DNA of 64,000 bases from Bacteroidia bacterium. GTDB taxonomy: Bacteria > Bacteroidota > Ignavibacteria > UBA10030. The notes under the pieces are model-generated. The model was not told where the DNA came from, did no database searches, and saw nothing but the letters and a program-made list of their open reading frames with translations. The position numbers were made by a program, and so were the translations under genes. Positions 1 through 64,000 of the stretch are shown here, piece by piece; the stretch's first letter is position 1; each line of letters starts with the position of its first letter. The stretch spans positions 1 to 64,000 of the forward strand of contig BQML01000014.1 in the NCBI GenBank assembly GCA_022180565.1. The letters are read 5' to 3'.

Positions 1-1175
1 GGAGGAAAAGGATAGCCGTTCGTGCGGTAGGGACGTTCGGCGATCGGAATCCGCCGACGGAACACAAACAAGCTTGCAGCCGAAAGGCCAATTTTTTTTC
101 TCAAGCAGAAGACGACATACGAGATGAGGCTCTCATAGGTCCCCCAGAGCAGAATGAGAACGACAGCCCAGGCCGACTGGAACACAATGGCATACGCGGG
201 CGTACGAAAGCGGGGGTGGACGTCGGCGACGCGCCTGAAGAATACGCCGTCCTTTGCCATGGCGTAGTAGATGCGCGGGGCCGTCAGTGTATAAATTCCG
301 GACGTGCCAAACGTCGAAATAAAGATTGTCAGCGAAAGGAAAGCTCCACCGAATCCGCCCAGTACAACGATCATTGCGTCCGCGGCAACCCGCGACGATG
401 AGGCAATGGTGGGCAGGGGAAGCAGAAACATATAAGCCAGATTGGCGGCAAGGTACACGGCCATGATGATCACCGATCCCAGAATCAGAGCTCTCGGCAC
501 GGTCTTTTGAGGGTTTGTCGCTTCAGCGGCTGTGAATGTGGCATGCTGCCATCCTCCGTATGACCAGAGGACACTCACCATAGCCAGCGCCAGGGCATTC
601 CCCAGATCGCCTGATCCCAGATTGAGTGGCTGACCGAAATCGGTTGTGGCCGCTGATCCCCAACCAAATCCCGCAACGACAAGAACCGCGATTCCGAGGA
701 GTTTCAGAACCGTAAAAACGTCGGAGAAGATTCCGCCGGCCTTTACACCGACGACATTGAGTACGGTGACGATACAGATCCCGATGATGGCTGTCAGCGT
801 AATCCCTGTGTCGTTCAGCGGAATGAAGTAGCCAAAATACGTAGAGAAAGCTATGGCCAAGGCAGCAAGGGATCCCGTATTCACCACCAAAAAGTACGCC
901 CAGCCGAACAGGAATCCGAATAGTCCTCCGTACGCTTCCGTGAGAAAAACGTAGAGGCCGCCTGCGCGGGGCATCATGGCTCCAAGCTCGGCGTACGTCA
1001 GGGCTCCGCAGAGCGCCAAGATGCCTCCTATCGTCCACACACCGAGAATCCACAGCGGCGAAGGAAGGGCATTGGCAACGAGGGCAGGAGTGAGGAAAAT
1101 TCCCGATCCGATCGACGCCCCCACGGCAATCATGGTCAGGTCAAATGCCGTGAGGACCCGCTTGAGTTCGGCCAT
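1..1175 (-). CDS. APC-family amino acid permease (3' end outside window)
   Basis: Predicted inner-membrane amino acid transporter of the APC superfamily. Translating the minus strand from the ATG at 1175 gives MAELKRVLTAFDLTMIAVG followed by the GASIGSGIF signature of APC transporters in TM1, then a series of hydrophobic segments and a late FVFRRR..AERPYR stretch typical of the segment after TM10. The gene runs off the left edge, so the C-terminus is missing. An AAGGA lies a few bases before the ATG. It starts 12 bp after the sugar ABC permease stop and may be last in that operon. Codons in the 91-125 region look artificial (separate entry): six codons there encode CLRKKI where relatives have hydrophobic membrane residues, and this breaks an otherwise open reading frame into family-like and non-family-like parts. 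Confidence 0.85.
   Translation of the reverse strand, partial: MAELKRVLTAFDLTMIAVGASIGSGIFLTPALVANALPSPLWILGVWTIGGILALCGALTYAELGAMMPRAGGLYVFLTEAYGGLFGFLFGWAYFLVVNTGSLAALAIAFSTYFGYFIPLNDTGITLTAIIGICIVTVLNVVGVKAGGIFSDVFTVLKLLGIAVLVVAGFGWGSAATTDFGQPLNLGSGDLGNALALAMVSVLWSYGGWQHATFTAAEATNPQKTVPRALILGSVIIMAVYLAANLAYMFLLPLPTIASSSRVAADAMIVVLGGFGGAFLSLTIFISTFGTSGIYTLTAPRIYYAMAKDGVFFRRVADVHPRFRTPAYAIVFQSAWAVVLILLWGTYESLISYVVFCLRKKIGLSAASLFVFRRRIPIAERPYRTNGYPFP
91..125. other. Illumina P7-like sequence inside the permease gene (probable artefact)
   Basis: Bases 102-125 match the 24-nt Illumina P7 flow-cell/PCR oligonucleotide at 23 of 24 positions; the only difference is an A at 115 where P7 has G. Just before it, 91-101 is a T-run (eight T, then CT), resembling the oligo-T spacer of the grafted flow-cell primer. 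Read on the coding strand this is the familiar adapter read-through pattern followed by poly-A. The protein frame stays open and the length fits the family, so a native site resembling the 3' part of P7 may have been blended with adapter-containing reads. Seen: the match. Inferred: artefact. Confidence 0.7.
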
Positions 1176-1187
1176 GCAGGTTCCTTC

Positions 1188-2141
1188 TCAGCGTTTTCGA
1201 AGCCGGTCCATCATGACGGCCAGGAGGATCACGACACCTACGACTACCTGCTGAACGTACGATTCGACATTCATGAGGTTCAGTCCGTTGCGCAAAACTC
1301 CGATGAGCAGTGATCCGATGAGTGTTCCGATGACCGTGCCGCGCCCTCCGAAGAGGCTCGTCCCTCCTACAACCACTGCGGCAATGACATCGAGCTCGTA
1401 CATCAGGCCGGCGTTCGGCTGGCCGGAATTCACGCGTGATGCGAGGAGGATTCCGCTCAACGCCGAGAGAAGACCCGAGAGTACGTACACCTGGATCAGA
1501 ACCCTATCGGTTCTGATGCCGGCGAGCCGGGCTGCTTCACTGTTTCCGCCTACGGCGTACACATAACGGCCGAACTTCGTTCTCGTCAGCACAAAGTGTG
1601 CAAGTGCAAACACAACGATCATGATCAGCGTCGGAAGAGGAAGGAACGATACCCTCGCGCGGGCAATTTCAGAGAATCCTTCCGGAAGTTCCCACACGGG
1701 CCGGCCCTCGGTGATGACAAAGGCAGTTCCACGCCATATCGTCATGAGGGCCAGAGTGACAATGAACGGCGTAATGCGGAATTTTGTCACAAAAATGCCT
1801 GCGGCCGTCCCCGACAAAACGCCGAAGAGTAGTCCTGCTCCCAATCCCGCCGCATAGGCCAACGGCACGGGAAGATCCGCACGAAGGACCACCGTGGTCA
1901 AAACGCCCGAGAGAGCAACAATCGAACCCACGGAAAGGTCAATACCTGCGGTGAGAATGACAAACGTCATGCCCACGGCAATGATTGCCGTGATGGATGT
2001 TTGCAGAGTGACGTTGAGGAGGTTATCGACCGTCGCGAAATGGGGAGAGAGAACGGAGAAGAGGGTAAGTTCCAGAACAAACGCGGCTCCGATGCCGTAC
2101 TCGGAGAGGACCCGGGAGAGTGTCGGTCGCTCAGCCGGCAT
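1188..2141 (-). CDS. Ribose-type sugar ABC transporter permease
   Basis: Inner-membrane permease of the RbsC/XylH/BPD_transp_2 type (317 aa, the usual length). It carries about eight to ten hydrophobic segments and the family pattern VGMTFVILTAGIDLSVGSI near residue 60, plus the cytoplasmic GGNSEAARLAGI loop that contacts the ATPase and a late AAVVVGGTSLFGGRGTVIGT stretch. It overlaps the 3' end of the ATPase gene by 11 bp, which implies translational coupling. Together with the downstream-encoded ATPase and the lipoprotein binding protein it makes a complete CUT2-type importer. The substrate cannot be told from sequence alone; ribose, galactose, autoinducer-2 and nucleosides are all handled by this family. 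Confidence 0.92.
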   Translation of the reverse strand: MPAERPTLSRVLSEYGIGAAFVLELTLFSVLSPHFATVDNLLNVTLQTSITAIIAVGMTFVILTAGIDLSVGSIVALSGVLTTVVLRADLPVPLAYAAGLGAGLLFGVLSGTAAGIFVTKFRITPFIVTLALMTIWRGTAFVITEGRPVWELPEGFSEIARARVSFLPLPTLIMIVVFALAHFVLTRTKFGRYVYAVGGNSEAARLAGIRTDRVLIQVYVLSGLLSALSGILLASRVNSGQPNAGLMYELDVIAAVVVGGTSLFGGRGTVIGTLIGSLLIGVLRNGLNLMNVESYVQQVVVGVVILLAVMMDRLRKR

Positions 2142-3645
2142 AGTCCTCGGCTTCTGCGAATTGGGTTGCCAGCGAAAGAATGGCCTCCTGCGTGGCTTCC
2201 TGTCGTTGAAGAATCCCCGTTATTCTCCCATTGCACATGACCGCAATACGATCACACATGCCAAGGAGCTCGGAAAGATCCGAGGAAATCATGATCACCC
2301 CGATGCCGCGTCGCACGAGATCGTTCATCAGCAAGTAGATCTCACGCTTCGCGCCTACGTCGATGCCCGCCGTCGGCTCATCGAAAATCAAGAGCTTCGA
2401 CCGGGTGAACAGCCAGCGGGCAAGGATGACCTTCTGTCTGTTTCCCCCGCTGAGGGTTTCCACAGAGACCTCAACCGAAGGGGCTTTGATCTTCAATTGC
2501 CCGGCAAATCGTTCTGCCACCGTTCGCTCGGACCTGCGATCAACCACCAGCCCGCGCACCAGTTCCCTCAGATTCGAAAGTGTGACGTTCTCCCGAATGT
2601 TCATCTGCAGAATCAACCCATAGCGGTTCCGGTCCTCACTGAGCAGTCCGCAACCTGCTTCAATGGCCTCCCCCGGCGATTGCGGATCAAAATCTTCTCC
2701 ATTGAGCTGCACGCTCCCGGAATCCCGAGAACGCGCGCCGAAGAGGACATGCGCAAGCTCGCTCCGTCCCGCTCCCACAAGTCCTGCAATGCCAAAGATT
2801 TCACCTTCCCTGAGGGAGAACGATATATCCTTCAGCATCCCCGCCTTAAGGTTCTCGACCCGAAGAATTTCTCTGCCGGGCGTGCAATCCTCCTTGGGAA
2901 ATTCTTGTTCCAGTTCACGTCCCACCATGAGGCGGATTAACGTACGGCGATCCATCCCCTGCACTGCCCCCGTCTCAACCCGGGACCCATCCCGTAATAT
3001 CGTCACTCTGTCGCCGATCGAAAAGATCTCCTCCAGGCGGTGCGAAATGTAGATCACACCGACTCCTTCCGACTTCAGCCGCCTGATGATCGCAAAGAGG
3101 TTGTTCAGCTCGTGATCCGAAAGCGACGCCGAGGGTTCATCCATCACGAGAATTCTGACATTGCGGGAAAGAGCCTTCGCGATTTCAACAATCTGTCTCT
3201 TGGCGGCGCTGAGGAACCCCGCGGAAACACGCGTATCAAGCGATTCGCCCAGGAGCGCCAGCACTTCCCGTGCGCGTCTGTGCTCCGCCTTCCGATCGAG
3301 CGCGGTGAGGAACCCATAGCCCGCGGGCTCCTGCCCCAGCACAATGTTTTCCGCCACATTCAATTCATCGACCAGCCTGAAATCCTGGTAGATCACGCCG
3401 ATTCCCAACCGTTGGGCATCGACCGGCGAATTGATAACCGTCTGCCTGCCGTCGATCGCAATTGTCCCTCCATCCATTTGCACCGCCCCGCCAAGGATTT
3501 TCATCAGCGTCGATTTCCCCGCTCCATTCTCGCCGACCAGACAGTGAACCTCTCCCGCGTACAGATCAAAGTCCACTCGATCGAGTGCGCGCACACCCGG
3601 GTATTCCTTCACGATCCCCGTCATCGCCAAAAGCGGTGACGCCAT
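2131..3645 (-). CDS. Sugar ABC transporter ATP-binding protein, two ATPase domains (RbsA/MglA type)
   Basis: Energises the CUT2 sugar importer at the cytoplasmic face. 504 aa, the normal length for fused double-ATPase subunits. The N-terminal half has Walker A GENGAGKSTLMKIL (about residue 40), a VEIAKAL-type segment and Walker B ILVMDEPSASLSDHE. The C-terminal half has a degenerate Walker A (GLVGAGRSELAHVLFG), the LSGGNRQKVILARWL signature and LLIFDEPTAGIDVGAKREIY. An asymmetric pair of this kind is typical of RbsA/MglA. Its ATG shares one base with the stop of the binding-protein gene (TGATG), so the three genes are tightly coupled. Confidence 0.95.
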   Translation of the reverse strand: MASPLLAMTGIVKEYPGVRALDRVDFDLYAGEVHCLVGENGAGKSTLMKILGGAVQMDGGTIAIDGRQTVINSPVDAQRLGIGVIYQDFRLVDELNVAENIVLGQEPAGYGFLTALDRKAEHRRAREVLALLGESLDTRVSAGFLSAAKRQIVEIAKALSRNVRILVMDEPSASLSDHELNNLFAIIRRLKSEGVGVIYISHRLEEIFSIGDRVTILRDGSRVETGAVQGMDRRTLIRLMVGRELEQEFPKEDCTPGREILRVENLKAGMLKDISFSLREGEIFGIAGLVGAGRSELAHVLFGARSRDSGSVQLNGEDFDPQSPGEAIEAGCGLLSEDRNRYGLILQMNIRENVTLSNLRELVRGLVVDRRSERTVAERFAGQLKIKAPSVEVSVETLSGGNRQKVILARWLFTRSKLLIFDEPTAGIDVGAKREIYLLMNDLVRRGIGVIMISSDLSELLGMCDRIAVMCNGRITGILQRQEATQEAILSLATQFAEAEDYAG

Positions 3646-4577
3646 CAGTTGGCTCCTTGATTTGCCGTTTTCTCAAGCGCGGTCTTATCGATGATTCCCA
3701 CCTGGACCGGTACGATTGGCGGTACTTCCCGGCCTGAAAAGAAATCTGCAATGGTCTGAATTGTCGTCGTACCGATCACTGTTGGATACTGGACCACGTC
3801 CGCTTTCAGGGCTGTTGCGCGCAGAATGGCATCCGCGGCCGGCGGAGTGGCATCGTAGCCGACAATGATGACCCCCTCACGCCGGAATTGCTCCACAGCA
3901 TCCAGGGCTCCCAACGCGGAGTCGTCATTGATGCCGAAAATTGCATCCAAATCGGTGTGAGCCTGCAGAACGTCCGTCGCGGCCTGAAGGGCTTTGTCGC
4001 GCACTCCCTGGCCATTGACATCTGCAACGATCGAAATATGAGGGTGTGCCGAAAGCGCCTCTTTGAACCCCTGCACGCGATCGAGAACCGACGTCACCGC
4101 CGGATGATTGATGATAGCGACTTTGCCCTTCCCGTGAAGCGCTTTTGCCAGATACTCGCCCGCCAGCCTTCCTCCTGCTATGTTATCGGACGCAATGTGG
4201 GAAACAACCGCCCCTTCCGTAGCAGTAATGTCGGCTGTAAACACCGGAATGCCGGCATCATTCGCCTTTCGAATACCGGGACCGATCCCACGCGAATCCA
4301 CCGGACAAACAATGATGGCGTCAACTTTCCGGGTGACAAAATCCTCAATCTGGGAGATCTGCTTGCCAAGATCGAATTCCGCTGAGGTTATGACCAGGTC
4401 GTACTTCTTTTTCTGTGCCTCCGAACGAAGGCCTGCTTCCAGATCCCGATAGAACACATGTCCCCGTGTCAGAAGCGCCACGCCAATGGTCTTTTCACCC
4501 TCCCCCTTCGCACCTCCGGAACATGAAATGAGAAAGGATGCCAGAACAACGCATCCCGTTTTGAAAATCGTCTTCAT
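3645..4577 (-). CDS. Sugar-binding lipoprotein of the ABC importer (RbsB-like, Peripla_BP_4)
   Basis: Substrate-binding component. The first 19 residues form a lipoprotein signal ending in the lipobox LISC, so the mature protein should be anchored through Cys19. The body shows the periplasmic-binding-protein type I fold: TIGVALLTRGHVFYRDLEAG near the N-terminus, DAIIVCPVDSRG, GIPVFTADI, HIASDNIAGGRLAGEYLA, KGKVAIINHP and DAIFGINDDSALGALDAVE, all typical of RbsB relatives. 310 aa is the usual size. First of the three transporter genes (lipoprotein, ATPase, permease), 9 bp downstream of the class V PLP enzyme gene. Ligand not predictable; likely a pentose, hexose or nucleoside. Confidence 0.92.
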   Translation of the reverse strand: MKTIFKTGCVVLASFLISCSGGAKGEGEKTIGVALLTRGHVFYRDLEAGLRSEAQKKKYDLVITSAEFDLGKQISQIEDFVTRKVDAIIVCPVDSRGIGPGIRKANDAGIPVFTADITATEGAVVSHIASDNIAGGRLAGEYLAKALHGKGKVAIINHPAVTSVLDRVQGFKEALSAHPHISIVADVNGQGVRDKALQAATDVLQAHTDLDAIFGINDDSALGALDAVEQFRREGVIIVGYDATPPAADAILRATALKADVVQYPTVIGTTTIQTIADFFSGREVPPIVPVQVGIIDKTALEKTANQGAN

Positions 4578-4586
4578 ACATTATCC

Positions 4587-5726
4587 TTATGATCTTTGAA
4601 AAACCGCGTCTAACGCCTTCAAAACCTCCTCGCGCGTGTTGTAAAAATGGGGAGAGATTCTCAGACAACCTTCGCGCAGGGAAACAACGATGCCTTCGGA
4701 TTTCAACCTTTCAAAGGTTTCCGAAGCCTTCGGCGGACGAAAACTCACAATTCCTGCCCGTTCCCGGCTCTCCTCAGGCGTCAGAAGCTCGACCCCTTCG
4801 CGAAGAACACGATCGACGCACAGCTGGGTCAATTCGCTCAGATGCACGGCTATGCTTTCAATTCCGACTCCGAGCAGTAAACGGATGGACTCGCTCAAAC
4901 AGAGAATGCCCGCGATATTGAGGGTTCCGCCTTCGTAGCGCCTCGCCGTCGTGTCAAGGTCGAGACGATAGCGAAAGAAATCGGAAAAAAAATCTCTAAT
5001 GCTCAGCCATCCGAGATAGGCCTGGCGAATTTTTTCCTGGGTTTCCGCCGAAACATAGACAAAGGCAACGCCTTCCGTCGACAACAACCATTTTTGAGAA
5101 CCACACGACAGAAAATCAATGCACATGGCCTCGACATCGATAGGTACTGCTCCGGCGGCCTGAATCGCATCGACGCAAAAAATGACGCCCTTCGCGCGGC
5201 AGAGCCTTCCGATGCGAGCCAAGTCCGAGCGACAGCCGTTGAGAAACTGCACATGGCTGATGGAGAGAACCCTTGTGCGAGGTGTGAGCGCGCGTTCGAT
5301 GTCTTCAAACGCAACCCTGTTGTTCCGGCATTTCACGAAATCGATTTCCACACCATGGCGTTTCTGATTGAGAAAGGGGTACACGTTGGCAGGGAATTCC
5401 ACATCGGTCAGAAGAACCCTGTCTCCCGTCTTCCACGGAAGACCGGCCGCGAGGATGTTCAATCCGTTCGATGTGTTGTCGCAGAAGGCGATCCGCTCCG
5501 GAGGCGCATTCAGGAGACGACCAATCGTTTTCTTCGCATCCGCATGCGCTTTCAGAAAGGGAAGAAAGATGTTGACGTCGCCTTCAGTTCTCTCGCGCAG
5601 ATACCCCACCACCGCATCGCGCGATGGCTGTGGAACCGGACCGATCGCGGCGTGGTCAAGGTAGATGGTTCCTTTGGAGAGAAACGGGAAAAGGCGGCGG
5701 TAGGGGACGGGATCGAAGCCGGACAT
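4587..5726 (-). CDS. Class V PLP-dependent aminotransferase-fold enzyme
   Basis: Cytosolic fold-type I PLP enzyme of the NifS/isopenicillin-N-epimerase-like class (379 aa). IYLDHAAIGPVP at the N-terminus, FCDNTSNGLNILAAGL, SISHVQFLNGCRSDLARIG, FCVDAIQAAGAVPIDV (Asp that pairs with the pyridine nitrogen) and FLSCGSQKWLLSTEGVAFVYV (PLP Lys in SQKW) are present. The C-terminus LRISPHFYNTREEV is typical of the epimerase/selenocysteine-lyase-like branch. I do not see the mobile catalytic-Cys loop that defines true NifS/SufS desulfurases, so cysteine desulfurase activity is uncertain. It sits upstream of the sugar transporter genes and 46 bp downstream of the ThiF-rhodanese gene. Confidence 0.85.
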   Translation of the reverse strand: MSGFDPVPYRRLFPFLSKGTIYLDHAAIGPVPQPSRDAVVGYLRERTEGDVNIFLPFLKAHADAKKTIGRLLNAPPERIAFCDNTSNGLNILAAGLPWKTGDRVLLTDVEFPANVYPFLNQKRHGVEIDFVKCRNNRVAFEDIERALTPRTRVLSISHVQFLNGCRSDLARIGRLCRAKGVIFCVDAIQAAGAVPIDVEAMCIDFLSCGSQKWLLSTEGVAFVYVSAETQEKIRQAYLGWLSIRDFFSDFFRYRLDLDTTARRYEGGTLNIAGILCLSESIRLLLGVGIESIAVHLSELTQLCVDRVLREGVELLTPEESRERAGIVSFRPPKASETFERLKSEGIVVSLREGCLRISPHFYNTREEVLKALDAVFQRS

Positions 5727-5772
5727 TGAGAGAGATTCAGAATGTTGGAATTGGTTCCTTGGAATGATTCGT

Positions 5773-6942
5773 TCAATACCGCGGCACCGATCGGTCGATC
5801 TCGAGCGACCAGGCCTCTATGCCCCCAATCAGATTTTTTGCCTTTAAAAAACCAAGTTTGCGTAGATATGCCACGGCATGGGCACTGCGTCTCCCGGTAT
5901 GACAGTAGACCACGGTTTCCATCATAGGATCAAGACGGGAAGCGCGTTCGGGTAAAAGACTGAGGGGTACCAGCGTTCCACCGATGGTCGCGATGGCGCT
6001 TTCGAACGGCTCGCGCACATCGATCAGTTGAACAGGGTTCCCGTTCCTGAGCTTTCCGGCGAGTTCCTGCACCGTGATTTCATCGGTCTCTTCACCGGCC
6101 TTGTTTGATGCGGCACACCATTGCTCGACATCGATCAATTCGTGAATCGAAGGCCGCTCACCGCATAATCGACACTCGGGGTTCTTTGCAACGGATATGG
6201 GGAGGATCTCCCAGTGCAAGGCATTGACGTGCAACAGCGTTCCGATGAGGGGCGTACCGATGTTCAGCAGCAGCTTGATGGCTTCCGCGGCCTGCATTGT
6301 GCCGATGATACCGGGAAGTACCCCAAGGACTCCAGCATCCGCGCAATCGGGCGCCAGGTGCGGGGGCGGGGGCTCAGGATGAAGGCACCGGTAGCAGGGT
6401 CCTTTCCCCGCAAAGAATACCGACACTTGTCCTTCAAAACGGAACACGCTTCCGTAGACGTCGGCTTTTCCCAACAGCGCGCAGGCATCATTGATGAGGT
6501 ACCTGGCCGGAAAATTGTCTGTGGCATCGATGATCACATCGTAGTCGCGCAGGACGTCAAGCGCATTTTCCCGACCAAGTCTGACGGCGTGGGTGCGCAC
6601 CTCAACGCGAGGATTGAGGGCCTTCAATCGTTCAACGGCTGATTCGAGTTTCGGTCTACCCACTGAAGGAGTCGTGTGAAGAATCTGCCTTTGGAGATTG
6701 GTCTCTTCCACAGTGTCGAAATCGACCAGCCCGATCCGTCCGATTCCGGCTGCAGCCAAGTACAGAGCCGCCGGTGATCCCAATCCTCCTGCGCCGACAA
6801 TCAGTACTGCCGACGCCTTCAAACGTGCCTGTCCTTTGGGCCCGATCTCCGGTATGCTGAGGTGTCGCCCATATCGTCTGATCTCCTCAGATGAGAGGGC
6901 AGACGCAAGAAGAGCCGACGGTTGTGATGCAATGTTTGTCAT
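5773..6942 (-). CDS. moeB: ThiF/MoeB-type adenylyltransferase fused to a rhodanese domain
   Basis: E1-like enzyme that adenylates the C-terminal Gly of a small sulfur-carrier protein (MoaD, ThiS or a relative) and then transfers sulfur. Residues about 20-260 form the ThiF fold: RYGRHLSIPEIG, GAGGLGSPAALYLAAAG nucleotide loop, DFDTVEETNLQRQ, DATDNFPARYLINDAC. Zinc ligands are PCYRCLHPE and PECRLCGE. Residues about 290-385 are a rhodanese domain with active-site loop YCHTGRRS (Cys persulfide carrier). This arrangement matches human MOCS3 and bacterial MoeBR proteins. No MoaD/ThiS-like carrier gene is nearby. Divergent from the FNR-like gene at 7112. Confidence 0.9.
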   Translation of the reverse strand: MTNIASQPSALLASALSSEEIRRYGRHLSIPEIGPKGQARLKASAVLIVGAGGLGSPAALYLAAAGIGRIGLVDFDTVEETNLQRQILHTTPSVGRPKLESAVERLKALNPRVEVRTHAVRLGRENALDVLRDYDVIIDATDNFPARYLINDACALLGKADVYGSVFRFEGQVSVFFAGKGPCYRCLHPEPPPPHLAPDCADAGVLGVLPGIIGTMQAAEAIKLLLNIGTPLIGTLLHVNALHWEILPISVAKNPECRLCGERPSIHELIDVEQWCAASNKAGEETDEITVQELAGKLRNGNPVQLIDVREPFESAIATIGGTLVPLSLLPERASRLDPMMETVVYCHTGRRSAHAVAYLRKLGFLKAKNLIGGIEAWSLEIDRSVPRY

Positions 6943-7111
6943 TTCAGGTCAAAAAGATCTGCAACGAAACATTCGATCCCCGACACGACGGGCACGTTGG
7001 AATATACAAAGGGAGAGCCGAAAAATCATTGCATCAGAGATTTTTCCCCCCGGCATTGAAAATTCCGGCATGCAACCGTATCTTGTTCCGATAGGCGTTC
7101 TCTTTCCCTGC

Positions 7112-8098
7112 ATGGCTGATATCAAAGTCGGTACTACCGTTCATCGGTTCGATCTTTCCCCCATTCTCGCCATCTTCAGGCTTGTTCCCGAGCAAGGCCA
7201 CCATTTTCCCCCGTACAGAGCGGGTCAGTATGTTGCTCTTCGCAGGGACAATTGCCGCCTCACCAAGAGGGTGGTCCAATCCGACGGCAGGATCATTTAC
7301 CTGCCGGATCTGGACGAACACGGGAACCAGAGACGCGGCCCGGTGACACACTCCTATTCAATCGCCTCCGCACCGTATGAGACGGAGAGAGAAGGATGGT
7401 TGGAATTCTACATCATCCTCGAAATGTATGCCGATGGCAAGCCGGGCCGTCTCACAGAGTCATTGTTTCAAATGGACAGCGAGGACGACAACAGGGTCAC
7501 GTATTTCACCAAGATCGCGGGCGATTTCACCCTCGAGCGCCGGGCCGCACCATTTGACAACGTTGTGTTTGTCGGGACGGGCACGGGGCTCGCACCGTTT
7601 GCCTCGATGATCAAGCAGTTGCATCACGAGGGCAAGGACGGACCCTTTGGTAGAAAACGATATACGCTGTTTCACGGCAACCGGGGATCCGCCGAGCTCG
7701 GATATCACCAGCAGTTTCTCGACATCGAGCGGTCAGGAATTCTCGATTTTGTCTACGTGCCCACGGTCAGCAGACCGTCCCCCGAAGAGTACCGCGACCA
7801 CACCCTCGGCAAGGGGAGGGCAAACAATCTGCTGCGCGCGGTGTTCGGCCTTCCTCTCAAGGAAGAAGAGAATGTGTTGAGAGCTCACGAATTGGGGGAG
7901 GACTCTGAGCCTGCGGAAGCGCTTGCGCGTCGCGCCGTGCGCCCTGTTTTACCGGCACATCTGTCGCGTACACAACTCCTGGAACGAATGACCTCGGAAA
8001 ACACAGTGATTCTCACGTGCGGGAATCCCAGATCCATGGAGGACATTCTCCATGTAGCCGCGGTGCGCGGAATCAAGTGTGAAAGGGAAGTATGGTAG
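7112..8098 (+). CDS. Ferredoxin/flavodoxin--NADP reductase-like flavoprotein
   Basis: FAD-dependent oxidoreductase moving electrons between NAD(P)H and a small carrier (328 aa). I start it at the ATG at 7112 (MADIKVGTTVHRF); the open frame extends upstream but that part is antisense to the moeB gene and looks non-coding. FAD-binding motif THSYSIASAP at about residue 85 stands where the family has RxYS; the nicotinamide side shows VGTGTGLAPFASM and the late CGNPRSMEDI. A loop of about 25 residues before the FAD motif (RRDNCRLTKRVVQSDGR region) and another before the last strand make it longer than plain FNRs. Convergent with the transhydrogenase genes, 12 bp apart, a sensible NADPH-related neighbourhood. 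Confidence 0.85.
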   Translation: MADIKVGTTVHRFDLSPILAIFRLVPEQGHHFPPYRAGQYVALRRDNCRLTKRVVQSDGRIIYLPDLDEHGNQRRGPVTHSYSIASAPYETEREGWLEFYIILEMYADGKPGRLTESLFQMDSEDDNRVTYFTKIAGDFTLERRAAPFDNVVFVGTGTGLAPFASMIKQLHHEGKDGPFGRKRYTLFHGNRGSAELGYHQQFLDIERSGILDFVYVPTVSRPSPEEYRDHTLGKGRANNLLRAVFGLPLKEEENVLRAHELGEDSEPAEALARRAVRPVLPAHLSRTQLLERMTSENTVILTCGNPRSMEDILHVAAVRGIKCEREVW

Positions 8099-8110
8099 GA
8101 AGGGCGGAAT

Positions 8111-9508
8111 TCAGCTCTTCATCAACTGCACGAGCTTTGTCACTGTCTCTTTCGCGTCTCCGAACACCATCATGGTTTTTTCGTTGTAGAACAGCTCATT
8201 ATCCTCGCCCGCAAAACCCGGATTCAGACTCCGCTTGCACACCATAACCGTCCTGGCGTGGTCCACGTTCAGAATGGGCATGCCGTAGAGGGGGCTATCC
8301 TTTTTGTATCGCGCCGCCGGGTTCACGACGTCATTCGCGCCGATGACAAGCGCAACGTCGGTATTCTGAAAATCATCATTGATCTGGTCCATCTCCATAA
8401 GGATATCATACGGCGCATTCGCCTCCGCCAACAGCACATTCATGTGACCGGGCATTCTTCCTGCCACGGGGTGAATCGCATATCGTACCAGCATGCCTTT
8501 CGCTGTCAGAATATTCACCAGCTCCTGAAGTGCGTGCTGGGCTTGTGCGACGGCCAGACCGTATCCCGGAACGATGATCACGGACTGGGCACTTTCGAGG
8601 ATGGTCGCTGCATCTTCGGGCGTATAGCGAATGACGGTCCGCTGTTCAACGGCCTGTACCGAGGGGTCGTACTCGGCCCCCACGCCGGCAAACAGGACAT
8701 TGGCCAACGAGCGGTTCATCGCTTTGCACATGATATTCGTGAGAATGATGCCCGAGGTGCCGACGAGCGTTCCGCTGATGATCAGCACGTTGTTCGAGAG
8801 CACAAATCCCGTCATGGCGCCGGCGAGGCCTGAATAGGAATTCATCAGAGAGATGACCACGGGCATGTCCGCGCCTCCGATGGGAATGACACTCGTCACC
8901 CCGAGAATCGCCGCCAGCCCGGCAATGATCACAAGAAGATACCAACGGGAAGGATCAAACACGAACAGGACGCCAAGGACGATCGCAGCCACCAGGATGG
9001 CGGCATTGGTCTGTTTCTGGAATGGATAGAGGATCGGCGCGCTGCGCATCACGCCGTGCAGTTTGGCGGAGGCGATCATGCTTCCCACGATTGTCACCGT
9101 CCCGATCAGGATACTGAGCACCAGCGTGATCAGCACATCCAGAGGTGCGTCGCCTGTCCACACGCTCAGGCTCGCATCTCCGGATATTCTGATATACTCG
9201 GCGAAGGCCACGAGGGCCGAGGCACCTCCGCCGAATCCGTTCAGCACTCCAACCAACTGCGGCATCGCGGTCATCTGAACCCGAAGGGCAAACCACACGC
9301 CGACCGCGGATCCCGTCAATAATCCGGCCAGAATGAACGTGTAATCGAGGATCTTCTCGTCCGTCAGCGTCACGACGATTGCGATCAACATGCCGAGCGA
9401 CGCCGAGATGTTCCCCTTGCGGGCCGTCTTCGGCGAACTCAGCATTTTGAGTCCGCTCATGAAGAGAACCGATGCGACGAGGTATGAGAGAGCGGCAACA
9501 GCGCTCAT
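8111..9508 (-). CDS. pntB: NAD(P) transhydrogenase beta subunit
   Basis: Membrane subunit plus NADP(H)-binding domain III of the proton-translocating transhydrogenase, which drives NADH + NADP+ to NADPH with the proton gradient. 465 aa, normal length. The N-terminal 270 residues are hydrophobic helices with GVLNGFGGGASALVAFAEY and VISLMNSYSGLAGAMTGFVL; the C-terminal soluble part has VPGYGLAVAQAQHALQEL, IHPVAGRMPGHMNVLLAEA, YDILMEMDQINDDF and DVALVIGANDVVNPAA, all diagnostic of dIII. Last of the three pnt genes, 16 bp after the small alpha-2 subunit gene. Confidence 0.97.
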   Translation of the reverse strand: MSAVAALSYLVASVLFMSGLKMLSSPKTARKGNISASLGMLIAIVVTLTDEKILDYTFILAGLLTGSAVGVWFALRVQMTAMPQLVGVLNGFGGGASALVAFAEYIRISGDASLSVWTGDAPLDVLITLVLSILIGTVTIVGSMIASAKLHGVMRSAPILYPFQKQTNAAILVAAIVLGVLFVFDPSRWYLLVIIAGLAAILGVTSVIPIGGADMPVVISLMNSYSGLAGAMTGFVLSNNVLIISGTLVGTSGIILTNIMCKAMNRSLANVLFAGVGAEYDPSVQAVEQRTVIRYTPEDAATILESAQSVIIVPGYGLAVAQAQHALQELVNILTAKGMLVRYAIHPVAGRMPGHMNVLLAEANAPYDILMEMDQINDDFQNTDVALVIGANDVVNPAARYKKDSPLYGMPILNVDHARTVMVCKRSLNPGFAGEDNELFYNEKTMMVFGDAKETVTKLVQLMKS

Positions 9509-9524
9509 GGAAAAGAGTTCCTTT

Positions 9525-9830
9525 CTAAGCTCGTTGGTCTTTCTTCTGCGGCTCTTTTTTGAACATTTTCAGCATCCTATCCGTCACGAGAAACCCGCCA
9601 ACCACGTTGACGGTGGCAAGCACGACCGCAATGAATCCAAGGATCACGCTGAGGCCGCCATGGCCTTCACCGGCTGCGATGAGAGATCCTACCAGTGTGA
9701 TCCCCGAGATCGCATTGGACCCCGACATAAGGGGTGTATGGAGGAGAGGCGGTACCTTGCTGATAACCTCGACGCCGACAAACGCAGCGAGGACAAAGAT
9801 GTAGATCGAGATCATGAGTCCTTCTGTCAT
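9525..9830 (-). CDS. pntAB: NAD(P) transhydrogenase alpha-2 (membrane) subunit
   Basis: 101-aa membrane protein equal to the C-terminal transmembrane part of E. coli PntA, encoded here as a separate gene as in Rhodospirillum rubrum. Three or four hydrophobic helices; LLHTPLMSGSNAISGITLVGS and LATVNVVGGFLVTDRML are the family signatures. Its ATG overlaps the stop of the alpha-1 gene by 4 bp (ATGA), so translation is coupled. A charged tail KKEPQKKDQRA ends in the cytoplasm. Confidence 0.95.
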   Translation of the reverse strand: MTEGLMISIYIFVLAAFVGVEVISKVPPLLHTPLMSGSNAISGITLVGSLIAAGEGHGGLSVILGFIAVVLATVNVVGGFLVTDRMLKMFKKEPQKKDQRA

Positions 9831-10969
9831 AGGGCATTCCTGACTTGTTCGTTGACGATCTCACCCTCTCTCGTGATGCAGCATCCTTTGACGATTTCGT
9901 CCGTAAAATCCGGTTTGACGCCCGGTTTCGGAAAGAGAAGCTTCATCAGGGTCGTGATATTCTTGGAGTACATTCTGCTCGCGTCCACCGGAACGCTTGC
10001 CGCGAGGTTCACCGGACCAATAATCCATACGCCATGACGCTCGATGGTCTCACCCGCCTTCGTGAGCTCGCAATTGCCGCCTTGTTCGGCGGCAAGATCC
10101 ACGATCACAGAGCCGGGTCTCATTTCCCGAACCATCTCTTCGGTCACGAGGAGGGGGGCGCGTTTTCCGAACACTTGTGCCGTGCTGATCACAACGTCGA
10201 CCTTGGGCAGGCGGTTGCGGATGGCTTCCTGTTCCTTTCTCAGAAACTCCGCCGATTGCTCCTTCGCATACCCTCCCGATGTCTCCACATTCTCCGGTAC
10301 CTCCATTTCCACGAATGATGCTCCCAGACTTTTTACCTGTTCGCGAACCGAAGGGCGCGGATCGAACGCCTCTACCTTAGCGCCAAGGCGTTTTGCTGTC
10401 GCAATGGCTTGCAACCCCGACACGCCTGCACCCAGAATAAGAAACGTCGCGGGGGGAATTGTCCCGGCGGCGGTCATCAGTAAGGGGATCATTTTGCGCA
10501 TTCGGCCGGCGGCGAGCAGCACCGCTTTGTACCCGGCCACGGTCGACATCGAACTCAGAACATCCATGCTCTGCGCCCGGGTGATGCGCGGAATGTATTC
10601 GACCGAAAACGAGGTGATTCTACGGGCAACGAACATCTTCACAACATCCCGGTTTGCCAGGGGCGCGAGAAAACCCGCGTAGGTCGCGCCTTCCGGGATC
10701 ATCTCCGCCTCGTGACGCTTCAGCGCCGGATGAGGCATGGGTGGTTGCACCTTGACTACAAGATCCGCGCCCTCGTATAGGGCCTGGGGCTCCGATGCGA
10801 TCACGGCCCCGGCCTCAACGTATTCATCATCGGAGAACCCGGCTCCCAAGCCGGCTCCCGTTTCAACCACAACCTGATGTTTGTCGCGGACCAACAGAGG
10901 GATCATTTCCGGAATGATCGCAACGCGCGTCTCACCGGCAACGACTTCACGTGGAATGGCAATCCTCAC
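9827..10969 (-). CDS. pntAA: NAD(P) transhydrogenase alpha-1 subunit (NAD-binding domain I)
   Basis: Cytosolic NAD(H)-binding domain I of transhydrogenase (380 aa), related to alanine dehydrogenase. N-terminal MRIAIPREVVAGETRVAIIPE, then SMDVLSSMSTVAGYKAVLLAA, the Rossmann loop LILGAGVSGLQAIATAKRLGAKVEAFDPR and the RAPLLVTEEMVREMRPGSVIVDLAAEQGGN stretch are all conserved. Ends with FTDEIVKGCCITREGEIV. First gene of a pntAA-pntAB-pntB operon, the split arrangement found in many Alphaproteobacteria and Bacteroidota. Confidence 0.96.
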   Translation of the reverse strand: MRIAIPREVVAGETRVAIIPEMIPLLVRDKHQVVVETGAGLGAGFSDDEYVEAGAVIASEPQALYEGADLVVKVQPPMPHPALKRHEAEMIPEGATYAGFLAPLANRDVVKMFVARRITSFSVEYIPRITRAQSMDVLSSMSTVAGYKAVLLAAGRMRKMIPLLMTAAGTIPPATFLILGAGVSGLQAIATAKRLGAKVEAFDPRPSVREQVKSLGASFVEMEVPENVETSGGYAKEQSAEFLRKEQEAIRNRLPKVDVVISTAQVFGKRAPLLVTEEMVREMRPGSVIVDLAAEQGGNCELTKAGETIERHGVWIIGPVNLAASVPVDASRMYSKNITTLMKLLFPKPGVKPDFTDEIVKGCCITREGEIVNEQVRNAL

Positions 10970-11064
10970 ACCAATGCTCCATGTCTGAAGTTCAAGAATC
11001 CCCCCACCCCCGGGAGAAGACCCTTAAGAATACTGAATAGTGTTGAGAAGTTACACTGAAAAAG

Positions 11065-12462
11065 TTACGAAAGTGCCGGTCTGCCCCTGCGAACAGCCTT
11101 CCTGGGTTTTCGGCTTTGTTCGTTTCCACGTTTCTGCTTTGAAATCCCGGCATGTTCAAGGGCCTCCCGGAGATCATGGATGATATCATCAGGATTCTCC
11201 AGACCGACTGAGAGCCTGATGCCACCGGGATCCATGCCGCCCTCCAACTGCCGTTCCGGGGGAATGCTCGAATGCGTCATCGAACCGGGATGCTCAATGA
11301 GGGTGCGAATACTCCCCAGACTTACGGCGAGCGTCATGCTGTACGAATGCTCTGCAATGAAGTCCACAACCGCCTTTGCATGTGCATGCCTTTCGGCGGC
11401 CGTAGTGCCGACCACCGTGAAATACACCATGGTGCCCGGCGCAAACCGACCGTCATAATCACGCATCTGCACGTGCGCAAGAGATCTCTGCGGAAAATTG
11501 TCGAGGCCGGGAAACCTCACCGAGTGTACCCTGTCATCCCGCTCAAGAGCCTCCGCCACGACCTGCGCATTCTGCATTTGCTGACGGAATCTGACGGCAA
11601 GCGAAGGAAGGCCGTAGACCAGAATCGGCCAGGCCGCCTTCGGAGAGAGAATTCCGCCGAAATCCTTCCGATACATCAAAAGCCGGTCATAGCTCCAGCT
11701 GGGGCCGGCAACAACGCCGCCAACGTCCGTACCGAAGCCGCAAAGCCCTTTGGTCAACGACTCGACCACAAAGTCAATGCCGGCTTCAATCGGGCGTTGA
11801 CAGAACGGAGTGGCAAACGTGTTGTCCACCGCCGTGTGGATCATGTTCTCGGGTTTCCGGTGCCGGTTGTGGCTGCGTGCAATCTCGGCAACGGCTCCTA
11901 GATCTATCAGTTCGAGGGTCGGATTGACCGGCGTTTCGAAGTACAGGAGACGAGTCTGCGGGCTAATGGCATCGGCAAGCGCCTTCAGGTCTGTGAAATC
12001 CACCCAGGTGACTTTTACGCGGTAGCGCGGCATCCAGTTTTTGAAGAGCGAATAGGTACATCCGTAGAGAGTCCTGTGCGCCACAATCTCCGATCCGCTT
12101 CCCAAAAGAATTCCACACAGTGCAGAGACGGCACCCATGCCGCTGGCAAACGTGACCGCGCATTCACTTCCCTCAGCCATCGCAAGATTCTCCTCCAGAA
12201 GATCCTTGTTCGGCTCCCCCAACCTGTCATAGATGTAGATCGGCTCTTTCGTGTGAACGCGAAAATCCTCGGCATGATGCGCAAACTCCACGAACCCCCG
12301 GGCCCCACGTTGTGACGAGTCAAGACGAAAGGTGGACGAAGACGAGATTGGAGGGATTACATGATGAGAATAATCCCACTTGGGGGTGTAGGCCTCGCCC
12401 CAGATCAACTTCGTTTCCTGGGCATAGCGATGGCCGTTTTTGAGTGACGGTTTGTTCTTCAT
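11065..12462 (-). CDS. Cys/Met metabolism PLP-dependent enzyme (gamma-synthase/sulfhydrylase/gamma-lyase family)
   Basis: Fold-type I PLP enzyme acting on sulfur amino acids; could be cystathionine gamma-synthase, O-acylhomoserine sulfhydrylase or methionine gamma-lyase. 465 aa, longer than the usual 390-430. Visible: SGMGAVSALCGILLGSGSEIVAHRTLYG (PLP phosphate site), YFETPVNPTLELIDL, VDNTFATPFCQRPIEAGIDFVVESLTKGLCGFGTDVGG (PLP Lys in SLTKG; most relatives have TKY), and LGSIRTLIEHPGSMTHSSIP...GIRLSVGLENPDDIIHDL near the end. The C-terminus adds a basic tail (KPRKAVRRGRPALS). GGGAGGG-like Shine-Dalgarno six bases before the ATG. The 212-bp leader shows no SAM riboswitch that I can recognise. 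Confidence 0.88.
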   Translation of the reverse strand: MKNKPSLKNGHRYAQETKLIWGEAYTPKWDYSHHVIPPISSSSTFRLDSSQRGARGFVEFAHHAEDFRVHTKEPIYIYDRLGEPNKDLLEENLAMAEGSECAVTFASGMGAVSALCGILLGSGSEIVAHRTLYGCTYSLFKNWMPRYRVKVTWVDFTDLKALADAISPQTRLLYFETPVNPTLELIDLGAVAEIARSHNRHRKPENMIHTAVDNTFATPFCQRPIEAGIDFVVESLTKGLCGFGTDVGGVVAGPSWSYDRLLMYRKDFGGILSPKAAWPILVYGLPSLAVRFRQQMQNAQVVAEALERDDRVHSVRFPGLDNFPQRSLAHVQMRDYDGRFAPGTMVYFTVVGTTAAERHAHAKAVVDFIAEHSYSMTLAVSLGSIRTLIEHPGSMTHSSIPPERQLEGGMDPGGIRLSVGLENPDDIIHDLREALEHAGISKQKRGNEQSRKPRKAVRRGRPALS

Positions 12463-12674
12463 GGCCCTCCCTCATGCGGTGGTTGTGGCAGCCGCAACGG
12501 CGCAATTTCCATGCCACGCGCGATGAGAACCGGATGCTCAGGAACCGGCGGTTTGCGGGCTTTTTTCGGCGCACCATTCCCAAAAAATGAATGGCGAATC
12601 CCAAGTGTGGGAAACCGGAAGTCAGGAATCAGTTTGGATTCCCGGCGGTGCCGCAGAGGTGCGGGAAGAGTACG

Positions 12675-12986
12675 TCAGTCGGTGATCGTAATAATCAATT
12701 TCTTCGCTGGGGGTTCCGGGCGGGTTTCGCGGAATCGAACCCCATCGGCAATGTTGCGCTTGTTGGAAACCAGGGTGTGGACAGACGCACGCACCGTTGC
12801 ACCGGGATCGAGGGAGGAGACGGTGACACGCCTGAGGGACGGGGATGCGATGTCGGACCCATAGGCCTTCAGTACCGCGAAGGTCACTTGTTGACGCGCC
12901 TGCGTACGATCCTGCGCCGATGCCAACCACGGAGCGACAAGGGTTGCGAAAACACCCACACCAAGCAATAGAGAAAGTCGCCTCAT
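12675..12986 (-). CDS. Small exported beta-rich protein, putative fibre subunit A
   Basis: 103 aa with a clear signal peptide (MRRLSLLLGVGVFATLVAPWLASAQ; cleavage after SAQ). The mature part of about 78 residues ends KKLIITITD, the same alternating hydrophobic end seen in five neighbouring proteins (RTITLTLTN, HTITFTIAN and so on). It is the shortest of the set and lacks the central region, so it may be a specialised terminal or adaptor subunit, or a reduced paralogue. It follows subunit B by 2 bp and is last in the block. Family not recognised; role inferred from context. Confidence 0.6.
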   Translation of the reverse strand: MRRLSLLLGVGVFATLVAPWLASAQDRTQARQQVTFAVLKAYGSDIASPSLRRVTVSSLDPGATVRASVHTLVSNKRNIADGVRFRETRPEPPAKKLIITITD

Positions 12987-12988
12987 GA

Positions 12989-13489
12989 TCAGTTCGTCAG
13001 GGTCAAAGTGATCGTTCTGGATTGTGTGGGTACCGAGCCTACAGAAGCATCGGCGGCAAAAACATACGAGATCGGTTGTGCGGATTCACTTCCCCTCGAG
13101 ATTCCTGTTACCGCATCAACCGGAGATGTGGCATTCGAGATATCCACCAATCCTGCACTGAACCCTCGTGTACTGGCAACGTTCACCATGAGCCGTGTTC
13201 CCGTCGGCATGGGATTGTCGATGGAGACAACAATTTTCATATTGTCAAGGTTCGTGGTGACGCTGTATGAGGTCGACTGATCCTCGACAGACATCAGCGA
13301 AGCACCAGCTACCGCATCAGACAGAATAAGGGATCCGGGGTTGCCGGACACCGCAATTTTTGTCACGGCTTTTACTTCGAGGCTAACGGATTGTTGGGCG
13401 GTCCCCTGCGCGTGGAGATCGAGAGCGCAGAGCGCCAACACAACCGCTGCAAGAGGGATGGATGGGCGGATCATCGAGCAAGAGATCAT
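12989..13489 (-). CDS. Exported beta-sandwich-like protein, putative fibre subunit B
   Basis: About 166 aa; I start it at the ATG at 13489 (MISCSMIRPS...) and note a second ATG at 13474. Signal peptide ends LHAQ. Mature sequence QSVSLEVKAVTKIAVSGNPG, then SVEDQSTSYSVTTNL, GLVDISNATSPVDAVTGI, ending RTITLTLTN. It is a clear paralogue of subunit F (19079-19579): both share KIA.SGNPG, DISNAT, AVTGI.RG and the C-terminal T.TLTLTN. No cysteine in the mature part. Predicted secreted beta-strand protein assembled with the usher-like protein encoded upstream. A TTGACA/TACATT promoter (13501-13530) may give it independent expression. Confidence 0.65.
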   Translation of the reverse strand: MISCSMIRPSIPLAAVVLALCALDLHAQGTAQQSVSLEVKAVTKIAVSGNPGSLILSDAVAGASLMSVEDQSTSYSVTTNLDNMKIVVSIDNPMPTGTRLMVNVASTRGFSAGLVDISNATSPVDAVTGISRGSESAQPISYVFAADASVGSVPTQSRTITLTLTN

Positions 13490-13500
13490 GGACTTCGCAC

Positions 13501-13530
13501 AATGTAGCGTAAAGTGTGTCCAAGTGTCAA
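13501..13530 (-). promoter_or_regulatory. Putative sigma-70-type promoter for subunits B and A
   Basis: On the minus strand TTGACA (13525-13530) is followed after 18 bp by TACATT (13501-13506). The start codon at 13489 would lie almost at the transcription start, so the second ATG at 13474 fits better with this promoter. It lies in the 218-bp gap between the usher-like gene and subunit B. Confidence 0.4.
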
Positions 13531-13690
13531 GCATCATGCTTCCTCTCATGCTGTTCCGTGCGCTGGGACAACGGATGCAAGGCTGATGCCAGAGGAAGAA
13601 AGCGATCCTCATTTTTCCCAGCAAAATCTCTTTTGTTTACAGGCCTTTCTTGGGGGTGAAGGAGGAGAGAAGGGAAAGAAGGAATGCCTG

Positions 13691-13705
13691 TTGTAATTTC
13701 TACAA
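13691..13705. repeat. 15-bp interrupted palindrome TTGTA-ATTTC-TACAA
   Basis: Two 5-bp arms (six if the outer G/C pair is counted) separated by ATTTC, 2 bp beyond the usher-like stop codon. Its minus-strand reading TTGTAGAAATTACAA differs at only two bases from the palindrome at 25113-25127 in front of the LytTR regulator gene. It could be a regulator site or a weak hairpin; no T-tract follows. Confidence 0.35.
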
Positions 13706-13707
13706 CA

Positions 13708-16698
13708 TCAATCGTGTGCAGGCTCCATTTCAAGCTTATAAAGCGTCCGACAGGCCAGTTCCGCTTCGGTAAGCGACGAGAAGAGCTCCACCTTCACGCG
13801 GTAGCGTACGCCAAGTCCCGGGACCGTCGCGCGTTCAATCGTCGCTTTCTTTCCCGTGACTCGTTCAGCAACGCGCACGCGCTCGACGGCCTTGCTTCGT
13901 GTTTGCCACGATGAGACCTGGAGGATGTAACCGTTGCGTTTCTCGTCGTAAGTAATCAAGCACGGGTTATTGTCCGGTGGGTCGGGAGCAACTCTGACCA
14001 CAGGAGTTTCCTCCGTGTGAATGATACGAATCGTTCGCCTGCGCGGGACGATATCGAATCGGATATCCTTTCGTTCCCCTGGCTCAACGACAATATTCAC
14101 AACCTCTGGATGCACTTCATGGAACGAGGGAATGTCGCCGCCCACGAGGCGAACCGTCCATTGACCAGGTGTGAGTTCAGCAAATTCAACGCGTCCGCGC
14201 GAATCGCTGACCCGTCTGCGAAGATCAGCACCCTTGACGGCCTCGACAAGAATACCCTGCCTCGGCCCGGCATCCACGACACTATCCCCGGGCTCTTGAA
14301 ACGCGTTCAACCGAATTTCAGCACTGATCGTCGCGCCGCGCACAATATTGAGAATCACCCTCTCCTCCCTCCCCTCCGTGACATTGACTTCCAACGGCAT
14401 CGGTTGACGCGTTATTCGATCGAGACCGACACTTCCCCGGTCCAGCACAAGATAATGACGCCCGGGCGGAAGAGGAACAGCAAACTCTCCCCGTGTATCA
14501 CTCATCCCCGCGGTATTTCCAATGTTCACCACCGCATTCACCACCGGCCGATCGTTCTCATCGAGCATAATGCCCACGAGGCGTCCTCCGCCTCCTTTCC
14601 GCTGGAGAGGAATGGCAAGGGGGACGGCGTACTGCAGAACATAGGCCAGATCATTGGTACGGATGGAGGGTACGAAAGAATTGTTTCTCAAGCGCAGGCT
14701 CACTTGATGGGTGTTGGGGAATTCGTGAAGCAGGGTAAGATCGAGCAAGAGAAAGTCCTGCCGAGTAAATGTCTGAAGCCGGCTCCAATAGAAGTTGCCC
14801 TGAAGGGAACTTCGCGCCCAAAGTCTGATGGCGGTTCCAACACTGACCGAAGTGCGCTGTTGATGCTCTGAAGTGTAAAGATTCTGTTCCTCGGCATACT
14901 CGAGGGAAACCGTGTACGTCTGGGAAGCGGACGGAGAGAATCCTGAGAACAAGGCATAGCGGCGGAAAGGAAAGCTTCCCCCCAGAAGATCGTTGCGCGT
15001 AACACCGAAATCCAGATCAGAATAGAGGTGAACACCGGCGAGCTCGTGACCTAGGCGGAGGCGTGCGATCTGCTCCGACCGGCGGTAGAGAGGTGTCGGA
15101 CGAAGATCTTCCTGAAGGGTTTGCCGATACGACACTGCGATCAGATTCGAATAGCCGGCTCCAATCTGCACGACCTGCTCGTAGGGAACGAAGGACAGCG
15201 CGCTGTCATTGTTGAGGTTTCGTCGCTCGGACCGAAAGTACGCCTCAGTTTGGAAGTTGCGAATCGGCTGAAGGTTCAGGGAAAGCGACCCTATGCTCAG
15301 ATCTCTGTAATATCCCTGATAACTTCCGCCCGCTTTCACGACGCGGGCATCAAATGCCCCCAAGGGGATACGAGCGCTGAATTGCCCCGCGAGGGCGTCA
15401 TCTCGCACACCCGCACTGTTGCTCACGCCGTACTCCAGGTCGACGGTCGTAGATTTTATCAGGGTTGCCTGCACCCTTACTGAGGATACTTCTGCGTTCC
15501 TCTGGTCCCGTTTTTCCAGATGCTGGACTCCGAAAGCGAATCCTCCAAGAGGTTCGTAGCGCACAAAGCCTCCGGCCTGCCGCTGACTTGGAGCATAGAA
15601 GCGGGATTCATTGTAGAACCCCCCCACGGTGGTTGATCCAAAGAAAGCAGTTCCGCCGCCGCCAAATCCGTAGCGGCTCAGTTCGGTCAACGGCGACAAG
15701 GAATACGTCCAATCTCCGAACCGAATCTCGCCAAACGTTGTCGAATACCGCACGCGGTACTCGTCGCGCAATCCGAGGGAGGATTGAGACTGGATGTCGG
15801 TCGTCCGGAGAAACAGTTCAAGCCTGTCGGTTCCCGCCTCAGACAGCGATCCCATGCCGCTGATTTCGACTTGGCCGCCCAGCCGTTCGCCCTCTCCCGC
15901 CGCGCGGGAGGCAATCTGGAGAGGATAGCGGTGAAATTCCTCTCCTCTTTCCAGGCGCCCGGGAATCACATCAACAACAGCCGATGTCCGTGATCGGACT
16001 GTGGAATCCGATCTCAGCACGGCTGTGAGCTCAATCGTGGTGGGTGTCGTGCCGGGGAGTGATTCCGGTGTTGAGACCCGTATGCGGACCCCCCTGTGCT
16101 GTCGCGGTCCGAGAGTAATTTCCGAAGAATCAGGAACGGCAGGAAAGCCTTGTGAATTTGCCGTTTTGACATCGATCTTTCCTCCAACATTTCCCTCGTT
16201 CACCACCTCGAAGAGCAGTTCGAACCGTTCTCCGCCTGCCACGTAGCGGGGAGCGTCAACGAGCTGGACATTGAGTTTTCGGAAGGGAACGATGACGATC
16301 GCGACTTTTGCTTCCGCCGACAGCGTCGTATCCGACGCGTCGGTTACACGGTAGCGGACTTCGTATTCCCCCGCCTCGGTTTCCGGGGGAAAAGAGAGTG
16401 TGACGAGGCGGACTTCTGATTTGCCGGCAGCCACCGTGTACCGCGGCTCGCGAAAAATGTTCTTCCACCCGCGCGGAAGCCCCATCGTTGCCCTAACGGT
16501 TTTGTTACGACGCGTTTGGTTTTCAACAACAAATCCGGTTGACACAACTGATCCTTCACGGATCTCCATCCGAGGGGATGCTGGGCGCACAACAAGGCCT
16601 TCCTCTGTTTGTGCACTTGCGCGGAACACGCAGAAAAGACCCAGAGCAAAAAAAATCCGGCCGAACAGGGCCGGGCGATATGGTGTTCTCCGTGTCAC
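13708..16698 (-). CDS. Large outer-membrane usher-like protein with Ig-like, barrel, CarboxypepD_reg-like and SPOR-like parts
   Basis: 996 aa with a signal peptide ending RASAQ. Residues about 35-250 look like two Ig-like NEW3-type domains (GFVVENQTRRNKTVRATMG; VNEGNVGGKIDVKT). Residues about 270-700 are alternating amphipathic strands rich in Gly, Tyr, Arg and Ser, as in a large outer-membrane beta-barrel (RYGFGGGGTAFFGSTTVGG; LRLRNNSFVPSIRTNDL). Residues about 715-800 resemble a carboxypeptidase-regulatory/usher C-terminal plug (GRLVGIMLDENDRPVVNAVV...DTRGEFAVPLPPG). The last 75 residues look SPOR-like (GYILQVSSWQTRSKAVERVR). Placed next to a periplasmic chaperone-like gene and six small exported subunits, it is best read as a divergent usher. 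It is not a recognised FimD homologue by eye; the role is inference. Confidence 0.65.
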   Translation of the reverse strand: MTRRTPYRPALFGRIFFALGLFCVFRASAQTEEGLVVRPASPRMEIREGSVVSTGFVVENQTRRNKTVRATMGLPRGWKNIFREPRYTVAAGKSEVRLVTLSFPPETEAGEYEVRYRVTDASDTTLSAEAKVAIVIVPFRKLNVQLVDAPRYVAGGERFELLFEVVNEGNVGGKIDVKTANSQGFPAVPDSSEITLGPRQHRGVRIRVSTPESLPGTTPTTIELTAVLRSDSTVRSRTSAVVDVIPGRLERGEEFHRYPLQIASRAAGEGERLGGQVEISGMGSLSEAGTDRLELFLRTTDIQSQSSLGLRDEYRVRYSTTFGEIRFGDWTYSLSPLTELSRYGFGGGGTAFFGSTTVGGFYNESRFYAPSQRQAGGFVRYEPLGGFAFGVQHLEKRDQRNAEVSSVRVQATLIKSTTVDLEYGVSNSAGVRDDALAGQFSARIPLGAFDARVVKAGGSYQGYYRDLSIGSLSLNLQPIRNFQTEAYFRSERRNLNNDSALSFVPYEQVVQIGAGYSNLIAVSYRQTLQEDLRPTPLYRRSEQIARLRLGHELAGVHLYSDLDFGVTRNDLLGGSFPFRRYALFSGFSPSASQTYTVSLEYAEEQNLYTSEHQQRTSVSVGTAIRLWARSSLQGNFYWSRLQTFTRQDFLLLDLTLLHEFPNTHQVSLRLRNNSFVPSIRTNDLAYVLQYAVPLAIPLQRKGGGGRLVGIMLDENDRPVVNAVVNIGNTAGMSDTRGEFAVPLPPGRHYLVLDRGSVGLDRITRQPMPLEVNVTEGREERVILNIVRGATISAEIRLNAFQEPGDSVVDAGPRQGILVEAVKGADLRRRVSDSRGRVEFAELTPGQWTVRLVGGDIPSFHEVHPEVVNIVVEPGERKDIRFDIVPRRRTIRIIHTEETPVVRVAPDPPDNNPCLITYDEKRNGYILQVSSWQTRSKAVERVRVAERVTGKKATIERATVPGLGVRYRVKVELFSSLTEAELACRTLYKLEMEPAHD

Positions 16699-16706
16699 TT
16701 TCCGTT

Positions 16707-17504
16707 CTACATCTGGAGAGTGTACTGAGCACCGAAGACGTCGTCCCCTCCCGCGTCGACGACCACGAGAGCTTTATAGGTTCCTTTCGGTACCTGACTC
16801 ATGTCGATAGTTTGTCTCACCGACGTCCCCGGATAGATCCTGTATCGTACGCCGCTGAATTTGCCGAGGGAAACGCCCTGCTCATTGAATAGTTCCACAT
16901 AAACTTCGGGCCGCATACCGAGGTCGCCGGTATTCTTGATGTCAATCTGAAAGACTCGCCCGCCCTTATCCCGGGCAAGGATGCGGGGGTTTTCAAACTC
17001 GACCGTTCGCGATCCCGTTCCCGCAATGTGGGTTGCTATCTGGATGCCGTACCGGATGGCCTGCATGATACCCATTTCCGCCTTGGCATCGCGGCGGGAG
17101 GATTCGGCGGACGATTTCGGGATTCCTTCAATCATCAGCATACTCCAGTAGGTACCCCTCAGCGATCCACCTTGGGGGACCGCCACCGAATAGCTCACGC
17201 TGACCGTGGCGTTCGGCGGAAGCGTTACGTAGGCCGGACTGAATGTGATCCAGCGTGCGTTCGATCGCGGATGAGAACCGGGTTCGTCGTACCTGTTCGT
17301 TCCATCGGAGAAAAAGAGATAGTCCGTCTGATACACTTTTGCCTCCTGCGGCTCGTCCGTGTCGTTGCGCACGAGGATGGTTCCCCGGTACTCTTCTCCG
17401 GGGCTGGCCTCGCGGTCCTGACTGAGTTCGCCCACAACGGAAACCTGCCCAGGGGCAAAGGAACATACAAGCAGGCCCAGAACTGGAAGGATCAAGAATT
17501 TCAT
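16707..17504 (-). CDS. Periplasmic pilus-chaperone-like protein
   Basis: 265 aa with a signal peptide ending CSFAPGQ. The first domain resembles the PapD-like N-terminal Ig domain: ASPGEEYRGTILVRNDTDEPQEAKVYQTDYLF, then WITFSPAYVTLPPNATVSVSYSVAVP..LRGTYWSMLMIEG, the pattern of a chaperone G1 strand and loop. The second domain (VEFENPRIL...FQIDIKNTGDLGMRPEVYVELF...TYKALVVVDAGGDDVFGAQYTL) resembles a second Ig-like domain. Length is close to the 230-250 aa of classical chaperones. Gene is 8 bp from the usher-like gene and 9 bp from subunit C. I infer that it holds subunits in the periplasm before delivery to the usher-like barrel. Confidence 0.65.
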   Translation of the reverse strand: MKFLILPVLGLLVCSFAPGQVSVVGELSQDREASPGEEYRGTILVRNDTDEPQEAKVYQTDYLFFSDGTNRYDEPGSHPRSNARWITFSPAYVTLPPNATVSVSYSVAVPQGGSLRGTYWSMLMIEGIPKSSAESSRRDAKAEMGIMQAIRYGIQIATHIAGTGSRTVEFENPRILARDKGGRVFQIDIKNTGDLGMRPEVYVELFNEQGVSLGKFSGVRYRIYPGTSVRQTIDMSQVPKGTYKALVVVDAGGDDVFGAQYTLQM

Positions 17505-17513
17505 GATTGTGCC

Positions 17514-18005
17514 TTATTGAGCGGAAATGGTGTAGGTGACCGTGTGAAGGTCGTCTCCCAGTTCGGCGCTATTGCCTTGAGAGAACGTTGCCGTGGCGGT
17601 ATAGTTCAGAGTGGCTGTTGCATTCGAGAAAAAACCAAACGGAATGTTGGTAATGAAATCTACCGGAGGCATCCCGTTGCTCAGTGTAACCTGAGGCGCC
17701 GCCGTCCCGGCGGTTACATTCGACGCAACGACCGTGAGACCGAAATTCTGGCCCGGACAGCTTGTCTGAACGGTGATCTTCTGAGTGTAGAGGGTTCGCC
17801 GGTAGCGCAATCGTGTCGCAGTATTCATCACGGGAAGAGGTTCGGAGCCGGCAAGGCCTGTGGTAATCGACAGAGTGACGTTGCCGCCCTGAATTGTGAT
17901 GGATTGTCCACTTGCGGCCTCGACTGCCAACAGGAAGAAGAAGAATCCGATGACACCGGCGGCAAGCGTTGACCCGAAGAATGGCCTTCCCTGTGTCGTC
18001 CTCAT
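17514..18005 (-). CDS. Exported protein, putative fibre subunit C
   Basis: 163 aa with a signal peptide (MRTTQGRPFFGSTLAAGVIG...ASGQ). Mature part: SITIQGGNVTLSITTGLAGSEPLPVMN, a central region with one cysteine (TVQTSCPGQNFGLTV), GNSAELGDDLHTVTYTISAQ at the end. The C-terminal strand pattern matches its neighbours. A single cysteine excludes the intramolecular disulfide of classical type 1 pilins. It lies 9 bp upstream of the chaperone-like gene and 5 bp downstream of subunit D. Family not recognised; subunit role inferred. Confidence 0.6.
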   Translation of the reverse strand: MRTTQGRPFFGSTLAAGVIGFFFFLLAVEAASGQSITIQGGNVTLSITTGLAGSEPLPVMNTATRLRYRRTLYTQKITVQTSCPGQNFGLTVVASNVTAGTAAPQVTLSNGMPPVDFITNIPFGFFSNATATLNYTATATFSQGNSAELGDDLHTVTYTISAQ

Positions 18006-18010
18006 GGTGG

Positions 18011-18493
18011 TTATTGATTCGCGATGGTGAACGTGATGGTGTGGGCATCCGATCCTGCCCCTTGCGATGCCAAAGCTTCTCCCACATATCGGATCGAACA
18101 GGTTCCGGAACTGCGGCCGATGTTCAGAAGAAAATCCCGAGCGACGGATGACAGAACAACTTGTCCCGCGGCGGTTCCCTGCGTTGGGCCGAGGGCTTCG
18201 ACTTTAAGCGTGTATTTCGGAGATGCCAGGTTCGACTGCACCGTAACCTTCTTTCCGCTGCTGTTCGTGCCCCAGAGGAGGGAGGTCGATTGATCGACGA
18301 CGGTCATCAGATCCTGACCGGCAATCACGCCTGCTCCGGTGATTGTGAGGTTGACGGTTCCTGAACTCACTTTCAGCGCGGTGATGACGGCAACGCTGAC
18401 GCGCACGGTATGATTGTGGCTTTGAGCGCCCGCCGTGGAGTACGCCACAGCCGCCACAGCAAGGAGAGTCGGAAGGTACGGGATTCGCATCAT
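18011..18493 (-). CDS. Exported protein, putative fibre subunit D
   Basis: About 160 aa; I choose the ATG at 18493 (MMRIPYLPTLLAVAAVAYS) because it gives a clean signal peptide ending AGAQ; the open frame extends further upstream without a good start. Mature sequence NHTVRVSVAVITALKVSSGTVNLTITGAG, MTVVDQSTSLLWGTNSSGKKVTVQS, SSGTCSIRYVGEALASQG, ending HTITFTIANQ. One cysteine. The DQST motif and C-terminal strand recur in subunit B (DQSTSYSV). No strong Shine-Dalgarno. Confidence 0.6.
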   Translation of the reverse strand: MMRIPYLPTLLAVAAVAYSTAGAQSHNHTVRVSVAVITALKVSSGTVNLTITGAGVIAGQDLMTVVDQSTSLLWGTNSSGKKVTVQSNLASPKYTLKVEALGPTQGTAAGQVVLSSVARDFLLNIGRSSGTCSIRYVGEALASQGAGSDAHTITFTIANQ

Positions 18494-18537
18494 GGAACGA
18501 CGTAATATATGCCGGGCAATCATAACATTCAAGGAGG

Positions 18538-18999
18538 TTAGCTGTTTGTAACCGTATAGATAATCTGCACCGGCGGGGAATCCGCCACCTGGGGAGAAAT
18601 TACAGTAAATTCGACCACGCAACTGCCGGCTGATCGTTCCAGACCGTAGAGCAGGTCGATGGTTGCCGGCCCTGTCAGTTCAACACTTTGGGTAGCCGCG
18701 ATCCGATGGTCCATGTCCCGAAGGGTGATGCGGATGCCGGCAGTGTGCGGCGGACGTTGCGCCACTGTGATCTTTTTTTCGTTTCCGTTGCTTGTCCATA
18801 CAAGCCTTGAGATCGCCTCCCGGGCCGATTGCATTTCGACGGCGGGCACGGTGGGCGAAACGGAGAGTGCATTCAGCTCAGCAACGTGGAGCAGGAGTCT
18901 TTGATGGATGGCCGATTGCTGAGCGTGGACCGCGGGGATTGTCAGGAACCACAGCAGGATTGCGCAGAGGCGGGGCATTATGGTGATTCTGGTTTTCAT
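18538..18999 (-). CDS. Exported protein, putative fibre subunit E
   Basis: 153 aa from the ATG at 18999 (MKTRITIMPRLCAILLWFL); signal peptide ends VHAQ. Mature part: RLLLHVAELNALSVSPTVP, EAISRLVWTSNGNEKKITVAQRPP (compare LLWGTNSSGKKVTVQ in subunit D), AGSCVVEFTVISPQ, ending VQIIYTVTNS. The shared W.(S/T)N..(G/E)KK(V/I)TV element shows that D and E are paralogues. One cysteine. The gene is second from the operon start, 79 bp after subunit F. Confidence 0.6.
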   Translation of the reverse strand: MKTRITIMPRLCAILLWFLTIPAVHAQQSAIHQRLLLHVAELNALSVSPTVPAVEMQSAREAISRLVWTSNGNEKKITVAQRPPHTAGIRITLRDMDHRIAATQSVELTGPATIDLLYGLERSAGSCVVEFTVISPQVADSPPVQIIYTVTNS

Positions 19000-19078
19000 G
19001 ACATAAGCCCTCAATAAGCGAATGCCCGCAGCAGACTCCTCCCAGATGATCCGCCACGGGCATCCTTGAATCTGACCC

Positions 19079-19579
19079 TTAGTTGGTAAGAGTCAGCGTA
19101 ACGATTCTTGACGTTGAGGCCAGCGGGCCGGCTGATGCAGAGGCCGAGAACGTATAGGTGATCGTCTGTCCGGCATCGGCACCGCGTTGAATACCTGTGA
19201 CCACATCAACTGCTGAACCGGAGGTCGCGTTGGAGATGTCAACGTTACCGGCACTCGTCCCCTTCGTGCTGGCAAGGCCGAGGTTCAGCTGATAGCCCGC
19301 CGGAAGAGCCGCGTCCATATGGGCCGTGATCTTCACCGTGTTGCCGAAGTTCTGCGTAATGCTGTAGGTTGTCGAGTTATCCGTAACCGCATTCAGAGCA
19401 TCAACGCCGGCTGTTCCGGTTGTGATCGTCAAGGGACCGGGGTTTCCGGAAGTGGCGATCTTGTAAACCGTGTTTACTGCCAATGTCACGTTCTGCGTGG
19501 CCGTGGCTTGTGCAAACGCTGAGGCGGAGAGGGCCACACTCAGCATCGCAATCATCGAAATCGCAGTAGTCTTTTTCAT
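19079..19579 (-). CDS. Exported protein, putative major fibre subunit F
   Basis: 166 aa, start ATG 19579 with an AAGGAG Shine-Dalgarno seven bases upstream, the best in this block. Signal peptide MKKTTAISMIAMLSVALSA...FAQ. Mature part starts TATQNVTLAVNTVYKIATSGNPG and ends RIVTLTLTN; it is Ala/Thr/Ser/Gly-rich, cysteine-free and low in charge, like many major fibre subunits. It is first in the operon, preceded by the sigma-54-like element and followed by a 79-bp gap, which would allow higher expression than the downstream genes. Close paralogue of subunit B. The fold resembles fimbrial-type beta sandwiches such as the spore-coat-U/DUF4402 group only in general plan. Confidence 0.65.
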   Translation of the reverse strand: MKKTTAISMIAMLSVALSASAFAQATATQNVTLAVNTVYKIATSGNPGPLTITTGTAGVDALNAVTDNSTTYSITQNFGNTVKITAHMDAALPAGYQLNLGLASTKGTSAGNVDISNATSGSAVDVVTGIQRGADAGQTITYTFSASASAGPLASTSRIVTLTLTN

Positions 19580-19637
19580 CACAAACTCCTTGGGTTAGAT
19601 TGTTTTTTGTTTTGGTTTCAAACTCTGATACAGGTAT

Positions 19638-19653
19638 GTCAAGACCCGTGCCA
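19638..19653 (-). promoter_or_regulatory. Sigma-54-like -24/-12 promoter of the fibre operon
   Basis: Minus strand reads TGGCACG-GGTC-TTGAC. The -24 box TGGCACG is a perfect match to the RpoN consensus and the -12 box TTGA differs from TTGC in one base; spacing GG-N10-G(A) is correct. The transcription start would be near 19627, giving a leader of about 48 bases to the subunit F start codon. The neighbouring activator at 20671 has the GAFTGA loop required to act on sigma-54 polymerase. The -12 mismatch (A for C) is the weak point. Confidence 0.55.
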
Positions 19654-19714
19654 GCAGGAAAATCGCTTTTTTTTGAGCAAATTCAGCACTTCCAATCAAT
19701 CCCATCACCCCATG

Positions 19715-19750
19715 TGTATCATAATAAGACTTTTGTATTATTATGATTCA
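19715..19750. repeat. Interrupted palindrome, putative enhancer/operator
   Basis: Arms 19715-19727 (TGTATCATAATAA) and 19738-19750 (reverse complement TGAATCATAATAA) match at 12 of 13 positions with a 10-bp spacer. The centre lies about 80 bp upstream of the sigma-54-like element, the usual distance for an NtrC-type enhancer, and shares the TGTATCA heptamer with the other sites in this region. Confidence 0.5.
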
Positions 19751-19815
19751 CTTTTCACTAATTGGTTAGAAATTAAGTATCTTAGCGAGTTTGGTCTCTC
19801 CAAATATGTATCATT

Positions 19816-19844
19816 TTGACATTTTCATATCTTTCTGATACATT
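19816..19844 (+). promoter_or_regulatory. Putative sigma-70-type promoter of the kinase/activator genes
   Basis: TTGACA (19816-19821), 17 bp, TACATT (19839-19844). One TGTATCA site ends 2 bp before the -35 box and a TGATACA site overlaps the -10 box, which suggests autoregulation. Transcription would start near 19851. Confidence 0.45.
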
Positions 19845-19889
19845 GGAGAACATTCCAAATGGCCCATTTTGTCGGGCTTCACGGCTGGC

Positions 19890-20666
19890 ATGGAGATTGC
19901 GCTTACTATTGAGGATCAATTTCAATCATTGTTTAACGAGTACAACAAAATGAAACACAATCATGCCAGCCTTACGCTTGCGAGTATTGAGCGATTGCAT
20001 GGAACGGAGCTCGCGAGAATCTCTCATGCTTTGAAGACACCCCTGACCTCCATCATTGGCTTTACATCGGCGATCCTCGACGACGCGACGATAGACAGAA
20101 AAACCTGTGCTGAGTTCGTCAGGATTATCAAGACAGAAAGTGAACGGCTTTCGCGATTCGTGGAAGAGCTTCTGTATGTGTCTTTCGCGAATCCGGACAC
20201 ACCGCCGGCGTTGAAACAGAGGACCTCTCCGTCTACGGTCATGAGAACAGCTGTCCGGCTGGCCGCAACGACGTTGAACCAGCCTCAGAGCCGGTTTATT
20301 CTGAAAGAGATGGACCATGTGGAAACACCGGTCGAGCTTGACCGCGAATTTGTCACAAAGATGCTGGTGAATGTGTTCAGCAATGCCGCCCGATTCTCGC
20401 CCGGCATCGGCTCCATTTCCATCACCGGGCACCTGCAGGAAAACTTTTTCGTCTGCAGGGTCGCTTCGCGGCGGCGCGGACGAAATCTCGACATTCGAAC
20501 TACCCCCGGGAACCTTTCTGCGACTGATATCGAGGCATTGGGCCTGGCCCGGACAAGACACATGCTGGCTCTCCGGGGCGGCAGCCTTACCATTGTTCCT
20601 GCCCCAGGCCCGGAAACTACCGTCGAAGTGTGTCTCCCAGTTTCTCTGACTGCAACCAACGAGTAA
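19890..20666 (+). CDS. Cytosolic histidine kinase with degenerate ATP-binding domain
   Basis: Sensor kinase partner of the downstream activator (stop 4 bp before its ATG). From the ATG at 19890 (MEIALTIEDQFQSLF) it has 258 aa; a TTG at 19869 would add seven. There is no membrane segment and no recognisable sensor domain, only a short helical start. H-box LARISHALKTPLTSIIGF carries the phospho-acceptor His; N-box MLVNVFSNAARFSPG is recognisable. The G1 DxGxG motif is missing: the expected place reads VASRRRGRNLDI, and the G2 region reads IEALGLARTRHMLALRGG. It may therefore bind ATP poorly, or act mainly as a phosphatase or with another kinase. Neither candidate start has a good Shine-Dalgarno. 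Confidence 0.8.
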   Translation: MEIALTIEDQFQSLFNEYNKMKHNHASLTLASIERLHGTELARISHALKTPLTSIIGFTSAILDDATIDRKTCAEFVRIIKTESERLSRFVEELLYVSFANPDTPPALKQRTSPSTVMRTAVRLAATTLNQPQSRFILKEMDHVETPVELDREFVTKMLVNVFSNAARFSPGIGSISITGHLQENFFVCRVASRRRGRNLDIRTTPGNLSATDIEALGLARTRHMLALRGGSLTIVPAPGPETTVEVCLPVSLTATNE

Positions 20667-20670
20667 CGAA

Positions 20671-22050
20671 ATGACCAAACCTCTTCTCTACATTGTCGAC
20701 GACGAGGCTACGATCAGCAGACTCTTGGAGCATTGGGTTACGAAACGGTGGGGTTATGACGCCCAGGTGTTTTCGACCGGCGAGGAATGCCTTGAACATC
20801 TTCACAATGACCCTGATCTGATCCTCCTGGACATCATGATGCCCGGCATGGGGGGAATTGAAACACTGAAAGAGCTTAAGCGCCGGTCTCCCGACATTCC
20901 GGTGATCATGCTCTCGGCCCAGGGAGACATCCAAGTTGCAATCGAGTCCCTCAAGCTCGGCGCATCCGACTATTTCGGCAAACCGATCGATTTTCCAAAA
21001 CTCGAAATCGCAACCCGCACGATCCTTCAGCTCCGCACAGTGTCGCGGGAAGTCTCTCAATTGAAGGAGCAAATCAAGCGTGAAGTGCATTTCGAGAACA
21101 TCATTGCCTCTGGCAGCGAGATGCGGGAGGTCTTCAAACTCGTGAACAAGGTTAAGGATGCAGATATCCCTGTCCTCGTTATGGGAGAAAGCGGCACGGG
21201 AAAGGAACTGATTTCACGCGCTATACACTTTCACGGGAAACGGAAGGATGCCCCCTTTGTTGTGGTTAATTGCGCTTCGATTCCACACGAACTGCTCGAA
21301 AGCGAGCTCTTCGGGCACGAAAAGGGCGCATTTACCGGTGCATACCAGCGCCGCATCGGCCGATTTGAACAGGCCAACGGCGGCACACTGTTCATGGACG
21401 AAATTGGGGAAATGGACCTGAGCCTCCAAGCGAAACTTCTCAGAGTCCTGCAAACAAAGGAATTCGAACGAGTGGGGGGAAACGAGACGATCACAGCGGA
21501 TGTTCGTCTGGTCTCTGCAACCAACAGGGATCTCCGCGAGGAAGTGCGTCAAAAGCGCTTCCGGGAAGACCTGTTCTTTCGAGTGGCGGCGTTTCCGATT
21601 CTCATCCCTCCTTTACGCCAGCGCAAGACTGACATCCTTCTGCTCGCAGAGCATTTTCTGCGCCGCTTTGGCGCCGATCAGTCCCGGACCGATCTGCGTT
21701 TCAGCCGCGAGGCGCTTAAGCTCTTGTACGAATACCCGTGGCCCGGGAACGTCCGGGAACTGGAAAACGCGATCCAACGTGCGGTTGTCATGTCCGAAGG
21801 ATCAGAGATTCATGAACGCGATCTCCCGCTCGCCCTTCAGAGTTTTTCCCGACCCCCCGTTACACCGTCGTCCTCCGTTTTTGATCCACCGGAGGATGGT
21901 GACATTGTTCCCATGGAAAAAGTGAAGGAAGCTGCCATCCGCCATGCCCTCAAGGTAACCAACGGTAACATTGTCGAGGCATCCTCGCGGCTCCGAATCG
22001 GCCGTGCGACGTTCTATCGCTTAATGAAGCGGTACAAGATCAGTTCCTGA
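20671..22050 (+). CDS. NtrC-family sigma-54-dependent response regulator
   Basis: 459-aa transcription activator in the usual three-domain layout. Residues 1-120: receiver with acidic pocket VDDE, phospho-acceptor Asp in LILLDIMMPGMGG, and Lys in FGKPIDF. Residues about 145-385: AAA+ domain with Walker A GESGTGKE, the sigma-54-contacting GAFTGA loop, Walker B GGTLFMDEIGEM and the FREDLFFRV region. Residues about 425-459: Fis-type helix-turn-helix (NIVEASSRLRIGRATFYRLMKRY). It should bind upstream sites and remodel RpoN polymerase; the sigma-54-like promoter 1 kb away in front of the fibre operon is the obvious target. Followed by a strong terminator. Confidence 0.95.
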   Translation: MTKPLLYIVDDEATISRLLEHWVTKRWGYDAQVFSTGEECLEHLHNDPDLILLDIMMPGMGGIETLKELKRRSPDIPVIMLSAQGDIQVAIESLKLGASDYFGKPIDFPKLEIATRTILQLRTVSREVSQLKEQIKREVHFENIIASGSEMREVFKLVNKVKDADIPVLVMGESGTGKELISRAIHFHGKRKDAPFVVVNCASIPHELLESELFGHEKGAFTGAYQRRIGRFEQANGGTLFMDEIGEMDLSLQAKLLRVLQTKEFERVGGNETITADVRLVSATNRDLREEVRQKRFREDLFFRVAAFPILIPPLRQRKTDILLLAEHFLRRFGADQSRTDLRFSREALKLLYEYPWPGNVRELENAIQRAVVMSEGSEIHERDLPLALQSFSRPPVTPSSSVFDPPEDGDIVPMEKVKEAAIRHALKVTNGNIVEASSRLRIGRATFYRLMKRYKISS

Positions 22051-22065
22051 CCCCGTACATGAAGA

Positions 22066-22090
22066 AAGCCCGTCCTCTCCGGACGGGCTT
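22066..22090 (+). terminator. Rho-independent terminator after the sigma-54 activator gene
   Basis: Perfect 10-bp stem AAGCCCGTCC / GGACGGGCTT with a 5-base loop, 15 bases after the stop codon, followed by a T/C-rich run. It lies between two convergent genes and could also end transcription of the TPR gene on the minus strand. Confidence 0.8.
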
Positions 22091-22119
22091 CTTTCCTTTC
22101 GCAAGGATCCGAGATCCCC

Positions 22120-23076
22120 TCAGGGCGTTCTCAACTCCTCGAGCTTGATTCTGGCATCCTCTGCCAGCCGCCCCGCTGGAGCAAGGGTCAGGTACTTTTC
22201 ATAGTATTCTCCCGCTGCCGCAGGCAAACCCTTGAACTCGTACAGCTGTGCAATTCGAAACAGGAGAGCGCTCAGGGCGGGGTTCACCTCGTACGCCTTC
22301 AGATAGGTTTCGATTGCCTTGTCATACATCCGTTTGCGAACGTAGGCAGAAGCCAGATGTTCATAACTTGCCGAGGTGTCCGGTCTGAGCCTGACATAGG
22401 ACTCAAAGTGTTTGATTGCCTTATCGGTTTCATCCAGATTGAGACAATACGATCCAAATCGCTGATAAGCCTGCCAGGCTGATGGTCGCATGAGGATCGC
22501 CTTGGAATAAAGAGCAACAGCGCCCTCATGATCTCCTTGTTCAGCGCTGATGTAGGCGTGAGCGAGCAGGCTAAAATACGGATCAAATGCGCTCATCGCG
22601 TTGGCATGCGCTCGTGCCCGCAGGTAACTTCCTCCAAGAATGGCCGGAGCCATGACATAGTACTGGATCAGTCCTTCGCGGTATTCGATCGAGGCGGGGT
22701 GATAACGGACGGCTAGTTCCAATTCTGCCCGAACGCGCGTTGCCAGGAAGGGCTTGCGCAGAATGTTGGCATAGGAAAAGTCCCTGGCATAGGCCTCGGC
22801 CAATCTGTAATGGTACTCGGGATTCCCCTGGTTGAGCATCACAGCGTGTTCCAGGTGTTCTACAGCTTTCTCGGTGCTTGCAGGCGATTCGAGGTAGGCA
22901 AGACCCAGACGGAAGTGCTCCTCTGCGAGCGCAGTTACTTCCGCGGCGGTCGAGGAAAGATCGGATGTTCTCGAGGGCGAACCAAGCTGGAATCCCGCGA
23001 CTTCGGCGCCCGGAACGATCAGAAGGACCGACACCCCCCACCACCATCTCCTCAATCCTCTGTCTGTTTTCGCCAT
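22120..23076 (-). CDS. TPR-repeat protein with N-terminal signal/anchor
   Basis: 318 aa. N-terminal WWWGVSVLLIVPGAEVAGF is a signal peptide or membrane anchor; the rest is made of tetratricopeptide repeats, e.g. AEEHFRLGLAYLESPASTEKAVEHLEHAVMLN, DHEGAVALYSKAILMRPSAWQAYQRFGSY, DKAIKHFESYVRLRPDTSASYEHLASAY, DKAIETYLKAYEVNPALSALLFRIAQLY. Such proteins are scaffolds; the partner is unknown. It is 36 bp downstream of the LytS-type kinase gene and probably cotranscribed with that two-component pair, so it may act in the same response. Confidence 0.8.
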   Translation of the reverse strand: MAKTDRGLRRWWWGVSVLLIVPGAEVAGFQLGSPSRTSDLSSTAAEVTALAEEHFRLGLAYLESPASTEKAVEHLEHAVMLNQGNPEYHYRLAEAYARDFSYANILRKPFLATRVRAELELAVRYHPASIEYREGLIQYYVMAPAILGGSYLRARAHANAMSAFDPYFSLLAHAYISAEQGDHEGAVALYSKAILMRPSAWQAYQRFGSYCLNLDETDKAIKHFESYVRLRPDTSASYEHLASAYVRKRMYDKAIETYLKAYEVNPALSALLFRIAQLYEFKGLPAAAGEYYEKYLTLAPAGRLAEDARIKLEELRTP

Positions 23077-23112
23077 ACGGTCTCCTTCAACATCTTTGGC
23101 AGAAACGACCGG

Positions 23113-24225
23113 TCAGACCCCTGCGAGTGCAATTTCATGATAAGGAATTTTCAAACGAACCTCCAGACCGTTCCCCTCCCCGTTGGATAGCTGAAATTCC
23201 TGATTTTCCCCGTATAATTGCTCCAATCGGACCCTCGTATTTCGCAATCCCACCCCTTCCACAAAACCGGACCCATTCCGGGACAAACCCGGACCATCAT
23301 CCTTCACCGACAGGATCAGACTGTCGTCCTCTCGGCACGCGGAGATCTCGATTCTGCCTCCTTTGGCCCGGTTGCCGATTCCGTACCGGACTGCATTTTC
23401 GACGAGGGGCTGGAGAATCAGGTTCGGCACCTTTGCCTGCAAGGTATCTTGCCCGGCATTGATCTTCACGGACAGCCGTTCGCCGAATCTGATCTTCTCA
23501 ATCTCAAGGTACCGACGAAGAAAGTCCAGCTCTTCCGTCAACGAAACTTCCTGTACGCCTCCGGAATCCAATGAATACCGTAGCAAGTCTCCCAGACGGG
23601 CGACAACGCGGTCGGCATCAGCAATGTTCTTGTGCATGAGGGATGAGATGGCGTTGAGGGTGTTGAACAGGAAATGGGGTTGAAGCTGCATCTTCAGCGC
23701 CTGGAGGTTCGCCTTTGTCAACTGCGCTTCCAGCACCGAGGCGCGAAGCTCCCGGTCGCGCACTTGACGATAGTAGTCGATCATGTAGGAAACGGCAAGA
23801 ATCATCCAGTACGTGAGGAAGTTGATATGAAAATTGAAGGCAAAGGAAAACTCGATGGCCCGGAAGGTCTCGTACAGGGAAAGCGGCTCATCGCGCGTCA
23901 TGCCCCAGAGCGCTTCGGCGACAAGAAGCTGAACCAGGGCAAGAATGATCCCAAGGGGGATGTGTACAGCAAGCGATTTTCCCCATTGCTTCTTCTCCAG
24001 ACGGAATTTCCTTCCCATCCAGATCACGAAGGGAGTCAGGGCGGCCCAAATGTAGTAAAAGGTCAGATTCGTGGTCAGGGCGCGTTGCCAGGTCACCTGC
24101 TGGCGAAACAGAAAACGGTCCCACATGGATGCCTGAGACGCAAAGAAGAGTCCGACGGCGGTCCACACCAGAAAGACTGCCGTCCAACGCACCCATCGCT
24201 TGCCAAAGAATGATTCCCTCTTCAC
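23113..24225 (-). CDS. LytS-type membrane sensor histidine kinase
   Basis: 370 aa. Four hydrophobic segments in the first 150 residues form the membrane sensor part; a coiled-coil linker (RDRELRASVLEAQLTKANLQALK) leads to the His_kinase domain with the phospho-acceptor in LQPHFLFNTLNAISSL and then an HATPase domain (LILQPLVENAVRYGI; SVKDDGPGLSRNG; GVGLRNTRVRLEQLYG). The signal is unknown. It lies 41 bp after the LytTR regulator gene on the minus strand, its likely partner. Unlike the kinase at 19890 its ATP-site motifs are intact. Confidence 0.93.
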   Translation of the reverse strand: MKRESFFGKRWVRWTAVFLVWTAVGLFFASQASMWDRFLFRQQVTWQRALTTNLTFYYIWAALTPFVIWMGRKFRLEKKQWGKSLAVHIPLGIILALVQLLVAEALWGMTRDEPLSLYETFRAIEFSFAFNFHINFLTYWMILAVSYMIDYYRQVRDRELRASVLEAQLTKANLQALKMQLQPHFLFNTLNAISSLMHKNIADADRVVARLGDLLRYSLDSGGVQEVSLTEELDFLRRYLEIEKIRFGERLSVKINAGQDTLQAKVPNLILQPLVENAVRYGIGNRAKGGRIEISACREDDSLILSVKDDGPGLSRNGSGFVEGVGLRNTRVRLEQLYGENQEFQLSNGEGNGLEVRLKIPYHEIALAGV

Positions 24226-24266
24226 GCTGTTCGCCCTCGTTTCATCGACCGACCGCCGCAGGATAG

Positions 24267-25037
24267 CTATTGCTGCTCCTGCAAAGACTCAGAAAGCTTC
24301 TTTCGATATCCTCTGCTGGCAGTCAGCCGTGTGCCGTTGGTCAGCGTCACCGCATACTCGCCGTTGAACGACGGTTGAATTTCTTTGATCCTGTCCACAT
24401 TCACGATCGCCGTTCGATGGATACGTACGAATTTCTCCCCTTCCAGTTTTCGTTCCATCTGCGCCATTGTTTCGCGCAACAAATGGTTGTCATGGCCGAC
24501 ATGCAGTTTGACGTAGTTCCCTGCCGATTCCACCCAGTCGATCTCATCAAACTTGAGGAAGAAAACGCGTCCGGACGATTTGACCAGAATCCGATCCGGA
24601 TGCCTCTTGTGTGACTCGATGTGTTCGAGCATCGAGAGCAATTTCTGGTTCACATTCGTGTTGTTCCGAAGGACCACTTCGGACTTGGCACGGATCAGTG
24701 CCCTTTCGAATCTCGTTTGATCGAAGGGTTTCAGCAAGTAGTCCAGCGCATGCACATCGAAGGCACGGACGGCATATTCGTCGTACGCCGTCACAAATAC
24801 GACAATCGGCATCTGATGCAGGTCGATGCTCTGCAGGACCTCGAAGCCGTCTCCTTCCGGCATTTGGACATCGAGGAAGATCAGATCGGGCGATTCACGG
24901 GTGATGGCTGCAATCGCCTCCTTGCCGGTGGCGCACTCGCCGATGATCTCAATATCAGGATCGCCCTCGAGCAGAGACAGAAGGCGTTCGCGCGCCAGCC
25001 GCTCATCGTCAATCACCAAAGTCCGGATTCTCAGCAT
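24267..25037 (-). CDS. LytTR-family response regulator
   Basis: 256 aa from the ATG at 25037 (MLRIRTLVIDDERLARERLL), chosen because a GGAGG lies six bases upstream; the frame is open further but that part is not family-like. Receiver domain residues 1-120 with DDE, phospho-acceptor in LIFLDVQMPEGDGF and Lys in LLKPFDQ. LytTR DNA-binding domain about residues 150-250 (DRILVKSSGRVFFLKFDEIDWVESAGNYVKLHV; FVRIHRTAIVNVDRIKEIQP). First gene of an RR-HK-TPR operon. A TTGTAAGAATTACAA palindrome lies 76 bp upstream and might be its own operator. Confidence 0.94.
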   Translation of the reverse strand: MLRIRTLVIDDERLARERLLSLLEGDPDIEIIGECATGKEAIAAITRESPDLIFLDVQMPEGDGFEVLQSIDLHQMPIVVFVTAYDEYAVRAFDVHALDYLLKPFDQTRFERALIRAKSEVVLRNNTNVNQKLLSMLEHIESHKRHPDRILVKSSGRVFFLKFDEIDWVESAGNYVKLHVGHDNHLLRETMAQMERKLEGEKFVRIHRTAIVNVDRIKEIQPSFNGEYAVTLTNGTRLTASRGYRKKLSESLQEQQ

Positions 25038-25112
25038 GGGACCTCCGACGTCTTTCTCCCTCCCCCAATCTAGAGATTTTCCCTTTCGTCCGAAACTCCT
25101 TCTCAAATCTCG

Positions 25113-25127
25113 TTGTAAGAATTACAA
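25113..25127. repeat. Palindrome TTGTAA-GAA-TTACAA upstream of the LytTR regulator gene
   Basis: Perfect 6-bp arms with a 3-bp centre, 76 bp before the regulator start codon. A sequence matching it at 13 of 15 bases lies at 13691-13705. Possible regulator site. Confidence 0.35.
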
Positions 25128-25201
25128 GGATGGATCGACATTTGCCCGGGACGAAATGCACAACAGGAATCTTCCTTCGAGAAATCATGGATTTGGGGCC
25201 A

Positions 25202-25252
25202 CCCACCTTTCCAAGGTTCTCATGTTTAACATATGAACCTTGGAAAGGTGGG
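25202..25252. repeat. Perfect 18-bp inverted repeat (hairpin)
   Basis: Arms 25202-25219 (CCCACCTTTCCAAGGTTC) and 25235-25252 are exact reverse complements, separated by 15 bp that can pair further internally (ATGTT/AACAT). It stands between the tRNA-Val gene and the LytTR regulator gene, both on the minus strand. No T-run follows on either side, so it is not a standard terminator. Confidence 0.75.
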
Positions 25253-25302
25253 CTACGGCATGTCAATTCTCCCGATTCTGGCCGGGAGAATCTACGACAG
25301 TG

Positions 25303-25377
25303 TGGACGCTACTGGGTTCGAACCAGTGACCTCCTGCTTGTAAGGCAGGCGCTCTGAACCAGCTGAGCTAAGCGTCC
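25303..25377 (-). tRNA. tRNA-Val (anticodon TAC)
   Basis: 75-nt cloverleaf on the minus strand: acceptor GGACGCT pairs with AGCGTCC, D-arm AGCTCAGCTGGT, anticodon stem CCTGC/GCAGG with loop CTTACAA (anticodon TAC), T-arm CTGGTTCGAACCCAG, discriminator A. No CCA is encoded. A TTGAAC-N17-TATATT promoter lies directly upstream. Confidence 0.95.
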
Positions 25378-25403
25378 AACCTTTGCGTCAACGACCGCAT
25401 TTC

Positions 25404-25432
25404 AATATACAAACGTCGGACGTTCCGTTCAA
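25404..25432 (-). promoter_or_regulatory. Promoter of tRNA-Val
   Basis: Minus strand TTGAAC (25427-25432), 17 bp, TATATT (25404-25409); transcription would start about 20 bases before the tRNA. It overlaps the last bases of batE by 4 bp. Confidence 0.55.
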
Positions 25433-26193
25433 ATCCCCTCAATCCGTTCACATGCATCGCTTCTGATCCAACCGACCTTTCCATCCGCCAGCGTTATTCT
25501 CACCCAATCCCCCACGACTTCACCCAGTTCGACCTTCAATCCCGCGTGGATGACGAACGTATCAACGCTCTGCTCGTCCGGTGAGGCCTTTGCCGTCACG
25601 ACGCTCTCAAGAATGATCGCGTCATTACGACTGGCGTTATCGTACATCTGCAGGCCATACAGCGTTCCGGAAACAAGAACCATTACCGCCGTGACAACCG
25701 AGAGGATCCGGAGGGGCCGTTCGTACGGAATTCGTCCCGCGATATTCAATACCGACAGGATCGTCCAGAGAAGCACCCAGCAGGCCAGGAGAACAACGGA
25801 AACGGTTGACGGAGGAACGGCTTCGGAGATACTGCGAAACCAACGCACAAGGAATAGCTCGGGGACAGCGTCAATGCGGTCTGGCGCGCGGAGGTTGGCA
25901 AGACGAAGATTGAACGCGATGTCGGGATCCCCGGGGTCCAGAATCCGGGCCCGTTCGTACGAAAGAATCGCCCGCGCGATATCGCCGACGCGGTAGTAGG
26001 CGTTGCCCAGATTGAAGTAAAGGGGGGCGCTTACATATCCCTGCTTAAGAATGCTTTCGTAGGCTCCGATGGCTTCGCGAAACCGCGCAGCGCGGTAGTG
26101 TTCGTTCCCCACCTCGAACACGTCCTCCGGCGTCTGCGCCACGGCGAAGGAACCAAGAAAGAGGAGCAACAGGAGGGTACGAACACCGGTCAT
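25429..26193 (-). CDS. batE: BatE-like TPR and SH3 domain protein
   Basis: 254 aa: signal peptide (MTGVRTLLLLLFLGSFAVAQ), two TPR units (ALYHYR-type repeats ARFREAIGAYESILKQGYVSAPLYFNLGNAYYRVGDIARAILSYERARIL), two transmembrane helices (about 130-150 and 163-183) and a C-terminal bacterial SH3-like domain (HAGLKVELGEVVGDWVRITLADGKVGWIRSDACERI). This is the layout of Bacteroides BatE. It overlaps the batD stop by 4 bp and ends the Bat operon, just before tRNA-Val. Confidence 0.85.
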   Translation of the reverse strand: MTGVRTLLLLLFLGSFAVAQTPEDVFEVGNEHYRAARFREAIGAYESILKQGYVSAPLYFNLGNAYYRVGDIARAILSYERARILDPGDPDIAFNLRLANLRAPDRIDAVPELFLVRWFRSISEAVPPSTVSVVLLACWVLLWTILSVLNIAGRIPYERPLRILSVVTAVMVLVSGTLYGLQMYDNASRNDAIILESVVTAKASPDEQSVDTFVIHAGLKVELGEVVGDWVRITLADGKVGWIRSDACERIEGI

Positions 26194-28004
26194 GATTTCC
26201 TCAGAAGGCTTTCGAGCTCGTCAATGGAGGCCGCGGCCGTCTCCAGAAGATCCGTTCTCCCTGCCTGTGTATCGCCGCCCGGAGCAAAACGCGCAAACTC
26301 TGCCTTCTCAAGACAGGCACGAAGCCGCCCGATAGCGTCCTCTGGCATTCGGTATCTCCGCAGAACTTCAGAAACCGAATCGAGAGTCAAGTCGGCCGCG
26401 GGGATCTGCAGACGATCGCTCAAATACCGATAGAGAGCCCGTGACACCTCCGCATGATAGGTCTCTGTGTTTCCTTGCACGAGGAGTTTTCGCGCGTGTT
26501 TCAGTCTCTTCGTTGCTTCACGTCCTGCCGCCCGCGCTCTTGTCAGCGACAAATTGCCCAAAAGGTGTTCGCGCCTCTTCCGATACGCATAGGACCCCGC
26601 AAAGAACAGAAGCGGAAGCCCGACCGCAACGGCGAGCAAACCCGCCGATGTCCCCCGTTCACTTACGCGTTCAAGTGTACCGAGCGAGAGTTTGAGAAAC
26701 CGGATATCCTCGCCCAGAAGCTTGATATCCTCCTTGGCTGCAGCTCCCGCGGTGACACCCGCGATCGGTTCCTTGCCCGGAGTGACCTTTAATGTGAAAC
26801 TCGGAGAACGGAGCGTGACATATGAGTTTCTCGCGAGATCGTAATACACAAACGTCACCGGCTCGATGATGCGTTCCCCGGGATTCCGAGGAATCATGAG
26901 AAACTCCGCCGTCTTCGTTCCCCGAATGACGTCTTGCGCGCGCGAGATGCTCTCACTGATCTTTGGATCGTACACTTCGAAATCGGCGGGAAACGTGGGT
27001 GAAGGAATTGAAATCAGTTTGACATTCCCGGTCCCGCTGATCGAGACGCGAAATGTGAGGGCATCTCCTGCCCTAAGCTCACGTTTATCGGGGGATGCAT
27101 CCAGCGTGAACTTGCCGATGCCACCGGTAAAGCCGGCGGGAGCAGGAGCGGGGAGCGGATCGACCGTGACGGTGAGGGAATTCGATGCAATGTCCACTTC
27201 CTGTGTTCGCATCCGGCTGAAGAACGGATCGTTGAAAATGTCGAACGGATCCGTGGGCCGTCGTCGGACCTGCACCGCGCACCGAACTTCGAGAGGGGTT
27301 ATCCGCAGTTTTCCCGGTTGGGCGGCAAACAGCGCGGTCTTCTTGATCGTCGCCACGCGGAACTGCTTTCCGTCGATCGTCTCCGTGGTGACTTCAGGTG
27401 TACCCTGTTGATCGAGATCCTCGGCCCAGAACCCTTCAAACGTGGGCGCTTTGGAGATCACGTAGTTGTCAATGTTCACACGTGTGTAGAGTTTGTGTGT
27501 TACAATAAATTGCTCACCTTGACGTACACGCTGTTTTTCGGCAAGAACCCGTATGAACAGGTTTTCTTTCAGGTCCACACCGAGCCCCTCATCCCCCGAG
27601 GTGTTGCCCCCCGGCCGGCCTTGAACCGCTTCGATCTCCACGGGTTCCGTCGAATAGCGCTTTCCCTCATGCTCCACGGAAGCCTGATTGATCACATACT
27701 TTCCGGGTTTCTGGATGGAGAGCACGTAAACGTAGGAGAGTGTGGACGTTGCACGTCCGTTGATCCATTGATACTGGGACGACTCCACAGGTCCGCTCAA
27801 CACAACAAATCCCTTGAAATCCGGCGGCGCAAAGTTTCGCAAGCGGATTGATTGTGTGCTCGTTGCGGTGAAACTCACCTGAAACTGTTGACCCACGGTA
27901 ACCTTGCGACTGTCGATCTGAGTCTCAAACGTCAGATCCTGGCCAAAGGCCGTCTTGATCAGCATTACAAGCACAAGATGTCCGATGCGGTTCATCTCTA
28001 CCAA
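26190..28004 (-). CDS. batD: BatD, aerotolerance membrane protein
   Basis: 604 aa. Signal peptide, then a long periplasmic part of Ig-like units (DLTFETQIDSRKVTVGQQFQVSFTATS; YVYVLSIQKPGKYVINQASVEHEGKRYSTEPVEIEA; LRAGDALTFRVSISGTGNVKLISIPSPTFPADFEVYDP), the classic BatD/Oxygen_tol pattern. One transmembrane helix near residue 455 (GLLAVAVGLPLLFFAGSYAY) is followed by a helical cytosolic domain of about 130 residues. Part of the moxR-bat operon, whose membrane complex of vWA proteins is linked to oxidative or envelope-stress tolerance. Overlaps batBC by 7 bp and batE by 4 bp. Confidence 0.92.
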   Translation of the reverse strand: MVEMNRIGHLVLVMLIKTAFGQDLTFETQIDSRKVTVGQQFQVSFTATSTQSIRLRNFAPPDFKGFVVLSGPVESSQYQWINGRATSTLSYVYVLSIQKPGKYVINQASVEHEGKRYSTEPVEIEAVQGRPGGNTSGDEGLGVDLKENLFIRVLAEKQRVRQGEQFIVTHKLYTRVNIDNYVISKAPTFEGFWAEDLDQQGTPEVTTETIDGKQFRVATIKKTALFAAQPGKLRITPLEVRCAVQVRRRPTDPFDIFNDPFFSRMRTQEVDIASNSLTVTVDPLPAPAPAGFTGGIGKFTLDASPDKRELRAGDALTFRVSISGTGNVKLISIPSPTFPADFEVYDPKISESISRAQDVIRGTKTAEFLMIPRNPGERIIEPVTFVYYDLARNSYVTLRSPSFTLKVTPGKEPIAGVTAGAAAKEDIKLLGEDIRFLKLSLGTLERVSERGTSAGLLAVAVGLPLLFFAGSYAYRKRREHLLGNLSLTRARAAGREATKRLKHARKLLVQGNTETYHAEVSRALYRYLSDRLQIPAADLTLDSVSEVLRRYRMPEDAIGRLRACLEKAEFARFAPGGDTQAGRTDLLETAAASIDELESLLRKS

Positions 28005-29752
28005 TCTTTGTCTGTTCTGATTCTCGAACCTTCCCGTTTCCGCAACTGTTTCTGAATCTCCTTCTCACTGTTCTTCAAAGCTTCGAGGATCCTTTCAGCC
28101 TGCTCCTTGGGAATCGTCTGCCTCGCCTGTTGTTGCTGCTGTTGCTGGGGTGGACGATCCTCTTGTTGCTGACTCTGTGAGGGCTGTTGATCCTGCTTCT
28201 GTTGCTTGTTCTGCTGTTGATCGTTCTGCTGTTCCTGCTTCTGATCTTTCTGATTCTGGTTCTGCTTCTGCTGCTCCTGCTTTTGCTGTTGTTGTTGCTG
28301 TGCCTGCTTTTTCTGTTTTGCCAGTTCCAGATTGAAGCGTGCGTCCCTATCGTTCGGGTTCAACCGGAGGGCCTGCTTGTATGCCTCAATGCTCTCATCG
28401 AGCTTTTGGGACTGATACAGAGCATTGCCCATGTTGTAGTATGCTTTCGACGCACTGAGCGGGTCCTTGGTGATCGCAGCGTATTCGCTGAATGCCTGGC
28501 CGGCCTCGTCATATCGCTGTTGCTTGTAGTACGCATTACCGGCATTAAACCGTCCGATTTCCGAATCAGGATACTTCTCAAGCGCCTTCTTGTATTGAGT
28601 TTCCGCCTCCGCATAATTCTCCCGCCTGTAGGCGTCATTGCCGTTGCTGATCAGAGACCGGTGAGTTTGCCCATAGAGCGACGACGGAAGAACAACCAGA
28701 GTGGCCAACACGGTGGTCGCAGGAATCAGGCGCCGAAGGATACGCAAGAACGCCCCGCGGCGTTCTGAGAGAAGAAAATCCAAAATAAGGAACATGATTG
28801 CCAACGCCAGCGGATATTGGTACATACTCTCGTATCCCGTCACCTGCTTGGCCTCGAACTGGACCCGTTCCAGGGCAAGGAGTTCTTCGTAAATCTCATC
28901 GATTTCATTTCCGCCGCTGGTTGCCCGGCGGTACGATCCACCCGTCATTGCCGCAAGCCGCTGAAGCGTTGTTTCTTCAAGCTTCGTCAACACAATGCCG
29001 CCGTTCCGATCACGTTTGTAATCCACCCTGTTCCCCGCGCCGTCGTAGATCGGAATAGGACTGCCGGTTGGCGTCCCCATTCCTACCGTAAACACCTTGA
29101 CGCCGGCAGAACTTGCCTTTGTCATCGCGTCCTCGAGATTCCCTTCGGTATTCTCCCCGTCACTCACAACGATGATTGCTTTTTCCGTCGGGAGATCCTC
29201 CGGAAAGGATTTCAGCGCCAGTTCGATGGCGCTTGCGATCATCGTGCCCGGGGTCGGCACCGCATCGACGTCAACAGCCGAAATAAACAGATCGGCCGCG
29301 GAATAGTCTGACGTAAGCGGAAACTGCACAAAAGCATCTCCGGCAAACACGATAAGCCCCACGCGATCGCCCTTGAGCTTGCTCAGGAGGGCAGAGACAT
29401 CGCGCTTGGCCTTCTCGAGGCGGTTGGGACGGATATCCTCGGCCTTCATACTCAACGAGACATCGAGAGCAATAAACAGATCAATGCCTTCCCGCTTGAC
29501 CTCTTCGAGGCGTGTGCCGACCTGGGGGTTCGCCGCGGAGAGAATCACGAGTGCCAAGCCGCAAAGGAGCGCGCTGTTCTTGATTGCCCGCTTGGTACCG
29601 CTTACGTCCGGAGACAGCTCCTTCAGCAAACGAAGAGACGCGAACGCCGCAAGCAGACGCTTCTGATAGAGATGCAGGAGCAACAGCCCTCCTGCCAGAA
29701 GGGGCACTGCCAGCAGGAGCCACAGGAGATCGGGATGTTGAAACCGAAGCAT
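27998..29752 (-). CDS. BatB-BatC fusion: vWA membrane protein with TPR and Q-rich tail
   Basis: 584 aa from the ATG at 29752 (MLRFQHPDLLWLLL), 5 bp after the batA stop. Residues about 1-70: two TM helices. Residues about 85-290: von Willebrand A domain with MIDAS motif DVSLSMK and TSDYS. A third TM near 315-335 and a fourth near 350-370 follow. Residues about 380-475: TPRs (ENYAEAETQYKKALEKYP; DESIEAYKQALRLNPNDRDARFNLELAK). Residues about 480-545 are almost pure Gln/Lys/Asn/Glu/Pro. In Bacteroides BatB and BatC are separate genes; here they are one frame. The low-complexity tail produces leucine- and valine-rich open frames on the opposite strand that are not genes. Confidence 0.9.
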   Translation of the reverse strand: MLRFQHPDLLWLLLAVPLLAGGLLLLHLYQKRLLAAFASLRLLKELSPDVSGTKRAIKNSALLCGLALVILSAANPQVGTRLEEVKREGIDLFIALDVSLSMKAEDIRPNRLEKAKRDVSALLSKLKGDRVGLIVFAGDAFVQFPLTSDYSAADLFISAVDVDAVPTPGTMIASAIELALKSFPEDLPTEKAIIVVSDGENTEGNLEDAMTKASSAGVKVFTVGMGTPTGSPIPIYDGAGNRVDYKRDRNGGIVLTKLEETTLQRLAAMTGGSYRRATSGGNEIDEIYEELLALERVQFEAKQVTGYESMYQYPLALAIMFLILDFLLSERRGAFLRILRRLIPATTVLATLVVLPSSLYGQTHRSLISNGNDAYRRENYAEAETQYKKALEKYPDSEIGRFNAGNAYYKQQRYDEAGQAFSEYAAITKDPLSASKAYYNMGNALYQSQKLDESIEAYKQALRLNPNDRDARFNLELAKQKKQAQQQQQQKQEQQKQNQNQKDQKQEQQNDQQQNKQQKQDQQPSQSQQQEDRPPQQQQQQQARQTIPKEQAERILEALKNSEKEIQKQLRKREGSRIRTDKDW

Positions 29753-29757
29753 CGTCT

Positions 29758-30762
29758 CTAAGGAGCCTTTCTGATGACGAAATGGGCAAGGATCAATTCG
29801 AGTCCAAGTAGGATCATCCCCAACGTCAACCAACCCGGAAAGAGATCCGTCGTCTTTCGGTACGCCGTCACCTCGATCTTCGTCCTTTCCAGCTTATCGA
29901 TCTCGCGATAAATTGACGCGAGCTTCGCATTGTCCGTCGCCCGGAAGTACTTTCCCCCCGTCATCGATGCCACGGTCTCGAGGGTCTTCTCATCGAGATC
30001 CACCGGTACCATCTGCCTCCTGACACCAAAGGGGGTTTGAACGGGGTAGGGAGCAGTACCACGCGCCCCTACGCCGACGGTGTACGTTCTGATCCCAAAG
30101 GTGGCGGCAATCTTCGCCGCCGTCAACGGATCGATCTCCCCACGATTGTTGACACCGTCCGTGAGCAGAATAATCACCTTGCTTTTTGCCTTGCTGTCTT
30201 TCACACGATTAACGGCGTTGGCCAGGGCCAGGCCAATGGCGGTTCCATCCGCAATCATTCCATTCTTGACCTCGTGCAGAAGTTTGATCAGTACAGGATA
30301 GTCCGTGGTCAGTGGACATTGGGTGAAACTCTCAGCTGAAAAGATGACGAGACCGATCCGGTCGTTGGACCTTCCGGCGATGAAGTCTTCCGCCACTTGC
30401 TTGGCCGCCACGAGCCGGTTCGGGGTAAAATCCTCCGCCAGCATACTGCCGGAAATATCAAGCACGAGCACAATATCGATGCCTTCGGTGGAAACACTCT
30501 CTGTGCTGGAGACCGACTGCGGACGCGCAAGGGCAATAATAAGCACCGCCGTCATCGCCAGCCGGAGAGCAAGCGGAGCGTGACGGATTCGTTCACGAAG
30601 GGTTTGAGGAACGGTCTGAAAATTCCCGATCGTGGAGAAGCGGATGGAGGTGACCATCCGCTCCTTCCGCCTCCACCAGAAGATGCCGGCGGCCGGCACC
30701 AGAAGGAGAAGCCAGAGAAATTCCGGATTGGCAAACGTGTCACCGATCGACGGCACGGCCAT
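29758..30762 (-). CDS. batA: BatA, vWA-domain membrane protein
   Basis: 334 aa from the ATG at 30762 (MAVPSIGDTFANPEFLWLLL), which overlaps the previous gene by 23 bp. Two N-terminal TM helices, vWA domain with intact MIDAS DISGSML, TTDYP and LTDGVNN, then a C-terminal TM helix (LFPGWLTLGMILLGLELILAHFVI). Partner of BatB in the aerotolerance complex. A GGAGG is immediately next to the ATG, too close for ideal initiation, so translational coupling with the upstream gene is likely. Confidence 0.92.
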   Translation of the reverse strand: MAVPSIGDTFANPEFLWLLLLVPAAGIFWWRRKERMVTSIRFSTIGNFQTVPQTLRERIRHAPLALRLAMTAVLIIALARPQSVSSTESVSTEGIDIVLVLDISGSMLAEDFTPNRLVAAKQVAEDFIAGRSNDRIGLVIFSAESFTQCPLTTDYPVLIKLLHEVKNGMIADGTAIGLALANAVNRVKDSKAKSKVIILLTDGVNNRGEIDPLTAAKIAATFGIRTYTVGVGARGTAPYPVQTPFGVRRQMVPVDLDEKTLETVASMTGGKYFRATDNAKLASIYREIDKLERTKIEVTAYRKTTDLFPGWLTLGMILLGLELILAHFVIRKAP

Positions 30763-31699
30763 CCTCCACAACCAACGGGCGCGGAATAAGGGCACGGACA
30801 ATCCCGTACGCCATCTGCAATTCCGCTTCATTCTCTGCCATCGAAGGCTCGTATTTGGCAAACTTCACCAGATCCGAGGTCAGGAGAAACCTGTCGACTT
30901 CCTTCAACACTCCCCCGGCTTCGGGCACCATTTTCAAACTTTGAACAATTTCGTCACTGGTCATTTCGAGCGCAGGAACACCGAACCTGTCCTCGAAGAA
31001 GCGCCTCACAATCTCGCTGACTTTGGAGTAGTACTCCTTCACCCTCCCCTGTTGCCACAACCTCATTGCCTCCAGTGCTTTGAGAGCCATCAGGGCTCGT
31101 TCGTGGGCCGGAACAGCAGACTCGGCGGGAACAGGCTCCTGATCCCGGTTCTTCCGAAACCGTCGATACAACAGGTATCCGCCTGCCGCGAGAGCGAGCA
31201 GCACGAGGAACAGCAAATACGGAACGAGGTCTTCGAACCGCCACGGCGCATCCAACGGCGGCTTGACATCCTTCAATTGAGGATCATCCCCCAGATCGAC
31301 CGTTCCAATCGAAAGCGGGATCGGATTTGTAAACGCAGTTTGAACAGAACTGTCCGTGGTGTTCAGAAAATGAATCGCGAGAGATGGAATGCTGACTGCG
31401 CCGGTATCGAATGTTGTCAGTCTGACCACCCATGAACGGTGCTTTCGTCCACCGGATTCAGATGAATCCCTGGATTGCATCCTGAGCACCTCGAACGGTC
31501 CGAGAGTATCGCCGGGGACAGGGCCGAGCGCCTGGAGGTGTGGCGCCGTTTCTGCTGAAACGACAACGTGAATCCAGTCACCGATCAAATACGACGTGGA
31601 GTCAACAGACGCGCTCACACGCACATCCTGCGCCGGCGCAAGGATCGTGCACAAAACAGAGAGGAAAGGCATGAAGAGAGAGCGCCTCACTGCTACCAT
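30740..31699 (-). CDS. Bat-operon membrane protein, DUF4381-like
   Basis: 319 aa. Signal peptide ending APAQ, a periplasmic BatD-like Ig unit of about 130 residues (VRVSASVDSTSYLIGDWIHVVVSAET), one TM helix (LVPYLLFLVLLALAAGGYLLY, about 160-180) and a cytosolic helical domain (KEYYSKVSEIVRRFFEDRFGVPALEMTSDEIVQSL) like that at the end of BatD. The gene between DUF58 and batA in bat operons of many bacteria has this layout. It overlaps DUF58 by 7 bp and batA by 23 bp. Confidence 0.8.
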   Translation of the reverse strand: MVAVRRSLFMPFLSVLCTILAPAQDVRVSASVDSTSYLIGDWIHVVVSAETAPHLQALGPVPGDTLGPFEVLRMQSRDSSESGGRKHRSWVVRLTTFDTGAVSIPSLAIHFLNTTDSSVQTAFTNPIPLSIGTVDLGDDPQLKDVKPPLDAPWRFEDLVPYLLFLVLLALAAGGYLLYRRFRKNRDQEPVPAESAVPAHERALMALKALEAMRLWQQGRVKEYYSKVSEIVRRFFEDRFGVPALEMTSDEIVQSLKMVPEAGGVLKEVDRFLLTSDLVKFAKYEPSMAENEAELQMAYGIVRALIPRPLVVEDGRAVDR

Positions 31700-32568
31700 C
31701 GGCGCTCTCTCCTCTGGAAGAAATCAGTGAGTGGTTTCATGTACGAACGGTCAATGGGGATCTCCACGGCATCCAGTCTGGATTTGCGAAAGATCGATTG
31801 GCGTCGGCTGTATGCAGAAGCCCATGATGTGGCATGGGCATGGCGCACGGCAGAATTCAGCGTGTCCACCCAGCGTTCCTGTCCGGTCTCGGCATCATGA
31901 AATGCAACAAGCCCAACGGGCGGGAGTTCGCGCTCGCGCGGATCGATAAGGACTATCCCCACGAGATCGTGGCGCTTGCCGGCAATCCGCAATGCCTGTT
32001 CGTATTCAGTATCAGCAAAGTCCGATATCAGAAACACGATCGCCCGCTTCTTTTGGACACGATTCAAGTATTCCAGCGCCGCGGAGAGGCTTGTTCGGGG
32101 GCTTTGCGGGGCAAAGGAGAGAAGCTCGCGCACAATACGCAGCGCATGGATGCGGCCCTTGCGGGGCGGAATAAACCTCTCGATCTGGTCGGTAAACAGC
32201 AGGGCACCGACCTTATCGTTGTTCTTCATGGCCGAAAAGGCAAGGATCGCGCTGAGCTCAACAGCAATGTCGCGTTTGAATGACGATTGCGAACCGAAGA
32301 ACTGGGAGCCGCTCAGGTCCACGAGGAGAAGCACTGTCAATTCTCTCTCTTCCTCAAAGACCTTTACAAAAGGATGGTTCAATCGTGCCGTGACGTTCCA
32401 GTCTATCGTCCGGATCTCATCCCCCGGCTGGTATTCCCGAACTTCGGAGAATTCCATGCCCCGGCCTTTGAACACTGAATGGTATTCACCGGAAAACACC
32501 TGGTTCACGACGCCGCGTGTGCGAATTTCCAGTTGGCGGACTTTTTTCAGAAGTTCCTTGGTTTCCAT
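31693..32568 (-). CDS. DUF58 protein of the MoxR/Bat operon
   Basis: 291 aa, cytosolic. Conserved start (LEIRTRGVVNQVFSGEYHSVFKGRGMEFSEVREYQPGDEIRTIDWNVTARLNHPFVKVFEEERELTVLLLVDLSGS) defines DUF58; the central DLSGSQFFGSQ resembles a vWA MIDAS, and LFLTDQIERFIPPRKGR follows. It usually works with a MoxR ATPase, whose gene is 46 bp upstream. Ends with overlap into the next bat gene. Confidence 0.93.
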   Translation of the reverse strand: METKELLKKVRQLEIRTRGVVNQVFSGEYHSVFKGRGMEFSEVREYQPGDEIRTIDWNVTARLNHPFVKVFEEERELTVLLLVDLSGSQFFGSQSSFKRDIAVELSAILAFSAMKNNDKVGALLFTDQIERFIPPRKGRIHALRIVRELLSFAPQSPRTSLSAALEYLNRVQKKRAIVFLISDFADTEYEQALRIAGKRHDLVGIVLIDPRERELPPVGLVAFHDAETGQERWVDTLNSAVRHAHATSWASAYSRRQSIFRKSRLDAVEIPIDRSYMKPLTDFFQRRERRW

Positions 32569-32614
32569 TCGATGCCACGAATGATGAGTTCTCTTTGGCA
32601 GGGGGACGGGGACA

Positions 32615-33598
32615 TCACGGCACTTCGATGTGATTCAGGATATCCTGGACGACAGACTCCGACGAGATATCTTCGGCCTCCGCTTCGTACGTAACTGCCA
32701 CACGGTGGCGAAGCACATCCATTGCGATGACGCGAACATCTTCCGGAATGACGTATCCCCGGCGCTTGATGAACGCATGAGCCTTCGCGGCAAGAGCGAG
32801 ATTGATCGATGCGCGCGGCGACGCCCCGTAGCCGATGAGCGGAACAAGTTTCTCAAGGCCGACGGCTCCGGGGTCTCTCGTGGCAAAAACAAGATCGAGA
32901 ATATAACGTTCGATCTTCTCATCCATATAGACCTTCTTCACCGCGGCGCGGGCCGCAAGAATTTCCTTTGGCGTCACCACCGGCTTCATTGGCTTCAGGT
33001 TTCCGTCCACATTCTGTCTCATGATCTGCAGTTCTTCCTCGCGCGAGGGATAGCCGATCTTCACCTTGAGCATGAACCGGTCTACCTGAGCCTCGGGAAG
33101 CGGATAAGTTCCCTCCTGTTCAATCGGGTTTTGTGTTGCGAGAACGAGGAAGGGTTCTTCAAGCTTGTACGTATCCTCACTGATCGTCACCTGGCGCTCC
33201 TGCATTGCTTCAAGCAGGGCGCTTTGCACCTTCGCGGGCGCCCGGTTGATCTCGTCGGCAAGAATAAAGTTTGCAAAGATCGGTCCGCGCCGCGTTATGA
33301 ACTTCCCATCCTTCTGGTTATAGATCATAGTCCCCACCAGATCGGCGGGGAGAAGATCCGGAGTGAACTGGATCCGCTGGAACTTTGCATTGATCGCTCC
33401 GGCAAGCGTCTTGATCGTGAGCGTCTTGGCGAGTCCAGGAACTCCTTCCAGCAGAATGTGACCGTCGCTGAGCAGACCGATCAGCAGGCGATCGACCATG
33501 GATCGTTGCCCCACGATCACCTTCCCAACCTCCGCCGTCAGCGTGTCGACGAAGGCGCTTTCTTTGCTGATCATTTCATTGATCGATGTAATATCCAC
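32615..33598 (-). CDS. moxR: MoxR-family AAA+ ATPase
   Basis: 327 aa from the GTG at 33598 (MDITSINEMISKESAF), chosen because AAGGAG lies six bases upstream; the longer open frame would run into the tRNA-Gly region. Walker A LLEGVPGLAKTLTIKTLAG, Walker B FILADEINRAPAKVQSALLEAMQE, sensor 1 FLVLATQNPIEQEGTYPLPEAQVDRFM and the arginine-rich sensor 2 region GASPRASINLALAAKAHAFI. First gene of the seven-gene bat operon; the ATPase is thought to act as a chaperone for the vWA proteins. Confidence 0.95.
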   Translation of the reverse strand: MDITSINEMISKESAFVDTLTAEVGKVIVGQRSMVDRLLIGLLSDGHILLEGVPGLAKTLTIKTLAGAINAKFQRIQFTPDLLPADLVGTMIYNQKDGKFITRRGPIFANFILADEINRAPAKVQSALLEAMQERQVTISEDTYKLEEPFLVLATQNPIEQEGTYPLPEAQVDRFMLKVKIGYPSREEELQIMRQNVDGNLKPMKPVVTPKEILAARAAVKKVYMDEKIERYILDLVFATRDPGAVGLEKLVPLIGYGASPRASINLALAAKAHAFIKRRGYVIPEDVRVIAMDVLRHRVAVTYEAEAEDISSESVVQDILNHIEVP

Positions 33599-33622
33599 AC
33601 GAGTCTCCTTGTAAGCCAAGAT

Positions 33623-33651
33623 ATGATAACACGTTAGACGGAAATTTTCAG
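33623..33651 (-). promoter_or_regulatory. Putative promoter of the moxR-bat operon
   Basis: Minus strand CTGAAA (33646-33651), 17 bp, TATCAT (33623-33628). The -10 neighbourhood AACGTGTTATCATA is nearly identical to that of the STAS gene promoter at 45956-45984. Transcription would begin about 18 bases before the GTG start. Confidence 0.45.
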
Positions 33652-33749
33652 ACGGAGTTCCTCCCGACGACCCTTGGATAGAAAAAAATTGAGCCACTCC
33701 AGACAAGGAGCGGCCCGGTCGACGTTCGGTATGATACGCGAATCCAAAG

Positions 33750-33821
<72 letters not shown>

Positions 33822-34036
33822 ATGTTCTGTTAAGAAAAGTGCCGTCCTCTCTCGTACTTGAGGACGGTTCCGCTCCCCAGGATCCTGCCGACAAGGGGGA
33901 TCCTGAGGCGGGACATGGCTTGGCGGCAATATAGCAAGAAACGGGGCCTTGTTCAAGGATGACCCGTTCTTGCAAACCCTGAGACATTTCCTTACTCTTC
34001 ATGAGTTTTCTCCTGCATTCCTTCAAGGAATACCTT

Positions 34037-35734
34037 ATGCGAAACCGCTCTGTTGCTTCATTCTTTTATGCGCTTGTTGCCGTGCTTATGTTTACCGCCG
34101 GGGCTTCCAAAGCACCGGTGCGAGCCGCCAAGGGAATGGTCGTCTCCTCTCACTTCCTTGCTTCGGAGGTAGGCGTTCAGGTCCTCAAGAACGGCGGGAA
34201 TGCCGTGGACGCAGCGGTGGCCGTCGGTCTGGCGTTGGCTGTCGTCCACCCCGCCGCGGGAAACATCGGGGGCGGAGGGTTCATGATCGTCTTCCCCAAG
34301 GATGGACAGGTCACCACATTCGATTTCCGGGAGAAGGCTCCGCTTGCAGCGACACGGAACATGTACACCGATTCCGCTGGAAAATACATTCCAGATCTGA
34401 ATCATGAGGGGTACCTGTCCATCGGCGTACCAGGCACCATAGCGGGATTCGATCTGGCACTGAAGCGCTTCGGAACGCGATCCTGGAAAGACCTCACCGC
34501 CCCGGCCATAAAGCTTGCAGAAGACGGTTTTCCCCTCAGTTGGGACATGGCGGATGATTTTAGGTCTTTGAAGGAAGATTGGAAAAAGTACCCCGCGTCC
34601 GCACGTGTCTTTTTCAAAAAAGACACTCTTCCCTACGAACCGGGAGACATCTGGAAACAGCCGGATCTGGCGCGGGCACTGAAGCGCATTCAGCGCAACG
34701 GCCGCGACGGATTTTACAAAGGGGAAACCGCGCACATGATCGTGGCTGACATGAAACGAAACGGGGGGTTGATCACGGAAAAGGACCTTGCGCAGTACGA
34801 AGCCAGGGAACGCGTGCCCGTACACGGGACGTACCGCGGATACGACGTTTATTCCATGCCTCCGCCGAGCTCCGGAGGAACAGCATTGATCGAAATGCTG
34901 AACATTCTTGAGGGATTTGACCTCGCATCGTTTGGGCACAATTCCGCCCAGTATCTGCATGTGCTCGCCGAAGCCATGCGGCGGGCATACGCCGACCGCG
35001 CACGCCACCTTGGCGACCCGGAGTTCAATCCTTCCATGCCCATCGAAAAGCTGACTTCCAAACAGTACGCAGACGAGCTTCGCCGGTCGATCAGCCTGAA
35101 CCGCACTTCGGTCAGCGATCCGGCGCGATTCAATGACGTCTACGAGAATCCCGAGACCACGCACTACTCGGTGGTCGATGCACAGGGCAACGCGGTAGTC
35201 GTGACGTACACGCTCGAGTACGGATACGGTTCGCGCATTGTGGCGGACGGACTCGGATTTCTCTATAATAATGAAATGGGGGATTTCAATCCTCAGCCCG
35301 GGCGCACGGACAGCACCGGGATGATCGGGACCGACCCCAATCTCGTGGCGCCGGAAAAGCGCATGCTTTCCAGCATGACACCCACCATTGTGGCAAAGGA
35401 CGGCAAACCATACCTTCTCATCGGTTCTCCGGGAGGCCGAACGATCATCAATACGGTGCTACAGGTGATCCTCAATGTGATCGATTTCCGGATGAACGTG
35501 TCTGAGGCAATTACGGCGGGGCGCATTCATCATCAGTGGCTTCCGGACATCTTGCGCATCGAGCGATACGCCACAACAATGGATTCGCGAAGAATTCTTG
35601 AAATGTTCGGCCACCGGATCAGGATCATGGACGGTCAGGGGCGGGCGATGGGGATTCTGATCGATCCGGAGACCGGTCTTCGGATGGGAGCGGCGGATCC
35701 GCGGGCGGCGGATGGAGCCGCTGTGGGGTATTAG
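34037..35734 (+). CDS. ggt: Gamma-glutamyltranspeptidase
   Basis: Exported self-processing enzyme that cleaves gamma-glutamyl bonds of glutathione and related compounds. 565 aa from the ATG at 34037 (MRNRSVASFFYALVAVLMFTAGAS, signal peptide); AAGGAA upstream. Large-subunit features: GMVVSSHFLASEVGVQVLKNGGNAVDAAVAVGLALAVVHP and GNIGGGGFMIV. The self-cleavage/nucleophile motif TTHYSVVD has Thr374 as the expected new N-terminus of the small subunit. Oxyanion serines are in MLSSMTPTIV and GGRTIINTVLQ follows. Full length and apparently active. It is followed by a long imperfect hairpin. Confidence 0.95.
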   Translation: MRNRSVASFFYALVAVLMFTAGASKAPVRAAKGMVVSSHFLASEVGVQVLKNGGNAVDAAVAVGLALAVVHPAAGNIGGGGFMIVFPKDGQVTTFDFREKAPLAATRNMYTDSAGKYIPDLNHEGYLSIGVPGTIAGFDLALKRFGTRSWKDLTAPAIKLAEDGFPLSWDMADDFRSLKEDWKKYPASARVFFKKDTLPYEPGDIWKQPDLARALKRIQRNGRDGFYKGETAHMIVADMKRNGGLITEKDLAQYEARERVPVHGTYRGYDVYSMPPPSSGGTALIEMLNILEGFDLASFGHNSAQYLHVLAEAMRRAYADRARHLGDPEFNPSMPIEKLTSKQYADELRRSISLNRTSVSDPARFNDVYENPETTHYSVVDAQGNAVVVTYTLEYGYGSRIVADGLGFLYNNEMGDFNPQPGRTDSTGMIGTDPNLVAPEKRMLSSMTPTIVAKDGKPYLLIGSPGGRTIINTVLQVILNVIDFRMNVSEAITAGRIHHQWLPDILRIERYATTMDSRRILEMFGHRIRIMDGQGRAMGILIDPETGLRMGAADPRAADGAAVGY

Positions 35735-35744
35735 AATTTTGAAC

Positions 35745-35789
35745 CCGGTATTCGGCAATTTCCCTTGGGCAGAGGGATTGCCGAACCGG
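35745..35789. repeat. Long imperfect hairpin between ggt and the ZIP-cNMP gene
   Basis: Left arm segments CCGG (35745-35748), TTCGGCAAT (35751-35759) and CCCT (35762-35765) pair in order with AGGG (35773-35776), ATTGCCGAA (35777-35785) and CCGG (35786-35789): 17 base pairs with two 2-base bulges and a 7-base loop. It ends 20 bases before the GTG start of the transporter. No T-run follows, so it may be an mRNA-stabilising or regulatory hairpin as well as a weak terminator. Confidence 0.5.
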
Positions 35790-35808
35790 CGAAGGGAAAT
35801 CCAATCTC

Positions 35809-37143
35809 GTGTTTGAGCAAACTTCCATGGAAACGGTTCTCGGCGCCTCGGCGATGGCGGTCTTGGCGATGGTGTCACTCATCCTGGGCACCGCCATCGG
35901 AGTGTATGTCAAGCCGTCGCAGAGGACCAATGCGGTCATCATGGCGTTCGGAACCGGGGCGTTGATCCAGGCGCTGTCGCTGGAGCTGGCATATGAGGGG
36001 GCGGAAAGGCTCATGCACCATGAGCATCTTGACGGCTTCACAAGCTGGCTCTGGGTGGCGGCAGGATTCATTGCCGGCGGGACGGTGTATTACGTTGCCA
36101 ACAGAATCCTGGAAGAGCGCGGCGCCGCTCTTCGCCATCCCGCCATGGCAAAACTGTACATGCTGAACAAGAAGAGAAAGGAATCGGCGGCCATTCTGTC
36201 CAGCCTTTCGAAAATCGACCTTGTGCGGTCACTGCCTCCCGAAGAAATCGAGGATGTCCTGGTCTGTGTTCAACCGGTACGTGTTCCTGCGGGGAAAACG
36301 ATTTTCAAGAAAGGAGATGATGGAGATGCACTGTATTTGATTGAGGAGGGCGTGGTGCGGATCACGACCGGCAGTAACAAGCGAAAGGGAGCGAAGACAC
36401 TTGCGGAACTCGGACCCGGCGACTCATTCGGCGAAATGGCGCTTCTCATGGGAGAACCGCGCTCGGCTACGGCGGTGGCAATGGCGGATACCTCGCTTTT
36501 GCGGATTGACAAAGTGCATTTCGACGAGTTGCTGGAGCGCTCGCCGAACCTTCGTCGGGCCGTCGAGAAGCTGAACTCTCAGCGACTGGTCACCAACGTG
36601 GAGTCGAGTAAGGGGGATATTGACGCCGAACAATGGCAGCGTGCCGCATTGGCCAACATTCAGCGCCTGACACGTTCCGAGGAAGTTACGATGATGCACA
36701 CGCACGTTACCCCCGGTGCGGCTCTGGCCATTTTTTTGGGAGCCATGCTTGACGGGATCCCGGAGTCGGTGGTTATCGGATCGAGTTACGTCTCCTTGAA
36801 CACTTTTGGATTCACCTTCCTGGCAGCGGTCTTTCTTTCCAATCTCCCCGAAGCCGTGGCTAGTGCAACAGCCATGCATGCAGCCGGGTTTAGCAAGTTG
36901 AAGATCTTCGGCCTGTGGGGAACTTTGGTTGCCGCGGGTGCAGTCGCCGCTGCTCTTGGCAATATCTTTCTGGCTGACGCACCGGCAACGACGCTGACCC
37001 TGGTGGGCGCAATTGCGGGCGGCGGAATCCTCGCCATGGTGGCATCCGTTATGATGCCGGAAGCGTACGAGGATGGTGGGCCCTCCGTTGGACTCGCAAC
37101 CATCGCTGGATTCCTCTGCGCGTTTCTCTTCAGTTTCATCTAG
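35809..37143 (+). CDS. ZIP-type metal transporter interrupted by a cyclic-nucleotide-binding domain
   Basis: 444 aa; start GTG at 35809 (an ATG at 35827 is the alternative). Three N-terminal membrane helices (about 8-28, 42-62, 78-100), then a soluble segment of about 190 residues with a cNMP-binding domain (VPAGKTIFKKGDDGDALYLIEEGVVRIT; FGEMALLMGEPRSATAVAMADTSLLRI, the phosphate-binding cassette), then five helices. TM4 has AIFLGAMLDGIPESVVIG and TM5 FLSNLPEAVASATAM, the metal-site pattern of ZIP proteins. The insertion falls in the TM3-TM4 loop, normally a His-rich cytosolic loop. I infer a metal/cation transporter gated or regulated by cyclic nucleotide. The substrate is unknown; Zn, Fe or Mn are likely. 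Confidence 0.8.
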   Translation: MFEQTSMETVLGASAMAVLAMVSLILGTAIGVYVKPSQRTNAVIMAFGTGALIQALSLELAYEGAERLMHHEHLDGFTSWLWVAAGFIAGGTVYYVANRILEERGAALRHPAMAKLYMLNKKRKESAAILSSLSKIDLVRSLPPEEIEDVLVCVQPVRVPAGKTIFKKGDDGDALYLIEEGVVRITTGSNKRKGAKTLAELGPGDSFGEMALLMGEPRSATAVAMADTSLLRIDKVHFDELLERSPNLRRAVEKLNSQRLVTNVESSKGDIDAEQWQRAALANIQRLTRSEEVTMMHTHVTPGAALAIFLGAMLDGIPESVVIGSSYVSLNTFGFTFLAAVFLSNLPEAVASATAMHAAGFSKLKIFGLWGTLVAAGAVAAALGNIFLADAPATTLTLVGAIAGGGILAMVASVMMPEAYEDGGPSVGLATIAGFLCAFLFSFI

Positions 37144-37228
37144 GCGAGATCCCCGCGTTTTGTGAACAATCCACAATCGAGTGCTCTTCAAGGGAAGATT
37201 TCGAAGTTGTGCTTTCGTCGGGCGAATC

Positions 37229-40081
37229 TCACCACCTTCCCTCCTTTGCCCACTGCGTTCCACACATGACCTGGTAGGGACATCCAGGGCATTCCTTTTT
37301 CAAATCTGACGCCGGGAGAAACTGCTGCTCGGGGTCCTGGATTTCTTTGACAAGCCCAAGGATCACGGTATGCAGATTTCTTTGCATTTCTTCGGTGACG
37401 ATTCCGTCTTTTGAGAGGCCGGTCTCAATCGTTGGGTCCAGGTAGTTTCTTCCAAGAAACACATAAGCCGGCACAATCTTCCCGACCTCCTCACCCGAAA
37501 TCTCGGAGTACAGCAGGTTGTACATCGGAAGCTGGAGAGATCCAATGGACTCAGTCCAGGTCTTTCTGACGGCCGGATCGAACTTCTTCCAGGCAACTCG
37601 GTACGGCGTGTCGTCGTGGCGGATCTTGTAATCAAGGATGTACACCTTCCCGTCCCCCCTTCGCTCGATGCGATCGATCCTTCCGCTGAGATGAGCACCA
37701 TCCTTCACGGCCGATACTTTCTGCTCCAATCCCAACAACTCAACAGTCTGCGTTTCGACGATTTTCATCTGGTACTCTTCGAGAAACTCTCTCAGTTTTG
37801 CCTGTGTCTGCCGTTTCAGGAGATACACCGCCCCGTTTTGGCTCAACCCGAATGTTTTCTCGAACACGGCATCGATGAGGCTTTCCAGTTTTGCTGTATC
37901 GAGATCCCTTTTCTTCAAGGTTGTTCCTATCAAAGGATCGAAGAATTCCTTGAGAATCCGGTGAATCAGATTTCCAACATCGAGTTGTTCGATCTCCTCC
38001 CGCACTTCCTCGCGTTCCTCCAGGCCCAGGATGTATCGATAGTAGAACCTGATCTGGCATTTGAGATACACGTCAAGCGCCGTCGTGCTAAACTCAAAAT
38101 CCCTCAGCATGCCGGCAACACTTTCTGTCTTCGGAATGGGCTGCGGTTCCCTTTGTGCCAGATGGATCCTGTAGCGAACCGTTCCCATCGGCGACCCGTC
38201 GTTCTCCTGCGTCTGCTTCCACAAAATCTTTTCGATGAACCTGCTGCGCTGTCGCGAATCATTTTCCATGAAGAACACGTGTACTTCCTTCGCTCCCTCA
38301 ATCAGGCCGTTGAAGTGGTACTCAATGAGCTTTTCGCGATCCCGATGAGTTTCCATTCCGAGCCTTTCCCGGAGTTTTTGGGGAATGAGCATACCGGCGC
38401 TTCGTCCGCCCGGAAGGATGTCATCGCTTGCATCAAGGACAAACACACGGTCGAACGAAAGAGAACGCGTTTCGAGCAGTCCCAGGACTTGGAGACCCCG
38501 GAGAGGCGTCCCCGGAAACGGAACGGCTTGGGGGCCGATATAACTCCGGAGAAATGTCGCGTAACTCGTTGCATCATCAAAGACCCTTGTGGCGGCTTCC
38601 GATCGGAGGATCACCTCCACAATCTCGAGGAGCTTTCCGGCATACCGTGCAAACAGCGGATGCCGCCAGGCTGTGCTTTCGTCGCTGATAAAGAAAACCA
38701 AATCCCGGATTTTTTGGGCAAACGCCCCCAGCGTTTCCGGTTTCAAGAACGGCCGGATCGTCCTGTCGTGCATGCTCTTCAGATGTTCCTTGAGCGCCGT
38801 TGCCGACAAGGGCTCCGTCTCAGACGAGAGGCCAGCGGCGATTCGTTCGAAGAGGACATGGCGGCCTTCCAAATCCCGAAGTTCCACGATCGTGGCCCCC
38901 TCCCTTGCCAGGGTCTCCTCGAGGGCGTGGAAGAGTACACGCGTCACATCCGTGCGCCCTGTCATTCTCACATTCTTGATGTACGGGTGAAGCACAAAAC
39001 GAAAATAGGCATTCTTGTGAACGGCTTCACCCTGCGCACCGGCAACGAGATCCAGGAGGCTTCCCAACAGACCGTAGAGCGGTGTACGGGCCAGAGGATA
39101 TCCCAGCGAAATGTTGTAGGCCTCTTCCTCGAACAGCGAAAGGGCCTGATACAGAACGGGGAACAGCGATTCGGACGACGGAAGAACGATCACTGTTCGT
39201 TCATCGAGAGGTTTGCCCTCATCCAGGATGGATTTCAACCGCGCGCTGAGAGCAAACACCTGCCCGTGCGTGTCCGTCGATCGATAGAAGTGGATTCGCG
39301 GACCGCCGCGCTTTCCTTCAGAGGACACCGATCCCTCAAACAGATCCATTTGACCCGACGAGTCGTCACCGTCGAGAAGCCATCCGATCTGATTCTTCAA
39401 TCCCGGGCCATCCTGAAAGATCATGACAGCGTGGTCGGTCTTTGCAAGGCGTTCAAACAGTCGGCGGTCGGTCGGGGTGAGTGCATAGAAGCCGGCCAGA
39501 ATGATACGTGTATAGCGGGATAAATCCAGCTCCCCTGCGCGTGTCGCGACCTCGACAAGCCGCGTCGAACGGGTGGAGAGACCGTTTCGTTTCAGGCGAT
39601 CGTAGAATTCCTCATAGTATTTTGCCAGGAGATGGCGCTCGCCAAACGTAAGGCTTCCCAGCTCTTCGGCTACGTGTTTCGCATCTGCCCCGGCGAGCAG
39701 AAGTTCCTCCAATTCGTCAAACAAACGGAATCCCAGCGGGAGGAAACGATCAAACGAAGCGAAGTGGTCACCTCCGAGGCGCGGAGAAACGCTGTGGATC
39801 TCGTAGAGCAGCGATGCCGCATCGAGCATGTCGATGTCACGCCCTTTTCCCCCGAGATGTTCTTTCCTCAAATGGTCGATGAATTCATCATACGAAAACA
39901 CGAGCGGCGGAAGGAAGGCTGAACCGCGACGGTTGGCAAGGACCTTGCGAAGCACATGAGAAGGCCGCTTTCCCGGAAACACCACCAGCATTCGGGTAAG
40001 ATCCGTCTCTACAACCCCGATGTGGTGTGCGACCTCTGCTATGAGATCCGCTGTCGAGGGAATAACGTGAACAGCGCTCAT
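37229..40081 (-). CDS. addB: AddB-like helicase-fold/PD-(D/E)XK nuclease subunit
   Basis: 950 aa. Partner of AddA in double-strand-break end resection. The N-terminus (LTRMLVVFPGKRPSHVLRKVLANR) is the inactivated helicase-like region. The nuclease domain near residues 700-900 has GNLIHRILKEFFDP, LSGRIDRIERRGDGKVYILDYKIR (Asp and Asp-Tyr-Lys of the PD-(D/E)XK site) and QLPMYNLLY. Four cysteines of an iron-sulfur staple are visible: one in YLKCQIRFYYRYILGL and three in CPGCPYQVMCG near the C-terminus. It overlaps addA by 4 bp. Long open frames on the opposite strand (37616-39523 and others) are shadows. Confidence 0.9.
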   Translation of the reverse strand: MSAVHVIPSTADLIAEVAHHIGVVETDLTRMLVVFPGKRPSHVLRKVLANRRGSAFLPPLVFSYDEFIDHLRKEHLGGKGRDIDMLDAASLLYEIHSVSPRLGGDHFASFDRFLPLGFRLFDELEELLLAGADAKHVAEELGSLTFGERHLLAKYYEEFYDRLKRNGLSTRSTRLVEVATRAGELDLSRYTRIILAGFYALTPTDRRLFERLAKTDHAVMIFQDGPGLKNQIGWLLDGDDSSGQMDLFEGSVSSEGKRGGPRIHFYRSTDTHGQVFALSARLKSILDEGKPLDERTVIVLPSSESLFPVLYQALSLFEEEAYNISLGYPLARTPLYGLLGSLLDLVAGAQGEAVHKNAYFRFVLHPYIKNVRMTGRTDVTRVLFHALEETLAREGATIVELRDLEGRHVLFERIAAGLSSETEPLSATALKEHLKSMHDRTIRPFLKPETLGAFAQKIRDLVFFISDESTAWRHPLFARYAGKLLEIVEVILRSEAATRVFDDATSYATFLRSYIGPQAVPFPGTPLRGLQVLGLLETRSLSFDRVFVLDASDDILPGGRSAGMLIPQKLRERLGMETHRDREKLIEYHFNGLIEGAKEVHVFFMENDSRQRSRFIEKILWKQTQENDGSPMGTVRYRIHLAQREPQPIPKTESVAGMLRDFEFSTTALDVYLKCQIRFYYRYILGLEEREEVREEIEQLDVGNLIHRILKEFFDPLIGTTLKKRDLDTAKLESLIDAVFEKTFGLSQNGAVYLLKRQTQAKLREFLEEYQMKIVETQTVELLGLEQKVSAVKDGAHLSGRIDRIERRGDGKVYILDYKIRHDDTPYRVAWKKFDPAVRKTWTESIGSLQLPMYNLLYSEISGEEVGKIVPAYVFLGRNYLDPTIETGLSKDGIVTEEMQRNLHTVILGLVKEIQDPEQQFLPASDLKKECPGCPYQVMCGTQWAKEGRW

Positions 40082-43000
40082 TCAACGCTCCTACAGACAT
40101 TTTTGTCCACATATGCCAGCACGCCCTTGATTGTTCTGCCGGGAAAAATTTCCGAAAGAATCGTCATGTAATTCCTCACCTGTTCCCCGTAGTCCCGTTG
40201 CTCCTCCCCGGTCTTGAAATCGACCACGGTGACTTCATTGGTATCGACGATCACGCGGTCCATTCGGAAGAGCCTTCCGTCCGATGCCGCAAACTCGCGC
40301 TCGTTGAGGATCGTTCGTCCCTCCCGCGGCTCGAAGAACGGCGCGAAGGATGGCTCGCTGAGAAAACGGGCAAGGAGAGACTCGAGGTCTTCCGGCCCGG
40401 GCCAAGGTCCGCCCTCCTTCTCTTCTTCCTCGATGGCTTTTCGGACCGTTTCCGCCACGGTTCCATCCACGACATGAATCCTGGCAAGAATGGCATGGAT
40501 GCGCTCCCCGCGCTGTGTTTCTTCCAGGTTAAGCCTCTCGGCGGTTGCAGGCTCCCTCCTGAGGTGTGCAGGGTGGAGCAACGGCACGCGATTCTCGCTC
40601 TCTTCCGATTGTTCCCTCATCTTCGGTTTCTTCCTGGGTCCGAAATATTCTCTGGGAAGAAAAGCCGAGGGTTGTTTTGCCTGAGGGTATTGCACACCGA
40701 GGATGTACATTTCGTCCTTCGCCCGCGTAAGGGCCACGTAAAGCTTGTTCAACTGATCGACCGTTCCGTTAAACTCACGATCGAAAAGGAGTTTCTCCAG
40801 AGACGGGTTGTCCTCGGCCTGTTTCTTCACCAATCTCAGAAGCCGAACTCCCTCCGGAGTTTCCTCCATGTACACCCTGTCGAACCGAAGGGGCACATCG
40901 TACAGCAGAACGATGACGACACGGAAATCGAGACCCTTTGCCTTGTGAACAGTCATGACGCGGACAGCGTTAATGTCCGGAGGCACATCCATGTTCCAGT
41001 CTGAATCCTCCGAGATCTCCTCGGAAAACTCCACAAATTCCGCAAGGCTGTTTTGCCCGCGTGATTCGAAATGCTGAATGACCTCCAGAAGCTTTACCAG
41101 GGCGGCCTCCTCCCCCGGCATAAGCTCGAACACGTTGAACCTCTTGTAGATCTCCGTTGCAAGATCGTAGAGCGGGAGATAGCCCGTGAGCGTGAAGAGG
41201 GATTCCAGGTACCGCTCCCAGAGTTCGGGGCGGTGTTCCCGGAACAACACGTACAACGGACGGCGCGAACCGCTGTGCCGTTTTTCCCGCGCCAAAGCCC
41301 GAAGATCCTCCGTGTTCAACTCAATGCCGTCGTTCGAGAGCCTGGCGGCAAAGAGGTCTCCAAGGAGAAACGTAGCAAGCGAGAGATCGTCGATCGGAGA
41401 ATCGAGAAACCGCAGAAGGGCCAGCAATTCGCCGATGATTTTGCGCGTACGGATATCCAGTGTGCTGAAAGGAATGAACTCGTATCCCGCCTCATTGAGC
41501 CATCCGCTCACCTTCACCACATCTTCGTTTTCAGGTGTCAGGATCGCGCAATCGCGGAGACGATATCCACGGCTCAGGCAGTCGCCGATGATGCGCAGAA
41601 TAACCTCGCGCTCGGGCCGTGTTTCTGTATCCCCCTCGAACACCAAGGTTTCCACCAGTCCCTTGCCCTTTGCGTCCGGCCGGGGTCGCTGGCGGAAGGA
41701 TGCAAGTCCGCTTGCCTGCGCGGCTCCCGACATGACCTGGAGAGGTACGATTTCATGAAACACCTTGCGCGTGTACTCGAGGATGTTTTCGCCGCTCCGA
41801 TAATTCATCTCAAGATTCAGTATTTCGGGCGGGGCGGAAGGAAAATAGGCACCCTCCATCAATCGCTTCATGATCCGCCAATCCGCCCCGCGGAAGCCAT
41901 AAATGGATTGCTTCATATCGCCCACAACAAACAGGGTACCCTGGGCGCCGAGGGAGTTTTCGATAAGGGGCTTCAGCGTCTCCCACTGAATGGGAGAGGT
42001 GTCCTGAAATTCATCGATGAGAAAGTGATGAATGGTTTCCCCGAGCGACAGATAGAGCTCCGGCACCGCTCCCTCCCGGACGAACGTTGCCAGACGGAGC
42101 GTCATATCCCCCAAATCCACCGCGGCTTCTCTCCGTTTGATCCGATCGAGCGTTTCTCTCAGAAGACGATGCGTTCTGATATAGGGTTCGAAATGCATGC
42201 GGGCATGGACGCCGATAAGATCTGCCCGAAGGGCTTCGATCTCCGAGCACAGCGACGCCGAAGCGTTGAGGAATTTGGCAAGTTCGATTTTCGGCGATTT
42301 GCTCTTGAGGACCGGCGGATTAGGAAACTGGAGATCAAGCAGTCGGGCAAATCTCCGTGCCTGCGCTTCCTTTCGATACGTCACGAACCGAGAATGCGGG
42401 ACGACGCTGGAACGGTCCAGCATCGTACCCAATTGCTCGACCAGAGCGCACAATCGCGCAGCGTTCGCTTCAAACTCTTCTGACCGGTTTTGCTCCAGGA
42501 GCGGCTGTGCGGTCGAGACGATCCGTGCGTAGAGGTTCTTTACCTGGCGGGCGAGTTCACGATACGGATTCCAGTGAAACCTGGCATCAACCTTGCGGGT
42601 CAGCACGAGGAGTTCCACGAGATCCAGAAGCAGTCCGGCCGACGGCGAGCCCGGCTTGATTCCGCCCGCGAATTCTTCGAAAGCCTCATCAAGCATGGGG
42701 CGGCTGTCGATGACGATGTCGAATCCCGGCGGGAAGCCAAACTCCAGAGCCGACGATTTGAACACGCGCGCCAGGAAGCTGTCGATGGTCTGCACCTGAA
42801 ACTCGCCGTACCGATCAAGAATGGTCTCAAGCATTTCGGCCGCGCGCGTGCGGATTTCCGGCTTCTCCAGCGAAACCAGAGTTGAGAGTTCAGTCAGCGT
42901 TTCTTCGTTTCCCTGTGCTGCTTCTTTCAGGAGGTCCAGCACCCGCCGTTTCATTTCCATCGCGGCATTATTCGTGAAGGTAATGGCGAGGACGTGCTCG

Positions 43001-43164
43001 AGAGAATTGTGGGGGATGCGCTTCGAAAGGAGGAACTGAACGAGCCGGCGCGTCAGGGTCCGGGTTTTCCCCGATCCCGCAGAAGCGTCGACAACGACGA
43101 CGCTTGGGGGGGTGATCTCCGAGTCTTTCGGAAGAAGAGACGACATCGGCTCAAATGCGGTCAT
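40078..43164 (-). CDS. addA: AddA-like UvrD-type helicase/nuclease
   Basis: 1028 aa. ATP-dependent 3'-5' helicase plus nuclease of the AddAB recombination complex. Walker A VDASAGSGKTRTLTRRLVQFL, LAITFTNNAAMEMKRRV (motif Ia), HFLIDEFQDTSPIQWETL (motif II), VVGDMKQSIYGFRGAD (motif III), MNYRSGENIL (motif IV), VRVMTVHKAKGLDFRVVIV (motif V) and KLYVALTRAKDEMYILG (motif VI) are all intact. C-terminal PD-(D/E)XK: FRMDRVIVDTNEVTVVDFKTGE. A RecBCD-type alternative is excluded by the AddB-type neighbour. Confidence 0.95.
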   Translation of the reverse strand: MTAFEPMSSLLPKDSEITPPSVVVVDASAGSGKTRTLTRRLVQFLLSKRIPHNSLEHVLAITFTNNAAMEMKRRVLDLLKEAAQGNEETLTELSTLVSLEKPEIRTRAAEMLETILDRYGEFQVQTIDSFLARVFKSSALEFGFPPGFDIVIDSRPMLDEAFEEFAGGIKPGSPSAGLLLDLVELLVLTRKVDARFHWNPYRELARQVKNLYARIVSTAQPLLEQNRSEEFEANAARLCALVEQLGTMLDRSSVVPHSRFVTYRKEAQARRFARLLDLQFPNPPVLKSKSPKIELAKFLNASASLCSEIEALRADLIGVHARMHFEPYIRTHRLLRETLDRIKRREAAVDLGDMTLRLATFVREGAVPELYLSLGETIHHFLIDEFQDTSPIQWETLKPLIENSLGAQGTLFVVGDMKQSIYGFRGADWRIMKRLMEGAYFPSAPPEILNLEMNYRSGENILEYTRKVFHEIVPLQVMSGAAQASGLASFRQRPRPDAKGKGLVETLVFEGDTETRPEREVILRIIGDCLSRGYRLRDCAILTPENEDVVKVSGWLNEAGYEFIPFSTLDIRTRKIIGELLALLRFLDSPIDDLSLATFLLGDLFAARLSNDGIELNTEDLRALAREKRHSGSRRPLYVLFREHRPELWERYLESLFTLTGYLPLYDLATEIYKRFNVFELMPGEEAALVKLLEVIQHFESRGQNSLAEFVEFSEEISEDSDWNMDVPPDINAVRVMTVHKAKGLDFRVVIVLLYDVPLRFDRVYMEETPEGVRLLRLVKKQAEDNPSLEKLLFDREFNGTVDQLNKLYVALTRAKDEMYILGVQYPQAKQPSAFLPREYFGPRKKPKMREQSEESENRVPLLHPAHLRREPATAERLNLEETQRGERIHAILARIHVVDGTVAETVRKAIEEEEKEGGPWPGPEDLESLLARFLSEPSFAPFFEPREGRTILNEREFAASDGRLFRMDRVIVDTNEVTVVDFKTGEEQRDYGEQVRNYMTILSEIFPGRTIKGVLAYVDKNVCRSVE

Positions 43165-43209
43165 GACCGCGATATCAGAGGCACTGCAAGAACCGTCTCA
43201 GGAATGCAC

Positions 43210-43842
43210 TTATGTTGTCCGATCCCCGAGCCGGACACGTTCCGACAGCTGGCCGGGAGCGACGATGCCTGCCGAGAGGGTCAGCTTTAATCCTTCCTCG
43301 ACAGTCAAGTCGAGCACACGGACCTCCTCACGCGGTACCAGAACCATGACCCCTGAGGTCGGATTGGGGGGATGAGGAAAGTACACACTCACAAGTTGAT
43401 CGGAACCCGAGGAGGCACGGGCCGTCAAATCGTTTGTTGCAAACCCCACGGAAAAGATCCCCCTGCGCGGATACTCGACGAGTACCACTTCGCGAAAGGA
43501 CTTTCCCTGCTTGCCCAGAGAAAAGGCTGAGATCAGATCCTTCACGGCCGAATAGATCGCCCGTGCAACCGGAATCCTTACGATGATGGCATCGATCCCT
43601 CTTACAATCATTCTCCCAACGAGGTTGCGTGAGAGGGCTCCGATGAGAAGGATCATCACAATCATCGCCACCACGCCTAGTCCCGGGACATCCACGCCGT
43701 ACCACGCCAAGAGCGGGGCAATCAGCCTGTCCATCCACCCAAGTAGAGCATTCAGCACCCAGAGCGTCAGCGCCAGCGGCACGATCACCGCCAAACCGCT
43801 CATGAACGACTGTCGCAGGATGTCGATGAACCGTGAAAGCAT
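43210..43842 (-). CDS. DUF502 family membrane protein
   Basis: 210 aa from the ATG at 43842, one base after the transglutaminase stop. Two membrane helices (SGLAVIVPLALTLWVLNALLGW and GLGVVAMIVMILLIGALSRN), then a soluble domain with the DUF502 motifs IPVARAIYSAVKDLISAF, FREVVLVEYPRRGIFSVGFATN and FPHPPNPTSGVMVLVPREEV. DUF502 proteins occur widely in bacteria and plants (COV family); biochemical role unknown. Likely cotranscribed with the transglutaminase gene. Confidence 0.9.
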   Translation of the reverse strand: MLSRFIDILRQSFMSGLAVIVPLALTLWVLNALLGWMDRLIAPLLAWYGVDVPGLGVVAMIVMILLIGALSRNLVGRMIVRGIDAIIVRIPVARAIYSAVKDLISAFSLGKQGKSFREVVLVEYPRRGIFSVGFATNDLTARASSGSDQLVSVYFPHPPNPTSGVMVLVPREEVRVLDLTVEEGLKLTLSAGIVAPGQLSERVRLGDRTT

Positions 43843-43843
43843 G

Positions 43844-45313
43844 CTACCGATTGACCTCTTCCACCTTGAGAGAGTACGAGTATTTGTCAAAATAGATATT
43901 GACACCATCGTACTCAAGTTCTCCCCGCTGAAAATCCACATTGTCCGACCGCATCGAACGCTTCGGCGGATGTAATTCCTGATTGTGGTCACTATTCGCC
44001 GCCATGCGGTACTGGTCCAGTCCGCCAAAATAGAAGTCTCTGATCCTGGCCCGCTCCGCCTCCGGACCTGAAAAATACTGCATCGCAAAAACGCCCATGT
44101 ATGGATCGACAGGAATCCATCCATAGGGATTGAAGAAAATCTCTACCCAGTCGTGAATGGTCTTCCCACCCGGCATGGTCAGCCACCCTGATTGCCAGCG
44201 GGCCGGAATTCCATTGAAACGACACAGCGTCATAAACAAGAGCGCAGCTTGCCCGCAATCGCCATATCGCCTGGTCAGGCACTCCTGGCTGATGTTTCTG
44301 ATTGTCGAATACTCGACAGCATAACTGTATTGGATGTTTTCCGTGATCCAGTTATAGAATATGCGAGCTTTCATGAGCGGATGAGGTTCGGACCCCGCCA
44401 GGGAATCTGACAGCGCCCGGATCGACGACGTAAAGGCAACGTGGGGACCTTCTGCGGTGAAGGCCTTGTACGTCGCATCAGCGGTGTCATACGGTTGGAC
44501 GGCGAGCGGCTGGAGATCGAAGCGGATCCCGAAGGCTGTGTATTCATACTCCACACTGAATACCGTGGGCTTTTCCTTTTCCGCTTTTTGTTCGAGGTAC
44601 ACGCTCCGGATACGAGAATCCATAGGAGCAAGAAACTTGATAGGGCTCGAGGTGCCTTTGACTGCAATGTTGAGTTGATGGGGAAACGCGATCGGAATCG
44701 GAAGCCAGGCACGCACGACTTCTCCCGGGGGTACCGCGTTCGCTTTGAGAGTCACGGTCATTGTAGCGTGAAATGTCTTCGGCAGGACGAAGGGGGCTCC
44801 ACGCTCCTGCGCCGCCTGCGTGATGGTCTTTACGGCTTCAAGCGTTGATGCCTCGAATTGCGCGTCGGAGGGCGGATTGATCCGTCGGCTCCGGAGCTCG
44901 GGATAACGAAAGAACAAATTACTGCGGCTGGCATTCATGAAGTACTGAACACTATCGATCACCCGCGAGTCAAACCGGCCCTCGGTGATCCATGTGTCGA
45001 ACTCCGTTTCGGTTAAATCCTTCACGGACCGTTTCAGAACTTCGTAGAGATCACCTCTCGTCAGCGAGTAGTCCTTGCGAATGCGATCCAGGCGGTCGAG
45101 CTCGAACTCGAGCTTCTTGCGGATCTCAGGAAAGGGCGAGCTGATTTGGAGGGCAAGGGCCCTCCCCAGAACTGCGGTTGCCTCAACAAATCTGCCTTGT
45201 TCTTCAAGTTGCAGAGCTTCCCGCAGGGCGGGTGACTCGGGGGGAGGCTCTTGAGCATATCCGGCAGAGGCAAGGATAAACGCGAGCAAGCAGCATGAAA
45301 GACGGGCGTTCAT
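43844..45313 (-). CDS. Exported transglutaminase-like protein
   Basis: 489 aa from the ATG at 45313 (MNARLSCCLLAFILASAGYAQ, a signal peptide). A helical N-terminal half is followed by a beta-rich part (FHATMTVTLKANAVPPGEVVRAWLPIPIAFPHQ) and a transglutaminase core with the catalytic triad: Cys in TRRYGDCGQAALLFMTLCRFNGIPARWQSGW, His in HDWVEIFFNPYGW and Asp in IPVDPYMG. Probably a periplasmic cysteine peptidase or transferase; substrate unknown. About 267 bp upstream (45314-45580) I see no gene or clear signal. Confidence 0.88.
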   Translation of the reverse strand: MNARLSCCLLAFILASAGYAQEPPPESPALREALQLEEQGRFVEATAVLGRALALQISSPFPEIRKKLEFELDRLDRIRKDYSLTRGDLYEVLKRSVKDLTETEFDTWITEGRFDSRVIDSVQYFMNASRSNLFFRYPELRSRRINPPSDAQFEASTLEAVKTITQAAQERGAPFVLPKTFHATMTVTLKANAVPPGEVVRAWLPIPIAFPHQLNIAVKGTSSPIKFLAPMDSRIRSVYLEQKAEKEKPTVFSVEYEYTAFGIRFDLQPLAVQPYDTADATYKAFTAEGPHVAFTSSIRALSDSLAGSEPHPLMKARIFYNWITENIQYSYAVEYSTIRNISQECLTRRYGDCGQAALLFMTLCRFNGIPARWQSGWLTMPGGKTIHDWVEIFFNPYGWIPVDPYMGVFAMQYFSGPEAERARIRDFYFGGLDQYRMAANSDHNQELHPPKRSMRSDNVDFQRGELEYDGVNIYFDKYSYSLKVEEVNR

Positions 45314-45580
45314 GAGATATCGGGGAGATGAGGTTTCAGCTTCGGGATTCAGGATTAACGTTGCCGGAGAGATGCAAAATAGGAAAAGCGCGGGTGAGGT
45401 GCAACGGGAGACCGGAAGCGATGGGGAAAACATCAGGAACCGATTTCGGCATTCACCTCTCCCATGTTGAGGAATCTTCGCGCGTGGTACGCAGAATCTC
45501 CGGAAACACCGGGAAGCGCGACGGTTCCCGCTCACGTCAACAGGCGAGACCCGATCTCTTGGGAAGGAGTGAATGAGGGA

Positions 45581-45919
45581 TTATTTGAAACTCGCGACCG
45601 CGCGGTCGACGGTTTCATAGGTCTTGAACACCTTGATCAGCTGAGTGATCATGAACACGCTCTCGACTTTCTCGGTCACATTTGCAAGTCGGAGCTCCCC
45701 ACCCTTGTTCTTCACCGAAGTCATGGCCGCAATGAGGGCCCCAAGGCCGGAGCTGTTAATCCACTTGACCTTTCCCAGGTCCAGCACGATTTTCTTCACG
45801 TCATCCTGCAAAAGGCTGTAGACCTTCTGGCGAACGTCCGTGGTGTCCGGTTCGCCCATCAGATTGCCCTTGAGACTTACTACGGCAACGTCGCCGTGCA
45901 TCTTTTCTTTGATGTTCAT
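45581..45919 (-). CDS. STAS-domain anti-sigma factor antagonist
   Basis: 112 aa from the ATG at 45919, AAGGGAG upstream. STAS fold: GDVAVVSLKGNLMGEPDTTDVRQKV, IVLDLGKVKWINSSGLGALIAAMTSVKNKGGELRLANV. The phosphorylatable Ser of SpoIIAA-type proteins is kept in INSSGLG (the usual preceding Asp is Asn here). No RsbW-type kinase or phosphatase gene is adjacent, so the partner switch is encoded elsewhere. Preceded by a good sigma-70-type promoter. Confidence 0.92.
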   Translation of the reverse strand: MNIKEKMHGDVAVVSLKGNLMGEPDTTDVRQKVYSLLQDDVKKIVLDLGKVKWINSSGLGALIAAMTSVKNKGGELRLANVTEKVESVFMITQLIKVFKTYETVDRAVASFK

Positions 45920-45955
45920 GACGTTACTCCCTTGCGGTCGGAATGAGCAGGCTTT

Positions 45956-45984
45956 ATGATAGCACGTTTTCCCCCCAATGTCAA
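45956..45984 (-). promoter_or_regulatory. Promoter of the STAS gene
   Basis: Minus strand TTGACA (45979-45984), 17 bp, TATCAT (45956-45961); transcription would start about 30 bases before the ATG. Confidence 0.6.
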
Positions 45985-46056
45985 CGACACAGGACGGGTC
46001 AACCCTTCTCTTTTTCAACCCCCCCTTACCACACTTTTACGGATGCTTCTGACGGG

Positions 46057-47295
46057 TCAGAACCTGCTGATATCCCGTCCGAAAACAAACGTCTTCATCC
46101 AATCAAACACGACCAGAATTTTGTTTTTGATGCTTACGAGTCTGGTCAGGTACACGGACCGCCAGAACAGCCACGCGGCAAATCCGCGACCCTTCACGGT
46201 CTCCAGGTCAGCCAGCGCCTTGCCTGATCCCACATAGGCCAACATGCCGTACGACTTATAACGGAACGGCTCCGGCAGGCGTCCCTGCGCGTAAGCTTCC
46301 AGAGCCCTCGCGAGGTATTTTCCTTGTTGTTGCGCAACCTGAGCTGTGGCCGGATAGGGCCGTCCCATGACCGAACTACAATCACCCAGGGCAAAAAGTC
46401 GTGAAGTCTCGTGAACGCGGAGATGCTCGTCCACCAGAATTCTCGATGCCGCATCGCGAGGAAGGCGGAGAGATTGCACGAAAGGAGTCGGCGCAGTTCC
46501 CGCCGACCACACCACAAGTCCGTACGGAATGCGCGTTCCGTCGCGCAGGACGATCCGAGTCGGGCCGATCCGCGTGACCGGTGACCTGGTCCGCACTTCA
46601 ATGCGCTGTCGGCGGAACAGACGACGCGTATACGCGCGGAGGGCCGCGTCAAAGGTTCCGAGGATTTGATCGGTCGCCTCAAGCAGTGTAAGTCTGACCT
46701 GCTCTGCAACGGCGGGATACGACTTGCGCAGGTCCTCCATCACGAAATCGTGCATTTCAGCCAAAAATTCCACACCCGTTGGTCCGCCCCCCACGACGAC
46801 AAAATGCAGAAGCCGTTGCACCTCTTCGGGATCACTGCGCGGGTGCGAGGCACGTTCAAGACATTCGATGATCCTGTGGCGGATGGCGCGCGCATCCGAC
46901 AGCTCCTTCAGAAACAAGGCGTGCTCACGGACACCGGGAATGTTGAAGGTGGCGCTTGAAGCGCCGACCGCAATAACGAGAAAGTCGTACCGGAGCGCGA
47001 ACGTACGGCCATCGAGAATTCCCCTGCATCGAATTTCCCGCTTCGGATGATTCAGACCGATGCATTCGGCGTGATAGTAAAGGATCCCCGGCCTCGCAGT
47101 CCGTATCGGCTCGATGATGCTCCGCAGTTCAATTGTGCCAACCGTGGTACTCGGAAGAAGGGGCGTAAAGAGAAAATGGTTGCGGGGACTGACGACAACG
47201 ACGTCAAAGATCTGCGTATTGATTCGTTTGATGATACTGAAGGCCCCGAATCCCGTTCCGAGAACCACAAGTTTCGGTTTTGCCGGAGTGCTCAT
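46057..47295 (-). CDS. ndh: Type II NADH dehydrogenase
   Basis: 412 aa flavoprotein that passes electrons from NADH to quinone without pumping protons. FAD-binding LVVLGTGFGAFSIIKRIN, FLFTPLLPSTTVGTIE, NAD-binding FVVVGGGPTGVEFLAEMHDF, ATDQILGTFDAALRAYTRRLF, and FALGDCSSV with YPATAQVAQQQGKYLARALE, which are typical of NDH-2. The C-terminal amphipathic segment (AWLFWRSVYLTRLVSIKNKILVVFDW) is the expected membrane anchor. Divergent from the SpoU methyltransferase gene. Confidence 0.95.
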   Translation of the reverse strand: MSTPAKPKLVVLGTGFGAFSIIKRINTQIFDVVVVSPRNHFLFTPLLPSTTVGTIELRSIIEPIRTARPGILYYHAECIGLNHPKREIRCRGILDGRTFALRYDFLVIAVGASSATFNIPGVREHALFLKELSDARAIRHRIIECLERASHPRSDPEEVQRLLHFVVVGGGPTGVEFLAEMHDFVMEDLRKSYPAVAEQVRLTLLEATDQILGTFDAALRAYTRRLFRRQRIEVRTRSPVTRIGPTRIVLRDGTRIPYGLVVWSAGTAPTPFVQSLRLPRDAASRILVDEHLRVHETSRLFALGDCSSVMGRPYPATAQVAQQQGKYLARALEAYAQGRLPEPFRYKSYGMLAYVGSGKALADLETVKGRGFAAWLFWRSVYLTRLVSIKNKILVVFDWMKTFVFGRDISRF

Positions 47296-47452
47296 TGAGC
47301 AGATAATGTAAACAAAATCGGCATTGGTTGAAAACGATACACGGGGACATCCCGCATTGCCTGAATCATTTCACGGCTCTTGCAGAGAAGAACTGTGTTC
47401 CGGAACGATTGCATCATCGCGCGGTATCCCGTATTTTGGATCGGTCACTCCT

Positions 47453-48259
47453 ATGAAGATCACGCACGTCACAAGCCTGGACCTTCAGCAACTCCAACCC
47501 TACCGCACGCTTCGGCGCCCGGAGGAACACCACCGACGCGGAATCTTCGTTGCGGAAGGGGAAAAGGTTGTGCGCCGCTTATTGGAGAGTACACTGAGAG
47601 TCTTCTCCGCTCTTCTGACGCCCGAGTGGTTCGACATTTACAAGTCCCTGCTCGAACACCGGGCTCCGGAAGTCTATGTGGCTCCGAAACAGCTTGTGGA
47701 ATCCATCGTCGGATTTCCTCTGCACCAGGGGATTATGGCCGTTGGAGGTGTGCCCGAATCGAAGACCCTCGAAACGGTTCTTCCGGATCTCGAGACTCCG
47801 TACTTCCTTGCTGCGATCGACGGACTCACCAATGCCGAAAACATCGGGGTTCTGGTCCGTAACTGTGCCGCATTAGGCGTGCAGGCGATCCTTGTGGGCG
47901 AAACGTCGAGCAGTCCGTACCTTCGTCGCGCCGTCCGGAACTCCATGGGAGCGGTATTCCATCTCACGGTTGTGCACACTCCTCATCTGGCCCGCGCTCT
48001 GGCCGAGCTCCGCTCACGCGGTATCACGACGCTGGCAGCACATCCATCCGCCCCACAACACTTGGAATCGGTTGTTGTTTCAGGTGCCGGTGTTTGCGTT
48101 GTCTTTGGGAGCGAGGGAGAGGGAATTTCGGCGAACATCCTCAGGGAATGCAACCTCGCGGTTTCCATCCCCATGAAGAACAATGTGGATTCGCTGAATG
48201 TAGGGAGCGCCAGCGCAGTGTTTCTGTATGAAGTGCAGAAGATACTGAAAGGCCTCTGA
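47453..48259 (+). CDS. SpoU/TrmH-family RNA 2'-O-methyltransferase
   Basis: 268 aa from the ATG at 47453. N-terminal substrate-binding part (RRPEEHHRRGIFVAEGEKVVRRLLES) and the SPOUT catalytic domain: DGLTNAENIGVLVRNCAALGV (motif 1), VVFGSEGEGISANILRECN (motif 2) and VSIPMKNNVDSLNVGSASAVFLYE (motif 3), which build the SAM-binding knot. Methylates a ribose in rRNA or tRNA; the exact site cannot be read from sequence. No strong Shine-Dalgarno. Confidence 0.93.
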   Translation: MKITHVTSLDLQQLQPYRTLRRPEEHHRRGIFVAEGEKVVRRLLESTLRVFSALLTPEWFDIYKSLLEHRAPEVYVAPKQLVESIVGFPLHQGIMAVGGVPESKTLETVLPDLETPYFLAAIDGLTNAENIGVLVRNCAALGVQAILVGETSSSPYLRRAVRNSMGAVFHLTVVHTPHLARALAELRSRGITTLAAHPSAPQHLESVVVSGAGVCVVFGSEGEGISANILRECNLAVSIPMKNNVDSLNVGSASAVFLYEVQKILKGL

Positions 48260-48331
48260 ACGCTTCCAGCGGTGTCACTCTCTTTCACCGTGGAGAAGCA
48301 CGAGGCTGCCCGGCGATCTTGCCTGGCTTCA

Positions 48332-48562
48332 TCAAGCCTGTGGTTTCAGAGGAGGCAGTGCCCGTGCCTTGATCTCCGACTGAAACCCCGCCTCCCGGTG
48401 GCTCCCATCGCAGAAGGGCTTGTCCTTGCTGTGACCACACCGGCACAATCCCACCGAGGTTCTTCCTCCCAGATCAAACTTGTTCCCCTGTTCGTCGAAT
48501 ATTTCGAAATCGCCTTCGATACGAAGACTGCGATTGTTCCGAACGGTAATCTTTGTCGGCAT
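48332..48562 (-). CDS. CDGSH iron-sulfur domain protein
   Basis: 76-aa cytosolic protein. The 2Fe-2S ligands CRCGHSKDKPFCDGSH (three Cys and one His) are present, flanked by SVGLCRCG and REAGF. The N-terminal part (ITVRNNRSLRIEGDFEIFDEQG) matches the small MitoNEET-like bacterial type. The start codon directly follows the stop of the DUF2911 gene (TAA-ATG), so the genes are coupled. Confidence 0.93.
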   Translation of the reverse strand: MPTKITVRNNRSLRIEGDFEIFDEQGNKFDLGGRTSVGLCRCGHSKDKPFCDGSHREAGFQSEIKARALPPLKPQA

Positions 48563-49114
48563 TTAAAACTCCTCCCGCGATCGTGAGGAATTGTTGTTGA
48601 GCACTTTGAACGCTATCGACACCATGGTACGTTCCCATTCCAGCACCAATATTGCCCCGTCATTCCCGTTTCGCCGAAACGACATCGTGAATTTCTCCAC
48701 AGGCGTTTTGAGGGAGTCCTTTTTCATCGCCAGGCGCGCGAAGTCAAGCTCGGGATTGTAGACTGTCCCCCACTGCCCCGTTTGTTTGTTGATAATCAGC
48801 TTCCATTCGCCCGCCGACGGAAGCGTGTACAGCGTATAGGAACCTTTGGGCAAAACGACATCACCAAACTGAAGATCCGCCTCCGTTTCCAAGGCTGTCG
48901 CTTCATTGGCCCCGGTCCGCCACACCTTGTTGTAGGGCACCAGTCCTCCCATGATCACGCGCCCTCTCATGGAGGGCCGGCCGTAATTGATGCTGATCTT
49001 TTTTCCCTTGATCAGGATTTCCGTTGAATCCCTTGGACTCAAAATCGGTTGCTGGGAAAAGGAGGGGCCGAACAGCGCCGTACTGACAATTGTCACAATG
49101 AGCGTTTGTTTCAT
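48563..49114 (-). CDS. Exported DUF2911 protein
   Basis: 183 aa from the ATG at 49114 (MKQTLIVTIVSTALFGPSFSQ, signal peptide). Body shows the DUF2911 pattern: ISINYGRPSMRGRVIMGGLVPYNKVWRTGANEATALE, LPKGSYTLYTLPSAGEWKLIINKQTGQWG. These are common secreted proteins in Bacteroidota with unknown role. Leads directly into the CDGSH gene. Confidence 0.9.
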   Translation of the reverse strand: MKQTLIVTIVSTALFGPSFSQQPILSPRDSTEILIKGKKISINYGRPSMRGRVIMGGLVPYNKVWRTGANEATALETEADLQFGDVVLPKGSYTLYTLPSAGEWKLIINKQTGQWGTVYNPELDFARLAMKKDSLKTPVEKFTMSFRRNGNDGAILVLEWERTMVSIAFKVLNNNSSRSREEF

Positions 49115-49163
49115 GGATGGGAGTTTGTCGGTTGAAGGGTTTGATTTTTGCTTTGGTTCTCGA

Positions 49164-49703
49164 TTATCGGTTTCTTGCTCGTTTGAGATCGGCCAACGCG
49201 GCCTCATACGCCGCGCGGGTGCGCCGATCGAAACACACGACAATGGCTTGCTCAAGCTCGGAAGAGCGCTCGAGTGCTTCAGCGATTTCCCGGAGGGCAA
49301 TTCTGCACGCCCGGTCCACAGGAAAACCGTAGGCGCCTGTGCTGATAGATGGAAACGCAATCCGGGTTATTCCGCGTTCCCGGGCAACCTCGAAACAACG
49401 CCTGTAACAGCCGGCCAGGAGTTCCTCCTCCCCGTGCTCTCCCCCCCGCCAGACAGGACCAACGGTGTGGATCACCCATCGGGCAGGAAGCCGATAGCCT
49501 TTCGTGATTTTCGCGTCTCCGGTCTTGCAACCGCCGAGCGTGCGGCATTCGGCGAGCAATTCAGGGCCTGCGGCCCTGTGAATGGCCCCATCAACACCGC
49601 CGCCGCCCAGCAGGGAGGAATTCGCCGCATTGACGATGGCCTCGACCTGTAAGCCCGTAATGTCACCCTCCACAATCTTTATTCTTTCCACAACCACAAA
49701 CAT
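49164..49703 (-). CDS. Macro-domain protein (ADP-ribose binding/hydrolase)
   Basis: 179 aa, single macro domain. [46 protein letters not shown] carries the ADP-ribose-binding Asp and Asn and the catalytic loop [30 protein letters not shown] and [19 protein letters not shown] complete the site. Closest in layout to the YmdB/MacroD-type O-acetyl-ADP-ribose deacetylases. Probable removal of mono-ADP-ribose or related groups. Confidence 0.94.
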
Positions 49704-49719
49704 TGCCGGGATTGGATCA

Positions 49720-50592
49720 TCACCCCATCGGTTCCTTTGGCCGGACGATCATGATGCCGGTGTGGTGCTTGTTCTTCGCCAAATACTCCGCAAGTGTTAT
49801 TTCCGAAATCTCGACACGCTTCCCAACCGACGGTGCATGTAACAAATGGAGACCTCCTGATTGCCTCACTACGATTGCCGTATGAGAAACGTCCAATCCT
49901 TCGATGTCGGTCGTGATCCCGATGATATCACCGCTTTCAATGTCCCGCTCGAGATCTGCCACCATCGTCTTCGGAATGAAATACATTTCTCGGGCAGAGA
50001 TTTCCTCTTCAATTTTTCTGATCGCTTCCAGGTTTCGGGGGTTTTCGCGCAACTGCCGGTACTGGTCGGGATGTGTGGACATATAATTGATCACCTTCCG
50101 AAACGGCTTGCCTCCCATCTGACGGGCAATCGTTGTCCATACTCCCTTTTTCTCGTTGTCGTAGAAATAGTCCGACGTATAATGAAGCCGGCTCGGGTAA
50201 CCATCGATGACGCCTCCCCGGTAACGAATGTATTTCAACTCATCCCTGTAATCCTGAAATGTTGTCGTGCCTTTCTTAATGCAACGTGCCAGTACGAGGG
50301 CGTTTTCGTAGAACGAGACGCAATCGAGACCGCGCATGTTGACCACGAGCCTTTCCGGACCCGGGACCTCGAGAGCAAACGCGACATACTCGGTGCCCAG
50401 GAATGAAATGCCCATCTGAATGATCACCTCCTGAATTGGCCGCTTCTGGAGGGAAAGTGAAACCGCGAGGGAGAATTTTTGCCGGCAGATCGCCTCATCC
50501 TCGTCTCCCCAGGCCAGGACGGGTGCGAAACTCCGCCAGGGATGGGTTGTCGCCCCCGCCACGACATATTTCACAAACGTGCGCCGGTTCAT
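49720..50592 (-). CDS. DUF1460 NlpC/P60-like amidase
   Basis: 290 aa with a Tat-like or plain N-terminal signal ([19 protein letters not shown]). DUF1460 proteins are N-acetylmuramoyl-L-alanine amidase-like cysteine peptidases of the NlpC/P60 superfamily. Active-site Cys is in [18 protein letters not shown] and the His in [21 protein letters not shown]; other signatures are [15 protein letters not shown] and [24 protein letters not shown]. Probably acts on peptidoglycan fragments in the periplasm. Confidence 0.9.
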
Positions 50593-50595
50593 ACT

Positions 50596-51360
50596 TCAGT
50601 AGAATTGAACACCGATGGAAGCCAGCACCATGATCCCGGAATAATCGAACGGAACCGAGGAATCCTGGTCGTTCGTCTGGCCAAACGTCGTGATTCGTCC
50701 GGTAATGATGCCTACCTGCCCGAGGCGGTACAACGCCTCCCAGCGGAAAACAAGCGGGCCAAACAGAGGAAGTACGCCGCCAAGGGCTGCAATCGCGGTC
50801 AGTTTCGATTTCCGATACACGCCCCTGGTATCATCATGCACAACCGTGATCGTCGTGAGTGATGAATCGGAAAGTTTCTCGGTCTGGGTCCGGTAAGCCG
50901 AGGATGTTGCCCGCGTCAGAATCATTCCGATCTCCACCTCGGCGTAGAGATCGTGGCTCAAACCGGTCGGGAAATGATACGCCAACCCGGCCGCGATCAC
51001 CGTCGCCCCCAGCGAGCGCTCAAGAGAGAGCATGCGTTCCGGATGAGTCCATGACGTTGCCACTGTCCGTTCATCGTGATGGAAGGAAACCGATACGGAA
51101 TAGTCGCGATCGAACCGGTACGATGCTTTGGCGCCAAAGGCGGGTGCGGGGCTTGGTGAAGGAAACGGAGGAATCTCATATCCGTTTTCATTATAGATGC
51201 GAACATCGCGCACCATATCTTCTTTGATGGCTGAGAAGCTGATGAGGGCGTATCCTGCCCCCGCACTAACCGTCCACCCTCCTTCCTGTGCGGGCAGGAT
51301 GTCGAAGACCGTCAGAGACAGCAACGCGGCTGCAACCAGAATGTCAAAACGGAGCTTCAT
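50596..51360 (-). CDS. Outer-membrane beta-barrel protein, unknown function
   Basis: 254 aa; signal peptide ends ILPAQ. Alternating amphipathic strands (SVSFHHDERTVATSW; DLYAEVEIGMILTRATSS) and the final FDYSGIMVLASIGVQFY with a C-terminal aromatic residue suggest an eight- to ten-stranded outer-membrane barrel. The start overlaps dnaB by 17 bp. No known family recognised. Confidence 0.7.
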   Translation of the reverse strand: MKLRFDILVAAALLSLTVFDILPAQEGGWTVSAGAGYALISFSAIKEDMVRDVRIYNENGYEIPPFPSPSPAPAFGAKASYRFDRDYSVSVSFHHDERTVATSWTHPERMLSLERSLGATVIAAGLAYHFPTGLSHDLYAEVEIGMILTRATSSAYRTQTEKLSDSSLTTITVVHDDTRGVYRKSKLTAIAALGGVLPLFGPLVFRWEALYRLGQVGIITGRITTFGQTNDQDSSVPFDYSGIMVLASIGVQFY

Positions 51361-52774
51361 CCGCGTTCGGCGGCAGGAGGGCGCTTTCGCGCAACCGTGT
51401 CAGGTTCTCGAAACGGGCGTACTGCCGGATAAAGGCCAGGCGAATGGTTCCGGTCGGACCGTTCCTCTGCTTTCCGACGATGATTTCCGCCATGCCTTCA
51501 GTGGGGTTTCCGTCCTCATCCTTTTCAATGCCGTACATTTCCGGGCGGTGAACAAACAACACCACATCAGCATCCTGCTCAATCGCGCCCGATTCGCGCA
51601 GATCGGCAAGGACCGGCCTTTTGTCTCCGCGTGCCTCAACCGCGCGATTCAGCTGTGAAAGAGCGAGGACGGGGATCCCGAGTTCCTTGGCCAGAGCCTT
51701 GAGCGACCGCGAGATCGTTGAAATCTCTTGTTCACGGCTCTGAATATTCTTGGGACCCTGCATAAGCTGCAGATAATCCACGACAATCAATCCGACGTTG
51801 TGTTCGGCCTTCAGCCGGCGAGCCTTCGCGCGCACTTCGAGGATCCCTAGGGCCGGTGTATCGTCAATGAAGATCTTCGCCTTGTACAGGCGGCCCACAC
51901 TCGTACTTAGCTTGCGCCATTCGTCTTCCGGCAGACGGCCCGTCCGAACGCTGTGCGCATCAACGCGCGCTTCCGCGCAGATGAGACGCATCACCAGCTG
52001 CTGGGTGGACATTTCCAGACTGAAGAAACCGATCGGCACATTGTGCAACACCGATGCGTTTCTGGCGATGGAAAGCACCAGTGCCGTCTTTCCCTGGCTG
52101 GGTCTTCCGGCAACAATGACGAGATCGGATTTTTGGAATCCTCCTGTGATGTTGTCCAGTTCCGTGAAACCGGCTGGCACGCCCGTAATGCCGCTGTGCT
52201 TTCCGTGAATGCTCTCGAGTAGTTCCATGGTACTGTGCACGGCCGTGTTCATCGAAACGAAGGTCTTCTTCATCCTCTGCTCGGAGATCTGGAAGATTCT
52301 CTGCTCCGCTTCGTCGAGCAAGTCCAGCGCATCCTCGGTTTCACGGTACGCCCGATTGATGACTTCCGAGGACGAAGCAATCAGCTGGCGCATGAGGGCT
52401 TTTTCCAAAACAATGTGGGCGTGAAACTCTATATTGGCCGCCGATGTTGTCTTGGAGGTTAGTTCGGTGAGGTACACCTCGCCGCCAACCTTCTCAAGCT
52501 GGCCCCGGCGTCGCAGTTCTTCCACGAGCGTTATCAGGTCCACCGGTTCACTGCGCTCGAACAACCCCACCATGGCCGCAAAGATCTGCTGGTGGGCTGG
52601 TTTGTAGAAGGCGGTCTCATCCAGCACCTCCACGGCCTTCGCAATCGCTTCCTTCTCGATCAGCATCGCACCCAACACGGCCATTTCCACATCCACTGCC
52701 TGAGGAGGGATGCGCCCAGCGGCCGAAACGGCTTCCACGGCATTCAGATCAAATATCTTCTTGGGTTCCGCCAT
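51344..52774 (-). CDS. dnaB: Replicative DNA helicase
   Basis: 476 aa, normal DnaB length. N-terminal domain PPQAVDVEMAVLGAMLIEKEAI; RecA-like motor with FTELDNITGGFQKSDLVIVAGRPSQGKTALVLSIARNA (Walker A), FFSLEMSTQQLVMRLICAEA (H1a), GLIVVDYLQLM (Walker B), LSQLNRAVEARGDKRPVLADLRESGAIEQDADVVLFVHR and the arginine-finger region GPTGTIRLAFIRQYARFENL. It unwinds the replication fork; encoded here in a housekeeping cluster. Confidence 0.97.
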   Translation of the reverse strand: MAEPKKIFDLNAVEAVSAAGRIPPQAVDVEMAVLGAMLIEKEAIAKAVEVLDETAFYKPAHQQIFAAMVGLFERSEPVDLITLVEELRRRGQLEKVGGEVYLTELTSKTTSAANIEFHAHIVLEKALMRQLIASSSEVINRAYRETEDALDLLDEAEQRIFQISEQRMKKTFVSMNTAVHSTMELLESIHGKHSGITGVPAGFTELDNITGGFQKSDLVIVAGRPSQGKTALVLSIARNASVLHNVPIGFFSLEMSTQQLVMRLICAEARVDAHSVRTGRLPEDEWRKLSTSVGRLYKAKIFIDDTPALGILEVRAKARRLKAEHNVGLIVVDYLQLMQGPKNIQSREQEISTISRSLKALAKELGIPVLALSQLNRAVEARGDKRPVLADLRESGAIEQDADVVLFVHRPEMYGIEKDEDGNPTEGMAEIIVGKQRNGPTGTIRLAFIRQYARFENLTRLRESALLPPNADEAPF

Positions 52775-52799
52775 AACATTCTCCTGGTCAAAGCACCGT

Positions 52800-53621
52800 T
52801 CAGGCGCCCGCCGTTAACTCGTCATACAGTTTCCTCACCTTCTGTACATCCTCCCACGTCGGCCGCTTCCAGTTCGGATTTCTGAGAAGAGCTGCCGGAT
52901 GGTAGGTCACCATGAGCTTGATGCCCCGGTAGTCATGCACCCGCCCCCGCAAAGCGGTGAGAGACTCCGAAGTCTTCAGCAACGCCTGTGCCGCAATCCG
53001 GCCGAGACAAAGGATCAGCCTGGGCTTGATAAGCTCGAGCTGCTTCCAAAGGTACGGCTCACACAAGGCAATTTCCTCCGGCTGGGGATCCCTGTTGTTG
53101 GGCGGTCGACATTTCAGGATATTGCAAATATACACATCTTCCCGTTTGAAACGGATCGCTTCCAAAATCTTATTGAGCAGCTGACCGGCGCGGCCCACAA
53201 AAGGCTCACCCTGAAGGTCTTCATCCGCCCCCGGAGCCTCGCCCACCAAAACAAGATCCGCCTGCGGGTTCCCCACTCCAAAAACAAATTTCTTCCGCGT
53301 CTGCCCCAAGGAACACTTAAGGCAGGTACAAATCATGTCATTCAAACCCTGCAGATCGCCGGCCTCAGTCCATGCTTCTGCCGGATACTGCATCCCCGGC
53401 AATCTGCCGGGATTCATGACCGGAGCGGCCGGAAAGAGTTCCTCCGATTCGCCCTGCGTGGGAGCGGGATGACCGGTATCGGTGGAAAGCGTTTTTGTCT
53501 TTTCCGAATCAACCCGGGGCCTCGTCGGCAAAAGCAATTCGCCGTTCAGCTCCTGCTGCTGTGCGAGGTATTTCTGCACATCAGACAACAGTCGCTCCAT
53601 CGGGTCGCGATCAGAGGGCAT
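52800..53621 (-). CDS. Type 4 uracil-DNA glycosylase
   Basis: 273 aa from the ATG at 53621 (MPSDRDPMERLLSDV); a later ATG at 53600 is possible. The 80-residue N-terminal extension is Pro/Ser-rich. The catalytic domain has VLVGEAPGADEDLQGEPFVGRAGQLLNKILEA (motif A) and VTYHPAALLRNP (motif B); four cysteines that bind 4Fe-4S are in CTCLKCSLGQTR plus ILKCRPP and ALCEPYLW. It removes uracil from DNA. Confidence 0.93.
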   Translation of the reverse strand: MPSDRDPMERLLSDVQKYLAQQQELNGELLLPTRPRVDSEKTKTLSTDTGHPAPTQGESEELFPAAPVMNPGRLPGMQYPAEAWTEAGDLQGLNDMICTCLKCSLGQTRKKFVFGVGNPQADLVLVGEAPGADEDLQGEPFVGRAGQLLNKILEAIRFKREDVYICNILKCRPPNNRDPQPEEIALCEPYLWKQLELIKPRLILCLGRIAAQALLKTSESLTALRGRVHDYRGIKLMVTYHPAALLRNPNWKRPTWEDVQKVRKLYDELTAGA

Positions 53622-53649
53622 GAGACGTTGTTGATTCGTTGAGGGGTCG

Positions 53650-54861
53650 TTACCGCATGGCGCGCACGCGATCCAGAATCGCGTGGGCGACGTCGATTTT
53701 TGGCATACGCGTGAGACGCTGTTCCCCGCCATCGCGGGTCAAGATGGTCACTACATTGGTGTCGCTTCCAAAACCTGCTCCCGCATCCTTGAGGCTGTTC
53801 AGGACAATCATGTCGGCGTTCTTGGCAAGCAGTTTCTCCCGGGCATTCGCCACCTCGTTTTCCGTCTCTAGGGCGAATCCGACAAGAATGCTCCCCTTCT
53901 TCTTCCGCTCCCCGAGCGATTTCAGGATATCGACTGTTTGGGTCAGGCTGATCGGTTCCGGGGGTCCTATGCCCTTTTTGATCTTGGCATCCGCGGGTTT
54001 GGACGGAGTGTAGTCCGCCACAGCCGCGGCCATGACCACAACGTCCGCCGCCGGAGCTTCCTTGTCAACTGCTTCATGCATCTCGCGGGCCGTTTCCACA
54101 TTGACGCGCCGGACGTGGCGCGGTGTTTCCAGATGCACGGGCCCTGTCACGAGCGTCACGGATGCGCCGCGTTCTGCCGCCGCGCGGGCGAGGGAGAATC
54201 CCATCTTGCCTGAAGAGCGGTTGCCGATGTAGCGGACGGGGTCGAGAGGTTCAAACGTCGGACCAGCCGTGACCAAAACAGACACTGATTGAAAATCTTC
54301 ATACGAGCGTTCGAGGACACCGTCCACAAAACGGACGATGAGGTCGATCTCGGGAAGCCTTCCGGGGCCGACCAGCCCGCTCGCGTGTTCGCCCTCGGCC
54401 GGGGGAATAACAAACATACCTCGTTCCCTGAGCACCGCCAGGTTTCGCTGGGTCGTTTCATTGAGGAACATGTCGGCGTCCATGGTCGGCGCAAGAACAA
54501 GCGGACATCTCGCCGCCAGAGAGACCACCGTCAGCAGGTTATCGGCAAGCCCATGTGTGAGCTTCGCCGCTGTGTGGGCGGACGCCGGGGCAATCAGGAG
54601 AAGATCGGCCCACCGGGCAAGATCAATGTGCCGCGTGCCTATCTCGGATGTCGTGCTTTGATCCCGGTTCCAGAGATCGACCGCCACTTCGTGTTCCGAG
54701 AGGGTTGAAAACGTCAGAGGGGAAACGAACTTCGTTGCGGCGTCGGTCATCACCACTCTGACCTCAGCACCGGCCTTCCGGAATTCCCGGACAAGGTAGC
54801 ATGATTTGTACGCAGCGATGCCGCCGGTCACCCCCAGCAGGATGTGCTTGTCCTTCAGCAC
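53650..54861 (-). CDS. coaBC: Bifunctional CoaBC (phosphopantothenoylcysteine synthetase/decarboxylase)
   Basis: 403 aa, two steps of coenzyme A synthesis. Decarboxylase part: GVTGGIAAYKSCYLVREF, catalytic His in TRHIDLARWADLLLIAPASAHTAAKLTHGLADNLL, and PTMDADMFLNETTQ (relatives have PAMN). Synthetase part: ITAGPTFEPLDPVRYIGNRSSGKMGFSLARAAAERGA and the KIKK loop. Downstream gene of the yicC-gmk-rpoZ-coaBC series, 3 bp after rpoZ. Confidence 0.95.
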   Translation of the reverse strand: MLKDKHILLGVTGGIAAYKSCYLVREFRKAGAEVRVVMTDAATKFVSPLTFSTLSEHEVAVDLWNRDQSTTSEIGTRHIDLARWADLLLIAPASAHTAAKLTHGLADNLLTVVSLAARCPLVLAPTMDADMFLNETTQRNLAVLRERGMFVIPPAEGEHASGLVGPGRLPEIDLIVRFVDGVLERSYEDFQSVSVLVTAGPTFEPLDPVRYIGNRSSGKMGFSLARAAAERGASVTLVTGPVHLETPRHVRRVNVETAREMHEAVDKEAPAADVVVMAAAVADYTPSKPADAKIKKGIGPPEPISLTQTVDILKSLGERKKKGSILVGFALETENEVANAREKLLAKNADMIVLNSLKDAGAGFGSDTNVVTILTRDGGEQRLTRMPKIDVAHAILDRVRAMR

Positions 54862-54864
54862 CGT

Positions 54865-55221
54865 CTAAACCTCTTCGGATTCTTCCTTTCCTTCGACAGT
54901 CTCCGCTTCAGGTTGTTCTTCTTCCTTCCTCCGCCACTCCAGCTTGCCCTGCATCAGCTCCTCGAGTGCATATTCTGTGGGTTTGGGACGCTTTTCAAAC
55001 TCCAGGCTGATCTTCAACTGATCCGGATTCGCGCTCACGTCCACCTCCTCCTCGGGATCAACAGCAGTCGTCAGCTGGGCAAGCGTTTCAAGCTGTTGGT
55101 TCAGTTCAATTTTCATATCGTTATGAATCTGGCGCGCGCGACGCGCGGCGACAATAATCGCCTCGTAAATGCCTCCGACGTTCGGATTCACTTGCTGAAT
55201 ATCGATCGGTTTTACCGCCAC
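54865..55221 (-). CDS. rpoZ: RNA polymerase omega subunit
   Basis: 118 aa. GGIYEAIIVAARRARQIHNDM is the conserved omega helix, and RPKPTEYALEELMQGKLEW the second conserved block. The acidic tail EESEEV and a spacer of about 45 residues make it longer than E. coli omega, as in Bacteroidota. Located between gmk and coaBC as in many genomes. Confidence 0.9.
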   Translation of the reverse strand: MAVKPIDIQQVNPNVGGIYEAIIVAARRARQIHNDMKIELNQQLETLAQLTTAVDPEEEVDVSANPDQLKISLEFEKRPKPTEYALEELMQGKLEWRRKEEEQPEAETVEGKEESEEV

Positions 55222-55233
55222 CGGTGTACCTCC

Positions 55234-55809
55234 TTATGTTGAATGAATTGGTTCAAGGTTCGTGTGTTTCCGGACAATCTCCTCCACTTCGGCGATCGCC
55301 TTCTCCAGATCGTCGTTCACCACCTGATAGTCGCAGTGAGCTCCGAGATCCAGTTCAAGCGGTACGCGTTCGAGCCGCCGTCGCAGCGTTTCCTCGTCCT
55401 CGGTCCGCCGCGCTCTGAGCCTCTGCGTCAAAGCTTCGATGCCGGGTGGGCGGATAAAGATCAGAACCGCCTGAGGGTACTGCCGCTTAATCGACAGAGC
55501 TCCTTTGATATCCACATCGAACAACATGGTCAACCCCTGTTCAAGAGCCCGGTCCACTTCCGACCTCAGCGTCCCGTAGAGATTCCCGTAGATCTCCTCC
55601 CACTCGATCAACCGCCCTTCGCGGATCCGCCGCTCAAATTCCTCCCTGCTCAGAAAATAGTAATCTTTTCCGTGCACTTCCGTGCCCCGCCGCGGCCTCG
55701 TCGTTGCGGAAACCGAGAAAACGATGGACGGAAAGCTCTTCATGAGAGCCCTGGCAATCGTCGTCTTGCCGGAGCCGCTGGGTGCGGAAATGACGATCAG
55801 ATGCCCCAT
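55234..55809 (-). CDS. gmk: Guanylate kinase
   Basis: 191 aa, GMP + ATP to GDP. P-loop SAPSGSGKTTIARALM, SVSATTRPRRGTEVHGKDYYFLSREEFERRI (GMP-binding), LIEWEEIYGNLYGTL and FDVDIKGALSIKRQYPQAVLIFIRPPG. Starts 2 bp after the yicC stop codon. Confidence 0.96.
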   Translation of the reverse strand: MGHLIVISAPSGSGKTTIARALMKSFPSIVFSVSATTRPRRGTEVHGKDYYFLSREEFERRIREGRLIEWEEIYGNLYGTLRSEVDRALEQGLTMLFDVDIKGALSIKRQYPQAVLIFIRPPGIEALTQRLRARRTEDEETLRRRLERVPLELDLGAHCDYQVVNDDLEKAIAEVEEIVRKHTNLEPIHST

Positions 55810-55811
55810 CT

Positions 55812-56690
55812 CTATTCAATGTTCTGCAGTTGTTCGCGGATTTTTTCAAGTTCTTCCTTCAGTTGGACGACCAAATGGGCAATAGCAGCGTCGTTCGACT
55901 TGGAGCCGATGGTATTTGCCTCCCGGTTCATCTCCTGGATCAGGAATGACAACGTTCGCCCCACGGGCTCCTTCTTTCCGAGAGCTTCAAGGAAAAACTT
56001 GGTGTGGCTCCGATACCGCACACACTCTTCCGTGACATCCAACTTGTCCGCAAGGAGGATCATCTCGAGTTCCAGACGATTTTGATCGATCACGGCTTTA
56101 TCGGAAACAAGGAGCTGGACTCGTTCCTCCAGGCGTTTGCGTTCCTCGGGAATCCTCTGCCTGGATTTCTCCTCGATCTCCGCCAGCGCCCGCTCCATCC
56201 ACTCCACACGCCCCTTCAGATCCTTTGCCATTTCGCCGCCCTCCTGCGCCCGCATGGCATTCAGAGCATCGAGCGCCTTTCGGAGACCCGTCTGCACTAC
56301 CGCCCATTCCTCCTCGTCGGATTCCTTCGCTTCCTCCGCTTCGAGGACTTCGGAAAATTTCAGCAGATGCTCCAGCTTCACCTGTTCCTTGATGTTCACC
56401 GCTTTACGGAGCTGGTTGAGCAATTTGTAGTACGACTTCGCCGCGGAAGTGTTGATGGAAAGCGGGAGACCGTTCTGCTCCTTCTGAAGGGTCACCGAAA
56501 CCGAAACCTTTCCCCGGCTGACCCGTGACCTTACGAGTTCCTTCAGATCATTTTCCCGTTGTGCCAGCGTGCGGGGGAGACGGGCTACCACTTCCAGAAA
56601 CCGGCTGTTGACGCTCCGCACCTCGACCGTGCAGGAGATGCCGTCCGCGATTGCCTCGCCGCGTCCGTAACCGGTCATGCTCAGAATCAC
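55812..56690 (-). CDS. yicC: YicC-family endoribonuclease
   Basis: 292 aa from the GTG at 56690, preceded by AAGGAG with a 6-base spacer. MTGYGRGEAIADGISCTVEVRSVNSRFLEVVARLPR and the C-terminal RYRSHTKFFLEALGKKEPVGRTLSFLIQEMNREANTIGSKSNDAAIAHLVVQLKEELEKIREQ are conserved in YicC_N and DUF1732. E. coli YicC is an endoribonuclease. First gene of the housekeeping cluster. Confidence 0.92.
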   Translation of the reverse strand: MILSMTGYGRGEAIADGISCTVEVRSVNSRFLEVVARLPRTLAQRENDLKELVRSRVSRGKVSVSVTLQKEQNGLPLSINTSAAKSYYKLLNQLRKAVNIKEQVKLEHLLKFSEVLEAEEAKESDEEEWAVVQTGLRKALDALNAMRAQEGGEMAKDLKGRVEWMERALAEIEEKSRQRIPEERKRLEERVQLLVSDKAVIDQNRLELEMILLADKLDVTEECVRYRSHTKFFLEALGKKEPVGRTLSFLIQEMNREANTIGSKSNDAAIAHLVVQLKEELEKIREQLQNIE

Positions 56691-56720
56691 ATAAATCTCC
56701 TTACGTCATGAGTGGATCGT

Positions 56721-56749
56721 AATGTACGAAGATTTGCCAGGCCCTTCAA
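56721..56749 (-). promoter_or_regulatory. Putative promoter of the yicC cluster
   Basis: Minus strand TTGAAG (56744-56749), 17 bp, TACATT (56721-56726); transcription would begin about 24 bases before the GTG. Confidence 0.5.
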
Positions 56750-56832
56750 CTACAACTTTTGAACATGTTCTACACCTCCTTATGCACACGCACACTCTTT
56801 GTATTTGCAGTGAAATTCCATACCTTTTCGGC

Positions 56833-58503
56833 ATGATCGGGAATTATTTCACGCTCCGACACATCGTGACCGACCTTCGGCGCGACTTGACAGGCAAGAC
56901 CATCTCCGAGGTCTTCACGCAATCCCGGAACGAGTTGATCGTTTCGTCGGGGGAAATTTCCCTCGTTGTCTCCTGTGAGCCGTCCGCCAACGCGTGCTAC
57001 CTTCGCACGCGCGTTTCGCGCCCAAAACGCAATTCGATGGATTGTTTTCGCCGGATTCACGGAGCAGTGATTCAATCCGTCCACTTGCAGGAAACAGACC
57101 GCGAGATCGTGATCGGAATCGGCAACGGTGCCCCGCTTTCCTTGATTATTCAGCTCTTCGGACCAAAAGCCAATGTGTTTCTCACTGAGAAGCGCCGGGT
57201 CCTCGACGCCTTTCTCCAGGCGCGGGCCTGGAAGGGAAGAGAGCTGGATCCACCCCGAAAGCCCCGGCCTGCTTATGCCGAGAACGAATTTGCCGCAGCG
57301 ATACAAGCTATCGGTCAGATTTCCGCCGGCGGGGTTCTGAAGAGCCTCTATCCCCTCTTCGGCTCTCTCCTTGTTCGCGAATGTTTGGTTCGGGCGGACA
57401 TTGCCGAATCGACCCCGGTGGCCGGACTTACGCCCGACGGGATCGCGCGGCTTCACCGGGAGATCAAGCAGCTGACCGGCGAGCTCCATCAGCATCCGTC
57501 ACCCCGCATCTACAAAGACCATCGTAGCCTGGCTTGCTTCTCCATCATCGGGCTTCAGATGATGCACGATCTTGACTGTGAAGTATTCGACTCTGTTCAC
57601 GAGGGCATCCGGGTATTTCTGGGCGGCACACGCAGGCAGAGGGGATTCGATCGCGAACTGTCGGCGCTTCGGACAACGATGGAGACGGAGATGAGGCGCA
57701 TTGAGAGGACCCTGGCGGTACTCTCCCGGGAAGTCCCCGGCGCGGAGCGTGCAAATGCGTACGAACTTTACGGAAAACTTCTCCTCGCCTTTCCACGGCA
57801 ACCGACGCCCGGAGTGAAGCGCGTCAGGCTCGAGAATGTCTTTTCCCCCGAAAAGGAACTTGTGGAGATCCCCCTTGATCCGCATCTCACGGCTACGCAG
57901 AACGCCCAGCGGTATTTCGACCGGGCGCGTAAGGCCCGCCATGCATTGGCTGAGAGCGCGGAGCGAAAAGCGGACTATCATGAACGCTATGATCGTCTCA
58001 AGACGCTCCTTGACGCTCTTGGCGCCGTACACACAACGGAGCAGTGGGAGGAATTCAAGCGCTCAAGAACGGCAGAACTGGCGGCCGCCGGACTTCTAAA
58101 GAAAACCACGGACCCCCGAAAGGACCTTCCTCCTTTTCGCATTTTTACCGTCGAAGGCGGATTCCAGGTCTGGGCGGGAAAGAATAGTGAAAACAACGAC
58201 TTGCTGACCATGAGGCACGCGAAACCAAATGACCTCTGGTTCCATGCGCGGGGGGCGGGAGGATCACACGTGGTTTTGCGCGCGGGGACGGGCAAGGGAG
58301 AGATCAGCAAGCGGGCCATCGAACAAACCGCTTCCATCGCCGCGTATTACAGCAAGATGAAGAACTCCGGCCTCGTACCGGTCGCCATGACGCTAAGGAA
58401 GTATGTTCGGAAGCCGCGGGGAGCACCGGCGGGCACCGTAAGGCTGGAACGTGAGGATGTTCTGATGGTTCCTCCGCGGCTTCCCCAGGGACAAGAATCG
58501 TGA
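56833..58503 (+). CDS. rqcH: NFACT/RqcH-type ribosome quality control protein
   Basis: 556 aa from the ATG at 56833 (MIGNYFTLRHIVTDLRRDL); no good Shine-Dalgarno and a longer frame is open upstream, but family proteins start near this point. NFACT-N domain with an Asp-Arg pair in ETDREIVI, a coiled coil around residues 280-440, and a DUF814 NFACT-R domain (FRIFTVEGGFQVWAGKNSENNDLLTMRHAKPNDLWFHARGAGGSHVVLRAGTGKGEISKRAIEQTASIAAYYSKMK). RqcH relatives bind stalled 50S subunits and recruit tRNA-Ala for tailing. Alternative: a plain adhesin-annotated FbpA homologue, which is the same family. Confidence 0.87.
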   Translation: MIGNYFTLRHIVTDLRRDLTGKTISEVFTQSRNELIVSSGEISLVVSCEPSANACYLRTRVSRPKRNSMDCFRRIHGAVIQSVHLQETDREIVIGIGNGAPLSLIIQLFGPKANVFLTEKRRVLDAFLQARAWKGRELDPPRKPRPAYAENEFAAAIQAIGQISAGGVLKSLYPLFGSLLVRECLVRADIAESTPVAGLTPDGIARLHREIKQLTGELHQHPSPRIYKDHRSLACFSIIGLQMMHDLDCEVFDSVHEGIRVFLGGTRRQRGFDRELSALRTTMETEMRRIERTLAVLSREVPGAERANAYELYGKLLLAFPRQPTPGVKRVRLENVFSPEKELVEIPLDPHLTATQNAQRYFDRARKARHALAESAERKADYHERYDRLKTLLDALGAVHTTEQWEEFKRSRTAELAAAGLLKKTTDPRKDLPPFRIFTVEGGFQVWAGKNSENNDLLTMRHAKPNDLWFHARGAGGSHVVLRAGTGKGEISKRAIEQTASIAAYYSKMKNSGLVPVAMTLRKYVRKPRGAPAGTVRLEREDVLMVPPRLPQGQES

Positions 58504-59936
58504 ACCGAGCGGGTCTTGTGCTCATAGCGCGGTGCCTTTTTGTTTCCCTTTCCCCCGCGCAAATTTCTCTCGTCGAAGCATTCCCAGACCTCCGTTTCGA
58601 TCTGCCGGTGGACTTCCAAAGCCCGCGAGACGGTTCCCACCGTCTGTTCGTGGTGGAACAGGAGGGAAGGATTCGCGTTTTTGAAAACCATCCCGGCGTT
58701 TCGGAGACACGGCTGTTCCTCGACTTGACGGACAGTGTCTCCTATGAGAACGGGTCCGAGCTTGGCCTCCTGGGTCTTGCTTTCCATCCAGGTTATGCCT
58801 CCAACGGTTTTTTCTTCATCAACTACACTGCCGCAAATCCTCTCCGGAGCATCATCGCCCGTTTTCGCGTCACAACCGATCCTGATTCGGCCGATCGTAC
58901 ATCCGAAGTACGCCTGATCGAGATCCCACAACCGTATACGAATCACAATGGCGGCCAGCTCGCATTTGGCCCGGACGGTATGTTGTACATCGCCCTCGGC
59001 GATGGGGGCAATGCAGGCGATCCTCTGGGGAATGCACAGTCGACGGCGACTCTGCTGGGCAAGATCCTGAGGATTAATGTGGATGCCCCCGATCCCGGGC
59101 TTGCCTATGGAATTCCCTCCGATAACCCGTTCGCGAACGCGCAGTCCGGGAGGGAAATCTTTGCCTATGGGCTCCGCAATCCCTGGCGGTTCAGCTTCGA
59201 TCCCGCCACCGGGTTGTTGTGGTGCGGTGACGTTGGACAGGGTGCAAGGGAAGAGATCAACATTATCGAAAGCGGCAAGAATTACGGATGGAACATTATG
59301 GAGGGAAGCATTTGCTACAATGCCGCGTCGTGCGATCAGACAGGATTGACCCCCCCTGTGTGGGATTACGGGCGTACGATCGGAGGCGCCATCACAGGGG
59401 GGTATGTGTATCGCGGACCGTCCGTCGGTTCCCTTACAGGTAAGTATGTCTTCGGAGATTTTGTGAGTGGAATCGTTGCGGCCCTGGCGTTTGACGGGAC
59501 AATTGCATCGGTGGAATATCTCGACACTCTTCCCCGGTTTTCCCTTTCTTCGTTCGGCCTCGATGAAGAGGGTGAAGTGTATGCCTGCGCATTTGACGGC
59601 GTGATCTATCGTCTCACGTCCCCCGTCACGTCCGTCGGGAGACAAGAGAAGACGATTCCCCAAGGATTCGCTCTCCGTCAGAATTATCCGAACCCTTTCA
59701 ACGCCGTCACACACATCAGGTTTTCTCTGCCGTCGTCCGGCCATGTATCGTTTTCCGTCTTCGATATGCGTGGAGTCAGGGTCGCCCGGCTCTTTGAGGG
59801 CACGCTCATGGGCGGAAGTCATGCTCTTCCGTGGGAACCAGAGAACCTTTCGACCGGCGTGTACGTCGGCCAGCTTGAGTTTTCTGCGGTCGGTCACGTA
59901 TTCATCCAAAGCCGAAGCATGCTTTTGCTCCGATAA
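58500..59936 (+). CDS. PQQ-type sugar dehydrogenase-like protein with T9SS sorting domain
   Basis: 478 aa from a GTG that overlaps the rqcH stop (GTGA). A signal peptide ending SPAQ is followed by a beta-propeller of the glucose/sorbosone dehydrogenase type: LLGLAFHPGYASNGFFFINYT, QPYTNHNGGQLAFGPDGMLYIALGDGGNAGDP, RINVDAPDPG, AYGLRNPWRFSFDPATGLLWCGDVGQGAREEINIIESGKNYGWN. Residues about 395-478 are a type IX sorting domain (QNYPNPFNAVTHIRFSLP...GVYVGQLEF). So the protein is exported through the outer membrane and probably anchored at the surface, where it may oxidise a sugar. Close contact with rqcH is unexpected and may only be compact packing. Confidence 0.88.
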   Translation: MNRAGLVLIARCLFVSLSPAQISLVEAFPDLRFDLPVDFQSPRDGSHRLFVVEQEGRIRVFENHPGVSETRLFLDLTDSVSYENGSELGLLGLAFHPGYASNGFFFINYTAANPLRSIIARFRVTTDPDSADRTSEVRLIEIPQPYTNHNGGQLAFGPDGMLYIALGDGGNAGDPLGNAQSTATLLGKILRINVDAPDPGLAYGIPSDNPFANAQSGREIFAYGLRNPWRFSFDPATGLLWCGDVGQGAREEINIIESGKNYGWNIMEGSICYNAASCDQTGLTPPVWDYGRTIGGAITGGYVYRGPSVGSLTGKYVFGDFVSGIVAALAFDGTIASVEYLDTLPRFSLSSFGLDEEGEVYACAFDGVIYRLTSPVTSVGRQEKTIPQGFALRQNYPNPFNAVTHIRFSLPSSGHVSFSVFDMRGVRVARLFEGTLMGGSHALPWEPENLSTGVYVGQLEFSAVGHVFIQSRSMLLLR

Positions 59937-59954
59937 TCGGCTGTTTTTCCTGTG

Positions 59955-59983
59955 TTGCGTCCTACCCGGCAAAATCGTATTAT
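59955..59983 (+). promoter_or_regulatory. Putative promoter of the RDD gene
   Basis: TTGCGT (59955-59960), 17 bp, TATTAT (59978-59983); transcription would start near 59990, giving a leader of about 39 bases that carries the GGGAGGA ribosome-binding site of the RDD gene. Confidence 0.5.
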
Positions 59984-60028
59984 GGGCACCAATAGCCCAC
60001 TGCTTGTCCCACAATCAGGGAGGATTGT

Positions 60029-60508
60029 ATGACGTACGCAGGATTCTGGAAGCGGTTCGCCGCTTACCTCATCGACGCCCTCATCCTTGGCGTTGCATCT
60101 TGGATCATTATTCTGCCGGTCCTGGGCCTTATCGGTCTGGGCGCGAGTTCCATGGAAGAAATGGGAGACGACATGATGACCATGGATGACGAAGCGGCGG
60201 CTGGGCTCGCCGCGGCAGTGATTGGCGCCTCCATGATGCTCTGGATCGTGATCGCTGCGGCCGGCTGGCTGTATTTTGCACTCATGGAGTCGTCAGCCAA
60301 GCAAGCGACGCTGGGGAAAATGGCCCTCAGTATCATCGTTACCGATCTGAACGGAAACCGGCTCAGTTTCGGTCGGGCAACCGGAAGATATTTTGGGAAG
60401 ATCCTCTCCGGCCTCATCCTCTACATCGGATTCGTCATGGCGGCCTTCACAGAGAAGAAGCAAGCCCTCCACGACATGATTGCCGGCACTCTGGTCGTGA
60501 ATAAATAG
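60029..60508 (+). CDS. RDD-family membrane protein
   Basis: 159 aa, Shine-Dalgarno GGGAGGA before the ATG. FWKRFAAYLIDALILGVASWI is the RDD start (Arg, Asp); further helices at about 18-45, 70-95 and 130-150; KATLGKMAL-like QATLGKMALSIIVTDLNGNRLSFGRATGRYFGKILS and KKQALHDMIAGTLVV close the family pattern. An acidic EEMGDDMMTMDDE loop lies between helices. Function of the family unknown. Followed by a terminator. Confidence 0.88.
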   Translation: MTYAGFWKRFAAYLIDALILGVASWIIILPVLGLIGLGASSMEEMGDDMMTMDDEAAAGLAAAVIGASMMLWIVIAAAGWLYFALMESSAKQATLGKMALSIIVTDLNGNRLSFGRATGRYFGKILSGLILYIGFVMAAFTEKKQALHDMIAGTLVVNK

Positions 60509-60539
60509 CCGCTTCCCGACTCTCATCATCATCTGCTCT

Positions 60540-60573
60540 GAAGCCCGATATCCATCGGAGGATGTCGGGCTTC
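60540..60573 (+). terminator. Terminator-like hairpin after the RDD gene
   Basis: GAAGCCCGA / TCGGGCTTC 9-bp stem continued inward through a T-G wobble and ATCC/GGAT, with an ATCGGA loop, followed by GTTTC. The T-run is short, so termination may be partial. Confidence 0.6.
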
Positions 60574-60606
60574 GTTTCAGCACTCTGAGTTCGGAGGTGA
60601 TTCTGC

Positions 60607-62508
60607 ATGCAAAGATCCATCGCTTTTATCGGATTCCTGGCCCTCGCCGCGGGTTGTTCCAGCGACAGTGGGAACAGGGGGGTACGGCAGTATACGATCG
60701 CACAGTTCATGAACACGGAAGGCATCGCCGGAGCTTCCGTTTCTTATGACGACAGCCGGATCCTGTTTTCAAGCAACAGGACCGGGATCTACAACGCCTA
60801 CGCTGTCCCGGTCTCCGGGACCGACGCCGTTCAGATCACCGACTCGAAAGACAATTCGATCTTTATCGTGTCTTGGTTTCCGGAAGACAACCGGTTTCTG
60901 TACAGAAGCGACCAGGGCGGAAATGAAATCCATCACCTTTATCTTCACAACGAGGACGGAACTGTTCGCGACCTCACCCCGGATCCGAAAGCCCGGGCCA
61001 TTTTCTACGGTTGGAGCCGGGACGGCAAGAGCTTCTTTTTTGGATCCAACAAGCGAGACCCGCGGTTCATGGATGTGTATGAAATGGACATCGCGACCTT
61101 CACGCCGACCCTCATCTATCGGAACGACCGCGGACTCGACCTTCATGCCGTATCTCCCAACAAGCGCTATGTTGCCCTTGTCAAATCCCTGACCACAAAC
61201 AACAACGAAATGTATCTCTACGACAGGGAAACGAAAGAGCTCCGTCATCTCAGCCCGCACCAGGGCGATGCCACCTACTCGCCTCAAACCTTCGATTCCG
61301 ACTCGCGATCTCTCTACTATCTCACCAACGAGGGGAGTGAATTTGAGTTTGTGCAAAAGTACGATCTTGCCACCGGGAAGAAGGAGAAAGTGTTTGAAGC
61401 GGCGTGGGACGTGATGTTTATGGATCTCTCTCATCGGGGGACGTACCGAGTCGTGGGAATCAATCGTGACGGGAGAACGGAGATCACCGTCACGGAAACG
61501 GCCACGGGGAAAGCCCTCTCGTTGCCCAACCTGCCAAACGCCGACATCACAGGCGTGACGATCTCACGGAGCGAAAAGCTCATGACCATGTCTGTGAACG
61601 GCTCCACCTCTCCCAGCAACCTGTTTGTCTACAATCTCGAAACGGGAGAAAGCCGGCAATTGACCAACACGATGAACCCGGAAATTGACCGGGCTGATCT
61701 TGTCGAGGCAAAGGTTGTGAGGTACAAATCGTTTGACGGGCTGGAAATCCCTGCGATCTACTATGAGCCTCACCACATCAAGCCGGGCGAACGCGCCCCG
61801 GCGTTGGTCTGGGTCCATGGTGGGCCCGGCGGTCAGTCCCGCGTGGGCTACTCGCCCTTGATCCAGTTTCTGGTCAACCACGGCTACGTCGTGATGGCGG
61901 TGAACAACAGGGGAAGTTCCGGTTACGGAAAGACCTTCTACAAACTCGACGATCTCAAGCACGGTCAGGACGATCTTGACGATTGCGTGTGGGCAAAGAA
62001 CTACCTTGCCTCTACATCGTATGTTGACACCAGCAGAATCGGCATCATCGGCGGGAGCTACGGCGGCTATATGGTCTGTGCAGCACTTGCTTTTCGTCCG
62101 GAGGAGTTTGCGGTTGGGGTGAACATCTTCGGAGTGACAAACTGGGTCAGGACCCTCAAGAGTATTCCCTCATGGTGGGAATCGTTCCGCGAGGCCCTCT
62201 ACAAAGAGCTCGGGGATCCTTTCAAACAGGAAGATTTTCTTCGCGCGAAATCGCCGTTGTTTCACGCGGACAAGATCAGGAAACCGATGATGGTACTCCA
62301 GGGTGCAAACGATCCCCGCGTGCTCAAAGTGGAATCCGACGAGATTGTTGCTGCACTCCGAAAAAACAATGTCCCGGTTGAATATGTGGTTTTCCCCGAC
62401 GAAGGACACGGCTTTGTAAAGAAAGAGAATCAGATCAAGGGATATGGAGCAATCCTCGAGTTTCTCGATCGCTACTTAAAGGGGGATTCAAAACAAGCTT
62501 CTTCGTGA
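60607..62508 (+). CDS. S9 family prolyl oligopeptidase-like lipoprotein
   Basis: 633 aa; lipobox LAAGC with Cys17, so likely lipid-anchored. N-terminal beta-propeller of TolB/WD40-like units (ILFSSNRTGIYNAYAVPVSG; YRSDQGGNEIHHLYLHNEDGT; FYGWSRDGKSFFFGSNKRD). Catalytic alpha/beta hydrolase from about residue 390: APALVWVHGGPGGQSRVGYSP, MAVNNRGSSGYGKTF, nucleophile IGGSYGGYMVCAAL, GANDPRVLKVES (Asp) and PDEGHGFVKKENQ (His). Cleaves peptides after proline or similar residues. GTGA overlap with the next gene. Confidence 0.94.
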   Translation: MQRSIAFIGFLALAAGCSSDSGNRGVRQYTIAQFMNTEGIAGASVSYDDSRILFSSNRTGIYNAYAVPVSGTDAVQITDSKDNSIFIVSWFPEDNRFLYRSDQGGNEIHHLYLHNEDGTVRDLTPDPKARAIFYGWSRDGKSFFFGSNKRDPRFMDVYEMDIATFTPTLIYRNDRGLDLHAVSPNKRYVALVKSLTTNNNEMYLYDRETKELRHLSPHQGDATYSPQTFDSDSRSLYYLTNEGSEFEFVQKYDLATGKKEKVFEAAWDVMFMDLSHRGTYRVVGINRDGRTEITVTETATGKALSLPNLPNADITGVTISRSEKLMTMSVNGSTSPSNLFVYNLETGESRQLTNTMNPEIDRADLVEAKVVRYKSFDGLEIPAIYYEPHHIKPGERAPALVWVHGGPGGQSRVGYSPLIQFLVNHGYVVMAVNNRGSSGYGKTFYKLDDLKHGQDDLDDCVWAKNYLASTSYVDTSRIGIIGGSYGGYMVCAALAFRPEEFAVGVNIFGVTNWVRTLKSIPSWWESFREALYKELGDPFKQEDFLRAKSPLFHADKIRKPMMVLQGANDPRVLKVESDEIVAALRKNNVPVEYVVFPDEGHGFVKKENQIKGYGAILEFLDRYLKGDSKQASS

Positions 62509-62972
62509 CGAGCATGACAATGGCCGATAGTCGCTCTACGGGATATCGTTTTCGGTGGAAGTGGGTTTGGATTACGCTTGGCATGTTTACCCTGCTTTAT
62601 CTCCTCCCGCTGACAATCGCTTCCACAGTGCCCGGGGAGTTGGGATTGAAGATCATCGGCGGATGGATGTTTGGAGGAGTCATTGTGGTTTCGGGGCTCG
62701 CGGGGTACTTCTCGAAGGATGTCACAATCTGGGAGCCCGCCATCGCCGGAGGATTCGTCACTATCCTGTCCTATGCGGGAATTGAGATCATCAATGTCCT
62801 GAGGGGGTTTCCACTCCGGCTCGAACTCGGCCAGCTTGCGATTCTTCTTATTGCGGTCTTCGGCCTTTCCCTCTTGGGAGCCGGGTTGGGAGAGGGAATC
62901 CAAAACGCTGCAACAAAAATGCGGCAGGCAGACGTGAGCCGGATGGCGGGGACGGAGGAGCAGAGGGAGTGA
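62505..62972 (+). CDS. Small membrane protein, unknown
   Basis: 155 aa from a GTG overlapping the S9 stop by 4 bp (ATGs at 62514 and 62520 are alternatives). Four hydrophobic segments: WVWITLGMFTLLYLLPLTIAS, IIGGWMFGGVIVVSGLAGYF, PAIAGGFVTILSYAGIEII and LAILLIAVFGLSLLGAGLGEG. No family recognised. Coupled to the peptidase gene. Confidence 0.7.
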   Translation: MTSMTMADSRSTGYRFRWKWVWITLGMFTLLYLLPLTIASTVPGELGLKIIGGWMFGGVIVVSGLAGYFSKDVTIWEPAIAGGFVTILSYAGIEIINVLRGFPLRLELGQLAILLIAVFGLSLLGAGLGEGIQNAATKMRQADVSRMAGTEEQRE

Positions 62973-63048
62973 CGGTCATCAAGCAGGGTCTTTGTTATCC
63001 CGCTTGCAAATGCGTATGTTTGGCAGACAATGGGAAAGGAAATCCTCT

Positions 63049-63762
63049 ATGAAACGCATCAGGTTTGCCGCAATCGTTGCGGCCATCTTTCTGATCCTCC
63101 CCTCCGCAAGCAGGGCCCAGATCAGCTTCGAACTTGGCCTGGGCGGAGGCTACGTCATGCCGACAAGCGATTACAAGGGAACGGCGGCAGAGTACTTTGA
63201 CGGAGTCAATTATGGTCTTGCAAATGGACTCGGAGTCCACGCGAAAACCCGGCTGGGTCTGATGGGGCTCAATCTCACCGGAGAACTCGGCTATGCGTTT
63301 CTCAGCAACGACGGGACGGCATCGTCGGGTGGGTCTGTCGAAGTCAAACATCAGATTCTCTCGCTGAAAATCGGCCCCGAGTTCCGGTTCGGTATTCCGG
63401 CAGTACCGGTCACCCCTTACCTTGGTCTGAATGTCGCTTTGAATATTTTCACCGGGAGTACCTCGTTCCAAGGTGTTTCCAACGTGAGCAGTGGGTCGCA
63501 CGACATGGGAAGCGCGACACGCCTGGGGATCGGAGGAACAGTGGGGGTCAAGGTTCTGTCGTTCGACATCGCCGTGCAGTACAATCTCCACAATCTGACC
63601 GGCAGGTCGTGGACCGGCGGAGACAACAGGATCGATACTTACACGTCGCTCAATGATGACAAGGATCCGGCCTTTGCTCCATCGGACAATAAACATGTGG
63701 TAAAGGACCCGCGCGCGATTCAAACTGTAGCGATCACTGTTTCCTATATGTTCGGCATCTGA
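63049..63762 (+). CDS. Outer-membrane beta-barrel protein (OmpA/porin_Opa-like)
   Basis: 237 aa from the ATG at 63049 (MKRIRFAAIVAAIFLILPSASRAQ), AAAGGA upstream. ISFELGLGGGYVMPTSDYKG, LNLTGELGYAFLS, ILSLKIGPEFRFGI, TPYLGLNVALNIF, TRLGIGGTVGVKVLSFDIAVQYNLHNL and the last strand TVAITVSYMFGI are typical of eight- to ten-stranded barrels. Function unknown. Followed by a strong terminator. Confidence 0.8.
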   Translation: MKRIRFAAIVAAIFLILPSASRAQISFELGLGGGYVMPTSDYKGTAAEYFDGVNYGLANGLGVHAKTRLGLMGLNLTGELGYAFLSNDGTASSGGSVEVKHQILSLKIGPEFRFGIPAVPVTPYLGLNVALNIFTGSTSFQGVSNVSSGSHDMGSATRLGIGGTVGVKVLSFDIAVQYNLHNLTGRSWTGGDNRIDTYTSLNDDKDPAFAPSDNKHVVKDPRAIQTVAITVSYMFGI

Positions 63763-63783
63763 CATTCTCCCGCCAACCTGTGC

Positions 63784-63815
63784 AATCTCCGGTCTCCCAC
63801 CGGAGATTTTTTTTT
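63784..63815 (+). terminator. Rho-independent terminator
   Basis: Perfect 10-bp stem AATCTCCGGT / ACCGGAGATT, loop CTCCC, then a run of seven T, 22 bases after the barrel-protein stop. Confidence 0.9.
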
Positions 63816-63857
63816 CGGCGGTGAAACATTTCATCCGGGTCTTGCGTTCCTCGTAGC

Positions 63858-64000
63858 ATGATACACCACCGATTGTTGAAAATCCTTCTTCTGTATATTC
63901 TCCTGGTCTTGGGCCACGACTCTTCAGCGGCTCAGCAAGAAGCACAGCCGCGTTTTTCCGAGGTCGACCGGATTCGTCTTTCCGAGGCATTTCGCATTGC
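63858..64000 (+). CDS. Exported protein, 5' part only
   Basis: Starts at ATG 63858 and runs off the right edge; 47 residues visible. The first 25 form a signal peptide (IHHRLLKILLLYILLVLGHDSSAAQ). The following RFSEVDRIRLSEAFRI is too short to identify; a TolC-like or other periplasmic protein is possible. It lies behind the terminator at 63784, so it begins a new transcription unit. Confidence 0.6.
   Translation, partial: MIHHRLLKILLLYILLVLGHDSSAAQQEAQPRFSEVDRIRLSEAFRI

Follow-up and report, generated by a model that had tools for sequence, protein, structure and literature searches.

An eight-gene cassette of an Ignavibacteria genome that probably encodes a surface fiber assembled by a chaperone-usher-like route

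The Fim, Pap, Caf1, and Csu pili are encoded by a set of subunits, a chaperone of two Ig domains, and a large barrel with flanking periplasmic domains; their subunits carry an N-terminal strand, except for one that begins without it. The CS1/CFA/I (CfaA-CfaB-CfaC) and Ecp systems, as well as the DUF4402-type cassettes of Bacteroidota, are further points of comparison. In the WxL cluster of Firmicutes, the protein WxLIP (DUF916/DUF3324) binds and stabilizes WxL at the cell wall and has a transmembrane helix at its C terminus as an anchor (PMC10599100). A gene cassette with likenesses to each of these systems was found in the analyzed window, a stretch of 64,000 nucleotides from a Bacteroidia bacterium assigned to the Ignavibacteria (GCA_022180565.1, contig BQML01000014.1). 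It shares with the Fim, Pap, Caf1, and Csu pili all of the features listed above, and the chaperone and usher folds match as well. In contrast to these pili, its barrel is plugless, with 26 strands predicted rather than 24, and carries two N-terminal NEW3-like Ig domains and a SPOR tail. The cassette also differs from them in the lack of matches to PF00577 or PF00345, in unrelated subunit sequences, and in the presence of a mini-subunit.

The cassette consists of eight tightly packed minus-strand genes (19579 to 12675), here named F-E-D-C-K-U-B-A in order from the promoter; all eight are present with the positions, strand, and order given in a preliminary description of this DNA. The first gene, F (19079..19579), encodes a major-type subunit of 166 aa composed of a signal peptide, the N-terminal strand ATATQNVTLAVNTVYKI, and a core. 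Minor subunits with an N-terminal strand are encoded by E (18538..18999; 153 aa) and D (18011..18493; 160 aa). The gene for C (17514..18005; 163 aa), a tip-type subunit without this strand, adjoins that for K (16707..17504; 265 aa), a periplasmic chaperone-like protein with two Ig domains of WxLIP/PapD-like fold. U (13708..16698; 996 aa, GTG start) is an usher-like outer-membrane barrel. It is followed by B (12989..13474), a paralog of F with an N-terminal strand, for which 13474 is the best start choice, giving 161 aa. The last gene, A (12675..12986), encodes a mini-subunit of 103 aa that keeps N- and C-terminal strands, has no core, and is a candidate terminator or anchor. We estimate at roughly 0.7 the probability that these eight genes form one operon for a surface fiber built by a chaperone-usher-like route.

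Signal peptides were found on F, E, D, C, B, and A, and an alternating T-x-T strand closes each of these proteins. In an alignment of 104 subunit sequences, two positions of this common strand, T161 and T163, are nearly invariant. Sequence comparison places F, E, D, C, and B in a single family, in which F and B share 47% identity and a mutual match links D with E via their relatives. The shared terminal strand and both paralogies had been proposed in the preliminary description, together with a count of one or no cysteine per subunit, which the mature sequences bear out. The subunits belong to no credible Pfam or NCBIfam family and are unrelated by sequence to the DUF4402 or FimA families; NCBIfam provided no usable name for the proteins of the cluster.

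Two classes of subunits were distinguished by the length of the stretch between signal peptide and core, counted from cleavage sites predicted by a simple rule of our own. In the window, this stretch comprises about 12–20 residues in all family subunits (F, E, D, and B) except C. The same division was found in loci from many phyla: the K-adjacent subunit has at most three residues before the core in 20 of 23 loci, vs. at least 12 residues in 58 of the 61 other subunits, and the length distribution is bimodal. The stretch of F shows hydrophobic alternation at positions 31, 33, and 35 (score 4.75 vs. 3.81 for shuffles), and its strand (QNVTLAVNTVYKIA) can be set beside the N-terminal strand of the classical pilin FimG (ADVTITVNGKVVAK). 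The presence or absence of an N-terminal strand is the donor-strand pattern of shaft and tip subunits, and these sequences suggest that the strand would be donated between neighboring subunits. Of the eight strands in the model of C, two are very short, and the count is compatible with either a complete or an incomplete Ig fold.

In loci from outside Ignavibacteria, the subunit encoded beside K is often a member of another, unrelated-looking family, whose proteins also begin directly at the core. Members of this family (A7 alignment; L066, L070, L081, L089, and others) share invariant W and R residues, have no Pfam match, and are candidate tip adhesins. The homologs of A keep the SxASQxVTFxV strand and the C-terminal VTxTE strand, and their middle part is variable and core-less; the homolog in L035 is almost full length (152 aa). 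Judging from its sequence, the makeup of A, a strand with no globular core, might fit a chain terminator.

The structure of U was modeled by AlphaFold2 with 47 homologs (pLDDT 88.3). The model contains two Ig domains (residues 35–245), a 26-strand barrel (255–700), two C-terminal Ig-like domains (705–885), and a SPOR-like domain (913–988); as in ushers, the barrel is flanked by N-terminal and two C-terminal periplasmic domains. This confident model agrees with the earlier proposal of a 996-residue barrel protein. The plug-like domain proposed with it is absent: no insert of more than 14 residues occurs between strands across 255–700. The sole above-threshold Pfam match of U, CarboxypepD_reg (707–753), was considered as a plug and rejected because it lies C-terminal to the barrel in the model. 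Below the threshold, NEW3-like, porin (weak Porin_4), and SPOR matches were found.

Matches to PF00577 were found neither in U nor in any of the 41 relatives, with a positive E. coli control, and a direct phmmer search of U against PDB produced no match. CooC_C was matched by three U members (best E 1.3e-5). The profile of U reached 46% against E. coli ushers vs. 8% for a reversed control, a difference that is suggestive at most, and 4.5% probability against EcpC. In the fold comparison by Foldseek against PDB, the best seven matches of U are all FimD (E down to 2.4e-15), followed by PapC (5e-11) and by porins and BtuB (about 1e-6); the TM-scores, normalized on target length, are modest (0.31–0.40). 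The porin-type matches, the weak Porin_4 match, and the presence of SPOR and Ig domains would also suit a porin that exports something else, such as a polysaccharide or other proteins, with the small proteins as periplasmic or surface accessories. We hold this to be highly improbable, since usher folds match U far better, the genes recurring with U are those for K and the subunits, and a polymer would suit the multiplicity of subunits, F being present in as many as five copies.

For K, a C-K chain was modeled in which the stop of C was read as glycine to fold both proteins together; this chain is not a biological product. The subunits were aligned to it with the help of in-frame C-K rows from relatives. 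The model is confident for each part, has a pTM of 0.61, and reports the folds rather than C-K contacts. The two-Ig chaperone-like protein of the preliminary description is recovered with a pLDDT of 90.4. The top PDB folds are WxLIP (9i25/9i1y), then CfaA, CsuC, Caf1M, DraB, SafB, and FimC, so that the chaperones near K span the alternative, archaic, and classical kinds; the Foldseek TM-score, normalized on target length, is a modest 0.55 or so.

By sequence, WxLIP_PGBD/PF06030 was matched by 24 of 67 K members (best PF06030 E 2.8e-5, in A2), and one Bacteroidota relative lies above the cut-off. K of the window itself has no DUF916-DUF3324 match in the Pfam search. The profile of K matches E. 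faecium WxLIP1 in PDB at 1.7e-4, and its R-x-x-Y/RY strand region aligns with WxLIP. Neither PF00345 nor PF02753 was matched by K, and PapD_N was found in none of the 41 relatives, again with a positive E. coli control. The mismatch with the classical families, suspected earlier by eye, is seen with both the usher and the chaperone models. Direct phmmer of K against PDB gave no match, the similarity to E. coli chaperones is weak (22%), and the probability against EcpB is 0.5%. Both sequence and fold identify WxLIP, rather than PapD, as the nearest relative of K.

This relationship, seen in the PDB profile match, the WxLIP_PGBD matches, and the top folds, could mean that the cassette is a diderm counterpart of the Gram-positive WxL complex, in which K stabilizes small surface domains as a coat or adhesive patch, no donor-strand fiber is formed, and U serves as the passage through the outer membrane. 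This alternative appears decidedly unlikely: none of the 104 subunits matches a WxL domain, and neither two classes of subunits, one of them lacking the N-terminal strand, nor an usher-type barrel has a place in the WxL picture. Unlike WxLIP, K is exported as a soluble protein, and its gene lies beside that of an outer-membrane barrel.

K is also linked to PapD, through an indirect chain of sequence similarities. A second group of chaperone-like proteins, herein referred to as K', aligns with K over 250 columns with 94% probability, and a single protein (G083:C31) is matched by the K, K', and PapD_N models alike. K' proteins adjoin usher-like barrels (U') and in some cases DUF4402 subunits. 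One locus, L047 (3521-10700 in G008), contains a DUF4402 subunit, a K'-type chaperone, and a second usher-like barrel that bears TPR as well as the SPOR tail seen in U, and ends with B- and A-like subunits of the K-U system. The DUF4402-type cassettes of Bacteroidota are therefore similar to the cassette of the window in the homology of K' to K and, in L047, in the SPOR tail and in subunits resembling B and A. They differ from it in that U' matches U in the SPOR tail alone and the main subunits are DUF4402 proteins.

Sixteen of the 41 relatives, all of the same family, carry U, and the genome to which the window belongs has one copy. The order of the cassette is the same in about 14 relatives, in which F is present as one to five tandem copies. 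The profile of K identified 71 loci, whose record titles include Ignavibacteria, Deltaproteobacteria, Spirochaetales, Nitrospirae, Rhodothermales, Planctomycetota, Verrucomicrobia, Armatimonadetes, Elusimicrobia, Zixibacteriota, and Bacteroidia, as well as the purple sulfur bacteria Thiocapsa, Thiohalocapsa, and Thiococcus; single titles may be wrong because many of these loci come from MAGs. A K locus was also found on a Deinococcus plasmid. For 66 of the 73 K genes, the next gene is U. Among further arrangements, U overlaps K in L081, a subunit lies between them in L118, and the order is reversed in L088. The recurrence of the order and the linkage of K with U indicate that the gene set is not due to chance; neither the absence of a barrel nor that of co-occurrence in relatives, both of which the preliminary description had named as dangers to its reading, was observed. 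No description of the cassette was found in the open-access literature searched, and an earlier one may exist elsewhere.

Several loci have features of their own. At L044/L063, one cassette contains five F-type genes in tandem, and most of these are preceded by a promoter-like element of their own; Emticicia sp. CRIBPO (L119) has two cassettes, one after the other. A locus on Deinococcus deserti plasmid 2 (L123, 7435-11283) is a likely cassette annotated as a FimB/Mfa2 fimbrial subunit and a carboxypeptidase regulatory-like protein. In four Chlorobi-like loci (L105, L111, L177, and L178), K occurs without U, with a gene of 490–500 aa before K and one of 560–620 aa after it; the K family may serve a different purpose there.

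Upstream of the cassette, a sigma54-like -24/-12 element, TGGCACGGGTCTTGA, was found on the minus strand (19639..19653), its first base lying 74 nt before the start codon of F. It follows the pattern TGGCAC-N5-TTGA, with TTGA rather than TTGC as the -12 part, and shuffled sequence attains its score in 0.5% of cases. Most of the relatives examined also have such an element ahead of F, as a rule one for each tandem copy. Divergently from the cassette, on the plus strand, lie genes for a histidine-kinase-like protein (19869..20666) and an NtrC-type sigma54 activator (20671..22050); orthologs of the latter (60–67%) lie beside the cassette in five relatives. The theme of a promoter element with an NtrC-type regulator was observed in the window and in L031, L035, L037, L039, L042, L044, and L047.

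The following scheme is proposed for the assembly of the fiber. The neighboring two-component system would turn the operon on via the sigma54-type promoter, as the conserved sites suggest. Each subunit would be exported by Sec and held in the periplasm by K, which would bind it and pass it to the outer-membrane barrel U, the presumed site of polymerization and of passage to the cell surface. C, having no N-terminal strand, would begin the chain and form its tip. Next in the chain would be E, D, and F, the last in many copies, with the N-terminal strand of each completing the preceding subunit by donor-strand exchange. B and then A would close the fiber at its base; A would stop growth because it keeps a donor strand but lacks a core into which a further strand could fit. 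Through its SPOR-like tail, U may anchor the platform to peptidoglycan. The gene set, the folds, and the subunit classes together support an assembly line of this type, and the cassette very probably works like a chaperone-usher system. The chaperone-usher logic with unfamiliar sequences put forward in the preliminary description is thus upheld by the FimD/PapC and chaperone folds, the strand classes, and the gene order, and it loses the plug-like domain.

We advise against listing the cassette among the classical members, since the defining sequence models find no match and the plug is missing. It is similar to CS1/CFA/I and Ecp in that CfaA is among the best folds for K and three U members resemble CooC_C; it differs from them in the low profile probabilities for EcpB and EcpC and in subunits lacking Pfam matches. 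The closeness of K to CfaA (alternative) and CsuC (archaic) and the CooC_C matches of U would be expected if the cassette were an ordinary divergent branch of the archaic or alternative families with the standard mechanism and no class of its own. Such a placement, which differs from our preferred reading in classification alone and has the mechanism in common with it, seems rather unlikely in view of the missing plug, the lack of PF00577 and PapD_N matches in 41 relatives, the unrelatedness of the subunits to DUF4402 and FimA, and the nearness of K to WxLIP. A bolder classification, which we advance tentatively and at slightly less than even odds, is that the cassette belongs to an additional, ancient lineage of machines for donor-strand assembly, whose usher would be plugless and anchored by SPOR and whose chaperone would be of the WxLIP type. 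This lineage would be present in more than ten phyla and missed by current models, and WxLIP proteins would be evolutionary cousins of fimbrial chaperones. If the fiber is indeed built as proposed, chaperone-usher-like assembly would extend far past the bacteria in which it is annotated, given that 0 of 41 relatives match PF00577 or PF00345. An usher without a plug would make the gating of such pores a testable question, and WxL-interacting proteins would be linked to pilus chaperones. Widespread genes now listed as hypothetical would also receive names and roles.
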